Origin: Bacteroidia bacterium
GTDB lineage: Bacteria > Bacteroidota > Bacteroidia > UKL13-3
NCBI GenBank assembly: GCA_020049855.1
Contig: JAGVLJ010000023.1
Span: 1 to 43,692, forward strand
Direction of reading: 5' to 3'
Length of the DNA: 43,692 nt
The notes under the pieces: generated by a model
Seen by the model: the letters and a program-made list of their open reading frames with translations, nothing else
The model's database searches: none
Told to the model about the DNA's origin: nothing
Shown: piece by piece, positions 1 to 43,692 of the stretch
How the letters are laid out: each line of letters begins with the position of its first letter
How positions within the stretch are numbered: position 1 is the stretch's first letter
Translations under genes and position numbers: made by a program

Positions 1-1884
1 GCCAAAAATAACTTGATTAATGCAAGAGCCTATTTCGAAAATTTGGAATTGCGTGCAGCCGATACTGCCAGTGGCAAGCCAAAAATAGCGGAAATTTATT
101 TAGCTTATCAGCAACGTTGTTTTAAAGCAAGTGCAATGGATTTTGACGACCTGCTTATAAAAACATACGAATTACTGAACAAGCATGCCGATGTACTCAA
201 TAAGTATCAGCATCAGTTTCGTTACATTATGGTTGATGAGTTTCAGGATACTAATCATTGCCAGTATATGATTATCCGTAAGTTGGCAGCTGCCTATCAG
301 AATATTTGTGTGGTGGGCGATGATGCCCAAAGTATTTATGCGTTTCGAGGAGCTACTATTAAAAATATTCTCGATTTCAATAAGGATTATCCCGAGTTAA
401 AGGTTTTTAAACTAGAGCAAAACTATCGGAGCACGCAAACTATTGTTGATGCTTCTTCAAGCATCATTCTTAAAAATCGCGACCAGCTTAAAAAGAAAAT
501 TTTTACAAAGAACCCTGAGGGCAATAAAATAAGTGTTTTTAAAGCCATTAACGACAATGAAGAAGGGCGAATGGTAGCCTCTTCCATTTTTGAAGAAAAA
601 ATGCAGGAACGGCTGAATAATTCTGATTTTGCCATTTTGTACCGAACGAATGCACAATCACGTGCATTGGAGGAGGCATTGAGAAAAATGAATATTCCTT
701 ACCGAATTTATGGTGGATTATCCTTTTATCAACGCAAAGAGGTAAAAGATCTGCTGGCGTATTTTCGATTAATAATTAATCCGAATGATGAGGAGGCTCT
801 AAGAAGAATTATCAATTATCCGGTACGTGGAATTGGTAGAACAAGTATCGAAAAATTAGCAATACTTGCCGATGCTCATAATACCACTCTATGGCGCATT
901 ATTGAAAATAGTGAATCGTTTACCAAAGAACTTAAAGCAGCAGTAAAACCGCTAAGTGATTTTAGAACCATGATACAGCATTTTGCTGTGCTGATGAAAA
1001 ATCAATCTGCATACGAGGTGGCTGAATATGTAGCTAAACAAACAGGCTTACTGAAATCATTGTACGAGGATAAAACCGTAGAAGGGGTGGCCCGTTTTGA
1101 AAACATAAAGGAGTTGCTGAATGGGGTAAAAGAATTTACCGTACAGGAGCCGGTAGAGGGAGAAGTAAATTTTCTGCCCCGTACGCTTGACAATTATATG
1201 CAGGATATAGCACTGCTTACCGATGCCGATAAGGATAACGATGAAGATATTGATAAGGTAAAGCTCATGACCATTCATGCGTCAAAAGGATTAGAATTTT
1301 CGCATGTTTTTATTGTTGGCCTTGAAGAAAATCTATTTCCTTCGCAATTGTCGCTCAACAGCCGCCAGGAACTGGAAGAAGAACGCAGACTATTTTATGT
1401 TGCCATGACCCGAGCCATGCGTAAACTTACGTTAACTTTTGCCACCAGCCGATTTAAATTCGGTACCTTAAACCCGGCTGAACCAAGCAGGTTTTTAGCT
1501 GAGATTGACCCACAGCACCTGAAGATGGAACGTCTATTTGCAAGCGGGCAACCAACTTCACGTGATCTGTCGGGATTTGAAATGCCGTTTACGGAAAAGC
1601 GGACTTCCCTCTCGGGGTTGAATGTGAAAGGTAAATTTTCGAAACCGGCAGTTGCTTTTACCAAACCGATACCAAAAGTACAAACCAACGATGATCCCGA
1701 TTTTGTTCCAGATGATACCAGCGGACTCACGGAGGGAATGCAGGTAGTTCATCAACGATTTGGCAAAGGAACTGTTGAAAAAGTAGAAGGAAATGCCGAT
1801 AGCCGGAAGGCCACCATTAATTTTATGGGATTAGGGTCAAAACAGCTGATTTTGAAGTTTGCAAAGCTCAAAATACTTTCATAG
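1..1884 (+). CDS. UvrD/PcrA/Rep-family DNA helicase, 5' truncated by window edge
   Basis: This is a superfamily 1A ATP-dependent 3'-5' helicase of the UvrD/PcrA type, acting in excision repair and in clearing replication or recombination intermediates. The reading frame is open from base 1, so the N-terminus with the Walker A motif lies outside the window. Visible helicase motifs are VDEFQDTN (II), VVGDDAQSIYAFRGA (III), LEQNYRST (IV), MTIHASKGLEF (V) and FYVAMTRA (VI). The last about 50 residues (GMQVVHQRFGKGTVEKVEG) form the Tudor-like tail typical of PcrA/UvrD rather than Rep. The end is intact. UvrD versus PcrA naming cannot be settled here. Confidence 0.95.
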   Translation, partial: AKNNLINARAYFENLELRAADTASGKPKIAEIYLAYQQRCFKASAMDFDDLLIKTYELLNKHADVLNKYQHQFRYIMVDEFQDTNHCQYMIIRKLAAAYQNICVVGDDAQSIYAFRGATIKNILDFNKDYPELKVFKLEQNYRSTQTIVDASSSIILKNRDQLKKKIFTKNPEGNKISVFKAINDNEEGRMVASSIFEEKMQERLNNSDFAILYRTNAQSRALEEALRKMNIPYRIYGGLSFYQRKEVKDLLAYFRLIINPNDEEALRRIINYPVRGIGRTSIEKLAILADAHNTTLWRIIENSESFTKELKAAVKPLSDFRTMIQHFAVLMKNQSAYEVAEYVAKQTGLLKSLYEDKTVEGVARFENIKELLNGVKEFTVQEPVEGEVNFLPRTLDNYMQDIALLTDADKDNDEDIDKVKLMTIHASKGLEFSHVFIVGLEENLFPSQLSLNSRQELEEERRLFYVAMTRAMRKLTLTFATSRFKFGTLNPAEPSRFLAEIDPQHLKMERLFASGQPTSRDLSGFEMPFTEKRTSLSGLNVKGKFSKPAVAFTKPIPKVQTNDDPDFVPDDTSGLTEGMQVVHQRFGKGTVEKVEGNADSRKATINFMGLGSKQLILKFAKLKILS

Positions 1885-1931
1885 GTTTTTTACAAGGAAT
1901 ATTCCCTATTTTGCAACATTAATTTTAGTTC

Positions 1932-2582
1932 ATGGAATACAACACCAGCCGAAGCAGAATGTACATAAGCGAGTATGGTCGTAATGTACAGAAAATGGTT
2001 GACCACCTGCTTTCTATTTCTGATAAAGAAGAGCGCACACGTAAAGCAAATTTAGTCGTAGGGGTTATGGGTAACCTCAATCCGCAGTTGCGCGACTCGG
2101 TTGACTGGAAGCATAAACTTTGGGATCACATTCACATCATTTCCGATTTTAAACTGGATGTGGATGCACCTTATCCCGTTCCTTCTCCTGAAGAGGTGAT
2201 GCGCAAACCCGAGCGGTTGAATTATCCGGAAACAAGAATCAGGTATCGTTTTTACGGGAAAAATATCGAGAAAATGATTGAGCGTGCCCGGGAGATGGAA
2301 GAAGGGCCTACCAAAAAATATTTTATCAATATCATTGGTTCGTTTATGCGTGCTGCCTGTCGTCAATGGAATGATGAAGTGCTGCCCGATGAAGCTGTAA
2401 TTAACCATATGGCCGAATTGTCTCAGGGTAAAATTCAGTTAGAAGCTGAAGAGGGCGCACATGATTTCAGTTTAGGGGATAAAGGACAACGTACCAGCAA
2501 ACCATTCTATAAAAATAAGAACCAGTTTAACCGGAACAAAGGCAATAAATTTCATAATAACCGCAACCGCAACAGGAAATAA
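1932..2582 (+). CDS. DUF4290 family protein
   Basis: A 216-residue soluble protein of unknown function that I recognise as the Bacteroidota family DUF4290, from its N-terminus MEYNTSRSRMYISEYGRNVQ and the GVMGNLNPQLRD / WKHKLWDHIHIISDF segments. The C-terminal 40 residues are a low-complexity basic tail rich in Lys, Asn and Arg (FNRNKGNKFHNNRNRNRK), which suggests nucleic-acid contact, though that is inference. Only 6 bases separate it from murA, so the two are probably co-transcribed. This pairing occurs elsewhere in the phylum. Translation starts at an ATG with no Shine-Dalgarno sequence upstream. Confidence 0.85.
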   Translation: MEYNTSRSRMYISEYGRNVQKMVDHLLSISDKEERTRKANLVVGVMGNLNPQLRDSVDWKHKLWDHIHIISDFKLDVDAPYPVPSPEEVMRKPERLNYPETRIRYRFYGKNIEKMIERAREMEEGPTKKYFINIIGSFMRAACRQWNDEVLPDEAVINHMAELSQGKIQLEAEEGAHDFSLGDKGQRTSKPFYKNKNQFNRNKGNKFHNNRNRNRK

Positions 2583-2588
2583 AACCAA

Positions 2589-3896
2589 ATGGGGGCATTT
2601 AAAATAACAGGTGGACTACCCCTTAGCGGCACAGTAGTTCCTCAGGGTGCCAAAAACGAAGCACTTCAAATTATCTCAGCCGTTCTGCTCACTCCCGAAA
2701 AAGTTACTATTTCCAATATACCCAATATTCGTGATGTAATGAAACTCATCGAACTGATTGGTGATATGGGAGTCGTAGTGCAACAGGTTAATGAGCATAC
2801 ATTTTGTTTTGAAGCCGGAGAGGTAAACCTTGAATACCTGCGCAGTGATGATTTTCGCAAAAAAGGAGCAGCACTACGCGGTTCCATTATGATTATTGGT
2901 CCTTTACTTGCCCGTTACGGATTAGCATATATTCCCGAGCCGGGAGGGGATAAAATTGGAAGAAGGCCGGTTGATACACACCTTCGCGGGTTTGAAGCAT
3001 TGGGTGCTACCTTTGATCATTTACGTGATGATCGCTACTATCGCATTGATGCCAGAAACCTGAAAGGAACCTATATGGTACTTGACGAAGCTTCCGTAAC
3101 TGGTACAGCTAATATTGTGATGGCTGCTTCATTGGCAAAAGGGATTACTCAAATTTACAATGCTGCCTGCGAACCATACCTGCAGCAGTTGTGTAAAATG
3201 ATTAACCGCATGGGTGGAAAAATAAGCGGCATAGGATCTAATTTACTTACCATTGAAGGCGTGGAAAATTTAGGCGGATGTGAACACCGCATGTTGCCTG
3301 ACATGATTGAAATAGGAAGCTTTATCGGGCTGGCTGCTACTACCAATTCTGAAATTACGATTAAAGATTGCTCCATTGCTGAATTAGGCGTTATTCCATC
3401 CGTATTTAAAAAGATGGGAATCGAAATGGAATTCAGGGGAGATGATATTTATATTCCTAAGCAGGATTCGTATAAAATTCAAACACTCATTGACGGATCC
3501 ATTCTTACTATACGCGATGGCATTTGGCCGGCTTTTACACCCGATTTGATTTCCATTGCGTTGGTTACGGCAACTCAGGCTAAAGGAAGTGTACTCATTC
3601 ACCAATGGATGTTTGAGAGCCGCTTGTTTTTTGTCGACAATCTGATTGATATGGGAGCTAAAATTATTTTATGCGACCCTCATCGTGCGGTAGTAATTGG
3701 TTCGAATCGTGAAACAAAGTTACGTGGAATTACCATGAGCTCTCCTGATATCAGGGCAGGAGTGGCAATGCTCATTGCCGCTTTGGCTGCTAATGGCACA
3801 AGTACGATCAATAATATTGAACAAATTGACCGCGGATATCAACACATTGATACACGTTTGCGTGCACTGGGAGCTAAAATTGAACGAATAGATTAG
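2589..3896 (+). CDS. murA: UDP-N-acetylglucosamine 1-carboxyvinyltransferase (MurA)
   Basis: MurA transfers enolpyruvate from PEP to UDP-GlcNAc, the first committed step of cytoplasmic peptidoglycan precursor synthesis. The 435 residues match the family length. Lys22 sits in the conserved QGAKNEAL motif. The active-site loop reads PEPGGDKIGRRPVD: Asp121 stands where E. coli has catalytic Cys115, the residue that fosfomycin alkylates. The rest is typical of the Bacteroidota form (DEASVTGTANIVMAA, CEPYLQQLCKM, MFESRLFFVD, SPDIRAGVAMLIAALAA). It lies just after DUF4290 on the same strand and no second enolpyruvyl transferase is visible, so it is probably the housekeeping enzyme. Confidence 0.96.
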   Translation: MGAFKITGGLPLSGTVVPQGAKNEALQIISAVLLTPEKVTISNIPNIRDVMKLIELIGDMGVVVQQVNEHTFCFEAGEVNLEYLRSDDFRKKGAALRGSIMIIGPLLARYGLAYIPEPGGDKIGRRPVDTHLRGFEALGATFDHLRDDRYYRIDARNLKGTYMVLDEASVTGTANIVMAASLAKGITQIYNAACEPYLQQLCKMINRMGGKISGIGSNLLTIEGVENLGGCEHRMLPDMIEIGSFIGLAATTNSEITIKDCSIAELGVIPSVFKKMGIEMEFRGDDIYIPKQDSYKIQTLIDGSILTIRDGIWPAFTPDLISIALVTATQAKGSVLIHQWMFESRLFFVDNLIDMGAKIILCDPHRAVVIGSNRETKLRGITMSSPDIRAGVAMLIAALAANGTSTINNIEQIDRGYQHIDTRLRALGAKIERID

Positions 3897-4636
3897 TATT
3901 ACTGAGCAACTACTTCCGAATGAAGTTATCCTCCGTTATTTAAAATTGAAAGAGAATAAATACATTTTGTAAATGCAGCCAACTTTGAATTTATATTTAT
4001 GAGCTGTACGTGACACATACCTCACAGCTTTGCCGTTAATATCCGTAAATGTTGCCACCGGAATTGCTCAGGTTTTTGATTTCATTGCAATTGGCAAAAA
4101 TTCCGATAAACGGAAGGGGTAGTAATACTGATATTTTTATTTTATGTTATCAATATTCATTGTAATCCCTGAAGGAGTAGATACGGTAATTCCGAAGAAC
4201 TCGATAGACGGGGTTGAGGATGCGTTGTTCCAGTTATTCACTTACTGATGGAATTATTTACATTGCTTAGCGAATCTTTAGCAATCATTACCACTCCGAA
4301 GGTTTTGAATTGGAAATTGGAAGGCGTTGTTTACTGCAATTTATTTTTATTATATCAATGGCAGCAGCGAAATATGAGGAAGACTCAGTAACACTTGGTA
4401 GTAATATAACTTGAGATGTGGAACTCCTATTGCCATAAGTTTAACTGCCTATATTTCCAGTTTTAGCTCTTCATTTAATAGCATTAAAAGCCGTATTTAA
4501 TCAGGCGGGTGAAGCAAATCATAGGCAAGTGCTAAACATGCTAAAAGGGAAAGTAAAATACGTATCTGCACAGCATGGTTCTATTACTAAGTTGTGAATA
4601 ATTTTAAACAGACTTTTTTTTAGAAAGATAGTAGCA
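3897..4636. other. Gene-poor spacer with decayed coding-like fragments
   Basis: No intact gene is visible over 740 bases. Protein-like stretches survive in frames broken by stops and shifts. On the minus strand, about 4320-4250 reads KTFGVVMIAKDSLSNVNNSISK. About 4245-4140 then reads NNWNNASSTPSIEFFGITVS and ends before a stop at NIDNIK. The same frame continues to about 3990 with AIPVATFTDINGKAVRY after two stops. On the plus strand, 4445-4597 is a 50-codon open frame without an upstream start (ALKAVFNQAGEANHRQVLNM...). The simplest reading is remnants of one or more lost genes, the minus-strand one resembling a secreted protein. I cannot name a family. Confidence 0.4.
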
Positions 4637-5317
4637 TCAAAGCGAAAAATCAATTGGTATTATACCCTTTGAAATTAAATAACTATTGGTCTTAGAAAAA
4701 GGTTTCGACCCGAAAAATCCGGAGTAAGCTGAAAAGGGAGAAGGGTGTGCTGATTTGATAATGAGATGATTTTTATAATCGATCAACTTTTCTTTCCCAT
4801 GAGCATATTTCCCCCACAAAATAAAAACAAGATTTACTTTTTGGCTTGATAGCAATCCAATAACTTTATCGGTGAAAACTTCCCATCCTTGATTTTGATG
4901 CGACCCGGCCTGATTAGCTCTCACGGTAAGCGTGGCATTGAGTAATAATACCCCTTGATGAGTCCATTTGGTAAGGTCTCCGTTTAGGGGTGGTTTTATT
5001 CCTAAATCGCTTTCAAGTTCTTTAAAAATATTTTGTAAGGAAGGCGGTTGTTTAACACCGGGGGCAACCGAAAAACATAACCCGTTAGCTTGTCCTGTCC
5101 CATGGTAAGGGTCTTGTCCAAGAATAACTACTTTTACTTTATCAAAAGGGGTATTGTCAAATGCAGCAAATATTTTGTTTCCCGGAGGGTAAATGGTTTG
5201 TCCGTTTTGTTTTTCATTCAGCAAATACTGTTTCAGTTTTACAAAATAATCCTTACTGAACTCCTGAATGAGTAGTTGCTTCCAACTGTTGTTAAGTTTT
5301 ATTGAGTTGCTGTCCAC
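4637..5317 (-). CDS. ung: Uracil-DNA glycosylase, family 1
   Basis: Ung removes uracil from DNA by cleaving the N-glycosidic bond, starting base excision repair. The protein is 226 residues, a normal family length. The catalytic water-activating loop is ILGQDPYHG with Asp69. The uracil-binding region is GLCFSVAPGVKQPPSLQNIFKEL. The C-terminal loop HPSPFSAYSGFFG carries the catalytic His191. The start is a GTG at 5317 that lies inside the end of ilvE, giving a 19-base overlap, and no better ATG gives a complete N-terminus. Overlap and shared strand indicate co-transcription with ilvE. Confidence 0.95.
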   Translation of the reverse strand: MDSNSIKLNNSWKQLLIQEFSKDYFVKLKQYLLNEKQNGQTIYPPGNKIFAAFDNTPFDKVKVVILGQDPYHGTGQANGLCFSVAPGVKQPPSLQNIFKELESDLGIKPPLNGDLTKWTHQGVLLLNATLTVRANQAGSHQNQGWEVFTDKVIGLLSSQKVNLVFILWGKYAHGKEKLIDYKNHLIIKSAHPSPFSAYSGFFGSKPFSKTNSYLISKGIIPIDFSL

Positions 5318-6378
5318 GGTTTATCCGTTGCTTTCATTAACCAACCAAAAGAGTCGGGGGTACGGGCATTTTTAATATTTTCTAAACTTGCTTTAAGAAA
5401 ATTACAAACCTTTCTGTTAGCTATCTCCGGTAAATTAAAATCTTTTCCTTTGTAACCAATGGTAAGAATGGGGGCAATGGTAGCAGCTGTTCCTGTTCCA
5501 AATGCATCGGCAAGCGTACCATTCCGGTGTGCTTCCATTACTTCATCAATACTTATTTTTCGTTCTTCTACTTCAATTCCTTCAGCTCTTAACAGGTCAA
5601 TGCATGACTTGCGTGTTACTCCATCCAGAATATTTCCGTCAAGTTCTGGGGTGAGTACTTTACCGCCAATATCAAAAAACAGATTCATGGTTCCCGATTC
5701 TTCTACATATTTAAATTCGCGGCCATCCATCCAAATAATTTGGTCGTATCCTTCTTTTTGAGCTTCTTTGGTTGGCAACATGGATATTCCGTAGTTTCCT
5801 GCTGCTTTGGCAAATCCTGCACCTCCGTCAAAGGAGCGTACATATTTATCGGCTACTTTAACTTTGAGTGGTTTGGTGTAATAGGCATTTACCGGGCAGG
5901 CAAAAATAATAAAGGTGAAATTAGATGATGGCCTTACCCCAATAAAATCATCGGTGGCAAACATAAATGGGCGAAGATATAACCCACTACCTTCTCCGGT
6001 CGGAATCCAGTTTTTATCAAGTAGCACCAACTGCCTTAGTCCTTCCATAAAAAGTTCCTGAGGAATTTCGGGCATACACATGCGGGCTGCAGATTTATTA
6101 AATCGGGTCCAGTTTTCAAGCGGGCGGAATAGTAAGGGATTTCCTTGGTTGTCTTTGTTGGCTTTCATTCCCTCAAATATTCCCTGTCCGTAATGAATTA
6201 CACTCATTGCCGGACTGAACGACAAGGGGCCGTAAGGAATAATTTGGGGACTTTGCCATTGTCCATTGGCATAGTCTACTTTAAACATGTGGTCAGAAAA
6301 GATTTTACCGAATTCGATATGCTTGAAATCGCATTCATTTATCCTCGACTTGGAGGTGCGTGTAATTTGAATATTCAT
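5299..6378 (-). CDS. ilvE: Branched-chain amino acid aminotransferase
   Basis: A PLP-dependent fold-type IV transaminase that interconverts valine, leucine and isoleucine with their 2-oxo acids, using glutamate/2-oxoglutarate. It has 359 residues, the length of the longer bacterial and eukaryote-like BCAT group. The Schiff-base lysine is Lys191 in GFAKAAGNYG. Other signatures are YGQGIFEGMKA (residues 63-73), EESGTMNLFF and the phosphate-binding FGTGTAATIAPI near the C-terminus. The ATG at 6378 follows a good Bacteroidota-type promoter. Ung overlaps its 3' end. Confidence 0.95.
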   Translation of the reverse strand: MNIQITRTSKSRINECDFKHIEFGKIFSDHMFKVDYANGQWQSPQIIPYGPLSFSPAMSVIHYGQGIFEGMKANKDNQGNPLLFRPLENWTRFNKSAARMCMPEIPQELFMEGLRQLVLLDKNWIPTGEGSGLYLRPFMFATDDFIGVRPSSNFTFIIFACPVNAYYTKPLKVKVADKYVRSFDGGAGFAKAAGNYGISMLPTKEAQKEGYDQIIWMDGREFKYVEESGTMNLFFDIGGKVLTPELDGNILDGVTRKSCIDLLRAEGIEVEERKISIDEVMEAHRNGTLADAFGTGTAATIAPILTIGYKGKDFNLPEIANRKVCNFLKASLENIKNARTPDSFGWLMKATDKPWTATQ

Positions 6379-6401
6379 CTTAATTTTGTTGATGAGGCGG
6401 T

Positions 6402-6432
6402 CAAATTTCGTGTAATTTGCATCTAAATCAAA
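6402..6432 (-). promoter_or_regulatory. Predicted Bacteroidota-type promoter for ilvE-ung
   Basis: On the minus strand, TTTG (6429-6432) is followed after 19 bases by GAAATTTG (6402-6409). The phylum's primary-sigma consensus is TTTG, about 19-21 bases, then TAnnTTTG, so one position of the -7 element differs. The ilvE ATG lies 23 bases further on. The short gap to the plus-strand gene at 6435 probably holds a divergent promoter as well. Confidence 0.5.
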
Positions 6433-6434
6433 TT

Positions 6435-6953
6435 ATGGACGGGTTTAATTCTTTACTTGCTGATAAAAACGCGCTTACGTTATTGTATGACGATAAGTTA
6501 TATCTTATAAAAGGGGAACAACGGGCAACTATACTTCCGGATGTAGGTGCGGATATGAAAATAGAAGGGGTTACATCTTCCCCTATTCCACCCAATGGAA
6601 TTGTTTTTATTTACCGAAGTGATGAGGAACTTGATCAATCCGAACAGCAACTTTTTTCGGATATGGTTACAAAAGGACTCAAATTAGCATTGGATGAAGT
6701 ATTTCTGGTACGTATTCCATTAGCCGATTCATTAACTTTTAATGAACTAAAGGAAAGGTATCGTGCTGCTAAAATTATTCTCTGGGGGTTATCCGCATCC
6801 GATATAGGATTAAATCAACTTATTTCAAAATATAGGGTAGCACAGGTGGAGGATGGGTGCAAATTACTGGCAGCCGACACTCTTGAGAAGATTTCACGTG
6901 ATTTAAGTATAAAAAAGCAACTTTGGGCAAGTTTGCAGGAAATGTTTAAATAA
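6435..6953 (+). CDS. Hypothetical protein, about 172 residues
   Basis: I do not recognise this family. The frame opens with a TTG at 6417, but the ATG at 6435 (MDGFNSLLADKNALTLLYDD) is the more likely start. There is no signal peptide or membrane segment. The product is acidic to neutral and soluble, with mixed alpha/beta segments such as GIVFIYRSDEELDQSEQQLF, AAKIILWGLSASDIGL and KLLAADTLEKIS. It ends three bases before the ATG of the nucleotide pyrophosphatase gene, so they form a two-gene unit. By layout it resembles the small unknown proteins that accompany housekeeping genes in Bacteroidota. No function is claimed. Confidence 0.75.
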   Translation: MDGFNSLLADKNALTLLYDDKLYLIKGEQRATILPDVGADMKIEGVTSSPIPPNGIVFIYRSDEELDQSEQQLFSDMVTKGLKLALDEVFLVRIPLADSLTFNELKERYRAAKIILWGLSASDIGLNQLISKYRVAQVEDGCKLLAADTLEKISRDLSIKKQLWASLQEMFK

Positions 6954-6956
6954 CTC

Positions 6957-7538
6957 ATGCAACAACTACTGGTTTTCGCCACCCAAAATAAGAATAAAGC
7001 TATTGAAATAAATGCCCTGCTGGAGGGACGATTTGATGTCCGGTCTTTAATTGATCTGGGCTACCCTGACGATATACCTGAAACAGGAGACACCCTTGAG
7101 GCAAATGCCCTGATTAAAGCAAGATATGTTTTTAAATTATTTGGGAAAAATTGTTTTGCCGATGATACCGGATTAGAGGTGGATGCTTTAAGCGGAGCTC
7201 CAGGTGTTTATTCGGCAAGGTATGCCGGAGCGCACAAAAACGCTGCTGATAATATTAATTTAGTTTTGCAGAAGCTAAAAAATAGCACCAACCGCAAAGC
7301 ACATTTTAGAACCGTGATTGCTCTTATTTGGGAAGGGAAAGAGTATTCATTTGAAGGAATTGTTAAGGGAGAAATCAGTACAGAGAAAAGCGGAACCGAT
7401 GGATTTGGATATGATCCGGTGTTTAAGCCTGAAAATTCAAAACTAACATTTGCCCAAATGACATTAAGAGAGAAAAACCTAATAAGTCATCGGGCACGCG
7501 CGTTTGCCCAAATGAAAGATTTTTTAATGAGCCTATAA
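6957..7538 (+). CDS. rdgB: Non-canonical purine NTP pyrophosphatase (RdgB/HAM1 family)
   Basis: A cytoplasmic house-cleaning enzyme that hydrolyses dITP, ITP and XTP to monophosphates and pyrophosphate, keeping deaminated purines out of DNA and RNA. The 193 residues match the family. Motifs are FATQNKNKAIEI (substrate loop near the N-terminus), FADDTGLEVDALSGAPGVYSARYAG (metal site), TDGFGYDPVF and the C-terminal SHRARAF. It starts three bases after the preceding unknown gene and its last 6 bases overlap, tail to tail, the end of the convergent glycosyltransferase gene. Confidence 0.95.
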   Translation: MQQLLVFATQNKNKAIEINALLEGRFDVRSLIDLGYPDDIPETGDTLEANALIKARYVFKLFGKNCFADDTGLEVDALSGAPGVYSARYAGAHKNAADNINLVLQKLKNSTNRKAHFRTVIALIWEGKEYSFEGIVKGEISTEKSGTDGFGYDPVFKPENSKLTFAQMTLREKNLISHRARAFAQMKDFLMSL

Positions 7539-8630
7539 TTCTCCGCGTTCTATTTTTCTATTTTTTATAGCCTTTTCTTTCATAAAAGTACTTTCGTTTT
7601 TCATTTGCTGAAACAGGAAATTTGGTATAAAGCTAAGAATAAGTGCTATTCCAAAAATGGTAAGCATGTGACTTGTTAGAGTTGACTCTTTCATGATAAA
7701 CGCTATGATAACGAATATGATGTTTACCAGGTAAAGCAAAAGTGATGTTTCGGTGTGATTTAACCCAATGGCAAGAATAGAATGATGAATGTGGTTTTGG
7801 TCTGCCTTAAATGGAGGATGTTTCTTTATAAGGCGTATAATAACTACGCGTAAAGTATCAATTAATGGAATAATCAAAATGGCAATTGCAATAGACGGTG
7901 CCGGGATAGTTGAGCCTGAACTTGCACTCAGATCAATAAATTGAATAGCAAAAACACTCATCACAAAACCTATGACAAGTGCTCCTGAATCTCCCATAAA
8001 AATTTTAGCCGGGTTGAAATTAAAAAACAAAAAGCCAAGTAAAGCACCGCTCATGCTAAAAGCCATTATAGACCAGCCCATGTTTCCATTAAAATTAAAC
8101 CAAAGTCCAAAGGTGAGTGAAGTAATTAAACCAATTCCTCCCGCAAGTCCGTCAATGCCGTCAATCAGATTAAATGAATTGGTTATAACAATAAACGTAA
8201 ATAGGGTAAGAGCAAAACTCACCGGATATGATAATTCAAATATGCCGAATATGCCGAAAAAGCTCTTTATCCTGATATCTTCTCCGGCAATTATAATTAC
8301 GGTTGCAAGTAATTGGGCAAGTAGTTTTTTATATGGGGTTAATTTCACTAAGTCGTCTTTCAGACCTGAAAAAAACAAAATGAATAAAGCCGCTTCAAAG
8401 TACTGTATTCGGGGTAAACTGGTGTCGGTCCAAATTCCCCATAGTTTGGTAGAAATAAAAAAGCCCGCAAATATAGCCAAGCCGCCTAAACGCGGAATAT
8501 CCAAAAAATGCACTTTACGTTCATCGGGTATATCAAACAACCCTTTCATAGACGAGACCATTCGGATGGTGGGGATAACAAATACCACAATTAAAACAGC
8601 GGTAAAAAACGACAACACAAGATTTATCAT
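7533..8630 (-). CDS. Undecaprenyl-phosphate sugar-1-phosphate transferase (WecA/TagO/MraY-like)
   Basis: A polytopic inner-membrane enzyme that transfers a sugar-1-phosphate, probably GlcNAc-1-P, from its UDP-sugar to undecaprenyl phosphate, starting surface polysaccharide or O-antigen synthesis. There are about ten hydrophobic segments in 365 residues. Conserved loops are the Asp pair in GLKDDLVKLTPYKKLLAQLL, NSFNLIDGIDGLAGG, FNPAKIFMGDSGALVIGF and the basic loop KKHPPFKADQNHIHH. These place it in the WecA/TagO branch rather than true MraY, which normally lies among mur genes. The start is the ATG at 8630. Confidence 0.9.
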   Translation of the reverse strand: MINLVLSFFTAVLIVVFVIPTIRMVSSMKGLFDIPDERKVHFLDIPRLGGLAIFAGFFISTKLWGIWTDTSLPRIQYFEAALFILFFSGLKDDLVKLTPYKKLLAQLLATVIIIAGEDIRIKSFFGIFGIFELSYPVSFALTLFTFIVITNSFNLIDGIDGLAGGIGLITSLTFGLWFNFNGNMGWSIMAFSMSGALLGFLFFNFNPAKIFMGDSGALVIGFVMSVFAIQFIDLSASSGSTIPAPSIAIAILIIPLIDTLRVVIIRLIKKHPPFKADQNHIHHSILAIGLNHTETSLLLYLVNIIFVIIAFIMKESTLTSHMLTIFGIALILSFIPNFLFQQMKNESTFMKEKAIKNRKIERGEL

Positions 8631-8768
8631 TGGCAGACGATATTAGTGTTAGAATTGATATAAACTAAAAAAATTGGGTTAATGAAATTAACTGTGGCAA
8701 ATTTACACTATAATTTCAATTCTTCTCAACGTATTCAACCCACAATTTGCCTATTTCGTCTAATAGTT

Positions 8769-10166
8769 TTACAGGAGAATGGTGTTTTGAGTTTGTTCCA
8801 GAATATCAAAGGCTGTTTTTGAGTCATTGGCTTCGGCATAGGTACGTAAAACCGGTTCAGTACCTGAGGGGCGAATCATGACCCAATCACCGGTATGTAA
8901 GTGAAACTTAAATCCATCAACCGTTTCCATATTTACAATTCGGTAGCTGCCAAAACTTTTATAGTGTCCTGTATGGCATTTTTCTATGATGGATAGTTTC
9001 TGATTCTCCTGTATGTAAAGGTCATTACGCTCCATTGCAAAGGTTCCGGTTACTTCATAAACTTCCTTAATTAGTTCATCAAGCGATTTCCCTGTTTTTG
9101 CCATAAATTCCCAGATAGTTAATCCAATCCATATACCGTCTCTTTCGGGAATATGACCGGTAATGGCTATACCGCCCGACTCTTCACCACCAACCAAAAC
9201 TTTTTCTTTAATCATGTATTCACAAATGTATTTGAAACCAATTTTGGTTATCTGTATCGGTAAACCATATGCTTCACATAGTTTCCTGATTTTATTTGTG
9301 GCACTAAAAGTAGTAATTACTTTTCCGTCAAGATTTTTATATTTATGAAGGTAATGAATGAGCAAAAGAATGATATGATGCGAGTCAATAAACTCCCCTT
9401 TTTTATTATAAAGTCCTATGCGGTCAGCATCACCGTCAGTTACAAGTCCGCAGTCAATTTCTTCTGAAATGCGAATCATTTCTGAAAATTCGTATAAATT
9501 TTTATGAATTGGCTCGGGGGCTTGCCCCATAAATCCCGGATTATGTTCACAGTGCAGTAAGGTGGCTTCCGGAAACAATCTTCGTATCACGTTTTGTCCG
9601 GCTCCATACATGGCATCGTAGGCAAGTTCCAGCTTCTTCTCTTTTATCAGTTTTAAGTCGAACGATTTTTCAATCTGATTGCAATACAATGTTTCCAGAT
9701 CTATTTCGGTTAAATGGTCGTTTTCTCTTGCTTCATTAAGATTTGCTTCTGCACCATCATAGTGCTCAGGGATTAGCAATTGCACTTCGTCAATCATAGC
9801 TTGAGTTGCGGGGCCTCCAAAGGAAGCTTTTATCTTAAATCCGTTGTACGAAGGGGGATTATGGCTGGCAGTAATAATAATCCCTGCCCCAGCTTTTACA
9901 TGTACTGTTCCAAGCGATATCATTGGAGTTGAAACAAACCCTTTTGCCTGATAAACATGTATCCCGTTGGCAATAAAAACGGAAGCTGCCGTTTCAACAA
10001 AAAGTTCACCGCCAAAGCGGCAATCATGCCCAAGAACTATGCTTGGATTGATTTTATTTTTTTTCAGCCATTCAGCTGTTGCAAACGCTACCCGCTTTAC
10101 ATTATCTACCGTAAAATCTTTTGCTATAATTCCTCTCCACCCGTCCGTTCCAAATTTAATTTCCAT
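8769..10166 (-). CDS. Phosphoglucomutase/phosphomannomutase family protein
   Basis: An alpha-D-phosphohexomutase that moves phosphate between C1 and C6 of a hexose. The 465 residues show all four domains: the catalytic phosphoserine Ser101 in ITASHNPPSYNGFK, the Mg2+ loop DGDADR (244-249), the sugar-binding GGEESGG (326-332) and the phosphate-binding RPSGTEPVLR near the C-terminus. The N-terminus FGTDGWRG is typical. It is shorter than the long glucose-specific Pgm and differs from GlmM, so substrate is uncertain (glucose, mannose or glucosamine phosphate). It starts four bases after the upstream unknown gene, within a gcdH - unknown - mutase transcription unit. Confidence 0.92.
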   Translation of the reverse strand: MEIKFGTDGWRGIIAKDFTVDNVKRVAFATAEWLKKNKINPSIVLGHDCRFGGELFVETAASVFIANGIHVYQAKGFVSTPMISLGTVHVKAGAGIIITASHNPPSYNGFKIKASFGGPATQAMIDEVQLLIPEHYDGAEANLNEARENDHLTEIDLETLYCNQIEKSFDLKLIKEKKLELAYDAMYGAGQNVIRRLFPEATLLHCEHNPGFMGQAPEPIHKNLYEFSEMIRISEEIDCGLVTDGDADRIGLYNKKGEFIDSHHIILLLIHYLHKYKNLDGKVITTFSATNKIRKLCEAYGLPIQITKIGFKYICEYMIKEKVLVGGEESGGIAITGHIPERDGIWIGLTIWEFMAKTGKSLDELIKEVYEVTGTFAMERNDLYIQENQKLSIIEKCHTGHYKSFGSYRIVNMETVDGFKFHLHTGDWVMIRPSGTEPVLRTYAEANDSKTAFDILEQTQNTILL

Positions 10167-10170
10167 ACAG

Positions 10171-11253
10171 TTATTTTGATTTTCTATTTACAAATGTTGT
10201 TAATTGAGTCCAACTTACTTCTTTTGAACGCATGGCATAAATGTATGCCGGTGAATCGGTTTGTGTAATGAACTGGCCGTTTATTGATAAGATAGTAAGG
10301 TTAAACAGCTTGGAGGTAATATCATTTTCAAAAATTTTGAAATCAGTAAAATCAGTTCCGCTAAAGTTTAATACACAGGATTTACCTCCTTTAAAAAATA
10401 CGGTTACCGAGATAGGAATATACTCAAAAAAACCACCTCTTTCGCCCCACACTTCCTTAATATGTACCGATTCAATAGCTATTTCGTTTTGGGCAAATGA
10501 AGCAGGTAAATGACACGAATCTAGCAGGCTCGGATGGTTTTGAAAAATTAGTTCCAGCTTATGAATAAGGGCTTTGTTCGATTCGGAATTCTCAGATGAA
10601 CTTTCAATGCTATAGGTAATTAATTTGCTCTTTGGAAATTCAACTGTGGGGTTTGTTTTGTAGCCTTTGAGTAAATTACTTTCTTTTATTTTTTCACCAT
10701 CAGATTTATTACGAACTGTTTGTTTGCCAAATTGAATGATATGGTAATGAAATCGGTGACTTTTTATTGCATCCCAATAGGATAAATAAGCAGGACCATT
10801 GGCATTAGTTGTAATATCGTTTGAACTAAGTATCGAAAAAGCTTCCTCCAGATCAATATATCCAAATGAAATGACTTCTCCTTTTTCATTAAAGTCACTT
10901 AAGGTAATACCTAACGGGAAAAAAGCAAGTTTGTTTTTTTTGAGTGTCCAAAGCTCATGAATAAATATGGTTTTTATTTTAGAAGCTTTGCTTTTGTTTA
11001 ATTGTTCAATTTGTTGAAGGGCATCAAATGTTATTTTAATTTTTTTTGAAGGGGAATCGTATAGATTTAGTTTACCTTCTTTTACACATGAGTAGAAAAA
11101 AGCAGGTAATTCATCTACCAGATTAAATCCTGCTGTATCGGGTTGGTCTCCGTAGTACAACTGAATAATTACCGGTTTAAGCTCATAGGCTTTAAGCTTA
11201 AATGCGAAAAAAAATACGAATAAAAAAATAAAAAGGAATCTACTGAAATGCAT
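10171..11253 (-). CDS. Hypothetical exported protein
   Basis: I do not recognise this protein with confidence. It has a clear Sec signal peptide (RFLFIFLFVFFFAFKLKA followed by YELKP) and about 335 mature residues rich in Lys, Ser and aromatics, with no second membrane segment and no lipobox cysteine, so it is probably periplasmic. A segment near residues 90-140 (IHELWTLKKNKLAFFPLGIT...) faintly recalls the GldN/PorN gliding proteins, but too weakly to call. An ATG at 11253 and a GTG at 11259 both fit; I give the ATG. It overlaps the gcdH end by 14 bases and precedes the mutase by 4, so it is translated as part of that operon. Confidence 0.8.
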   Translation of the reverse strand: MHFSRFLFIFLFVFFFAFKLKAYELKPVIIQLYYGDQPDTAGFNLVDELPAFFYSCVKEGKLNLYDSPSKKIKITFDALQQIEQLNKSKASKIKTIFIHELWTLKKNKLAFFPLGITLSDFNEKGEVISFGYIDLEEAFSILSSNDITTNANGPAYLSYWDAIKSHRFHYHIIQFGKQTVRNKSDGEKIKESNLLKGYKTNPTVEFPKSKLITYSIESSSENSESNKALIHKLELIFQNHPSLLDSCHLPASFAQNEIAIESVHIKEVWGERGGFFEYIPISVTVFFKGGKSCVLNFSGTDFTDFKIFENDITSKLFNLTILSINGQFITQTDSPAYIYAMRSKEVSWTQLTTFVNRKSK

Positions 11254-12460
11254 TTTCACCCGTAATTTCCATGCCCAAAATCAGCAGGTGAATATCATGA
11301 GTTCCCTCATAGGTAATCACCGATTCAAGGTTCATCATATGGCGCATTATGGGGTATTCCCCGGTAATACCCATGCCTCCGTGCATTTGTCGGGCTTCAC
11401 GGGCAATTTTAAGCGCAATGTCAACATTATTACGTTTACACATTGATATCTGTGCAGGGGTAGCTTTACCGGCATTCATCAAATTACCTAACCGCCAAGC
11501 TAATAATTGTGCTTTCGTAATTTCGGTAATCATTTCAGCCAGCTTTTTTTGTTGTAGCTGAAATCCGGCAATGGGTCTTCCAAATTGGTGACGTTCTTTG
11601 GTATATTGCAATGCCGAGTTATAACAATCCATTGCAGCACCAATAGCTCCCCAACTAATTCCATAACGGGCAGAGTTGAGACAGGTTAATGGCCCTTTCA
11701 ATCCTTCAACTCCAGGCAGCAGGTTTTTCTTAGGCACTTTTACGTTATCAAAAACCAACTCCCCTGTTGCTGAAGCTCGTAACGACCACTTATTATGTGT
11801 TTCGGGAGTGGTAAATCCTTCCATTCCTCTTTCAACAATTACCCCTCTTATTTTTCCCTGTTCGTTTTTTGCCCAAACAACTGCAATATTTGCAAATGGT
11901 GCATTTGATATCCACATTTTGGCTCCGTTCAAGAGCAAATGATCTCCCAAGTCTTTAAAATTGGTAGTCATGCCGGCAGGGTTTGAGCCATGGTCAGGTT
12001 CAGTTAATCCAAAACAACCCATCAGTTCTCCGGTTGCTAGCTTTGGGAGGTACTTTCTTTTTTGTTCTTCAGAGCCAAACTTGAAAATAGGATACATTAC
12101 CAACGAGCCCTGAACCGAAGCGGTAGAACGGATACCTGAGTCGCAACGTTCAAGTTCCTGCATAATAATTCCATACGAAATATAATCAAGACCTCCGCAA
12201 CCATACTCGAGCGGTAGTTGTGGGCCAAATGCGCCAATTTCACCAAGCCCTCTAAGCAGGTGGTGTGGAAATTTAGCTTGTTGGGCGGCATCTTCAATAA
12301 TGGGAGAGATGTTTTTTTTCACCCAATCACGTACGGTATCTCTGATAAGTTTATGTTCTTCAGAAAGCAAATCATCAATCTGGTAAAAATCTGGATGGGT
12401 AAACAGGTCTGCTTTACTTGTTTGGTGAAAATCTTTTTCACTATTGGTGGCTGAACTCAT
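11240..12460 (-). CDS. gcdH: Acyl-CoA dehydrogenase, glutaryl-CoA dehydrogenase type
   Basis: An FAD enzyme that oxidises and decarboxylates glutaryl-CoA to crotonyl-CoA in lysine, hydroxylysine and tryptophan breakdown. The 406 residues carry the acyl-CoA dehydrogenase layout. Features shared with glutaryl-CoA dehydrogenases are STASVQGSLVM, GCFGLTEPDHGSNPAGM, the FAD/substrate region ERHQFGRPIAGFQLQQKKLAEM, and the catalytic-base motif TYEGTHDIHLLILG with Glu385. The last motif is very close to that of human GCDH. It leads a minus-strand unit whose downstream genes have unrelated roles. The glutaryl-CoA specificity is inferred from similarity. Confidence 0.9.
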   Translation of the reverse strand: MSSATNSEKDFHQTSKADLFTHPDFYQIDDLLSEEHKLIRDTVRDWVKKNISPIIEDAAQQAKFPHHLLRGLGEIGAFGPQLPLEYGCGGLDYISYGIIMQELERCDSGIRSTASVQGSLVMYPIFKFGSEEQKRKYLPKLATGELMGCFGLTEPDHGSNPAGMTTNFKDLGDHLLLNGAKMWISNAPFANIAVVWAKNEQGKIRGVIVERGMEGFTTPETHNKWSLRASATGELVFDNVKVPKKNLLPGVEGLKGPLTCLNSARYGISWGAIGAAMDCYNSALQYTKERHQFGRPIAGFQLQQKKLAEMITEITKAQLLAWRLGNLMNAGKATPAQISMCKRNNVDIALKIAREARQMHGGMGITGEYPIMRHMMNLESVITYEGTHDIHLLILGMEITGENAFQ

Positions 12461-12481
12461 TTTTACGCGTAATTATGTGCA

Positions 12482-12489
12482 CAAAAATA
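12482..12489 (-). promoter_or_regulatory. Likely -7 element upstream of gcdH
   Basis: On the minus strand this reads TATTTTTG, a full match to the Bacteroidota -7 consensus TAnnTTTG, 22 bases before the gcdH ATG. No clear TTTG is found 19-21 bases further upstream. Confidence 0.4.
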
Positions 12490-12522
12490 GGGATATTGCC
12501 CCTTGTAAACTAATGGTTTTAT

Positions 12523-12885
12523 ATGGCTTTGTACACAATAAAAATTATTGATATACAAATTGATGCACCAGTTGGCTGGTATGATGAGGAAAAACTCTTG
12601 GGAAATTGCTTTCGGGTGTCAGTTGAAATGGATGTTCAAATCTTGATACCAGTACATGAGTTAACACACACAATTGATTATGCTTCTGTTTGCAAATTGG
12701 TGAAAGAAATTTTTTCAATAAAAAATATTCACTTGCTTGAAACCTTTGTTTCACTGTTAGGGGAGCAAATCCTTCATACATATCAATCAGTTGAAAAAGT
12801 GTATGTTGAGGTGATAAAAATCAATCCGTTGCTTACAATACCTACCCGAGGGGTGGGTGTATCAAGAACTTTTTTTAGGGAGTAG
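12523..12885 (+). CDS. folB: Dihydroneopterin aldolase
   Basis: FolB converts 7,8-dihydroneopterin to 6-hydroxymethyl-dihydropterin and glycolaldehyde in folate synthesis. The 120 residues match the family and its tunnelling fold. GWYDEEKLLGN holds the conserved N-terminal Glu region, IDYASVCKLV matches the E. coli LSYADIAETV segment, LLETFVSLLGEQIL holds the pterin-anchoring Glu, and VEVIKINP carries the catalytic Lys. It stands alone, divergent from gcdH, with no other folate gene nearby. Confidence 0.9.
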   Translation: MALYTIKIIDIQIDAPVGWYDEEKLLGNCFRVSVEMDVQILIPVHELTHTIDYASVCKLVKEIFSIKNIHLLETFVSLLGEQILHTYQSVEKVYVEVIKINPLLTIPTRGVGVSRTFFRE

Positions 12886-12953
12886 TTTTCGCTTGTTTTT
12901 TTTATTAAGAATATTCTCAATACCTTAGCCGTACTTTCTTTAGATCAAAAAAT

Positions 12954-13670
12954 ATGGCCTTTAACTGTATTATAGTCGATGATGAACAACTGAGCGTTAA
13001 GATCATCAGCAATTTTATTCAACAAACGGGATTCTTGTCGCTCGTTGCTGAGTTCTCAAATGGGGTGGATGCAGCTAATTATATCAATGATCCCAAGAAC
13101 AAGGATATTGATATCATGTTTCTGGATATTCAAATGCCGGGTATGACAGGTATGGAACTAATGAAAGCTTTTGATAACCTTCCACAGATTATTCTCATTA
13201 GCGGGCATGATACCCATGCGGTGGAGGCGTTTGAGCATGGGGTAACCGATTACCTGTTAAAACCTATTACCTACCCCCGGTTTTTAAAAGCCGTAAACCG
13301 TGCAAAGGAGGAAATAGAAACCCAGCAGCAAAGTGTTGTATCAAACAATAGCACGAACCATATTTTTATTAAACAATCATATAACCTCATTAAGGTTGAA
13401 AGTAAAAATATTTGCTGGGTAGAAGCTTTGGGGGATTACATTAATATTTTCACCGATAAAGATAAATTTACTGTTCATTCTACTATGAAAAATATGGAAA
13501 GTAAACTTCCGAAAGATACTTTTCTTAGGGTTCACCGATCGTACATTGTGAATATAAACAAAGTGGAAAAGGTGGATATGGATGACGGATTACTAGTTGT
13601 AGAGAAAAAACTAATTCCCATCGGAGTGTCATATAAAGACACTTTGATGAAAACCATAAACGCAATATAA
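12954..13670 (+). CDS. LytTR-family response regulator
   Basis: A two-component transcription regulator of the LytR/AlgR type. Residues 1-120 form a receiver domain with the acidic pair DD (9-10), phospho-acceptor Asp58 in MFLDIQMPG, and the LLKPI lysine. Residues about 135-238 form a LytTR DNA-binding domain (IFIKQSYNLIKVE, WVEALGDYINIFT, FLRVHRSYIVNINKVEKV). It is the first of three co-directional signalling genes, 25 bases upstream of the next. It contains no kinase domain, and the phosphodonor could be either neighbouring kinase; that is inference. Confidence 0.93.
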   Translation: MAFNCIIVDDEQLSVKIISNFIQQTGFLSLVAEFSNGVDAANYINDPKNKDIDIMFLDIQMPGMTGMELMKAFDNLPQIILISGHDTHAVEAFEHGVTDYLLKPITYPRFLKAVNRAKEEIETQQQSVVSNNSTNHIFIKQSYNLIKVESKNICWVEALGDYINIFTDKDKFTVHSTMKNMESKLPKDTFLRVHRSYIVNINKVEKVDMDDGLLVVEKKLIPIGVSYKDTLMKTINAI

Positions 13671-13695
13671 AAGCCAGTAGCGATTTACCTGACGG

Positions 13696-15582
13696 ATGAG
13701 CAAAGCCAAGGTATTGATTGTTGAAGATGAGCGAATCATAGTTCGTGATTTGCAAAACAGTTTAAACGAACTTGGATACGATGTGGTTGGTTGGGCTCAG
13801 GATAGTGTTGATGCGCTTAGTAAGGTGAAAGAACTAAAGCCTGATATTGTGCTGATGGATATTTTTATTGACGGCCTGATTGATGGTATTGAAACGGCTA
13901 AGATTATTAAAACATCTTATGAGGTTCCGGTAGTATTTTTAACTGCTTTTTCAGACAATGCAACCATTAGCAGAGCCAAAAAAGTACTTCCTTATGCTTA
14001 TTTGTTAAAACCATTCAGCAGTAGCGAACTGTGTGCCGCTATTGAGCTTTCTATTTACAAATTTGAACAGGAACGTGAGATTAATTACATGAATCAGCAA
14101 CTAACCGGAATGATTGAGCTGCACATTCAGAACAAAAATTTGGCGGTAGAGGATGCGTTATTCATTTTATCAGGTAAGGCTTCTCTGTTTAATACTACCC
14201 CTGATGCTCTTTATGTAATTTCGCCCGAAGGAGAGATACTGGAACAAAATCATGTAGCGAATGACCTTACCGGAAGTTTAAATACCACTATCGAAGAAAA
14301 TTTTTATCGTAAAATAACTCCTGTTGAGCTTTCTTTTGCTGACTTAATTGCCATATTAAAGGGGAAGGGAAGTTGGAGCGGACGTATCGCATTAATGAAG
14401 AACCCGGAAAAAAAGTTTGATCTTTCTCTCCGTAGGTTATGCCCAGGCGGTGCATGCTCCCTCTTTTTGGCTTTTATACATGAAAATGTACGAAGTGCAG
14501 ATTCTCAAAATCAGCAACTGGAAGATGTAAATCAGCGCATGAATATTCTGGTAAAAAATCTGAGCAATGTAGTGGTTTATGAAAGTGGAGCCGGTCGTGA
14601 TTATGCAAGCCCGAATGTGGAGAGCATGCTTGGATTTACTCTTGCCGAATTTAAGAATCATGAATTTTTCTGGACATTAATTCACCCCGATGATTTTGAG
14701 CGAATCAACGAATCGTCTTACAGGTGGTATTATCAGGACACAACAGATACCTGGGTTGAATCGTACCGGATGAAAAAAGCAGACGGAAGTTATATCTGGG
14801 TGCGCGACCAGATGTTTCAGGTAAAAAACAATTTTGGAGTTAAATATAAAATTGGGTTGCTCATTAATATCAATGATTTGGTAGAAAAGGAGCAAATACT
14901 TTTAGAGAACAGGCAACTCTTGCAAAAAACAGTTAACGATAAAGACCAACTTATTCAGGAAATTCATCACCGCGTACGAAACAATTTGCAAATCATAACG
15001 AGCCTTCTCAATTTGCAATCTACCTACGTGGAAGATGTAGTTACGCAGCGTATTATTCAGGATAGCCAGAATAGGGTGAGGGCATTGTCTTTAATTCATG
15101 AAGATTTGTATCAGTCTGATGATATGACATTGCTTAATTTAAGCGATTACCTGAAGCGGTTAGGCAAACAGTTATATCGAAGTATGCGGGTTGATATTAC
15201 CCGTTATAAGTTAGATTTTGATGCAGAGCAACTGATGGCACCAGTTGATATTGCAACGCCTGCCGGATTGATTGTCAATGAACTCCTTTCTAATGCATTT
15301 AAACATGCTTTTGTTTCGAAAGAAACAGGCTACGTTCTTCTAAAAGTCAGGCTTTCGGGCGAAAATATTGTAATTGCTGTTACTGATAACGGAGTAGGTC
15401 TTCCGGGTGATTTCAGTATAGATAAAGTAGATTCCCTTGGACTGATGCTTGTGGGGTCTCTTATAGAACAGGTAAATGGAAAAATAACTTACAGTGGCAT
15501 TGGAGGTGCTTCTTTTGAAGTGTCCATACCATTGCACCAAACAACTAAAACACAGCATGGCAGCAGAACAGGCGATAACTAA
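13696..15582 (+). CDS. Receiver-PAS-HisKA_2 histidine kinase
   Basis: A soluble sensor kinase of 628 residues with no membrane segment. Residues 1-125 are a receiver domain (IVEDERII, phospho-acceptor Asp55 in VLMDIF, LLKPFS). A weak PAS-like region at about 155-280 is followed by a clear PAS domain at about 285-395 (ASPNVESMLGFTLAEF, ESYRMKKADGSYIWVRDQ). Near residue 420 the phosphorylation motif EIHHRVRNNLQIITSLLNLQ is of the HisKA_2 type, followed by a HATPase with VNELLSNAFKHAF and VTDNGVGLP. The final 26 bases overlap the start of the next kinase gene. The N-terminal receiver makes it an input-controlled kinase rather than a classic hybrid. Confidence 0.92.
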   Translation: MSKAKVLIVEDERIIVRDLQNSLNELGYDVVGWAQDSVDALSKVKELKPDIVLMDIFIDGLIDGIETAKIIKTSYEVPVVFLTAFSDNATISRAKKVLPYAYLLKPFSSSELCAAIELSIYKFEQEREINYMNQQLTGMIELHIQNKNLAVEDALFILSGKASLFNTTPDALYVISPEGEILEQNHVANDLTGSLNTTIEENFYRKITPVELSFADLIAILKGKGSWSGRIALMKNPEKKFDLSLRRLCPGGACSLFLAFIHENVRSADSQNQQLEDVNQRMNILVKNLSNVVVYESGAGRDYASPNVESMLGFTLAEFKNHEFFWTLIHPDDFERINESSYRWYYQDTTDTWVESYRMKKADGSYIWVRDQMFQVKNNFGVKYKIGLLININDLVEKEQILLENRQLLQKTVNDKDQLIQEIHHRVRNNLQIITSLLNLQSTYVEDVVTQRIIQDSQNRVRALSLIHEDLYQSDDMTLLNLSDYLKRLGKQLYRSMRVDITRYKLDFDAEQLMAPVDIATPAGLIVNELLSNAFKHAFVSKETGYVLLKVRLSGENIVIAVTDNGVGLPGDFSIDKVDSLGLMLVGSLIEQVNGKITYSGIGGASFEVSIPLHQTTKTQHGSRTGDN

Positions 15583-18283
15583 TGCAGCTAAAATTTTCAT
15601 TGTTGAAGATGAAAGAATCATAGCCAAAGATATTGAGGCTACCATAAACACATTAGGTTATTCGTGCGTTGGGTCTGCCCTAACGGGCGAAGAAGCTATT
15701 GACCGTATCCCTTTACTTAAGCCTGATTTGGTATTGATGGATATAAACCTGAAAGGTGGCATGAGTGGTGTGCAGGCGGTTGAATATTTAAAACAAATCA
15801 TAGATGTTCCAATAGTTTACCTTACTGCCTATTCGGATGAAAAAACATTAGATCGGGCCAAACGTACCGAGCCGTACGGATATATTCTGAAGCCTTACGA
15901 AGAAAGAGAACTGCATTCTACCATTGAAATGGCACTCTACAAGCACAAAATGGAAAAGCAGATACGGCATAATGAAAAATGGTATCGCACGATACTCGAA
16001 AATATTGGGGAAGGGGTAATTGTTACCACACTTACCGGAAAGGTAACATTTGCGAATCCGGTTAGTTTATCAATTACGGGGTACGAGGATCACGAGGTCA
16101 TAAATGCATCACTAAATCATTTCTTTAAACTTGAAACCCAAAATGAATTAATTAAACATATTTCCCCGCTTGAATTATTTAATTCATCTGCCAGGGGGAA
16201 AGCCTCAATGTCTGATGTTTTTCTTGTAAATAAAACAGGAACTAAAATTCCGATAGATTACCTGATAACGCCTATAAAAAATGAAGAAGATGCCACGGTT
16301 GGAATCATCATTGTATTCCGTGATTTAACCGATCAGTTGAAATCGGAAGAGGTGCTGCGTGCCACCGAGTATAGGTATACCACTATTTTTGAAACAGCTC
16401 GTGACGTAATTTACACCCTCAATAGTGAAGGCAAATTCTTGTCATTGAATAAAGCCTTTGTTGAGTTAACCGGATTTGTATATGAGGAAATGATTGGCAA
16501 ACATTTCAATATTTATATTCACCCGGACGATGTTCGTACTGCCGGCCGGCATTTTAAAACTTTGAAAGAAGGCGGGTATCCTCCTGTTCATGAGTTACGC
16601 GTCATGACAAAAACAGGAGCCTATCGGTATGCGGAAATTACTTCTGTTCCTTTAAAGGAACACGGGGAAGTGGTTACCATTATTGGGATTGCCAGAGATG
16701 TAACAGTACGTAAAGAAGCAGAACTCGAACTTATCAGAGCGAAAAATTTTGCAGAGCAAAGTAAAAAATATCAGGAACAATTTTTGGCAAATATAAGCCA
16801 TGAAATTCGTACACCTATGAATGCGATTCTTGGCATGAGTCAGCTTTTGCTTCAATCTAAAATGAATACCAATCAGGCTGAATTTATTACAGCCATTAGG
16901 TTATCAGCCGAGAATTTGCTCGTTATTATTAATGATATTCTGGATTTATCAAAAATTCAGGCAGGCAAAATGACCTTTGAAGAGGTGCCGTTTAACCTGA
17001 TTGAACTGGTAAACGGATTAAACAATACCATTCAGTTTAAGGTTGACGAAAAAAAACTTTCTTACTCGGCTGTAATTGATAAATCAGTTCATCCAAATTT
17101 AATCGGGGATCCAATCAGGATAAATCAGGTGTTATTAAACCTGTTGGGAAACGCAGTGAAATTTACTGAGAGCGGTTCGATAAAACTGGAAATTCGACAA
17201 CTTCATACCGATCGTGACAATGTTGAAATAGCCTTTATTGTTTCGGATACCGGAATTGGAATTCCTAAGGAAAAATACGAACTTATCTTTGATACATTTA
17301 AGCAGGCCAATACAGATACCGCACGTAAATACGGAGGAACCGGCTTAGGGCTTACCATTTCAAAGCAATTAGTTGAACTAATGGGTGGAAGCATTACCGT
17401 TGACAGCGAAGTTGGGGTGGGCTCACGCTTCACAGTAATCCTTCGATTTAATAAATCATCCAAATCATCGAAGCCATATCCTACTGAGGCTACTGCAGAG
17501 GATTCACGCGGATTTCGCGGATTGCGTGTACTGGTGGCTGAAGACAATAACTTTAATAAATTGCTCATAAAAAATATCCTTTACGGGTGGGGATGCGAAG
17601 TGGATATGGCAGATAATGGGATTATTGCACTCGAAAAACTTAAGAACCATGACTACGATATTATATTGATGGATATTCAAATGCCTGATATGGATGGCTA
17701 TGAAGCAACCATGAATATCAGGCAGCATTTTGAGGAGCCTAAACGAAATATACCGGTTATTGCCGTAACAGCCCATGCTACTGTAGCCGAACAGGAGAAA
17801 TGTGCAAAAGCCGGAATGAATGAATTTGTTTCAAAACCCATTAACACTGATAAACTTCACAAAAAAATATGGAGTTTGCTTCATAATGACGGAAGTACTA
17901 CCGGGATTGTACAGGAAGAGAATTTACTTGAAATTAATCAGTCGCTCACCGACCTTTCCTATCTGCAAGAAATATCGGGAGGCAGTGTAGAGTTGATGAA
18001 AGAAATGATTGAAATTTTCACTAACGAAACGCCCATCATGCTTGAAACATTAGAGAAATCGGTAATCGAAAAGGATTGGAAAACATTTAGGGAAATTGCC
18101 CATAAAATAAAACCCTCTATTACCTATGCGGGCATCACTTCGGCCGAGGCATTGATTGAAAAGATTCATGCCGATGCCAGAGATCAAAAAAATCTGGACG
18201 AAATTCCAAAGTTGTTGCCCGAATTTGCTGCAATTTGCCGTGCTGCAGTAAATGAGCTCACCGAAAAAGCTCGATTGCTTTAA
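15557..18283 (+). CDS. Hybrid histidine kinase: receiver-PAS-PAS-HisKA-HATPase-receiver-HPt
   Basis: A 908-residue phosphorelay protein. The frame is open from 15494 but ATG 15557 (MAAEQAITNAAKIFIVEDER) is the natural start and overlaps the upstream gene by 26 bases. In order: receiver (about 11-130, Asp62 in LVLMDINL), PAS (about 135-255), PAS (about 265-390), HisKA with His415 in FLANISHEIRTPMN, HATPase with NLLGNAVKF, VSDTGIGIP and GGTGLGLTI, second receiver with Asp706 in ILMDIQMPDMDG, and a C-terminal HPt with His849 in IAHKIKPSITYAG. No membrane segment is seen, so the signal is cytoplasmic. The first receiver closely resembles that of the preceding kinase. A complete internal His-Asp-His relay is present. 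Confidence 0.93.
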   Translation: MAAEQAITNAAKIFIVEDERIIAKDIEATINTLGYSCVGSALTGEEAIDRIPLLKPDLVLMDINLKGGMSGVQAVEYLKQIIDVPIVYLTAYSDEKTLDRAKRTEPYGYILKPYEERELHSTIEMALYKHKMEKQIRHNEKWYRTILENIGEGVIVTTLTGKVTFANPVSLSITGYEDHEVINASLNHFFKLETQNELIKHISPLELFNSSARGKASMSDVFLVNKTGTKIPIDYLITPIKNEEDATVGIIIVFRDLTDQLKSEEVLRATEYRYTTIFETARDVIYTLNSEGKFLSLNKAFVELTGFVYEEMIGKHFNIYIHPDDVRTAGRHFKTLKEGGYPPVHELRVMTKTGAYRYAEITSVPLKEHGEVVTIIGIARDVTVRKEAELELIRAKNFAEQSKKYQEQFLANISHEIRTPMNAILGMSQLLLQSKMNTNQAEFITAIRLSAENLLVIINDILDLSKIQAGKMTFEEVPFNLIELVNGLNNTIQFKVDEKKLSYSAVIDKSVHPNLIGDPIRINQVLLNLLGNAVKFTESGSIKLEIRQLHTDRDNVEIAFIVSDTGIGIPKEKYELIFDTFKQANTDTARKYGGTGLGLTISKQLVELMGGSITVDSEVGVGSRFTVILRFNKSSKSSKPYPTEATAEDSRGFRGLRVLVAEDNNFNKLLIKNILYGWGCEVDMADNGIIALEKLKNHDYDIILMDIQMPDMDGYEATMNIRQHFEEPKRNIPVIAVTAHATVAEQEKCAKAGMNEFVSKPINTDKLHKKIWSLLHNDGSTTGIVQEENLLEINQSLTDLSYLQEISGGSVELMKEMIEIFTNETPIMLETLEKSVIEKDWKTFREIAHKIKPSITYAGITSAEALIEKIHADARDQKNLDEIPKLLPEFAAICRAAVNELTEKARLL

Positions 18284-18733
18284 TCAGTTGTTTTGTTCAA
18301 AACACTTTGCTATTTTAGCCATCTCTTCGGCTACCGAATTGCCCCAGTAATCCATTAAGATTTCGGTTTTATTCAATTGGGTACAAAGATTCAGAAAATC
18401 GGTATAGTTTTTACTTTCCTCCGGGGCGTTTTTGAATAATAGCCAACTTTCTTCAAAACGCCTAAATTCCAGCTGGAAATTTGCATGCGCTATTCTGCAT
18501 TGGGCAATGGTATCCAGGGCATTTTTTACATTCGCTAAACAAGCTTTATTTTTTACCTCTCTGCATATTTTTTCATTTTTATCCAGCTCGGCCGGCCATT
18601 TTAAATTAGCCTCATGTAAAAAATCGAGTGTTTCTTCAAAGGCCACACTTTGATTTTGAAGTTTAGTGTGCTCATTGATTCCGCAGGAACTTAACCCAAT
18701 TACGGCAAAAAAAAATATAACGATTCTATTCAT
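18284..18733 (-). CDS. Hypothetical small lipoprotein
   Basis: A 149-residue protein beginning MNRIVIFFFAVIGLSSCG, a signal peptide with lipobox cysteine at about residue 17, so it is probably anchored in the inner or outer membrane. The mature part is mostly helical and rich in Glu, Lys and Asn, with four further cysteines (CREVKNKACLANV, AQCRIAH, LCTQLNK) and one near the C-terminus. I do not recognise a family. Its stop codon directly abuts the stop of the large hybrid kinase on the opposite strand. A link to that kinase is possible but unsupported. Confidence 0.8.
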   Translation of the reverse strand: MNRIVIFFFAVIGLSSCGINEHTKLQNQSVAFEETLDFLHEANLKWPAELDKNEKICREVKNKACLANVKNALDTIAQCRIAHANFQLEFRRFEESWLLFKNAPEESKNYTDFLNLCTQLNKTEILMDYWGNSVAEEMAKIAKCFEQNN

Positions 18734-18796
18734 TTCTCATTCAAATGTAGCAGTTCCCGATTCATTTTAATAAGTTCGTGAAATTTTTAACACAAT

Positions 18797-19219
18797 ATGG
18801 CAGCCGAAATTGACAGCATTCACTCTTCAAAAGCACCCGAGCCAGTGGGTTTATATCCCCACGCCCGCAGAGTGGGAAATTTATTATTTCTTTCAGGCGT
18901 TGGTCCACGAGAACGCGGTACAACAAAAATTCCGGGCGTTGAGTTGAATGGAAACGGAGAAATTGTATCGTATGATATCGAGGCGCAGTGCCATTCTGTT
19001 TTTCGCAACATAAAAGCTATTCTGGAAGATTCGGGAAGCAGTTGGGATAATATTATTGACGTAACTGTTTTTCTTACCAATATGAAGGATGATTTTTTGG
19101 CCTACAATAAATTGTGGGAAATCTACTTTAGCCAAAATCCACCGTGCCGCACCACGATTGGAATTAATTGCCTGCCCACACCCATTGCTATTGAATTAAA
19201 GGTAATAGCCACCATTTAG
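18797..19219 (+). CDS. RidA/YjgF-family protein, 2-aminomuconate deaminase-like
   Basis: A 140-residue member of the Rid family, whose basic activity is hydrolysis of reactive imines and enamines. The sequence matches 2-aminomuconate deaminases more closely than plain RidA: SKAPEPVGLYPHARRVGNLL, LFLSGVGPRERGT, YDIEAQCHSVFRNIKAIL, the substrate-binding Arg in PPCRTTIGINCLPTPIAIELK. 2-Aminomuconate deaminase makes 4-oxalocrotonate in kynurenine or aminophenol breakdown. No other gene of that pathway adjoins it, although gcdH further left could act lower in such a route. A general imine deaminase is the alternative. Confidence 0.85.
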   Translation: MAAEIDSIHSSKAPEPVGLYPHARRVGNLLFLSGVGPRERGTTKIPGVELNGNGEIVSYDIEAQCHSVFRNIKAILEDSGSSWDNIIDVTVFLTNMKDDFLAYNKLWEIYFSQNPPCRTTIGINCLPTPIAIELKVIATI

Positions 19220-19220
19220 G

Positions 19221-19763
19221 TCAAAAGGGCGAATCAAAGTTATTAAATAAGGACAATTTCTGATCCTTATCCGAGACAATCGGGTCTGAAATTCCCCAGT
19301 CAATTTTTAAATCCGGGTCGTTCCACCTAATGCCGCCCTCCGCACCTTTATGGTACTGGTTGGTGCATTTGTACACAAAAATGGTATCGTTTTGCAAGGT
19401 AGCAAACCCATGGGCAAACCCCGGGGGAACCCATAACATCAGAAAGTTGTGGTCGCTTAATTCGCAGGAAAAATGTTGGCCATAGGTAGGCGAATCTTTC
19501 CGAATGTCAACTACCACATCCAACACGGCTCCTTTTATCACCCTTACCAGTTTCCCCTGTTCATAAGGCGGGGATTGAAAATGAAGTCCTCTAAGGGCAT
19601 TTTTTTGCGAAAGCGATTGATTGTCCTGCACAAAATTGCCTTCAATACCATATTGTTTAAAAAGTTTTTCGCTGTATGATTCAAAAAAATACCCGCGTTC
19701 ATCGGTAAATACGTTGGGTTTAATGATTAAGAGCCCCTGAATGGGAGTGATTTTTACTTCCAT
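19221..19763 (-). CDS. rfbC: dTDP-4-dehydrorhamnose 3,5-epimerase
   Basis: RfbC/RmlC epimerises dTDP-4-keto-6-deoxyglucose at C3 and C5 in dTDP-L-rhamnose synthesis for surface polysaccharides. It is a cupin of 180 residues from the ATG at 19763; a longer frame to 19790 would add nine residues, but MEVKITPIQGLLII is the natural start. Key motifs are ALRGLHFQSPPYEQGKLVRV with the catalytic His, VDIRKDSPTYG, VPPGFAHGFATL and YHKGAEGGIRWNDPDLKIDW. The remaining rml genes are not in this window. Its stop is one base from the end of the convergent RidA gene. Confidence 0.95.
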   Translation of the reverse strand: MEVKITPIQGLLIIKPNVFTDERGYFFESYSEKLFKQYGIEGNFVQDNQSLSQKNALRGLHFQSPPYEQGKLVRVIKGAVLDVVVDIRKDSPTYGQHFSCELSDHNFLMLWVPPGFAHGFATLQNDTIFVYKCTNQYHKGAEGGIRWNDPDLKIDWGISDPIVSDKDQKLSLFNNFDSPF

Positions 19764-19849
19764 ATATTGAATGAGCAAATTTATTAACAAGTAGGTGAAT
19801 TTAACGCGAAATAGTTGCCCACAAAAGGGGAGAATGCCACATAAAATTT

Positions 19850-19857
19850 TATTTTTG
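19850..19857 (+). promoter_or_regulatory. Likely -7 element upstream of the coiled-coil protein gene
   Basis: TATTTTTG matches TAnnTTTG exactly and lies 25 bases before the ATG at 19883. A matching TTTG box at the right distance is not evident. Confidence 0.4.
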
Positions 19858-19882
19858 CACCCACCTTATAAAGCAAGTTGAT

Positions 19883-20803
19883 ATGGAAGAGAAAAAAAGC
19901 AAATCGAACAAATTATACCTGATTATCATCATCCTGGTGCTCCTTATCTTAAACGGGATATTTATGTATAATTTTTACTCAACCGATAAAAAGCTGGTTG
20001 TAACCGAAGAAAAGCTGGTGGAAACCGGAGATGCCAAAGCCGAATTGGAAAAATTACTGAATGAAACCGAACTGCAGCTTGAGCAGTATAAAGGTAAAAA
20101 CAATCAGTTAGATGCCATGCTCAAGGAAAAGAATGACTCGTTGCAGGATTTGGCCGACCGCATCGAATCTGTTTTGAAAAAAGGAAAAATTTCGGAACGG
20201 GAACTGGCTAAGGCTCGCGAAGAACTGGACGTGCTGCGTTACTACAAAAATAAATACCTGCGCCAAATTGATTCGCTGGCAACAGTTAACCGTAACTTGG
20301 TTGATGCCAACAAAAACCTGCAGCAGGATGTAGACAAACAAAAGCGCAAAGTGGAAGATCTCACCATGGAAAACCTGAAGCTAAATAATAAGGTTTCTAT
20401 TGGCGCCAAATTATCTACCCAAAATATTTACGTTACGGGAGTAAAGATGCGCGATAACGGAAAAGAGCGCGAAACCAACCGTGCCAGTCAGATGGAGGCT
20501 CTAAAAGTCTCGTTTACCATTCTCGAGAATTTTGTGACCGAAAAGGGAGATAAGGAAGTTTACCTGCGTATTGCCAATATGGATGGAACCGTGGCCTTTT
20601 CTGAAGAAGGTTCTTCTAATGTTTTCAAATATCAGGGCAAGGATGAACGTTATGCCATGGTAAAAAGCATCAAGTTTGAGAATGTACAGCAAGATGTATC
20701 CATTTTCTGGAATAAAGGCTCAGCCTTTTCTAAGGGGATGTTCAAAGCCGAGTTGTACTGCGATGGATTTTTAATAGGAACAAAAGAATTCGAAATTCGA
20801 TAA
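19883..20803 (+). CDS. Membrane-anchored coiled-coil protein, unknown function
   Basis: A 306-residue protein with a short basic N-terminus (MEEKKSKSNKLY), one transmembrane helix (LIIIILVLLILNGIFMY, residues about 13-29) and a long coiled coil from about 35 to 180 (ETELQLEQYKGKNNQLDAML, REELDVLRYYKNKYLRQIDS, KRKVEDLTMENLKLNN). The last 125 residues look like a compact beta-rich domain (YVTGVKMRDNGKERETNRAS, VYLRIANMDGTVAFSEE). The layout implies an inner-membrane anchor with a periplasmic rod and terminal domain. I do not know a named family. The icd gene begins 22 bases after its stop, so they may share a transcript. Confidence 0.85.
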   Translation: MEEKKSKSNKLYLIIIILVLLILNGIFMYNFYSTDKKLVVTEEKLVETGDAKAELEKLLNETELQLEQYKGKNNQLDAMLKEKNDSLQDLADRIESVLKKGKISERELAKAREELDVLRYYKNKYLRQIDSLATVNRNLVDANKNLQQDVDKQKRKVEDLTMENLKLNNKVSIGAKLSTQNIYVTGVKMRDNGKERETNRASQMEALKVSFTILENFVTEKGDKEVYLRIANMDGTVAFSEEGSSNVFKYQGKDERYAMVKSIKFENVQQDVSIFWNKGSAFSKGMFKAELYCDGFLIGTKEFEIR

Positions 20804-20825
20804 GTATTAATGTATAAAAAGTATC

Positions 20826-22064
20826 ATGAACAAAATAAAAGTTGCTAACCCCGTTGTGGAACTTGACGGGGACGAAATGACCCGGATCATATGGAAATTT
20901 ATAAAAGATAAACTCATTCTGCCTTATGTGGATGTTGATGTAAAATATTACGATTTAGGTATTGAACACCGCGATGCCACCAATGACCAGGTTACGGTAG
21001 ACGCAGCGGAAGCCATTAAAAAATACAATGTAGGAATTAAGTGCGCTACCATTACACCTGACGAAGCCCGTGTAAAGGAGTTTAATCTGAAACAAATGTG
21101 GAAGAGCCCAAATGGCACCATTCGTAATATTCTGGATGGAACGGTGTTTCGTGAGCCGATAGTATGCAAGAATGTACCTCGTTTGGTTCCAAACTGGACC
21201 GCCCCCATTTGTATAGGCCGTCATGCATTTGGCGACCAATACCGGGCTACTGATTTTGTAACCAAAGGCAAAGGAAAACTTACCGTAAAATTTGAAGGTG
21301 AAGACGGAAATATACAGGAATTTGAAGTGTACAACTTCAAGGGAGATGGGGTGGCTCTTACCATGTATAATACTGATGAATCTATCAGAGGTTTTGCTCA
21401 TGCGTGTTTTAACCAGGCACTGAGTAAAAAATGGCCACTTTACCTTTCTACCAAAAACACCATTTTGAAAAAATACGATGGCCGTTTCAAAGATATTTTC
21501 GAAGAAATTTATCAGAACGACTACAAAGCCAAATTTGCCGAAGCAGGTATTGTGTACGAACACCGCCTGATTGATGATATGGTAGCCTCGGCACTGAAAT
21601 GGAACGGAAACTTTGTATGGGCCTGTAAAAATTACGATGGTGATGTGCAAAGTGATACCGTAGCTCAGGGATTCGGTTCATTAGGATTAATGACCTCTAC
21701 GCTGGTAACTCCCGATGGGAAAACCATGGAAGCCGAAGCGGCACACGGTACCGTTACCCGCCACTACCGCGACCACCAGGCCGGCAAAGCTACTTCCACC
21801 AATCCCATAGCTTCTATTTTTGCCTGGACAAGAGGATTGGAATTTCGTGGTAAATTAGACGGAAATCAGGAGCTCATCAGTTTCTGTCATGCACTGGAAG
21901 CCGTATGTGTGGAAACGGTAGAGAGTGGCAAAATGACCAAAGACCTGGCTGTATGTATACATGGCAATAAAGTAAAACACGGAGATCATTACCTCAACAC
22001 CCAGGAGTTTTTAGATGCATTGGATGCAAATCTGAAAGCGAAGTTGAACAAGGCTTCGGCTTAG
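20826..22064 (+). CDS. icd: NADP-dependent isocitrate dehydrogenase, eukaryote-like type
   Basis: Oxidatively decarboxylates isocitrate to 2-oxoglutarate in the TCA cycle, producing NADPH. The 412 residues belong to the homodimeric group that includes human IDH1/2, not the E. coli Icd type: [40 protein letters not shown], the isocitrate-binding Arg residues in [39 protein letters not shown] and the NADP-binding [17 protein letters not shown]. The ATG is preceded by no Shine-Dalgarno sequence. A strong hairpin terminator follows 26 bases after the stop. Confidence 0.96.
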
Positions 22065-22089
22065 TAATACAAACAATGCTTAAATTAGG

Positions 22090-22121
22090 AAGTCCCGGAG
22101 TGAAAACTTCGGGACTTTTAG
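22090..22121 (+). terminator. Intrinsic terminator after icd
   Basis: AAGTCCCG (22090-22097) pairs with CGGGACTT (22110-22117); inside the loop AGT pairs with ACT around GAAA, and a T-rich tail follows. It ends the coiled-coil/icd transcript. Confidence 0.85.
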
Positions 22122-22431
22122 TTCTAAAGTAACACATCAGACAATACCCCGGCTATCCTTAGTTTATTCGCTTTGCTTATGAGATTGCTCACCCGCATAG
22201 GCATGGCAGGCGCTAAGTTGTAACTACGGATTTTAAAATCTCTATAAGTATACACAACTCAAAAATATTAACCCACACCTCACCACCCAAATTGGGTTTA
22301 CTAAATTACCATAAAGGGTAAAATCCCTCAGCCTTCGTCATGCTGAATTTATTTCAGCATCTCCCTTTGTGTGTACAGATGCTGAAACAAGTTCAGCATG
22401 ATTAAAAATAGATTTGCTTTTACAAAATTTT
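22122..22431. other. Spacer between icd terminator and insertion sequence
   Basis: No gene is visible in these 310 bases. The only structure I can point to is the REP-like palindrome at 22338-22401, next to the left end of the insertion sequence. The rest is AT-rich with no sustained open frame. Confidence 0.7.
22338..22401. repeat. REP-like palindromic repeat
   Basis: Two 25-base arms (22338-22362 and 22377-22401) are inverted copies matching at 23 of 25 positions around a 14-base loop. Each arm is itself a palindrome, TGCTGAA and TTCAGCA around a short centre. This two-level symmetry is typical of repeated extragenic palindromes scattered through genomes. No second copy is seen in this window. 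Confidence 0.7.
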
Positions 22432-22489
22432 TGGAGTTCCTACCTTTTAGTGGACAAAAAAGTTAAGACCCATTAGCTAACTTTACACC

Positions 22490-22780
22490 ATGACAAAAGA
22501 AAGAAAAAATTACAGCCCTGAGTTTAGGATAAAAGCTGTAGAGTTAATCAGCGCCCTGGGTAGTTTAAAGCCAGTAGCCACCGAGCTTAATGTAAACCAC
22601 AATACACTTATCCGATGGAAAAAGGAGTACCGAGCCGATAAACTTACTGCCAGTGGGGTAAAAGTTAAGAGCAAAGAAGAGCAAGAGTTACAATCATTGC
22701 GCAAAGAATTAAATGAAATACGATTAGAGCGTGATATACTAAAAAAGGCCGTAAGCATCTTCTCCAAGAGCGACCGATAA
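22490..22780 (+). CDS. IS3-family transposase OrfA (helix-turn-helix)
   Basis: A 96-residue DNA-binding subunit of the transposase. MTKERKNYSPEFRIKAVELI and ATELNVNHNTLIRWKKEY form the HTH, and the C-terminal part ELQSLRKELNEIRLERDILK is the leucine-zipper-like region that multimerises OrfA and OrfAB. Slipping on A-AAA-AAG at 22741-22747 moves ribosomes into the -1 frame, which reads RKHLLQERPIRYQFIKEHK and joins orfB without a stop. Confidence 0.9.
   Translation: MTKERKNYSPEFRIKAVELISALGSLKPVATELNVNHNTLIRWKKEYRADKLTASGVKVKSKEEQELQSLRKELNEIRLERDILKKAVSIFSKSDR
22741..22747 (+). promoter_or_regulatory. -1 frameshift slippery site (A6G) of the IS3 element
   Basis: AAAAAAG is phased as A AAA AAG in orfA. 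The -1 frame is open from here through orfB up to its premature stop. This is the known IS3-family arrangement for making OrfAB. Confidence 0.7.
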
Positions 22781-22806
22781 GGTACCAATTTATAAAAGAA
22801 CATAAA

Positions 22807-23676
22807 ATGGAATTTCCGGTTGGGAAGATGTGCCACGTACTTGAAGTAAGCAAAAGCGGCTATTACCAATGGCTGCATAGGCAATCAGGCAAGCGAGCCA
22901 TGTTTAACCAACAACTGATGCTAGAAATAAAGCAAGTATATACAAAGAGTAAATGCCGATACGGCAGTCCGCGCATAGCCAAAGAGTTGCAAATGTTAGG
23001 CATTAAAGCCTCCACACCCTTAGTTGCACGGCTTATGAAAAAAGAAAATATACGAAGCATTATCAAAAAGAGATTTAAACAAACTACCGATTCAAAACAC
23101 CATTATCCAGTGGCCGAAAATAAGTTGATGCATCAGTTTACAGTGAGAGAAAAAAATGAAGCATGGGTATCAGATCTCACTTACATCCGTACTTAACATG
23201 GGTGGCTATATCTTACCACCGTTATTGATTTGTTTGACAGAAAAGTAATTGGATGGGCTTTAAGCAACAACATGAACGCACACAATACAAACGTTGCAGC
23301 CTTTAAAATGCCCTTAATAAACCGTCCCATCAAGCACGATAAACAATTAACTTTTCACTCCGACAGAGGTGTTCAATACGCTTGTTATGACTTTACTTCA
23401 TTGCTAAAAAAGCATTCTAATATCACTAAAAGCATGAGCCGCAAAGGCAACTGCTGGGACAATACCGTTGCTGAAAGTTTTTTTAAAACCTTAAAAGTTG
23501 AACTCATCTATCAAAACAAATACGAAACAAGACAACAAGCCGAACTAGCAATTTTTGAGTACATTGAAACTTTTTACAACACCACCCGAAGACACAAATA
23601 TTTAAACAACCTCACTATTTTAGAATATCACAAATCAATTAACTTTAACAACTTAAACAATGCTACATGGGTCTAA
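22807..23676 (+). pseudogene. IS3-family transposase OrfB, disrupted by an in-frame stop
   Basis: The integrase-core (rve/DDE) half of the transposase. All of it lies in one frame: EFPVGKMCHVLEVSKSGYYQ, the first catalytic Asp in WVSDLTYIRT, a TAA stop at 23194-23196, then HGWLYLTTVIDLFDRKVIGW, the second Asp in FHSDRGVQYA, and the catalytic Glu in NCWDNTVAESFFKTLK. The stop falls between the first and second catalytic residues and could come from a single change of a sense codon such as CAA. No frameshift is needed, so decay is recent, or the stop is read through, or it is a sequencing error. Confidence 0.88.
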
Positions 23677-23727
23677 ACAATATTAATAGGAAGTCCAAAA
23701 ATCAGTATGACAAGGTTTGGTTAAGCT

Positions 23728-23752
23728 GTTACCTCGTCATTTGCGAGGTAAC
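23728..23752 (-). terminator. Hairpin at the 3' end of dnaX
   Basis: GTTACCTCG (23728-23736) and CGAGGTAAC (23744-23752) form a perfect 9-base stem with a 7-base loop, overlapping the dnaX stop codon by one base. No T tract follows, so termination is plausible but not certain. Confidence 0.5.
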
Positions 23753-25455
23753 TACTCAATCTCCAACCCCAGTTTCATTCTTAACTCATTCAAAGCCGGG
23801 TTTTCATTGGCCATAGCTTCAAATTTATCTTTATTAGTATAGTAGGTTTTTTCTTGTTTTTCTTCTTTGGCCAGCACAATTTCAATGTAAATGCTGCGGT
23901 TGTCCAGTTGCTCTTTTAAAAAAGAAAGCAGGTTCAAACGGTCTTCTTCGGCCTGGGTAAGTTCTCCTTTATGGCTTACCTCCAGCTGCACTTTATTGTT
24001 TTCAATCTGAGGTTTTATGGTTTTGTACACTGCAAATAAACTAGGCTTACCCTGTGCGCTCACCATTTGCATATAGGTCTTCCAGTGTTTGTCAAAGGCA
24101 AAAGCATCAATTTCTTTAGGGGCTACTTTTTTTTCTTCCTGTTCGGTTTGCGCTTTTTGAATAGCCTGCTGTTCGGCTACTTTATTTTTGATAACACTCA
24201 AATTTCCCAATTTTTGGGTCAATGAGGCAGGCGGAACTTTCACAACAGGAGCAACAGATGATATAGCTGGGGTAGTTACGAGTTTAGATACCGTTTCGCT
24301 GGCTATATCAGTTTTTTTTTTATCCGACCCGTTATCGGCCACCAAATTTTTTGTATCAATGAGCGATTGCAGGTAACACAGTTTCATGAGGCACAACTCC
24401 ACGTGCAGCCGCTGGTTTTTGCTGCTCTTGTAGTTAATATCAAACTGGTTCACAATATTGAGGGCATTAAGAATAAACGAAGCCGGAATGGCCTTCGATT
24501 GTTCAAGGTAACGTTGAGCCACGTTTTCGCTCACTTCCATTAGTTTCACGGTTTGCGAATCTTTGCACATCAACAAGTTTCGCAGGTGCTCGCTAATGCC
24601 TATTAAAAACTGGTGTGCATCAAATCCTTTTCCCAATATTTCATCAAACAGCAACATGGTTTTGGCCAAATCCTGCCCGTAAAACAAATTGATGATGCGG
24701 AAGTAATAGTCGTAATCAAGAATATTGAGGTTGGTAATTACATCGTGGTAGGTAATGTGGTTGCCCGAGAAACTGACAATACGGTCAAAAATAGAAAGTG
24801 CATCGCGCAGGGCTCCTTCGGCTTTTTGAGCCACCACGTGCATGGCATCGTCTTCGGCATTTATTCCTTCTTTAGCGCAAATGGATTTAAGGTGATCTAC
24901 CGAGTCCTGAACCCGAATACGTTTAAAATCGAAAATTTGGCATCGGGAGAGGATGGTAGGTAAAATTTTATGTTTCTCGGTAGTGGCCAAAATAAAAATG
25001 GCGTAGGGAGGCGGTTCTTCCAGTGTTTTCAAAAAGGCATTAAACGCAGCAGGAGAGAGCATGTGCACCTCATCAATAATATAAATTTTATATTTAGCTC
25101 CCTGTGGGGCATATCTAACCTGATCTACCAACCCCCGTATATCTTCCACCGAGTTGTTGGAGGCCGCATCCAGCTCATATATATTAAAGGAACTGGAGTT
25201 ATTAAATGCCAGACATGAGTCGCATTGGTTGCAGGGCTCCACCTCGGCAGTCATATTCTGGCAGTTAATGGTTTTGGCCAAAATACGTGCACAGGTAGTT
25301 TTCCCCACTCCACGTGGACCGCAAAACAAGAAAGCATGAGCCAAGTGATTGCTTCGAATAGCGTTCTTAAGCGTTTGGGTTACATGGCCTTGTCCTACTA
25401 CTGTATCAAAGGTGGCGGGGCGGTACTTACGTGCTGAAACTACAAAATGATCCAT
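23752..25455 (-). CDS. dnaX: DNA polymerase III gamma/tau subunit
   Basis: The clamp-loader ATPase that organises the replicative polymerase. Its 567 residues show the Walker A GPRGVGKTTCARILAK, a zinc module (CQNMTAEVEPCNQCDSC), Walker B IYIIDEVHMLS, the sensor-1 region ILATTEKHKILPTILSRC, domain III ending at about residue 365, then a Lys/Glu/Pro linker and a tau-specific C-terminal domain. At 24312-24321 the coding strand has ten consecutive A residues (Lys379-Lys381). A slip into either other frame meets a stop within one or two codons, giving a gamma-like protein of about 382 residues. A perfect -7 box lies upstream. Confidence 0.96.
   Translation of the reverse strand: MDHFVVSARKYRPATFDTVVGQGHVTQTLKNAIRSNHLAHAFLFCGPRGVGKTTCARILAKTINCQNMTAEVEPCNQCDSCLAFNNSSSFNIYELDAASNNSVEDIRGLVDQVRYAPQGAKYKIYIIDEVHMLSPAAFNAFLKTLEEPPPYAIFILATTEKHKILPTILSRCQIFDFKRIRVQDSVDHLKSICAKEGINAEDDAMHVVAQKAEGALRDALSIFDRIVSFSGNHITYHDVITNLNILDYDYYFRIINLFYGQDLAKTMLLFDEILGKGFDAHQFLIGISEHLRNLLMCKDSQTVKLMEVSENVAQRYLEQSKAIPASFILNALNIVNQFDINYKSSKNQRLHVELCLMKLCYLQSLIDTKNLVADNGSDKKKTDIASETVSKLVTTPAISSVAPVVKVPPASLTQKLGNLSVIKNKVAEQQAIQKAQTEQEEKKVAPKEIDAFAFDKHWKTYMQMVSAQGKPSLFAVYKTIKPQIENNKVQLEVSHKGELTQAEEDRLNLLSFLKEQLDNRSIYIEIVLAKEEKQEKTYYTNKDKFEAMANENPALNELRMKLGLEIE
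24312..24321 (-). promoter_or_regulatory. A10 slippage site within dnaX
   Basis: Ten A residues on the coding strand are read as AAA AAA AAA A. One extra A, or a -1 shift, gives AAC TGA directly after the lysines. One A fewer, or a +1 shift, gives CTG ATA TAG. Both end the protein just after domain III. Transcriptional slippage or frameshifting at such runs is known from Thermus and E. coli dnaX; its use here is inferred. Confidence 0.6.
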
Positions 25456-25465
25456 ATATAGAGAG

Positions 25466-25473
25466 CAAAAATA
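25466..25473 (-). promoter_or_regulatory. Likely -7 element upstream of dnaX
   Basis: The minus strand reads TATTTTTG, an exact TAnnTTTG match, 10 bases before the dnaX ATG. A transcript starting just downstream would have almost no leader. No good TTTG partner is seen at the usual distance. Confidence 0.4.
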
Positions 25474-25496
25474 CTGATAAATCTTTCATTAGGGGA

Positions 25497-25527
25497 TTTG
25501 AAAAAGAAAATATTATCCATACATTTG
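25497..25527 (+). promoter_or_regulatory. Promoter of the rpsF-rpsR-rplI operon
   Basis: TTTG (25497-25500), a 19-base spacer, then TACATTTG (25520-25527), matching both boxes of the Bacteroidota primary-sigma consensus exactly. The rpsF ATG is 19 bases downstream. This is the best promoter match in the window. Confidence 0.8.
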
Positions 25528-25546
25528 CAACCCAAAATTTTAAATA

Positions 25547-25909
25547 ATGATATCTAAAGATTACGAATCAGTTATCATCATGACCCCGGTCTTATCTGAC
25601 GAGCAGATGAAAGATACTGTTGCGAAATTTCGCCAGTTGATCATCGAGAATGGCGGCCAGATAGTCCACGAAACTAACTGGGGTTTATGTAAGTTAGCCT
25701 ACCCAATCCAGAAAAAAAACACCGGTTTCTACCATGTGTTTGAATTCAAAGCTCCAGGTCAAACTATTGACAAGTTGGAGATCTCTTACAAACGCGATGA
25801 GCGTATTATGCGTTTTTTAACTGTTGCCCTTGACAAGCATGCCGTGATTTACAACACCCGCAAGCGCAATGGAGAGTTTAACAAAAAAGAAACCCCAGTA
25901 ACCGCATAA
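25547..25909 (+). CDS. rpsF: 30S ribosomal protein S6 (bS6)
   Basis: A ribosomal protein of the small-subunit platform, bound as a heterodimer with bS18. It has 120 residues with the family features [40 protein letters not shown] and [17 protein letters not shown]. It is the first gene of the rpsF-rpsR-rplI operon and directly follows the strong promoter. Its leader carries no Shine-Dalgarno motif (only AAAATTTTAAATA before the ATG). Confidence 0.97.
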
Positions 25910-25913
25910 TCCT

Positions 25914-26195
25914 ATGGCAGCACCAAAGATAGACGCACGAGGAAATTCGTTTGTATTCAACACCACCCCTGATACTCCGCAGAAAAAGAAATACTGCCGT
26001 TTCAGGAAAAATGGAATCAAGTACATTGATTACAAAGACGCAAACTTCCTGTTAAAATTTATTAATGATCAGGGTAAAGTACTACCCCGTAGAATTACCG
26101 GTACATCATTGAAGTATCAGCGTAAAGTGGCTCAGGCAGTAAAACGTGCCCGTCACTTGTCGTTACTTCCTTATGTAGCTGATTCACTCAAATAA
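25914..26195 (+). CDS. rpsR: 30S ribosomal protein S18 (bS18)
   Basis: The bS6 partner in the platform, near the 3' end of 16S rRNA. The 93 residues include [40 protein letters not shown] and [19 protein letters not shown]. The N-terminus is somewhat longer than in Proteobacteria. It starts four bases after the rpsF stop, without a Shine-Dalgarno sequence, so translation probably depends on coupling to rpsF. Confidence 0.97.
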
Positions 26196-26202
26196 ACCAA
26201 AT

Positions 26203-26209
26203 AGGAGGA
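26203..26209 (+). promoter_or_regulatory. Strong Shine-Dalgarno sequence before rplI
   Basis: AGGAGGA ends 8-9 bases before the rplI ATG at 26218, an ideal position and near-full complement to the 16S 3' tail. The two other genes in the operon, and most genes in this window, lack one. Confidence 0.8.
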
Positions 26210-26217
26210 ACCAGAAC

Positions 26218-26661
26218 ATGAAAGTGATCTTAAAACAAGACGTAATTAAACTAGGATATAAGGATGATGTAGTTACCGTTAAGAACGGATATGCAAACAA
26301 TTACCTTTTTCCACGCGGATATGCCATACTTGCCAGTAATTCTAACCTTAAAATGTTGGAAGAAAATCTGAAGCAGGGCGTAATGAAACGCGAAAAGATT
26401 AAAAAAGATGCAGAAGCCACCGCGAAGTCGCTGGATGGATTGTCAATCACCATTCCTACCAGAGCCGGAGCCAATGGAAAAATTTTCGGATCGGTTACAT
26501 CCCTGCTTGTTTCACAGGCATTAAAAGCCAAAGGCTTTGACATTGACCGCAGACGAATTGATTTCCCGGATGAAATTAAAAACCTTGGAAGTTATAAAGC
26601 AAAATTAAACCTGCACAAAGAGGTTAAAGTTGAGGTAACGGTAGAGGTTGTAGCAGAGTAA
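26218..26661 (+). CDS. rplI: 50S ribosomal protein L9 (bL9)
   Basis: A large-subunit protein of two domains joined by a long helix. The 147 residues show MKVILKQDVIKLGYKDDVVT, VKNGYANNYLFPRGYAI (the family signature), the linker helix MLEENLKQGVMKREKIKKDA, and the C-terminal GKIFGSVTSLLVSQALKAKG. It is the last gene of the operon and the only one with a Shine-Dalgarno sequence. A hairpin terminator follows. Confidence 0.97.
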   Translation: MKVILKQDVIKLGYKDDVVTVKNGYANNYLFPRGYAILASNSNLKMLEENLKQGVMKREKIKKDAEATAKSLDGLSITIPTRAGANGKIFGSVTSLLVSQALKAKGFDIDRRRIDFPDEIKNLGSYKAKLNLHKEVKVEVTVEVVAE

Positions 26662-26685
26662 ACAGATTCAGTTGATTTAATACAG

Positions 26686-26716
26686 AAAATGCCCGACCTT
26701 GCGTTGGGCATTTTTT
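26686..26716 (+). terminator. Intrinsic terminator of the rpsF-rpsR-rplI operon
   Basis: AAAATGCCC (26686-26694) pairs with GGGCATTTT (26706-26714), with a run of six T residues at the end, 25 bases after the rplI stop. Confidence 0.88.
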
Positions 26717-26835
26717 ATTTTAACAAAAAGTGAAAGCAATACAACGAATACCATAGCTATGTTGTCTTTTACGGGTAACAGCGCAACTTTTTACTTTATA
26801 AAACCGTATTTTCAGATGTGGAACGAAATAAATTA

Positions 26836-27843
26836 ATGGGATTAAAACGGGAATATTTACTTTTCATTTTTTTTATGTTATCGGGCGGTTTAGCCTATGC
26901 ACAAACCAACAGGGATGAAGTAGAAAATTCAGACACAACACACACTGAGACTTGGGGCGACTCAACCGAATACGAGGAATATTATGAGCCGTTTTATCCC
27001 ATGTTGCGGTTGGGTGTTTATTACAATCCAATATTCTCCACGGCAAAAGTACGTAAAACAGATTTTGACGGAGCACGCGATAGTCGTACCGGTTATACCA
27101 GTTCTATTTGGGGCATTTCTGCACGGTTGGATTTAAGAACCATTGCCATTGAAACAGGTGCAGGCTATACTGAGCGGAAGATTGATTTATCAAGTAGAAC
27201 CAATAAGGCTGTAGATAAACAACAGGTAGCGGTAAGTTACCGGATAAATACCATAGATGTACCGTTACTAATTCATTTTTTACCTGTGTGGCCGGATTCA
27301 TATTCAATGTTTACCCCTTTTTTCGGAGCTTCATTTAATTTTAAAAACGGCAGTACCCTTATTGATGCTTCATCTGCTACTACCACTTCCGATTCGGGGT
27401 TTTTATCATGGTCGTCAAAAGTAAATATTAAGGAGCCTAAGGTAGGTTTATCTTTGGTTGCAGGATTAAGTTTACTTAAATATGTAAATAGGATCGGCAC
27501 TTTTGAATTCGGGTTAAGCTATCAGGTGGATATGTTTACTATGCCCAAAATTACCACTAGCTATATATATAATTACGATAATACCATTCAACCTGACCGC
27601 ACGTATACCTACACCTTTAAAACCATTAATCAGGGAATTCGTTTCAGGGTAGCTTATGTATTTTTAAACAGAGAACTTGGCCCTCGCTATGCCGATTATG
27701 ATTACCAAACCGATTCGTTAGGTACGGTTCCAACCGACAATAGTGAAACTTTTACAAGTGATTCGCTTAGTGTGCCAGTGGTCAATCCTGTTCCGGCCGA
27801 TTCATCACTCAAACCGGAGCGCTTCAATAGGATCAAGTTTTGA
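26836..27843 (+). CDS. Outer membrane beta-barrel protein
   Basis: A 335-residue predicted outer-membrane protein. From the ATG at 26836 it starts MGLKREYLLFIFFMLSGGLAYAQ, a signal peptide; an in-frame GTG at 26818 is less likely. After an acidic segment (DTTHTETWGDSTEYEEYYEP) the rest alternates beta strands typical of the PorT/OmpA-like small-barrel group in Bacteroidota: RLGVYYNPIFSTAKV, ISARLDLRTIAIETGAGYTE, VGLSLVAGLSLLKYV, GTFEFGLSYQVDMF, QGIRFRVAYVFL. The C-terminus has a Pro/Asp/Ser tail beyond the barrel. The specific role is unknown. Its last 39 bases overlap the convergent permease gene. Confidence 0.8.
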   Translation: MGLKREYLLFIFFMLSGGLAYAQTNRDEVENSDTTHTETWGDSTEYEEYYEPFYPMLRLGVYYNPIFSTAKVRKTDFDGARDSRTGYTSSIWGISARLDLRTIAIETGAGYTERKIDLSSRTNKAVDKQQVAVSYRINTIDVPLLIHFLPVWPDSYSMFTPFFGASFNFKNGSTLIDASSATTTSDSGFLSWSSKVNIKEPKVGLSLVAGLSLLKYVNRIGTFEFGLSYQVDMFTMPKITTSYIYNYDNTIQPDRTYTYTFKTINQGIRFRVAYVFLNRELGPRYADYDYQTDSLGTVPTDNSETFTSDSLSVPVVNPVPADSSLKPERFNRIKF

Positions 27844-29055
27844 TGCTTTAATCGCGGGATAGATTCCGGAAACGAGTCCCACTAAAAAACAAAGTAATAA
27901 ACCGGAGATAATCCAAAACCATGGAATAATAAAAGCTCCGCCTACTATTAGCGAAACTCCGTTTCCAATAAGTATTCCTAGAATAACTCCGCCCACTCCA
28001 CCTATCTGGCAAATTACCAGCGATTCAACTAAAAACTGACTTCGAATATTAAATGCTGTTGCTCCCAGTGCTTTTCGCACACCTATTTCACGTGTTCGTT
28101 CAGTAACTGATACCAGCATGATATTCATTAATCCAATAGCAGCACCCAATAGGGTAATAAAACCGATAAAAGTAGAGGCAAGTGTAACATAACTGATATT
28201 TTCAATTACCATATTGGCCAGGCTATCGCTTTTCATAATTTCAAAATTTTCTTCATCGTGAAAATGAATTTTACGAATGTTTCTGAAAAGTCCTGTGGCT
28301 TCGCCAATGGCAGCTTCCATCTCCTGAACATGATTTACTACCACAGTTATCACAAAACTCATATTTGGATTCGGGAAAATCTGACGGGCGGTTTGAAGCG
28401 GAATAATCGCTATACGGTCGCCACCAAACCCCATGGAAGCACCTTTCTCCCCCAAGACACCGATAACTTTAAATTTTATACCGCCAATAGAAACAATTTC
28501 ACCTTCGGCATTTCTGTTTTTAAACAAACGGCTTTTTACTTCAGCCCCAAGCAATACCACTCTGTTGCCGAATTGTACTTCGGCAGCCGTAAAATTTCTT
28601 CCATTAGCAAGCGAATAGCCTGCTGCCAACAGATATTTTTCATCGCCTCCCATAATCATATTATTCGGATTGGTTTTTTCGGAACCTGCTCGTATTTGAG
28701 AAGCAAATGAAGCATTTACCGATATGGAGGTGATGGCAGGGTACGAAAATTTACGTTTAAACTCACGAGCCTCGGCAAAGTTGATGCTGCGGTAGCCCTT
28801 ATTTTTTTTTCTTCTCCCCCCAAAGTGAATATTGCTTGCCCTATTTTTAATATTGAATGAGTTTGAACCCATATTCGAAAAATTCTCATTAATGGAGCCT
28901 TTAATTCCGTCAATAGCAGTAAGTATTCCTACTAAGGCCATTATGCCAATGGAAATAATTAGAGAGGTAATGGTGGTACGCAGGGCATTCCCTCTTATGG
29001 AGTTTAAGGCAACTTTTATATTTTCACCTACCGTCATCTGTTTTCGAAAGTACAA
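27805..29055 (-). CDS. MacB/FtsX-type ABC transporter permease
   Basis: A 416-residue inner-membrane permease of the mechanotransmitting type VII ABC family (MacB, LolCE, FtsX). TM1 at about residues 25-46 (ALRTTITSLIISIGIMALVG) is followed by a large periplasmic MacB_PCD domain to about 280, then three C-terminal helices with the FtsX signature VTERTREIGVRKALGA. Transport substrates could be lipoproteins, peptides or antibiotics. No ATPase partner gene lies next to it, so the ATP-binding subunit must be encoded elsewhere. Confidence 0.92.
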   Translation of the reverse strand: MYFRKQMTVGENIKVALNSIRGNALRTTITSLIISIGIMALVGILTAIDGIKGSINENFSNMGSNSFNIKNRASNIHFGGRRKKNKGYRSINFAEAREFKRKFSYPAITSISVNASFASQIRAGSEKTNPNNMIMGGDEKYLLAAGYSLANGRNFTAAEVQFGNRVVLLGAEVKSRLFKNRNAEGEIVSIGGIKFKVIGVLGEKGASMGFGGDRIAIIPLQTARQIFPNPNMSFVITVVVNHVQEMEAAIGEATGLFRNIRKIHFHDEENFEIMKSDSLANMVIENISYVTLASTFIGFITLLGAAIGLMNIMLVSVTERTREIGVRKALGATAFNIRSQFLVESLVICQIGGVGGVILGILIGNGVSLIVGGAFIIPWFWIISGLLLCFLVGLVSGIYPAIKASKLDPIEALRFE

Positions 29056-29389
29056 ACCTACGGGATGAAGGTCAAAATATTCCGATAAACCAACGCTTAT
29101 TACCTATCAATCTGAGGCATCAACAACCACGAAACTGTTTTTCTCGGGCAAAAAAATCAATAGCTAAACCAATAAGTTGCATGCTGCCGGCCTTGAGTAT
29201 GAATCGGCTAAAGTGTTAAAGGGAATAACCCAGGTTTTGTTTACCGGCCTATTGGAGCCGCTGCGAAACCGGGGTTCATCGGCATTAGCCGGCATGGCTT
29301 CTATTTTTAGCACAAATTTATTGGATATTTTTAACACCTGTTTTAGGCGTAAAGCTCCGTTTCGGCAGCCTCGGTAAAAAAAATGGGCT
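29056..29389. other. Unexplained spacer with a GC-richer island
   Basis: No recognisable gene over 334 bases between the permease and the next plus-strand gene. The part from about 29185 to 29310 is richer in G+C than the surrounding spacer and contains repeated GCCGG/CCGGC motifs that could pair. Overlapping open frames of 66-80 codons exist on both strands, but none resembles a known protein. A structured RNA or a decayed gene are both possible. Confidence 0.3.
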
Positions 29390-29509
29390 TTGACATACAG
29401 GAGCAAAGATAAAGCACTATTTTTATTCTTAAATTTACTTTATGCACCGTATAAAAATTGTGGAATTCGTTATAGCTTTACACAGTTAAATTTTAATTTT
29501 TTTAGGCTT

Positions 29510-30049
29510 ATGGATGTTTGGGTTTTTTTACTTGAAGTAGTGAAAATTTTGGTGCCATGCGCCATTATTTTTGCAGTAACCTATACCATGTTAAATTTGT
29601 TTTTTAATAAGGAGTATGAAAAAAGGTTACTTGAGTTAAGGGCAAAAAATGTAGAGATACTTACTCCAATACGACTACAGGCCTATGAACGGCTTGTGCT
29701 GTTTCTTGAACGCATTTCGCCCAGCAACCTTATTGTTCGGGTAAATAAACCCGGAATGACGGCCACACAACTTAAAACAGAACTTATTGCAACCATTAAT
29801 AATGAATTCACCCATAACCTCTCACAGCAGATTTATGTTTCCATGCAATCGTGGACTTTACTTAAGGCCGTGAAGGAAGAACTGATAAACGTAATTAATA
29901 CTACCTATGCTCAAATGGATCATCAGCATGCAACAGGTCTTGATTTAGCTAAGGGGGTTTTTGAAGTTATTATCCGCAAGGATGATGTGCCCACTCAAAA
30001 GGCAATTGATTTTTTAAAGCGTGAATTGAAACTTGTTTTTGAGCAATGA
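29510..30049 (+). CDS. Small membrane-anchored protein upstream of methylmalonyl-CoA mutase
   Basis: A 179-residue protein from the ATG at 29510 (the frame is open from 29390, but the added residues look non-coding). One N-terminal transmembrane helix ([22 protein letters not shown]) is followed by a helical cytoplasmic part ([54 protein letters not shown]). I recognise it only as an uncharacterised Bacteroidota protein found beside this type of mutase. Its stop overlaps the mutase start as ATGA, implying translational coupling. Confidence 0.8.
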
Positions 30050-31617
30050 TCACAATAGGAATGGAAGAGAAAAAATTCATTACCGATTCTGGAATTGAAA
30101 TTGATGAAGTTTATACCTTTTGTAATACCAGCCCCGAAATGCCGGGCAAATTTCCATTTACCAGAGGCATACAAAAGGATATGTATCGCGGGCGACTGTG
30201 GACCATGCGACAGTATGCCGGATTTTCCACAGCCGAAGAATCAAACAAACGGTATCATTACCTGCTAAAGCAGGGAACCATGGGTTTGTCGGTCGCATTT
30301 GATTTGCCTACACAAATCGGGTACGACTCTGATCATGCATTTGCCGAAGGCGAAGTAGGAAAAGTAGGAGTAGCTATTGATTCTTTAAAGGACATGGAAG
30401 TTTTGTTCGATGGAATTCAACTCGAAAAAATAACTACTTCCATGACCATTAATGCTACGGCATCTACCTTGCTTGCCATGTATATTGCATTGGCAAAAAA
30501 ACAAGGTGCTGATGTAAAAAAAATATCTGGAACCATACAAAACGATATTTTAAAAGAGTATGCGGCAAGGGGGACTTATATTTATCCACCTAAACCATCC
30601 ATGTGGCTCATTACCGACATTTTTGCATATTGCAGCAATGAAGTTCCTAAGTGGAATACCATTTCTATTTCCGGCTATCATATTCGCGAAGCGGGTTCAT
30701 CAGCCGCACAGGAACTTGCCTTTACCTTAGCTAACGGGAAAGCTTACCTGAAAGCAGCTATTGCCGCAGGGTTGGATATTAATACCTTTGGCCAGCGATT
30801 GTCATTTTTCTTTAACGCGCACAATCATTTTTTTGAAGAGATAGCTAAGTTCAGGGCAGCCCGCAGGATGTGGGCAAAAATTTCTGCCGATATGGGAGCC
30901 ACCCTACCCAAAGCGCAAATGTTACGTTTTCATACGCAAACCGGAGGTTCTACTTTAGCCGCTCAGCAACCTGATAATAATATTGCACGTGTTACTATTC
31001 AGGCATTAGCTGCGGTGTTGGGCGGAACGCAGTCACTTCACACTAATGGATTTGATGAAGCCTTGTCATTACCCACCGAAGAAGCAGCCCGCATTGCCTT
31101 ACGAACGCAACAAATTATTGCATACGAAAGTGGAGCTATTGATACCGTTGATGCGATGGGAGGCTCCTACTTTATAGAGACACTTACCAGCCAGATTGAA
31201 GCAGAAGCCTGGAAATATATTGACCGCATTGAAGCAATGGGTGGGGCGGTTTCCGCTATTGAGGAAGGATATATTCAGCGCGAAATAGCCGACTCGGCTT
31301 ACAGGTATCAAAAAGCTATTGAAACTAAAGCTAAAATAATTGTAGGGGTAAATAAATACCAATCAGACGAACCTAAACATACCAAGGTTTTTAAAGTAGA
31401 TGATTCTATCAGGCAACTTCAGGTAACTAAATTACAGCAGTTGCGAATTGAACGTAATAACGAGGCGGTAATTAACCTGCTTGCCCGGCTTGAATCGGAT
31501 GCCAAAGATAATGTGAACCTGATGCCCGGAATTATTGATGCCGTGGAGCACTATGCTACTCTTGGTGAAATAGCAGATGTGTTCAGAAAAGTTTTTGGCG
31601 AATACCAACAAAGCTGA
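30046..31617 (+). CDS. Methylmalonyl-CoA mutase, catalytic (TIM barrel) domain only
   Basis: An adenosylcobalamin enzyme that interconverts succinyl-CoA and (R)-methylmalonyl-CoA. The 523 residues hold the substrate-binding barrel: [15 protein letters not shown] with the carboxylate-contacting Tyr, [17 protein letters not shown] with the Arg that marks methylmalonyl over isobutyryl specificity, and [13 protein letters not shown] with the catalytic His. The C-terminal cobalamin-binding domain (DxHxxG) of the usual roughly 700-residue large subunit is absent, and the protein ends normally with [12 protein letters not shown]. It should therefore need a separate B12-binding partner, as in archaeal and isobutyryl-CoA mutases. 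It starts inside the upstream membrane-protein gene. Confidence 0.9.
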
Positions 31618-31618
31618 A

Positions 31619-32368
31619 ATGATTCAGCGAAGTGTATTTCTTGTCTTATTGCTTTCGGCAATTTCGTGTAGGCATTCCTATACAGCCGAGCGCGTAAAAG
31701 GGGGCACTTATCGAATAAGTTCCGATACCTTATCTCTGATTGATTCGGGTGTTTACCGAATTATACTCCCTTACAAGGAACTACTTGACAGGCAAATGTC
31801 GGAAACGGTGGTGGTAAGTGCCGATGAATTTAAAAAAGAACTACCTTCCGGTACCTTGAATAATATGTTTTGTGACGTGTTGCTTCGCTATGCACAAAAA
31901 AAGGTTACTTACCTGCCAATGGTATGTGTAATGAATTATGGTGGCATTCGGTTACCTTTTTTTCCTAAAGGGAATATTTCAATGGGCAAAGTATATGAAT
32001 TAATGCCTTTTGATAATGAACTTGTGCTGGCAGAGGTAAACGGTGATATGATGAATCAGCTGGCAAAAAAAATAGCGGAAAAAGGTGGAGAACCAATTGC
32101 AGGAATGAGTTTGACAATTGATAAAACAAATGGGAGTGCCCTTTTTGTAGGTGGTGAGCAGGTGATACCCTCCAAAACCTACTACGTGTTGTTATCAGAT
32201 TATATGGTAAACGGAGGAGACGGTTATGGATTTATAAAGCAGGGAGGAAGTAAAATTGTTTCTCTTGGAATAAAGGTGCGTGATGCCCTTATTGCTGAAT
32301 TCAGATTTATGCTTACTCAAGGGGAAATGCTCAAAGCTGTTTCGGATGAAAGAATCAGAAAAAATTAG
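31619..32368 (+). CDS. 5'-nucleotidase C-terminal domain lipoprotein
   Basis: This 249-residue protein is only the substrate-binding half of a UshA-type 5'-nucleotidase. The ATG at 31619 gives a lipoprotein signal (SVFLVLLLSAISC). Mature features are MNYGGIRLPFFPKGNISMGK, the region MPFDNELVLAEVNGDMMNQL and the nucleotide-stacking motif NGGDGYGF. The metallophosphatase half is encoded by the next gene, whose start overlaps the end of this one by 23 bases. The order is reversed compared with a fused enzyme. The two products probably act together in the periplasm. Confidence 0.88.
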   Translation: MIQRSVFLVLLLSAISCRHSYTAERVKGGTYRISSDTLSLIDSGVYRIILPYKELLDRQMSETVVVSADEFKKELPSGTLNNMFCDVLLRYAQKKVTYLPMVCVMNYGGIRLPFFPKGNISMGKVYELMPFDNELVLAEVNGDMMNQLAKKIAEKGGEPIAGMSLTIDKTNGSALFVGGEQVIPSKTYYVLLSDYMVNGGDGYGFIKQGGSKIVSLGIKVRDALIAEFRFMLTQGEMLKAVSDERIRKN

Positions 32369-33278
32369 TCGCAGGGAATTTCTTCGCCTTTCAGCATTGG
32401 GAGCCGGGGTTGCGGCTCTTGCTCAGTTGCCATTCGCTTCATATGCCGGTTTTGATGAAGAAGTGCGACTTACCATCTTACATACCAATGACTGGCACAG
32501 CAGGCTGGAACCTTTCCCTATGGACGGTTCAAAATTTCAGGGGCAGGGCGGAGCTGCGTTGCGTGCAAAGCTTATTCAACAAATAAGATTGGAAGAAAAA
32601 AATGTGTTGTTGCTTGATGCAGGAGATATAGTGCAGGGAACTCCATATTACAATTTGTTTGGAGGCGATCCTGAAATACAACTAATGAATGAAATGAAGT
32701 ATGATGCCTGTACTATTGGAAATCATGACTTTGATAACGGACTTGACGGCCTTGCAGGAATGGTGAGTAAGGCGCAATTCCCTTTTCTAAGTGCCAACTA
32801 CAATTTTACCAATACCGTTTTAGCAGGAAAGATCTTAGCCTATAAGGTATTTGTATTTGACAGGGTACGTATTGGAGTTTTTGGCTTAGGCATTAACCCT
32901 GATGAATTGATTGGTGTAAGGCAGTTTGGCGATACTAAGTATGAAGACGCTATGGAAAAGGCCAGGAGTACCGCGGCATTGCTAAAGAACCAAGCGCACT
33001 GCGATCTGGTTATATGTTTATCGCATCTTGGGTACAAGTACAATGAAAAAAAGTACAGTGATGTTCATCTGGCTGGTGAGAGTGAAGACATAGATTTAAT
33101 TATCGGAGGTCATACGCATACTTTTTTAGATTTTCCGGTTTCTTTTTCCAATAAAAATGATAAACTTGTAACGATTAATCAGGTTGGCTGGGCCGGATTG
33201 AGGTTGGGGCGTATAGATTATCATTTTTTCGGTAGAAAAAATAATATATTGTACAAAAAATCTCCGATGAGAATTTAA
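32346..33278 (+). CDS. Metallophosphatase (5'-nucleotidase N-terminal domain) with Tat signal
   Basis: A 310-residue calcineurin-like phosphoesterase, the catalytic half of a UshA-type 5'-nucleotidase. From the ATG at 32346 it begins MKESEKISRREFLRLSALG, a twin-arginine signal. Metal-site motifs are LHTNDWHS, LLDAGDIVQGTPYY, TIGNHDFDNG, CLSHLGY and GGHTHTF. It ends after the catalytic domain, with no C-terminal nucleotide-binding domain; that domain is the preceding gene. Tat export of this half and Sec/lipoprotein export of the other is unusual for two parts of one enzyme. Confidence 0.92.
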   Translation: MKESEKISRREFLRLSALGAGVAALAQLPFASYAGFDEEVRLTILHTNDWHSRLEPFPMDGSKFQGQGGAALRAKLIQQIRLEEKNVLLLDAGDIVQGTPYYNLFGGDPEIQLMNEMKYDACTIGNHDFDNGLDGLAGMVSKAQFPFLSANYNFTNTVLAGKILAYKVFVFDRVRIGVFGLGINPDELIGVRQFGDTKYEDAMEKARSTAALLKNQAHCDLVICLSHLGYKYNEKKYSDVHLAGESEDIDLIIGGHTHTFLDFPVSFSNKNDKLVTINQVGWAGLRLGRIDYHFFGRKNNILYKKSPMRI

Positions 33279-33357
33279 TTAAAAAACAAGCCAAAATTTA
33301 TTTTTTTATTAAGAAAATAATGTTCAATTTTCAGTCCTGAAAACGGGAGTAGACAGT

Positions 33358-34794
33358 ATGACAGAAAAAACTTGTGAATCAGTTTGGAACGATTGTGTAA
33401 ATATCATCAGAGATAACGTACCACCTCAAAGCTATAAAACTTGGTTTGACCCAATCAAACCGGTGAAGCTCGATAATAAGGTACTCACGATACAAGTGCC
33501 AAGCCAATTTTTCTACGAATGGCTTGAAGAGCATTATGTGGCTCTTTTGAAAAAGACGCTAAAACACATATTAGGCCATGGTTCAAGGCTTGAGTACAGT
33601 ATTATAGTAGAGAACAGCACTCCCAATTCAAAACCTTACACCATTAATGTACCTACCAATGCTGCTTCACGGGCTGAAAATCCGAACGTAGGCGTACCTC
33701 TTAATATAAGCACCAGTATTCGCAATCCGTTTATCATTCCCGGATTAAAGAAAATTAATATTGAGTCGAATCTTAATCAAAATTATACGTTCGATACTTT
33801 TATTGAAGGGGAATGCAACCGATTGGCCCGTTCGGCAGGCTATGCCGTTGCCAATAAACCCGGAGGAACTGCCTTTAATCCTCTAATGATTTTTGGCGGA
33901 GTAGGTTTAGGTAAAACCCATTTGGTTCATGCCATTGGCAATCAGATTAAGATGAATAATAAAAACAAGGTTGTACTCTATGCAGCTGCCGAAAAGTTCA
34001 TCAATCAATTTGTTGAATCTATTAAAAATAATACCAATCAGGATTTTACAAATTTTTACCAATACGTGGATGTACTTATAGTAGATGATGTACACCAATT
34101 TACAGGAAAAGAAAAAACACAGGAAATATTTTTCAATATTTTTAATCACCTCCATCAGTCGGGTAAGCAGTTGATCTTAACTTCTGACAGAGCACCTAAA
34201 GACCTTAAGGGCATGGATGAGCGTTTGCTTTCTCGTTTTAAATGGGGCTTAACTGCCGATTTACAGGTTCCTGATTTTGAAACCCGCCTCGCTATCCTTG
34301 AACAAAAAATGTATGCCGATGGTATTACACTTGGCAAAGACGTAGTTGAGTATGTTGCCCATAATATAAATACCAATGTGCGCGAACTGGAAGGAGCTTT
34401 GATTTCATTACTTGCCCAGTCGTCATTAAACCGGAAAGAGGTTGATTTGGAATTGGCTAAGCAAATGCTGAAAAACTTTGTTAAGAATACCTCCCGCGAA
34501 ATTTCTATTGAGTACATCCAGAAAATGGTTTGTGAATATTTTACCATTGGAGTTGATTTGGTAAAATCAAAAACACGTAAACGTGAAATTGTTCAGGCTC
34601 GCCAAATTTCCATGTATTTTGCCAAGGACTTAACTAAAGCTTCACTTAAAACAATTGGGATGCACTTTGGTGGACGTGATCACTCAACTGTAATTCATGC
34701 CTGTCAAACGGTGAACGACTTGATGGAAACAGACAAGAAGTTTAAAGCGGATGTTGAAGAATTGAGCAAACGCATTAAAATTAATATTCTCTAA
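33358..34794 (+). CDS. dnaA: Chromosomal replication initiator DnaA
   Basis: The AAA+ initiator that opens the origin. It has 478 residues: domain I (CESVWNDCVNIIRDNVPPQS), a linker of low conservation, AAA+ domain III with Walker A GGVGLGKTHLVHAIG, Walker B DVLIVDDVHQF and the sensor region LTSDRAPKDLKGMDERLLSRFKWG, and the domain IV DNA-binding signature FGGRDHSTVIHACQ. The neighbours are not the usual dnaN-recF-gyrB set, and no clear DnaA-box cluster is visible on either side, so the origin is not obviously here. A terminator follows. Confidence 0.97.
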   Translation: MTEKTCESVWNDCVNIIRDNVPPQSYKTWFDPIKPVKLDNKVLTIQVPSQFFYEWLEEHYVALLKKTLKHILGHGSRLEYSIIVENSTPNSKPYTINVPTNAASRAENPNVGVPLNISTSIRNPFIIPGLKKINIESNLNQNYTFDTFIEGECNRLARSAGYAVANKPGGTAFNPLMIFGGVGLGKTHLVHAIGNQIKMNNKNKVVLYAAAEKFINQFVESIKNNTNQDFTNFYQYVDVLIVDDVHQFTGKEKTQEIFFNIFNHLHQSGKQLILTSDRAPKDLKGMDERLLSRFKWGLTADLQVPDFETRLAILEQKMYADGITLGKDVVEYVAHNINTNVRELEGALISLLAQSSLNRKEVDLELAKQMLKNFVKNTSREISIEYIQKMVCEYFTIGVDLVKSKTRKREIVQARQISMYFAKDLTKASLKTIGMHFGGRDHSTVIHACQTVNDLMETDKKFKADVEELSKRIKINIL

Positions 34795-34810
34795 AGATTA
34801 ACGGAATTAT

Positions 34811-34841
34811 AAAAGAGGGCCGCAGCAATTCGGCCTTTTTT
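34811..34841 (+). terminator. Intrinsic terminator after dnaA
   Basis: AAAAGAGGGCCG (34811-34822) pairs with CGGCCTTTTTT (34831-34841) with wobble pairs, around an 8-base loop, ending in a T run, 17 bases after the dnaA stop. Confidence 0.85.
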
Positions 34842-35218
34842 ATTCTCAAAACTATTCTTGCTATTCAACAACCCAGTAAAGGTATTCTTAAAGCTGAAAC
34901 AGTAAGTGGGAAATAATGCGGCAAACGTATTTTTTATGTTTGAGCATGGATTATTTTGATGGGTGGAATAAACTATTCTATTGATATTTTTATGAGGTAA
35001 CAATAATTCATAGCATCTATATTGAATGGGCAGCTAACGCCTGTTTTACCGAATTGCTCACTAGGTGCAATACAACTTTAACAGCGATTTTTGAAGCAAG
35101 CCTACGATTAAATTGCACCGGGTTATCACATAGGAATAAAAAATATATTTCATCATTTCCGCAAACTACCTCAATGAATTGGGAGGTAATTTTAAGTGAA
35201 TAGATAAGGGGGATACGT
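34842..35218. other. Spacer between dnaA and the phosphatase gene
   Basis: No intact gene is seen in 377 bases. A minus-strand frame without an ATG stays open for 72 codons from about 35234 to 35017 and reads protein-like text (YSLKITSQFIEVVCGNDEIY, NRRLASKIAVKVVLHLVSNS), with a possible continuation in a shifted frame (NIDAMNYCYLIKISIE). It directly follows the phosphatase stop in another frame. An 8-base inverted repeat GGTGCAAT/ATTGCACC lies at 35064-35071 and 35112-35119. A gene remnant is the likeliest explanation. Confidence 0.35.
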
Positions 35219-35677
35219 TTATCTTTTTCTTCTTAGCCGATCAAACAGCGAGAGGCGGGAAGTTTTTTTATAGTTGAAATGAGCCAACTCATTTTGTAGC
35301 TGATACGCAAATTCGCCCCCTTCAGGATGCAACATTTGCCACACCTTGTCCCACCCCGGAAATCCGCCCAAATTTCGGTCGTCAATAAATAAATCGCACT
35401 CCAGTTTGCGGCTGTATTTAGCAGCATTACGCTCGCCCGGATAACTTTCATTTATTGCATAAAATTTAATTCCGTTTTCTTCGCAATATTTCACTGCGGC
35501 CTCCAGCATTTCTTCCTCACGGTAGGTCCATAATATGAGGCGGTGTCCGCGTTTTTGCAACTCTTTTAACGTAGCAAAAGCAAAAAGCATTTCTTCCCCT
35601 ATTTTAGGGTAAGCATGTTCAACAATGGTTCCGTCAAAATCTACGGCAATGGTTTTGGCATCAGGGTTTACGAGCAT
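35219..35677 (-). CDS. HAD-like hydrolase of the BT0820 type
   Basis: A 152-residue haloacid-dehalogenase-fold phosphatase resembling Bacteroides BT0820. HAD motif I is VDFDGTIVEH (Asp13 and Asp15), motif II lies in LILWTYREEE, and the metal-binding end is LFIDDRNLGGFPGWDKVW. It lacks a cap domain. The substrate is not known. It starts four bases after the stop of the upstream methyltransferase, and they probably form one transcript. The basic C-terminus FDRLRRKR is unremarkable. Confidence 0.85.
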   Translation of the reverse strand: MLVNPDAKTIAVDFDGTIVEHAYPKIGEEMLFAFATLKELQKRGHRLILWTYREEEMLEAAVKYCEENGIKFYAINESYPGERNAAKYSRKLECDLFIDDRNLGGFPGWDKVWQMLHPEGGEFAYQLQNELAHFNYKKTSRLSLFDRLRRKR

Positions 35678-35681
35678 GAGT

Positions 35682-36443
35682 TTATTTAGATGTTACAAAC
35701 AAAATTTCTTCTTTTTGCAAACGATATTTTTCGGCATTTTGTTCGCCAATCATATTGGCATAATGCAGGAGTTTTACTTTAAATCCTGCACGTTCCAGCC
35801 ATGTTGCATAGTCCATCCCAAATAATCGCAAATGGTCTTTTTGCCAAAAATGCAGTTCACGTTCGCGAGGACTTGTAATGGCAAAGTCTTCGTAGGTATG
35901 GCTGCGCCCATAATCTATTGGCACCTGCATAAATGCCATTCCACCGGGTTTAAGCACACGGTTCAATTCACGCATGCATTGGTTGGCATCCTGCACATGT
36001 TCCAGCACATGGTTACACAAAATTACATCGTAGGTATTATTTTCAAAGGGAATATGGTGCAAATCAAATTTTACATCGGCCAGCGGAGAAACCAAATCAC
36101 CTGTGGTGTAATCCAGATTTTTCATGTTTCGGAAACGCTGGTAAAAGCATTGCTCGGGAGCAATATGAAGGATTTTTCGGGGTTTGGTAAAAAAGTCAGT
36201 TTCATTTTTTAGGTAAAGCCACATCAACCGATGTCGTTCCAGCGACAGGCAATTAGGGCAAAGTACATTTTCACGTTTGGCTCTTCCGCTGTAGCCGTAA
36301 GGCAAAAATTTGCGGTAATGTTTTTCGCAAACCGGACATTGTACATTATCTCCTTTTAGTAAAAGAGGGGCTATTTTATTAAACAGGTAGCTGAGTTTAA
36401 TAAGCACAGGACGGGGAATTGTACGGAGCAGTAAATGAAACAT
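35682..36443 (-). CDS. SAM-dependent methyltransferase with N-terminal zinc-ribbon-like motif
   Basis: A class I methyltransferase of 253 residues from ATG 36443 (a TTG at 36452 would add three). An N-terminal Cys4 motif, CPVCEKHYRKFLPYG then LCPNCLSLERHR, looks like a small zinc ribbon. The Rossmann part shows ILHIAPEQCFYQRF in place of the usual glycine-rich motif I, then FDLHHIPFENNTYDVILCNH, VLEHVQDANQCMRELNRVLK and PGGMAFMQVP. The acceptor is unknown; surface-polysaccharide or small-molecule methylation is typical of this group. It is co-transcribed with the BT0820-like phosphatase. Confidence 0.85.
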   Translation of the reverse strand: MFHLLLRTIPRPVLIKLSYLFNKIAPLLLKGDNVQCPVCEKHYRKFLPYGYSGRAKRENVLCPNCLSLERHRLMWLYLKNETDFFTKPRKILHIAPEQCFYQRFRNMKNLDYTTGDLVSPLADVKFDLHHIPFENNTYDVILCNHVLEHVQDANQCMRELNRVLKPGGMAFMQVPIDYGRSHTYEDFAITSPRERELHFWQKDHLRLFGMDYATWLERAGFKVKLLHYANMIGEQNAEKYRLQKEEILFVTSK

Positions 36444-36449
36444 AATATG

Positions 36450-36481
36450 CAAAGTAAACCTTTCTGCGGCTAATACTCAAA
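36450..36481 (-). promoter_or_regulatory. Predicted promoter of the methyltransferase-phosphatase pair
   Basis: On the minus strand, TTTG (36478-36481), 20 bases, then TTACTTTG (36450-36457), one mismatch from TAnnTTTG. The ATG at 36443 starts only 6 bases later, so the message would be nearly leaderless. Confidence 0.5.
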
Positions 36482-36592
36482 TGCCGTTCACGGTAAAAGC
36501 AGCGAGACACAGCCCCAAAGATGGGTATTTTACCGAAAAAAAAGTGGATTTTTACCCTGATGCTTTGATATGTTGTAACTTTACCGCGATTT

Positions 36593-38908
36593 GTGAATTC
36601 TAAACTCCTGAAATATTTTTTTTTACTGCTCACCATATTACCGTGGGCACTGCAAGGATATAGTCAAAAGGTGGCTCTGGTGCTAAGTGGTGGTGGGGCA
36701 AAAGGATTTGCCCACATAGGCGTGTTAAAGGCACTGGATGAAAATCATATCCCCATTGATTATATAGTGGGTACCTCTATGGGTGCTTTGGTTGGAGCTC
36801 TTTATGCATCGGGAATGACTCCGAAACAGATGGAAGAACTGGCACTTTCACGCAGTATTCAGGAGTGGGCATCTGGCGATTTGCCATCAAAGTATAAATA
36901 TTACTTTACCCAAAAACAGGATAATGCTTCGTGGATCACACTCAAAGTGTCTATTGATTCGCTGGCTGCTGTGGTAAATCCTACCATTATGAACGATGAG
37001 CCTGTGAATATGATTTTAGCCGAATTACTTGGGCAGGCTTCACAGGCTTGTAAGGGGAATTTCGATAGCCTAATGATTCCATTCAGGTGTATGGCGGCCG
37101 ATATTTTTACCCAGCAAAAAATTATGTTTGAAAAGGGTGATTTGGTTGATGTGGTACGGGCCAGTATGTCGGTGCCTATGATTATTCCTCCTATTAAAGT
37201 TGATAATCGATATTTGTTTGATGGGGGAGTGTACAATAATTTTCCGGTTGATGTAGCTACTACTGAATTTCATCCGGATTTTGTGGTAGGCGTAAATGTT
37301 TCGGGTAGTAATTTTACCAGCTATCCGTACAACCGGGACGATCAATTGCTTCCTAAGATTTTGTATTACCTGCTTATTTCAAAAACTGATTCTACCCTTA
37401 TTGATAGTTTAAAAGGGGTGTATATTGAACCCAATCTCACCAATTATACAGCCTTTGATTTTGGCCGTGCCCGAGATTTAATAGCCATAGGATACGCCTA
37501 TGGTCAGGCCAAAGCACAAGAAATAAAACAAAAATTGGGACGAAGTATTGACTCTACCGAATTGGCCGACCGAAGAAAGAAGTACTACGTGTCGGGCGAT
37601 GATCTAAAAATTAGTAACGTAGAGGTATTCGGACTTAAACCTTATCAGCAGCGATATGCCAAACGGGTGTTTAAAAAACGCAGAAAGCAGTTGTACCTTA
37701 CCATGAATGATATTAAACGCGGGTATTATAAAATGGCAGGCGATGATAATTTTACCATTTCATCGCCCCGGCTATACCTGAGTGATTCGGGAAATTATGT
37801 GTTTAAAATGAGAGTTAAACAGGAACAAAGCCTGCATGTTGATCTTGGCGGAAATTTCACTTCGCGAAGCATTAACCAATTGTTTGTAGGTTTTCAGTAC
37901 AACTATGTAAACCGCATCTCATTTAATGTGGTTGGCAATTTTTATTCCGGCAGGTTTTATCAATCGGCACAAATAAAAATGCGAATGAACTTTCCATCGG
38001 CTAAACCTTTTTATATTGAGCCAGAGTTTTGCATTAACGACTGGGATTATTTTAAAACAAACGATATTATTAATATAGATAAACGTAAGCCAACCTATGT
38101 AGAACAGTTAGACCGTAAGGTCGGATTAACCTTTGCGTTGCCTATGGGGCGAAAATTTAAATCTGAACTTGGCGGAGCTTATGTAAACAATCATGATTTT
38201 TACAGCAACAATATCACCTTTGGTTCAACCGATATTCTTGATAACACATTTACCGAGGGCTACACTATTCGCATGGGCATTTTAAGTAGTACGCTAAACC
38301 GGAAAATGTATGCAAGTGAAGGTGGTAGCACTGCACTTAATGTCAGGTATATTAATGTTGATGAGCGGCATCAGCCCGGAAATACTTCCGCGTTTATTGA
38401 CACGGCCACTTTTGCCCGCGAGTGGTTCAGGATAAAATTTACGCATGAGCAATATTTTGGTCATGCCGTATTTCACTACGGGTATCTTATTGAAGCCGTT
38501 GCCAGCAATCAACCCTTTTACCGAACCTATACCTCAACCATTATCAATGCTCCGGCCTTTTATCCGCTACAGGACAGCCGCACCCTTATGCTCACTAATT
38601 TCAGGGCATTTAATTATGCGGCTATCGGATTCAGAACCATTACCCGCCTGCGGTCAAAAATTGATTTCAGGTTAGAGGGCTACCTTTTTCAACCGGTAAA
38701 CACCATTACTGAGTCACCGGCACAGCGTCCTTCTTTCGGACCCGATTTTCCGGTGCCATACCGCATAGCAACGGCCGGATTGGTTTACCACAGCCCTATC
38801 GGACCTGTGAGTACCAGTTTAAATTACTATGACGATTCTAAAAAACAATTTGGCTTTCTGTTTCATATCGGGTACTTAATTTTCAATCCACGAGCATTAT
38901 CCGATTAA
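36593..38908 (+). CDS. Patatin-like phospholipase with C-terminal outer-membrane barrel
   Basis: A 771-residue fusion resembling type Vd autotransporters such as PlpD. A signal peptide (YFFLLLTILPWALQGYSQ) starts from a GTG at 36593; no upstream ATG exists. The patatin domain shows the oxyanion loop LSGGGAKGFAHIG, nucleophile Ser62 in GTSMG, and Asp210 of the dyad in FDGGVYNNFP. Around 345-410 is a POTRA-like segment (ISNVEVFGLKPYQQRYAKRV), followed by barrel strands to the C-terminus. It is predicted to be in the outer membrane. Whether the lipase is released or stays tethered is unknown. The TPR gene follows closely. Confidence 0.92.
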   Translation: MNSKLLKYFFLLLTILPWALQGYSQKVALVLSGGGAKGFAHIGVLKALDENHIPIDYIVGTSMGALVGALYASGMTPKQMEELALSRSIQEWASGDLPSKYKYYFTQKQDNASWITLKVSIDSLAAVVNPTIMNDEPVNMILAELLGQASQACKGNFDSLMIPFRCMAADIFTQQKIMFEKGDLVDVVRASMSVPMIIPPIKVDNRYLFDGGVYNNFPVDVATTEFHPDFVVGVNVSGSNFTSYPYNRDDQLLPKILYYLLISKTDSTLIDSLKGVYIEPNLTNYTAFDFGRARDLIAIGYAYGQAKAQEIKQKLGRSIDSTELADRRKKYYVSGDDLKISNVEVFGLKPYQQRYAKRVFKKRRKQLYLTMNDIKRGYYKMAGDDNFTISSPRLYLSDSGNYVFKMRVKQEQSLHVDLGGNFTSRSINQLFVGFQYNYVNRISFNVVGNFYSGRFYQSAQIKMRMNFPSAKPFYIEPEFCINDWDYFKTNDIINIDKRKPTYVEQLDRKVGLTFALPMGRKFKSELGGAYVNNHDFYSNNITFGSTDILDNTFTEGYTIRMGILSSTLNRKMYASEGGSTALNVRYINVDERHQPGNTSAFIDTATFAREWFRIKFTHEQYFGHAVFHYGYLIEAVASNQPFYRTYTSTIINAPAFYPLQDSRTLMLTNFRAFNYAAIGFRTITRLRSKIDFRLEGYLFQPVNTITESPAQRPSFGPDFPVPYRIATAGLVYHSPIGPVSTSLNYYDDSKKQFGFLFHIGYLIFNPRALSD

Positions 38909-38920
38909 TTTTTTTGCCCC

Positions 38921-38928
38921 TATCTTTG
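38921..38928 (+). promoter_or_regulatory. Possible -7 element before the TPR protein gene
   Basis: TATCTTTG matches TAnnTTTG exactly and ends 6 bases before the ATG at 38935. No TTTG partner is visible, and read-through from the upstream gene is equally possible. Confidence 0.3.
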
Positions 38929-38934
38929 AGCCAT

Positions 38935-39786
38935 ATGGAGCAACACAAAAAAATCCGATTATTGGTAAGTGTAGCTGCAGCAATTTTGCTGGCTGCTGCT
39001 GCATTTTGGTATTTTAGTGAGCCTACGGATACAGAATCGTTGCTCGAGAAAGCCGACATGTTGCGTGCTGAGGGAAAATATGAGGATGCCGTGGAAATTT
39101 TTACCCGCATACTACGTAACGAGCCGCACCATTTGGAGGCTTTATTTAATCGGGCCTATTGTTATGATATGTTGGCTAAATACGATTTATCAGAGGCCGA
39201 TTACAGTGAGGTGATTTTGTTGAACCCCGGCTTGCAGCCCGCTTACCTTAACCGAGGACAGGCACGCTATGCACAGCAAAAATGGGATTCGGCTATTGTG
39301 GATTTAAATTTTGTCCTTCGGTTTAATCAGTTTGATACGATTGCACTTTACCGAAGGGGATTTTGCAAAGGGAAGCTTAAAGATGTTGCAAGTGCCATTC
39401 AGGATTATTCCAAGGCCATTCAGTATCGCCCAGGTTTTGTTCAGGGGCATTTGGAGCGGGCGCAACTTTTTTTAATGCGGCAAGATACTGCTATGGCCTT
39501 GTTTGATTTAACAAAGGCCATTGAGCTGGCACCAAAAGATACGCGTGGGTATTTTGGCCGTGGTGAGTTATTGTTTAATCAACAAAAATTTGAATTGGCC
39601 GGTAATGATTTTAACCAGGTTATTCTTATTGACTCCCTTAGCACAAAGGCCTATTACAACCGCGGATTGTGCTATTTTTACCTACGCCTGTTTAATGAAG
39701 CTTGTAAGGATGTAGGTATTGCTTATGAATTGGGCGATACCTCGGCACTTCCGTTTCTTAATGCCAATTGCCGCCCTCAGCAGTAA
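38935..39786 (+). CDS. Membrane-anchored TPR protein
   Basis: A 283-residue protein beginning MEQHKKIRLLVSVAAAILLA, a signal anchor, followed by about seven tetratricopeptide repeats (GKYEDAVEIFTRILRNEPHH, DLSEADYSEVILLNPGLQPA, DVASAIQDYSKAIQYRPGFV, DTAMALFDLTKAIELAPKDT, KFELAGNDFNQVILIDSLST, LFNEACKDVGIAYELGD). TPRs mediate protein contacts; the partner is not known. The ATG at 38935 is preferred over a TTG at 38914. It ends 6 bases before uvrC, so both are probably translated from one transcript despite unrelated roles. Confidence 0.9.
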   Translation: MEQHKKIRLLVSVAAAILLAAAAFWYFSEPTDTESLLEKADMLRAEGKYEDAVEIFTRILRNEPHHLEALFNRAYCYDMLAKYDLSEADYSEVILLNPGLQPAYLNRGQARYAQQKWDSAIVDLNFVLRFNQFDTIALYRRGFCKGKLKDVASAIQDYSKAIQYRPGFVQGHLERAQLFLMRQDTAMALFDLTKAIELAPKDTRGYFGRGELLFNQQKFELAGNDFNQVILIDSLSTKAYYNRGLCYFYLRLFNEACKDVGIAYELGDTSALPFLNANCRPQQ

Positions 39787-39792
39787 GCGTGC

Positions 39793-41595
39793 ATGAACGA
39801 GAACCAGCTAAAATTTTTCATTTCGCGCCTGCCCGAAACCCCGGGTGTTTACCGGTATTTTGATAAAGACGGTAAACTTATTTATGTAGGCAAAGCCAAA
39901 AATTTGAAAAAAAGAGTGGCTTCCTATTTTACCAAAAGCCACCATGATAACCGCAAAACCACCCTTATGGTGGCGCGTATTGAACGTATTGAATTTACCA
40001 TAGTTGACACTGAATTTGATGCCTTGCTGCTCGAAAATTCTCTTATTAAAAAATACCAGCCAAAGTATAATATTAATTTGCGCGATGATAAAACCTACCC
40101 GTTTATCTGCATCAAAAAAGAGCGTTTCCCCCGTATTTTCTCTACCCGTAACCGGATAAAAGACGGCTCCGATTATTTTGGACCGTACACCTCCGGACGT
40201 ATCATGCATACCATGCTCGAGTTAATTAAAACCCTTTATCCAATACGAAACTGCACGCTGCTACTTAGTGAAAAAAATATTCGTGAGGGGAAATTTAAAA
40301 CCTGCCTTGAGTACCAAATTGGCAATTGCAAAGGCCCTTGCGAAAATTATCAAACAGAAGCCGATTATATCCAGGGAATAAAACAGATTAAAAGTATATT
40401 ACGAGGTAATATTGATGAAGTACTCGAATTTTTGGCTAATGAGATGGAAATCTCTGCTGCCGAACTTAAATATGAAGTGGCCGCCTCGCTTAACGAGAAG
40501 TACCAACTGCTTCAACACTACCAAAGCCGCTCTACCATAGTAAGCAAAAGCATTCACAATGTGGATGTGTTTAGTTTATCGCACGATGACACTTATGCTT
40601 TTGTAAACTACCTGAAAGTGGCCAACGGAATGATTATTCAAAGCCATACGGTAGAGATTAAGAAAAAATTGGATGAAACTCCTGCGGAACTGCTGGGATA
40701 TGCCATTGCGGATATCAGGCAAACCTTTCACAGCAACTCTACCGAGGTTATTGTACCTTTTGACTTGGAGCTAACCGATACCCCCGTGATATTTACCGTA
40801 CCAAAGGCAGGAGAAAAGAAAAAATTGCTAGACCTTTCATATAAAAATGCGGCATTTGCCAAAAAAGAAAAATTAGAGCAATACGAAAAACTAAATCCTG
40901 AATTGAAAACCGAACGTATCCTAACTATGATGATGAAGGATTTGCACATGAAAGAACTACCCCGCCATATTGAATGTTTTGATAATTCTAATTTTCATGG
41001 CTCGTACCCGGTAAGTGCCATGACGGTTTTTAAAGATGCCCGACCCAGTAAAAAAGATTACCGCCACTTTAATGTGCACACGGTAGATGGGCCCAATGAT
41101 TTTGCCACCATGGAAGAAATAATAGAGCGCAGGTATAAACGGGTGCTCGAAGAAAACCAACCTATGCCGCAACTTATTATTATTGATGGCGGCAAGGGGC
41201 AGTTGAGTGCGGCAGTGAGCAGCTTAAAAAAATTAGGATTGTATGGCAAGGTAACTATTGCCGGCATTGCCAAACGGCTTGAAGAATTGTATTTCCCCGA
41301 AGATGAGTTACCCCTGTATCTCGATAAAAAATCGGAAACACTTCGCATTATTCAGCAACTGCGCGATGAAGCACATCGCTTTGGCATAACTCATCATCGC
41401 AAGCGCAGGGATAAAGGCACATTGCACAGCGAACTGGAAGCCATTCCGGGGATAGGCCCTGCCACCATTGGACAATTACTAAGAGAACTTAAATCAGTAA
41501 AAAAAATCAAAGAAGCATCACCTGATTTGCTCGAAGAAATTATTGGTAAAGCTAAAGCTAAATTGTTGATGAACTATTTTACTGCTATAAAATAG
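39793..41595 (+). CDS. uvrC: Excinuclease ABC subunit C
   Basis: UvrC makes the two incisions in nucleotide excision repair. Its 600 residues match the family. The N-terminal GIY-YIG nuclease is PGVYRYFDKDGKLIYVGKAK, four cysteines sit near 157-178 (CTLL, CLEYQIGNCKGPC), the central UVR region binds UvrB, the C-terminal RNase H-like endonuclease shows ECFDNSNFHGSYPVSAM and IIDGGKGQLSAAVSSLKKLG, and helix-hairpin-helix repeats end the protein (IPGIGPATIGQLLRELKSVK). The window begins with uvrD, but uvrA and uvrB are absent. Confidence 0.96.
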   Translation: MNENQLKFFISRLPETPGVYRYFDKDGKLIYVGKAKNLKKRVASYFTKSHHDNRKTTLMVARIERIEFTIVDTEFDALLLENSLIKKYQPKYNINLRDDKTYPFICIKKERFPRIFSTRNRIKDGSDYFGPYTSGRIMHTMLELIKTLYPIRNCTLLLSEKNIREGKFKTCLEYQIGNCKGPCENYQTEADYIQGIKQIKSILRGNIDEVLEFLANEMEISAAELKYEVAASLNEKYQLLQHYQSRSTIVSKSIHNVDVFSLSHDDTYAFVNYLKVANGMIIQSHTVEIKKKLDETPAELLGYAIADIRQTFHSNSTEVIVPFDLELTDTPVIFTVPKAGEKKKLLDLSYKNAAFAKKEKLEQYEKLNPELKTERILTMMMKDLHMKELPRHIECFDNSNFHGSYPVSAMTVFKDARPSKKDYRHFNVHTVDGPNDFATMEEIIERRYKRVLEENQPMPQLIIIDGGKGQLSAAVSSLKKLGLYGKVTIAGIAKRLEELYFPEDELPLYLDKKSETLRIIQQLRDEAHRFGITHHRKRRDKGTLHSELEAIPGIGPATIGQLLRELKSVKKIKEASPDLLEEIIGKAKAKLLMNYFTAIK

Positions 41596-41596
41596 A

Positions 41597-41626
41597 AAGA
41601 GCCGCATTTTAATGAATGCGACTCTT
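41597..41626. terminator. Hairpin between convergent uvrC and the type IX cargo gene
   Basis: AAGAG-C-CGCATT (41597-41608) pairs with AATGCG-A-CTCTT (41615-41626) with a single mismatch. It lies just past the uvrC stop and just past the end of the minus-strand gene, so it may serve both. A T-rich stretch follows on the minus strand only. Confidence 0.6.
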
Positions 41627-41643
41627 AAATTGGAGGTTTAGGC

Positions 41644-42555
41644 TTAGGTATTATTTTTTATAAATTTACCTAAACTTTGTGAAGCACCACTACGCACTCT
41701 TACGAGGTAAAGTCCACCGGGTAGTGAACTGATATCAATGTTTTTACTTTCACTGTGCAACACTATTTTTCCGGTAAGGTCAGTAATTTCAATCGCATCA
41801 AGAGGTTGGTTGCTGTTAATATGCAGTACCTGTTGGGCCGGATTAGGATATATTCCGAATGTAATCTGTTGAGGTAAGTTGGCAATTGAAGTAGGGATGG
41901 TTATTTTTTTCCTCCAGTATATCAATAATGCTCCATCATATAGCAACACCGGGGCTTTCCCGTTTTGATTCCACCAAATTACGTTGGTGTTGCCTTGGGT
42001 GTCATATCTGAATATGCGTCCTAAGTTACTGTAAACCGAATCTGAGGTAGTGAGAGTACCCCATGCATCATAGCGAATAAAGGCTGTAGAGGCTACCTGA
42101 CCCTGCTTTTGGTATCCGTCACCCACACTGTCTGAAAAGTTGAATGTGCCCGGCAGAAGGGTACGGTAAGAAGTAAAGATATCGGGCGAACCGTTAGTAC
42201 CCAAATCGGTAGCTACTTCTTCTAACCCGTTGGCAATTGAGTTTTTAAAAAGGTGAAACACCGTATCACTACCCAAAATTACGCGTAGGGCCACATTGGC
42301 ATTGGGGTATGCCGAGCCGTAAGGTGTGGCTGATGGATTAAGAAACAAAGCACTGCCACTTAGTGTAGATGTGCCTGCTGTGGTGCTCCAGTTTTGATTG
42401 GCTCCGGCATTGGCCATGTTGGCTGGGGAAATACCTGTAATATTATACAAATCATACGCATCTCCAATGGTAATATTGGAAGAGTTTAAAACGGGTTGAG
42501 CTATACCAAAACCCCAGCCGATAACCGTAAACAACAATGTAAATTTTTTTTTCAT
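41644..42555 (-). CDS. Exported protein with type IX secretion (Por) sorting domain
   Basis: A 303-residue secreted protein. The signal peptide is KKKFTLLFTVIGWGFGIAQ. The body is beta-rich with Gly/Ser/Thr/Asn (SSNITIGDAYDLYNITGISP, WSTTAGTSTLSGSALF) and I do not recognise a catalytic domain. The C-terminal 75 residues are a type A sorting domain: IYPNPAQQVLHINSNQPLDA, IEITDLTGKIVLHSESKN, IDISSLPGGLYLVRVRSG, ending SLGKFIKNNT. This domain directs secretion across the outer membrane by the type IX system found only in Bacteroidota. The function of the passenger is unknown. Confidence 0.92.
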   Translation of the reverse strand: MKKKFTLLFTVIGWGFGIAQPVLNSSNITIGDAYDLYNITGISPANMANAGANQNWSTTAGTSTLSGSALFLNPSATPYGSAYPNANVALRVILGSDTVFHLFKNSIANGLEEVATDLGTNGSPDIFTSYRTLLPGTFNFSDSVGDGYQKQGQVASTAFIRYDAWGTLTTSDSVYSNLGRIFRYDTQGNTNVIWWNQNGKAPVLLYDGALLIYWRKKITIPTSIANLPQQITFGIYPNPAQQVLHINSNQPLDAIEITDLTGKIVLHSESKNIDISSLPGGLYLVRVRSGASQSLGKFIKNNT

Positions 42556-42575
42556 GGGATTAAATTTAGATTAAT

Positions 42576-42583
42576 CAAATATA
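42576..42583 (-). promoter_or_regulatory. Likely -7 element of the type IX cargo gene
   Basis: The minus strand reads TATATTTG, an exact TAnnTTTG match, 20 bases upstream of the ATG at 42555. No good TTTG box is visible upstream. Confidence 0.4.
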
Positions 42584-43380
42584 AACAGTATTCCCATGTC
42601 TGTACATCACATAAAATGCGTATTTACTATACAGATTCAGCAATTTCAGGCAGCATCCCCATAATTTTTAGCCGATATTTTGTATGGGTATGTAAGGGAC
42701 TGGGTGACCCAATAGGTATCGTTTTTTATCTGACATTTTAATTTTGAATTGAGTGAGGGAAGGCCTGAACTATTAAACCATACTTATCACTGAATAACTT
42801 AGAAGATTATTAGATTAATTAACCGGCTTTGGTAGTTTTAAGAGGGATAGTAACTCATTACCTGATAAAGCAGATGGTAAAAAGGGCAATGATGACGGAA
42901 AAGTAAACGTGGAGATTGAAAACAAACTGGCTTTGTGTTAAAATATACTTTTATTTATTGAGAGGGGCTCTACTAAATTTATTTCAAGCCTAAGGTATTA
43001 ATATGAAAAGGGGTAGTGGTTTGATTTTAATGCACTAATTATTGAAAGTGTATTTCGTAAAAAGGCAATCAATGGTATTAGCCGGGCACAAGGCTACACA
43101 CTAAAAGAAATATTTATGAATTAACATTTTGTTTACTATGCAAAGGGAAGAAAAAGTATTACCAGTTACCGTAAACCAAATGACAACTAAACTTAACAAC
43201 CCAATTAAAAACCATTGCTGGAATTGGTTCTGCTTGGCATTAACTATTGCTGCACAAATTAAAATTGGCTGAAAAAATTAACGCAACTCCTGCCTGATTA
43301 TTAACGGGAAAAGCAAAAGCCCTGCTTACTTAGCAGCTATTTTACAAAGTAAACAAAACAAGCAGGTTTTTAACGCAGGC
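42584..43380. other. Gene-poor region with isolated coding-like fragments
   Basis: About 800 bases without a convincing gene. Three plus-strand fragments read like protein but lack starts or are interrupted: 42819-42941 (DSNSLPDKADGKKGNDDGKV, 40 codons between stops), 43017-43124 (NALIIESVFRKKAINGISRA, preceded by a stop in the same frame), and 43138-43272, a 44-residue frame from an ATG (MQREEKVLPVTVNQ). Complementary CCTGCTT (43321-43327) and AAGCAGG (43360-43366), the latter followed by T residues, could form a weak hairpin. I read the area as gene debris rather than active coding sequence. Confidence 0.35.
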
Positions 43381-43692
43381 TTAATAATACGCCTCCTCGG
43401 TAGGATAAATAAAGATGAAAGGCTCTTTTCGTTGATCAATTTTGCCGCTCAGGCTCCCCGAACTCATGCGCTGGTCTGAATTGGGTGGAAATGATTTAAG
43501 GTAATACTGCTCCACTACTTTGGCAGTTGGCAATGAATCGGCTTTAAATTGAAACCACCCGGCCGGATTTCCCTGCCGTTTTCTAATTTCATCGGGTTGG
43601 TTGGTAATGCCAATTGACCATTCACCGTGATTTTTTTTACTGCCCGAGGCCAGCTTTTTTTCAATTGATTCTTTAATATAATCGCTATTTCC
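43381..43692 (-). CDS. Hypothetical protein, N-terminus beyond window edge
   Basis: A minus-strand frame is open from the last base of the window to a TAA at 43381-43383, giving the C-terminal 103 residues of a larger protein. The text is convincingly protein-like: DYIKESIEKKLASGSKKNHG, EWSIGITNQPDEIRKRQGNP, AGWFQFKADSLPTAKVVEQY, RKEPFIFIYPTEEAYY. It is hydrophilic, with no membrane segment. I do not recognise the family. Confidence 0.75.
   Translation of the reverse strand, partial: GNSDYIKESIEKKLASGSKKNHGEWSIGITNQPDEIRKRQGNPAGWFQFKADSLPTAKVVEQYYLKSFPPNSDQRMSSGSLSGKIDQRKEPFIFIYPTEEAYY

Follow-up and report, generated by a model that had tools for sequence, protein, structure and literature searches.

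An A10 run in dnaX of a Bacteroidia bacterium as a probable transcriptional slippage site, with tau or gamma in frame among its relatives

The gene dnaX, lying in a 43,692-nucleotide stretch of DNA from a Bacteroidia bacterium (contig JAGVLJ010000023.1; hereafter the window), contains ten consecutive adenines shortly after the region encoding the clamp-loader domains. Through this run, one gene very probably gives rise to both a long and a short clamp-loader subunit, and the run itself is likely to be programmed for slippage, chiefly during transcription. RNA polymerase would realign on the ten A's and release mRNAs with 9, 10, 11 or more of them. Those carrying ten (or ten plus or minus three) would be translated into full tau of 567 aa, while the others would reach a TGA or TAG one to two codons past the run, yielding gamma-length proteins of 382-383 aa that would possess all three clamp-loader domains and be devoid of the tau tail. 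We infer such slippage, its mainly transcriptional nature and the use of gamma from the anatomy of the site and, among relatives, from conservation of the run, its independence of codon phase, the closure of the alternative frames and repeated changes in which product is encoded in frame.

The dnaX gene and its adenine run

The window encodes tau in the zero frame as a single ORF, so that its dnaX is not split (Table 1). The product matches the NCBIfam model NF011531 at 760 bits (cut-off 685) as well as the Pfam AAA, lid and domain III models. A preliminary description of this DNA had reported an A10 run at codons 379-382 followed by stops in both alternative frames, and both statements agree with the sequence: ten T's on the plus strand at 24312-24321 correspond to A10 on the coding strand, at nucleotides 1135-1144 of dnaX, with the first A in codon position 1 (AAA AAA AAA ACT). 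With one A added the reading becomes GAT AAA AAA AAA AAC TGA, ending after 382 aa; with one A removed it becomes GAT AAA AAA AAA CTG ATA TAG, ending after 383 aa. The predicted C-termini of the two short proteins are SDKKKN and SDKKKLI, respectively. The same description put the run exactly at the end of the clamp-loader domains, which needs correction, as the domain III match ends at residue 372 and the run lies seven codons further on.

Table 1. Features of dnaX and of the adjoining element in the window
Feature	Position	Strand	Basis
dnaX, DNA polymerase III subunit gamma/tau, tau frame, 567 aa	23752..25455	-	ORF, NCBIfam, Pfam
Clamp-loader domain III (PF12169), closing the stretch that gamma and tau share	24340..24720	-	Pfam
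A10 run at codons 379-382, putative slippage site for RNA polymerase	24312..24321	-	Sequence; conserved in relatives
TGA that would be met with one extra A in the mRNA (gamma, 382 aa)	24308..24310	-	Sequence count
TAG that would be met with one A fewer in the mRNA (gamma, 383 aa)	24303..24305	-	Sequence count
Tau-only part, linker and C-terminal domain	23752..24311	-	Location beyond the run; tau of relatives matched over its full length
Possible 9-bp stem directly after the run (24302-24310 with 24259-24267)	24259..24310	-	Folding z -1.33
IS3-like orfA (HTH_Tnp_1)	22490-22780	+	ORF, domain match
IS3-like orfB, two pieces (HTH_21; rve)	22807-23196; 23230-23676	+	ORF, domain match

The possible stem after the run is probably incidental. 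Its folding score was equalled in 18 of 200 shuffles, and its nine base pairs are broken in the two nearest relatives (L003 and L004). The genome encodes both tRNA-Lys(UUU) and tRNA-Lys(CUU). Counting both strands of its 2.9 Mb, A10 occurs at ten places, a few of the others falling inside coding ORFs, so the diagnostic property of the dnaX run is its conservation and not A10 alone. Three such ORFs (L325, L329 and L332) encode a TPR histidine kinase (T10 on the coding strand), a GNAT acetyltransferase and a TonB-dependent receptor, and their internal T10 or A10 may possibly mediate slippage or phase variation. An IS3-like element lies just downstream of dnaX (22490-23676, plus strand); the stop between the two pieces of its orfB suggests that it is probably inactive.

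Sample of relatives and methods

Relatives were taken from the 30 best-matching genomes, a draw from the class, a draw from the phylum, the best 80 of 594 named loci, and fetched regions. A dnaX gene was found in 322 loci; removal of seven duplicates and three sequences that stop short of the linker left 312. Each gene was scored by its longest A run within a stretch of about 80 codons spanning the domain III end and the sequence that follows it. The class draw comprised 149 genomes, of which 143 were read; outside this count stand two genomes without a match (G043, G101), one with its match at a contig end (G057), one covering residues 1-156 only (G046), and two whose sequences are identical to the named loci L052 and L110, both A10 (G137, G150). 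For the family of the window, 35 genomes were searched and 27 examined, the window included, with eight matched genomes outside the count. Outside the class, the phylum yielded 109 matched genomes, of which 55 were chosen to cover families, and 52 genes were read.

Frame analyses covered the 243 genes with enough sequence, and the stops expected by chance were estimated from 200 shuffles of the tau-frame codons that follow the run. Changes were counted on a FastTree phylogeny of the 312 rows, built from the part of dnaX before the run.

Conservation of the run

At least nine consecutive A's occur in 247 of the 312 distinct genes (A9 in 49, A10 in 178, A11 in 18, and A12 and A13 in one each), and the remaining 65 have 0-7, none having A8. 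In the class draw the run is present in 120 of the 143 genomes read (20 A9, 89 A10, 10 A11, one A12, no A8) and in 54 of 62 families. As 23 of these 143 genomes do without it, gamma production by the slippage route is dispensable, a point against a programmed site. All 27 genomes examined in the family of the window, from 12 genera, possess the run, 11 of them in split genes. It was also found in 29 of the 52 genes from other classes of the phylum and in 62 of the best 80 of 594 named loci. Within these best 80, it is present in all representatives of Sphingobacteriaceae (5/5), Chitinophagaceae (10/10), Saprospiraceae (4/4) and Hymenobacteraceae (3/3), and it is absent, with tau in the zero frame, from those of Bacteroidaceae (5/5; L089, L094, L102, L105, L108) and Prevotellaceae (3/3; L084, L099, L100).

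Relatives keep the run and the double stops while the flanking codons vary, as the preliminary description had supposed, and recoding of the run with AAG codons was seen in none of the 26 other genomes examined in the family, each of which has A9, A10 or A11. Its proposal that the site serves to produce gamma is thus supported by anatomy and conservation. The claim that this output "evolved here" is too local, since most genomes of the class draw, and some of the wider phylum, have the site; the A-run site in dnaX is probably old. A difference in length can be seen within one family code (f13), where L165 has A7 and L129 has A10 between nearly the same flanks. The dnaX of a reduced genome of about 0.5 Mb (L268) ends at about 353 aa, with no tau tail evident in the printed frames after that end, and perhaps encodes gamma only.

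Split genes and changes of polarity

Tau occupies the zero frame in 170 of the 243 genes, is reached by a shift of +1 nt in 68 and by +2 (or -1) nt in five. In 73 genes, therefore, gamma is encoded in frame and tau solely after a shift. Such split genes occur in sister genera of the window, and in the class draw dnaX, read plainly, stops as gamma in 33 of the 143 genomes, which retain the tau tail in another frame. On the 312-row tree polarity changes at least 35 times (mean 62.7 and minimum 55 when labels are shuffled) and presence of the run changes 27 times, counts that are indicative given one gene and an approximate tree. A single A can separate the two states. L042, with A11, encodes tau in frame, whereas L082, with A10 and near-identical flanks, encodes gamma in frame; L285 (A10) and L294 (A9), 96% identical in the common part, likewise differ in polarity.

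Assembly error is an unlikely source of the split genes because whole families are split among the genes examined (family codes f2, 3/3; f11, 4/4; f14, 4/4; f42, 4/4). Single cases could be such errors, including some of the five +2 genes and L073, which has no A run, a zero frame that stops at codon 384 and an apparent tau tail in the +1 frame.

Long homopolymers are mutable. The run length might accordingly change at the DNA level, switching cells between tau and gamma only, and the related species that differ by one A and have opposite polarity (L042/L082, L285/L294) are what such phase variation would leave behind. This explanation is nonetheless very improbable, as 178 of the 247 run-bearing genes have length 10, and the fully split families (f2, f11, f14, f42) would be whole lineages lacking tau unless a shift takes place.

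Stops in the alternative frames

Both alternative frames close soon after the run. Pooled over the 243 genes, the median distances to a stop are 1 and 2 codons (7.2 and 12.2 in shuffles), and 229 genes have a stop in each frame within 12 codons, where shuffles give 83.7 genes on average and 99 at most. For the 170 genes with tau in frame, the median is one codon in the extra-A frame (shuffles 7.1) and three in the missing-A frame (shuffles 12.3), the latter being closed within five codons in 135 (shuffle maximum 62). The 68 split genes give medians of three (shuffles 7.7) and one (shuffles 12.1), and the frame with the median of three is closed within five codons in 51 of them (shuffle maximum 38). 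Closure beyond the shuffles in both frames, and in both classes of genes, is what a slip in two directions needs.

These observations also bear on whether a lysine-rich linker simply uses AAA codons by chance, the run having no function. Some other ORFs of the genome do hold A10. In the linker, however, the run is not due to chance: in the remainder of the region read, 373,471 nt, the same 243 genes contain only five runs of A9 or longer (three A9 and two A10). Among relatives the run starts in codon phases 0, 1 and 2, thereby encoding different residues, so that no single amino-acid sequence accounts for its retention. Together with early stops far above the shuffles and the 73 genes that have no tau unless shifted, the three phases lead to rejection of a chance lysine stretch, an explanation to which next to no probability is assigned.

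Proposed slippage by RNA polymerase or by the ribosome

The lengths of the run, its independence of phase, the occurrence of both shift directions, the closure of two frames and the two tRNA-Lys species make transcriptional slippage the most likely mechanism. The occurrence of both directions among orthologues is named as a sign of transcriptional shifting in a passage of Antonov et al. (2013; PMC3711429), and by this criterion the dnaX shifts would be transcriptional and not ribosomal. The argument from direction rests on five genes, as 68 of the 73 split genes shift in the same direction (+1 nt, equivalent to -1 for the ribosome).

That majority is in turn what would be expected if ribosomes slipped, by -1 frameshifting or by sliding of tRNA-Lys on the A's, and produced gamma from homogeneous A10 mRNA. 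The frame entered by a -1 ribosomal shift, or by one extra A, is also the more tightly closed (median of one codon versus three), the heptamer A_AAA_AAA lies inside every A10 whatever its phase, and sliding of ribosomes on AAA stretches is described in part of the text of PMC4363877. Two genes without a long run (L131 and L195) have A_AAA_AAG with a -1 stop two to three codons on, which suggests that a ribosomal route may at times replace the run. Even so, ribosomal slipping appears an unlikely main route. The runs comprise at least nine A's, none of the 312 genes having eight, and are longer than a slippery heptamer requires; the frame not entered by -1 shifting is likewise closed well beyond the shuffles; five genes require the opposite direction; and the genome has two tRNA-Lys species. 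The length threshold is not absolute, as published split dnaX genes include examples with A8 and A7 (PMC3711429).

Stimulatory elements were sought around the run. No conserved Shine-Dalgarno (SD) element and, apart from a slight folding excess, no conserved stem was found near it, which again speaks against ribosomal frameshifting. No shared flanking sequence was found over the 243 genes besides the borders of the run and a few weak positions. SD-like words precede it in 34 of 243 relatives compared with 21 at a control position, and no SD-like element is apparent by eye in the 24 nt upstream of the run in the window. A search over the 243 genes for a conserved hairpin near the run gave only a slight folding excess: against base-composition shuffles, mean z is -0.54 to -0.62 at +3 to +15 and -0.25 to -0.46 elsewhere, and 15-16% of genes fall below z -2 just after the run compared with 6-12% elsewhere. 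This weak excess fits ribosomal slipping and suggests that stimulators in some lineages are possible.

An in-frame TAG in one Bacteroidales family

Two Bacteroidales loci without the run (L097 and L109) have a TAG after domain III, beyond which tau continues in the same frame. To the two were added 78 loci (L337-L414) of the same family, that of G308. Of these 80, 53 are distinct dnaX genes in which tau continues in frame past an in-frame TAG-ATNGCNAG, invariant and placed directly behind domain III (for example L109, from position 3099); as the loci were picked as best matches, 53 of 80 is not a family frequency. Twenty others lack an early stop, four have TAG and only a short continuation in that frame, one ends too early and two are duplicates. 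The TAG is found at codons 363-380 and is followed by 182-254 sense codons (L402 being cut by a contig end). In the pattern TAG-ATN-GCN-AG, which gives a UAG-AUNGCNAG context, the bases TAG, AT, GC and AG are invariant in 53/53. A CGCC-NNN-GGCG element lies at +13 after the TAG in most of the 53 genes; in the 44 of 53 rows that are free of gaps, three inner pairs of this candidate hairpin never vary and so give no evidence of covariation, and no Rfam match reached the gathering score in five TAG loci.

The simplest reading of these 53 genes is probably programmed UAG readthrough. Their 30,752 in-frame codons contain no further stop, and tau ends at TGA 28 times, at TAA 13 times and at TAG 11 times. 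The part after the TAG evolves as protein, with a median pN/pS of 0.43 versus 0.08 for the common part (23 close pairs), and the tau end of a TAG gene retains a weak but recognisable similarity to tau of the window (29% over 58 residues, E 2e-5, in a single comparison).

Other explanations were considered. Reassignment of TAG is rejected, given the absence of any other stop in these codons and the use of TAG as terminal codon in 11 of 52 tau, and also because rpoB has no inner stops in the eight genomes where it was found (of ten) and prfA was found in 2/2. In one genome with 41 tRNAs, the roughly 32 inspected included no suppressor tRNA with anticodon CTA. Re-initiation is disfavoured, as the first in-frame ATG after the TAG lies at least 16 codons on (median 82.5; 52 genes) and the first start lies at least 11 codons on (median 25.5; 52 genes) when GTG and TTG are counted. 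In three relatives of the TAG genes (L410, L412 and L413) the TAG that closes the zero frame stands in CTTAGCTAG or CCTAGCTAG, and another frame holds tau. Since A9-A10 is still present in other members of the family (L354, L355, L356, L358, L364, L365), the run was probably lost and replaced by the TAG. No report of dnaX readthrough was found in the titles and abstract openings searched, mostly outside subscription journals.

Comparison with known dnaX systems

In Escherichia coli, gamma arises from dnaX by -1 ribosomal frameshifting at A_AAA_AAG. The window resembles this system in the gene involved and in the kind of output proposed, with gamma ending soon after domain III. It differs in lacking A_AAA_AAG (the run reads AAA AAA AAA ACT) and in showing no SD-like element upstream by eye; its possible downstream stem is not intact in the two nearest relatives, while folding over the relatives is in slight excess.

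Larsen et al. reportedly described in 2000 transcriptional slippage at an A9 run in Thermus thermophilus dnaX. The system is treated in these terms in passages of PMC1088944 and PMC5009743, the latter of which also suggests that two tRNA-Lys species may bear on the use of slippage in Thermus. The window shares with Thermus a sense-strand run of 9-10 A's, tau in the zero frame, near stops in both other frames and the two lysine tRNAs (UUU and CUU), which accompany this type without defining it. Unlike Thermus, it has A10 rather than A9, belongs to another phylum, has relatives that are often of reversed polarity, and is described here from sequence alone.

The reversed type is also in print. 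Portions of Antonov et al. (2013; PMC3711429) present 17 split dnaX genes from 12 genera as a new type, 12 of them with poly-A (nine A10 and one each of A9, A8 and A7), the A8 and A7 genes being from Chlorobium. Site kind and run length are the same as in the reversed-polarity relatives found here. The window departs from that type in having tau in the zero frame, whereas 73 of 243 relatives conform to it. Since the program of Antonov et al. seeks frame transitions, it would presumably miss genes like the 170 of 243 here whose tau is in frame. The dnaX gene of the window belongs to an already known kind. An A10 run in dnaX spanning a class or all of the phylum Bacteroidota was not reported in the literature searched, which consisted of titles and abstract openings, mostly outside subscription journals and outside the supplement of PMC3711429. 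Within that scope, the breadth of the site, the majority of in-frame genes and the frequency of reversal were not found in print, and the site looks far wider and more changeable than described.

Implications for gamma and tau in Bacteroidota

The role of gamma has long been disputed, according to part of PMC5009743. A signal that persists over most of the class, has repeatedly reversed its polarity and has apparently given way to an unrelated signal in one family is evidence from evolution that having both products is of benefit to cells. We lean towards the view that Bacteroidota strongly need gamma as well as tau, and that signals of several kinds may be interchangeable at this one spot: A9-A13 with tau in frame, A9-A13 with gamma in frame, and readthrough of UAG-AUNGCNAG. 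For annotation, it matters that the 33 of 143 class genomes in which a plain reading calls gamma keep the tau tail in another frame. The survey also names many organisms in which the benefit of having both gamma and tau is testable.
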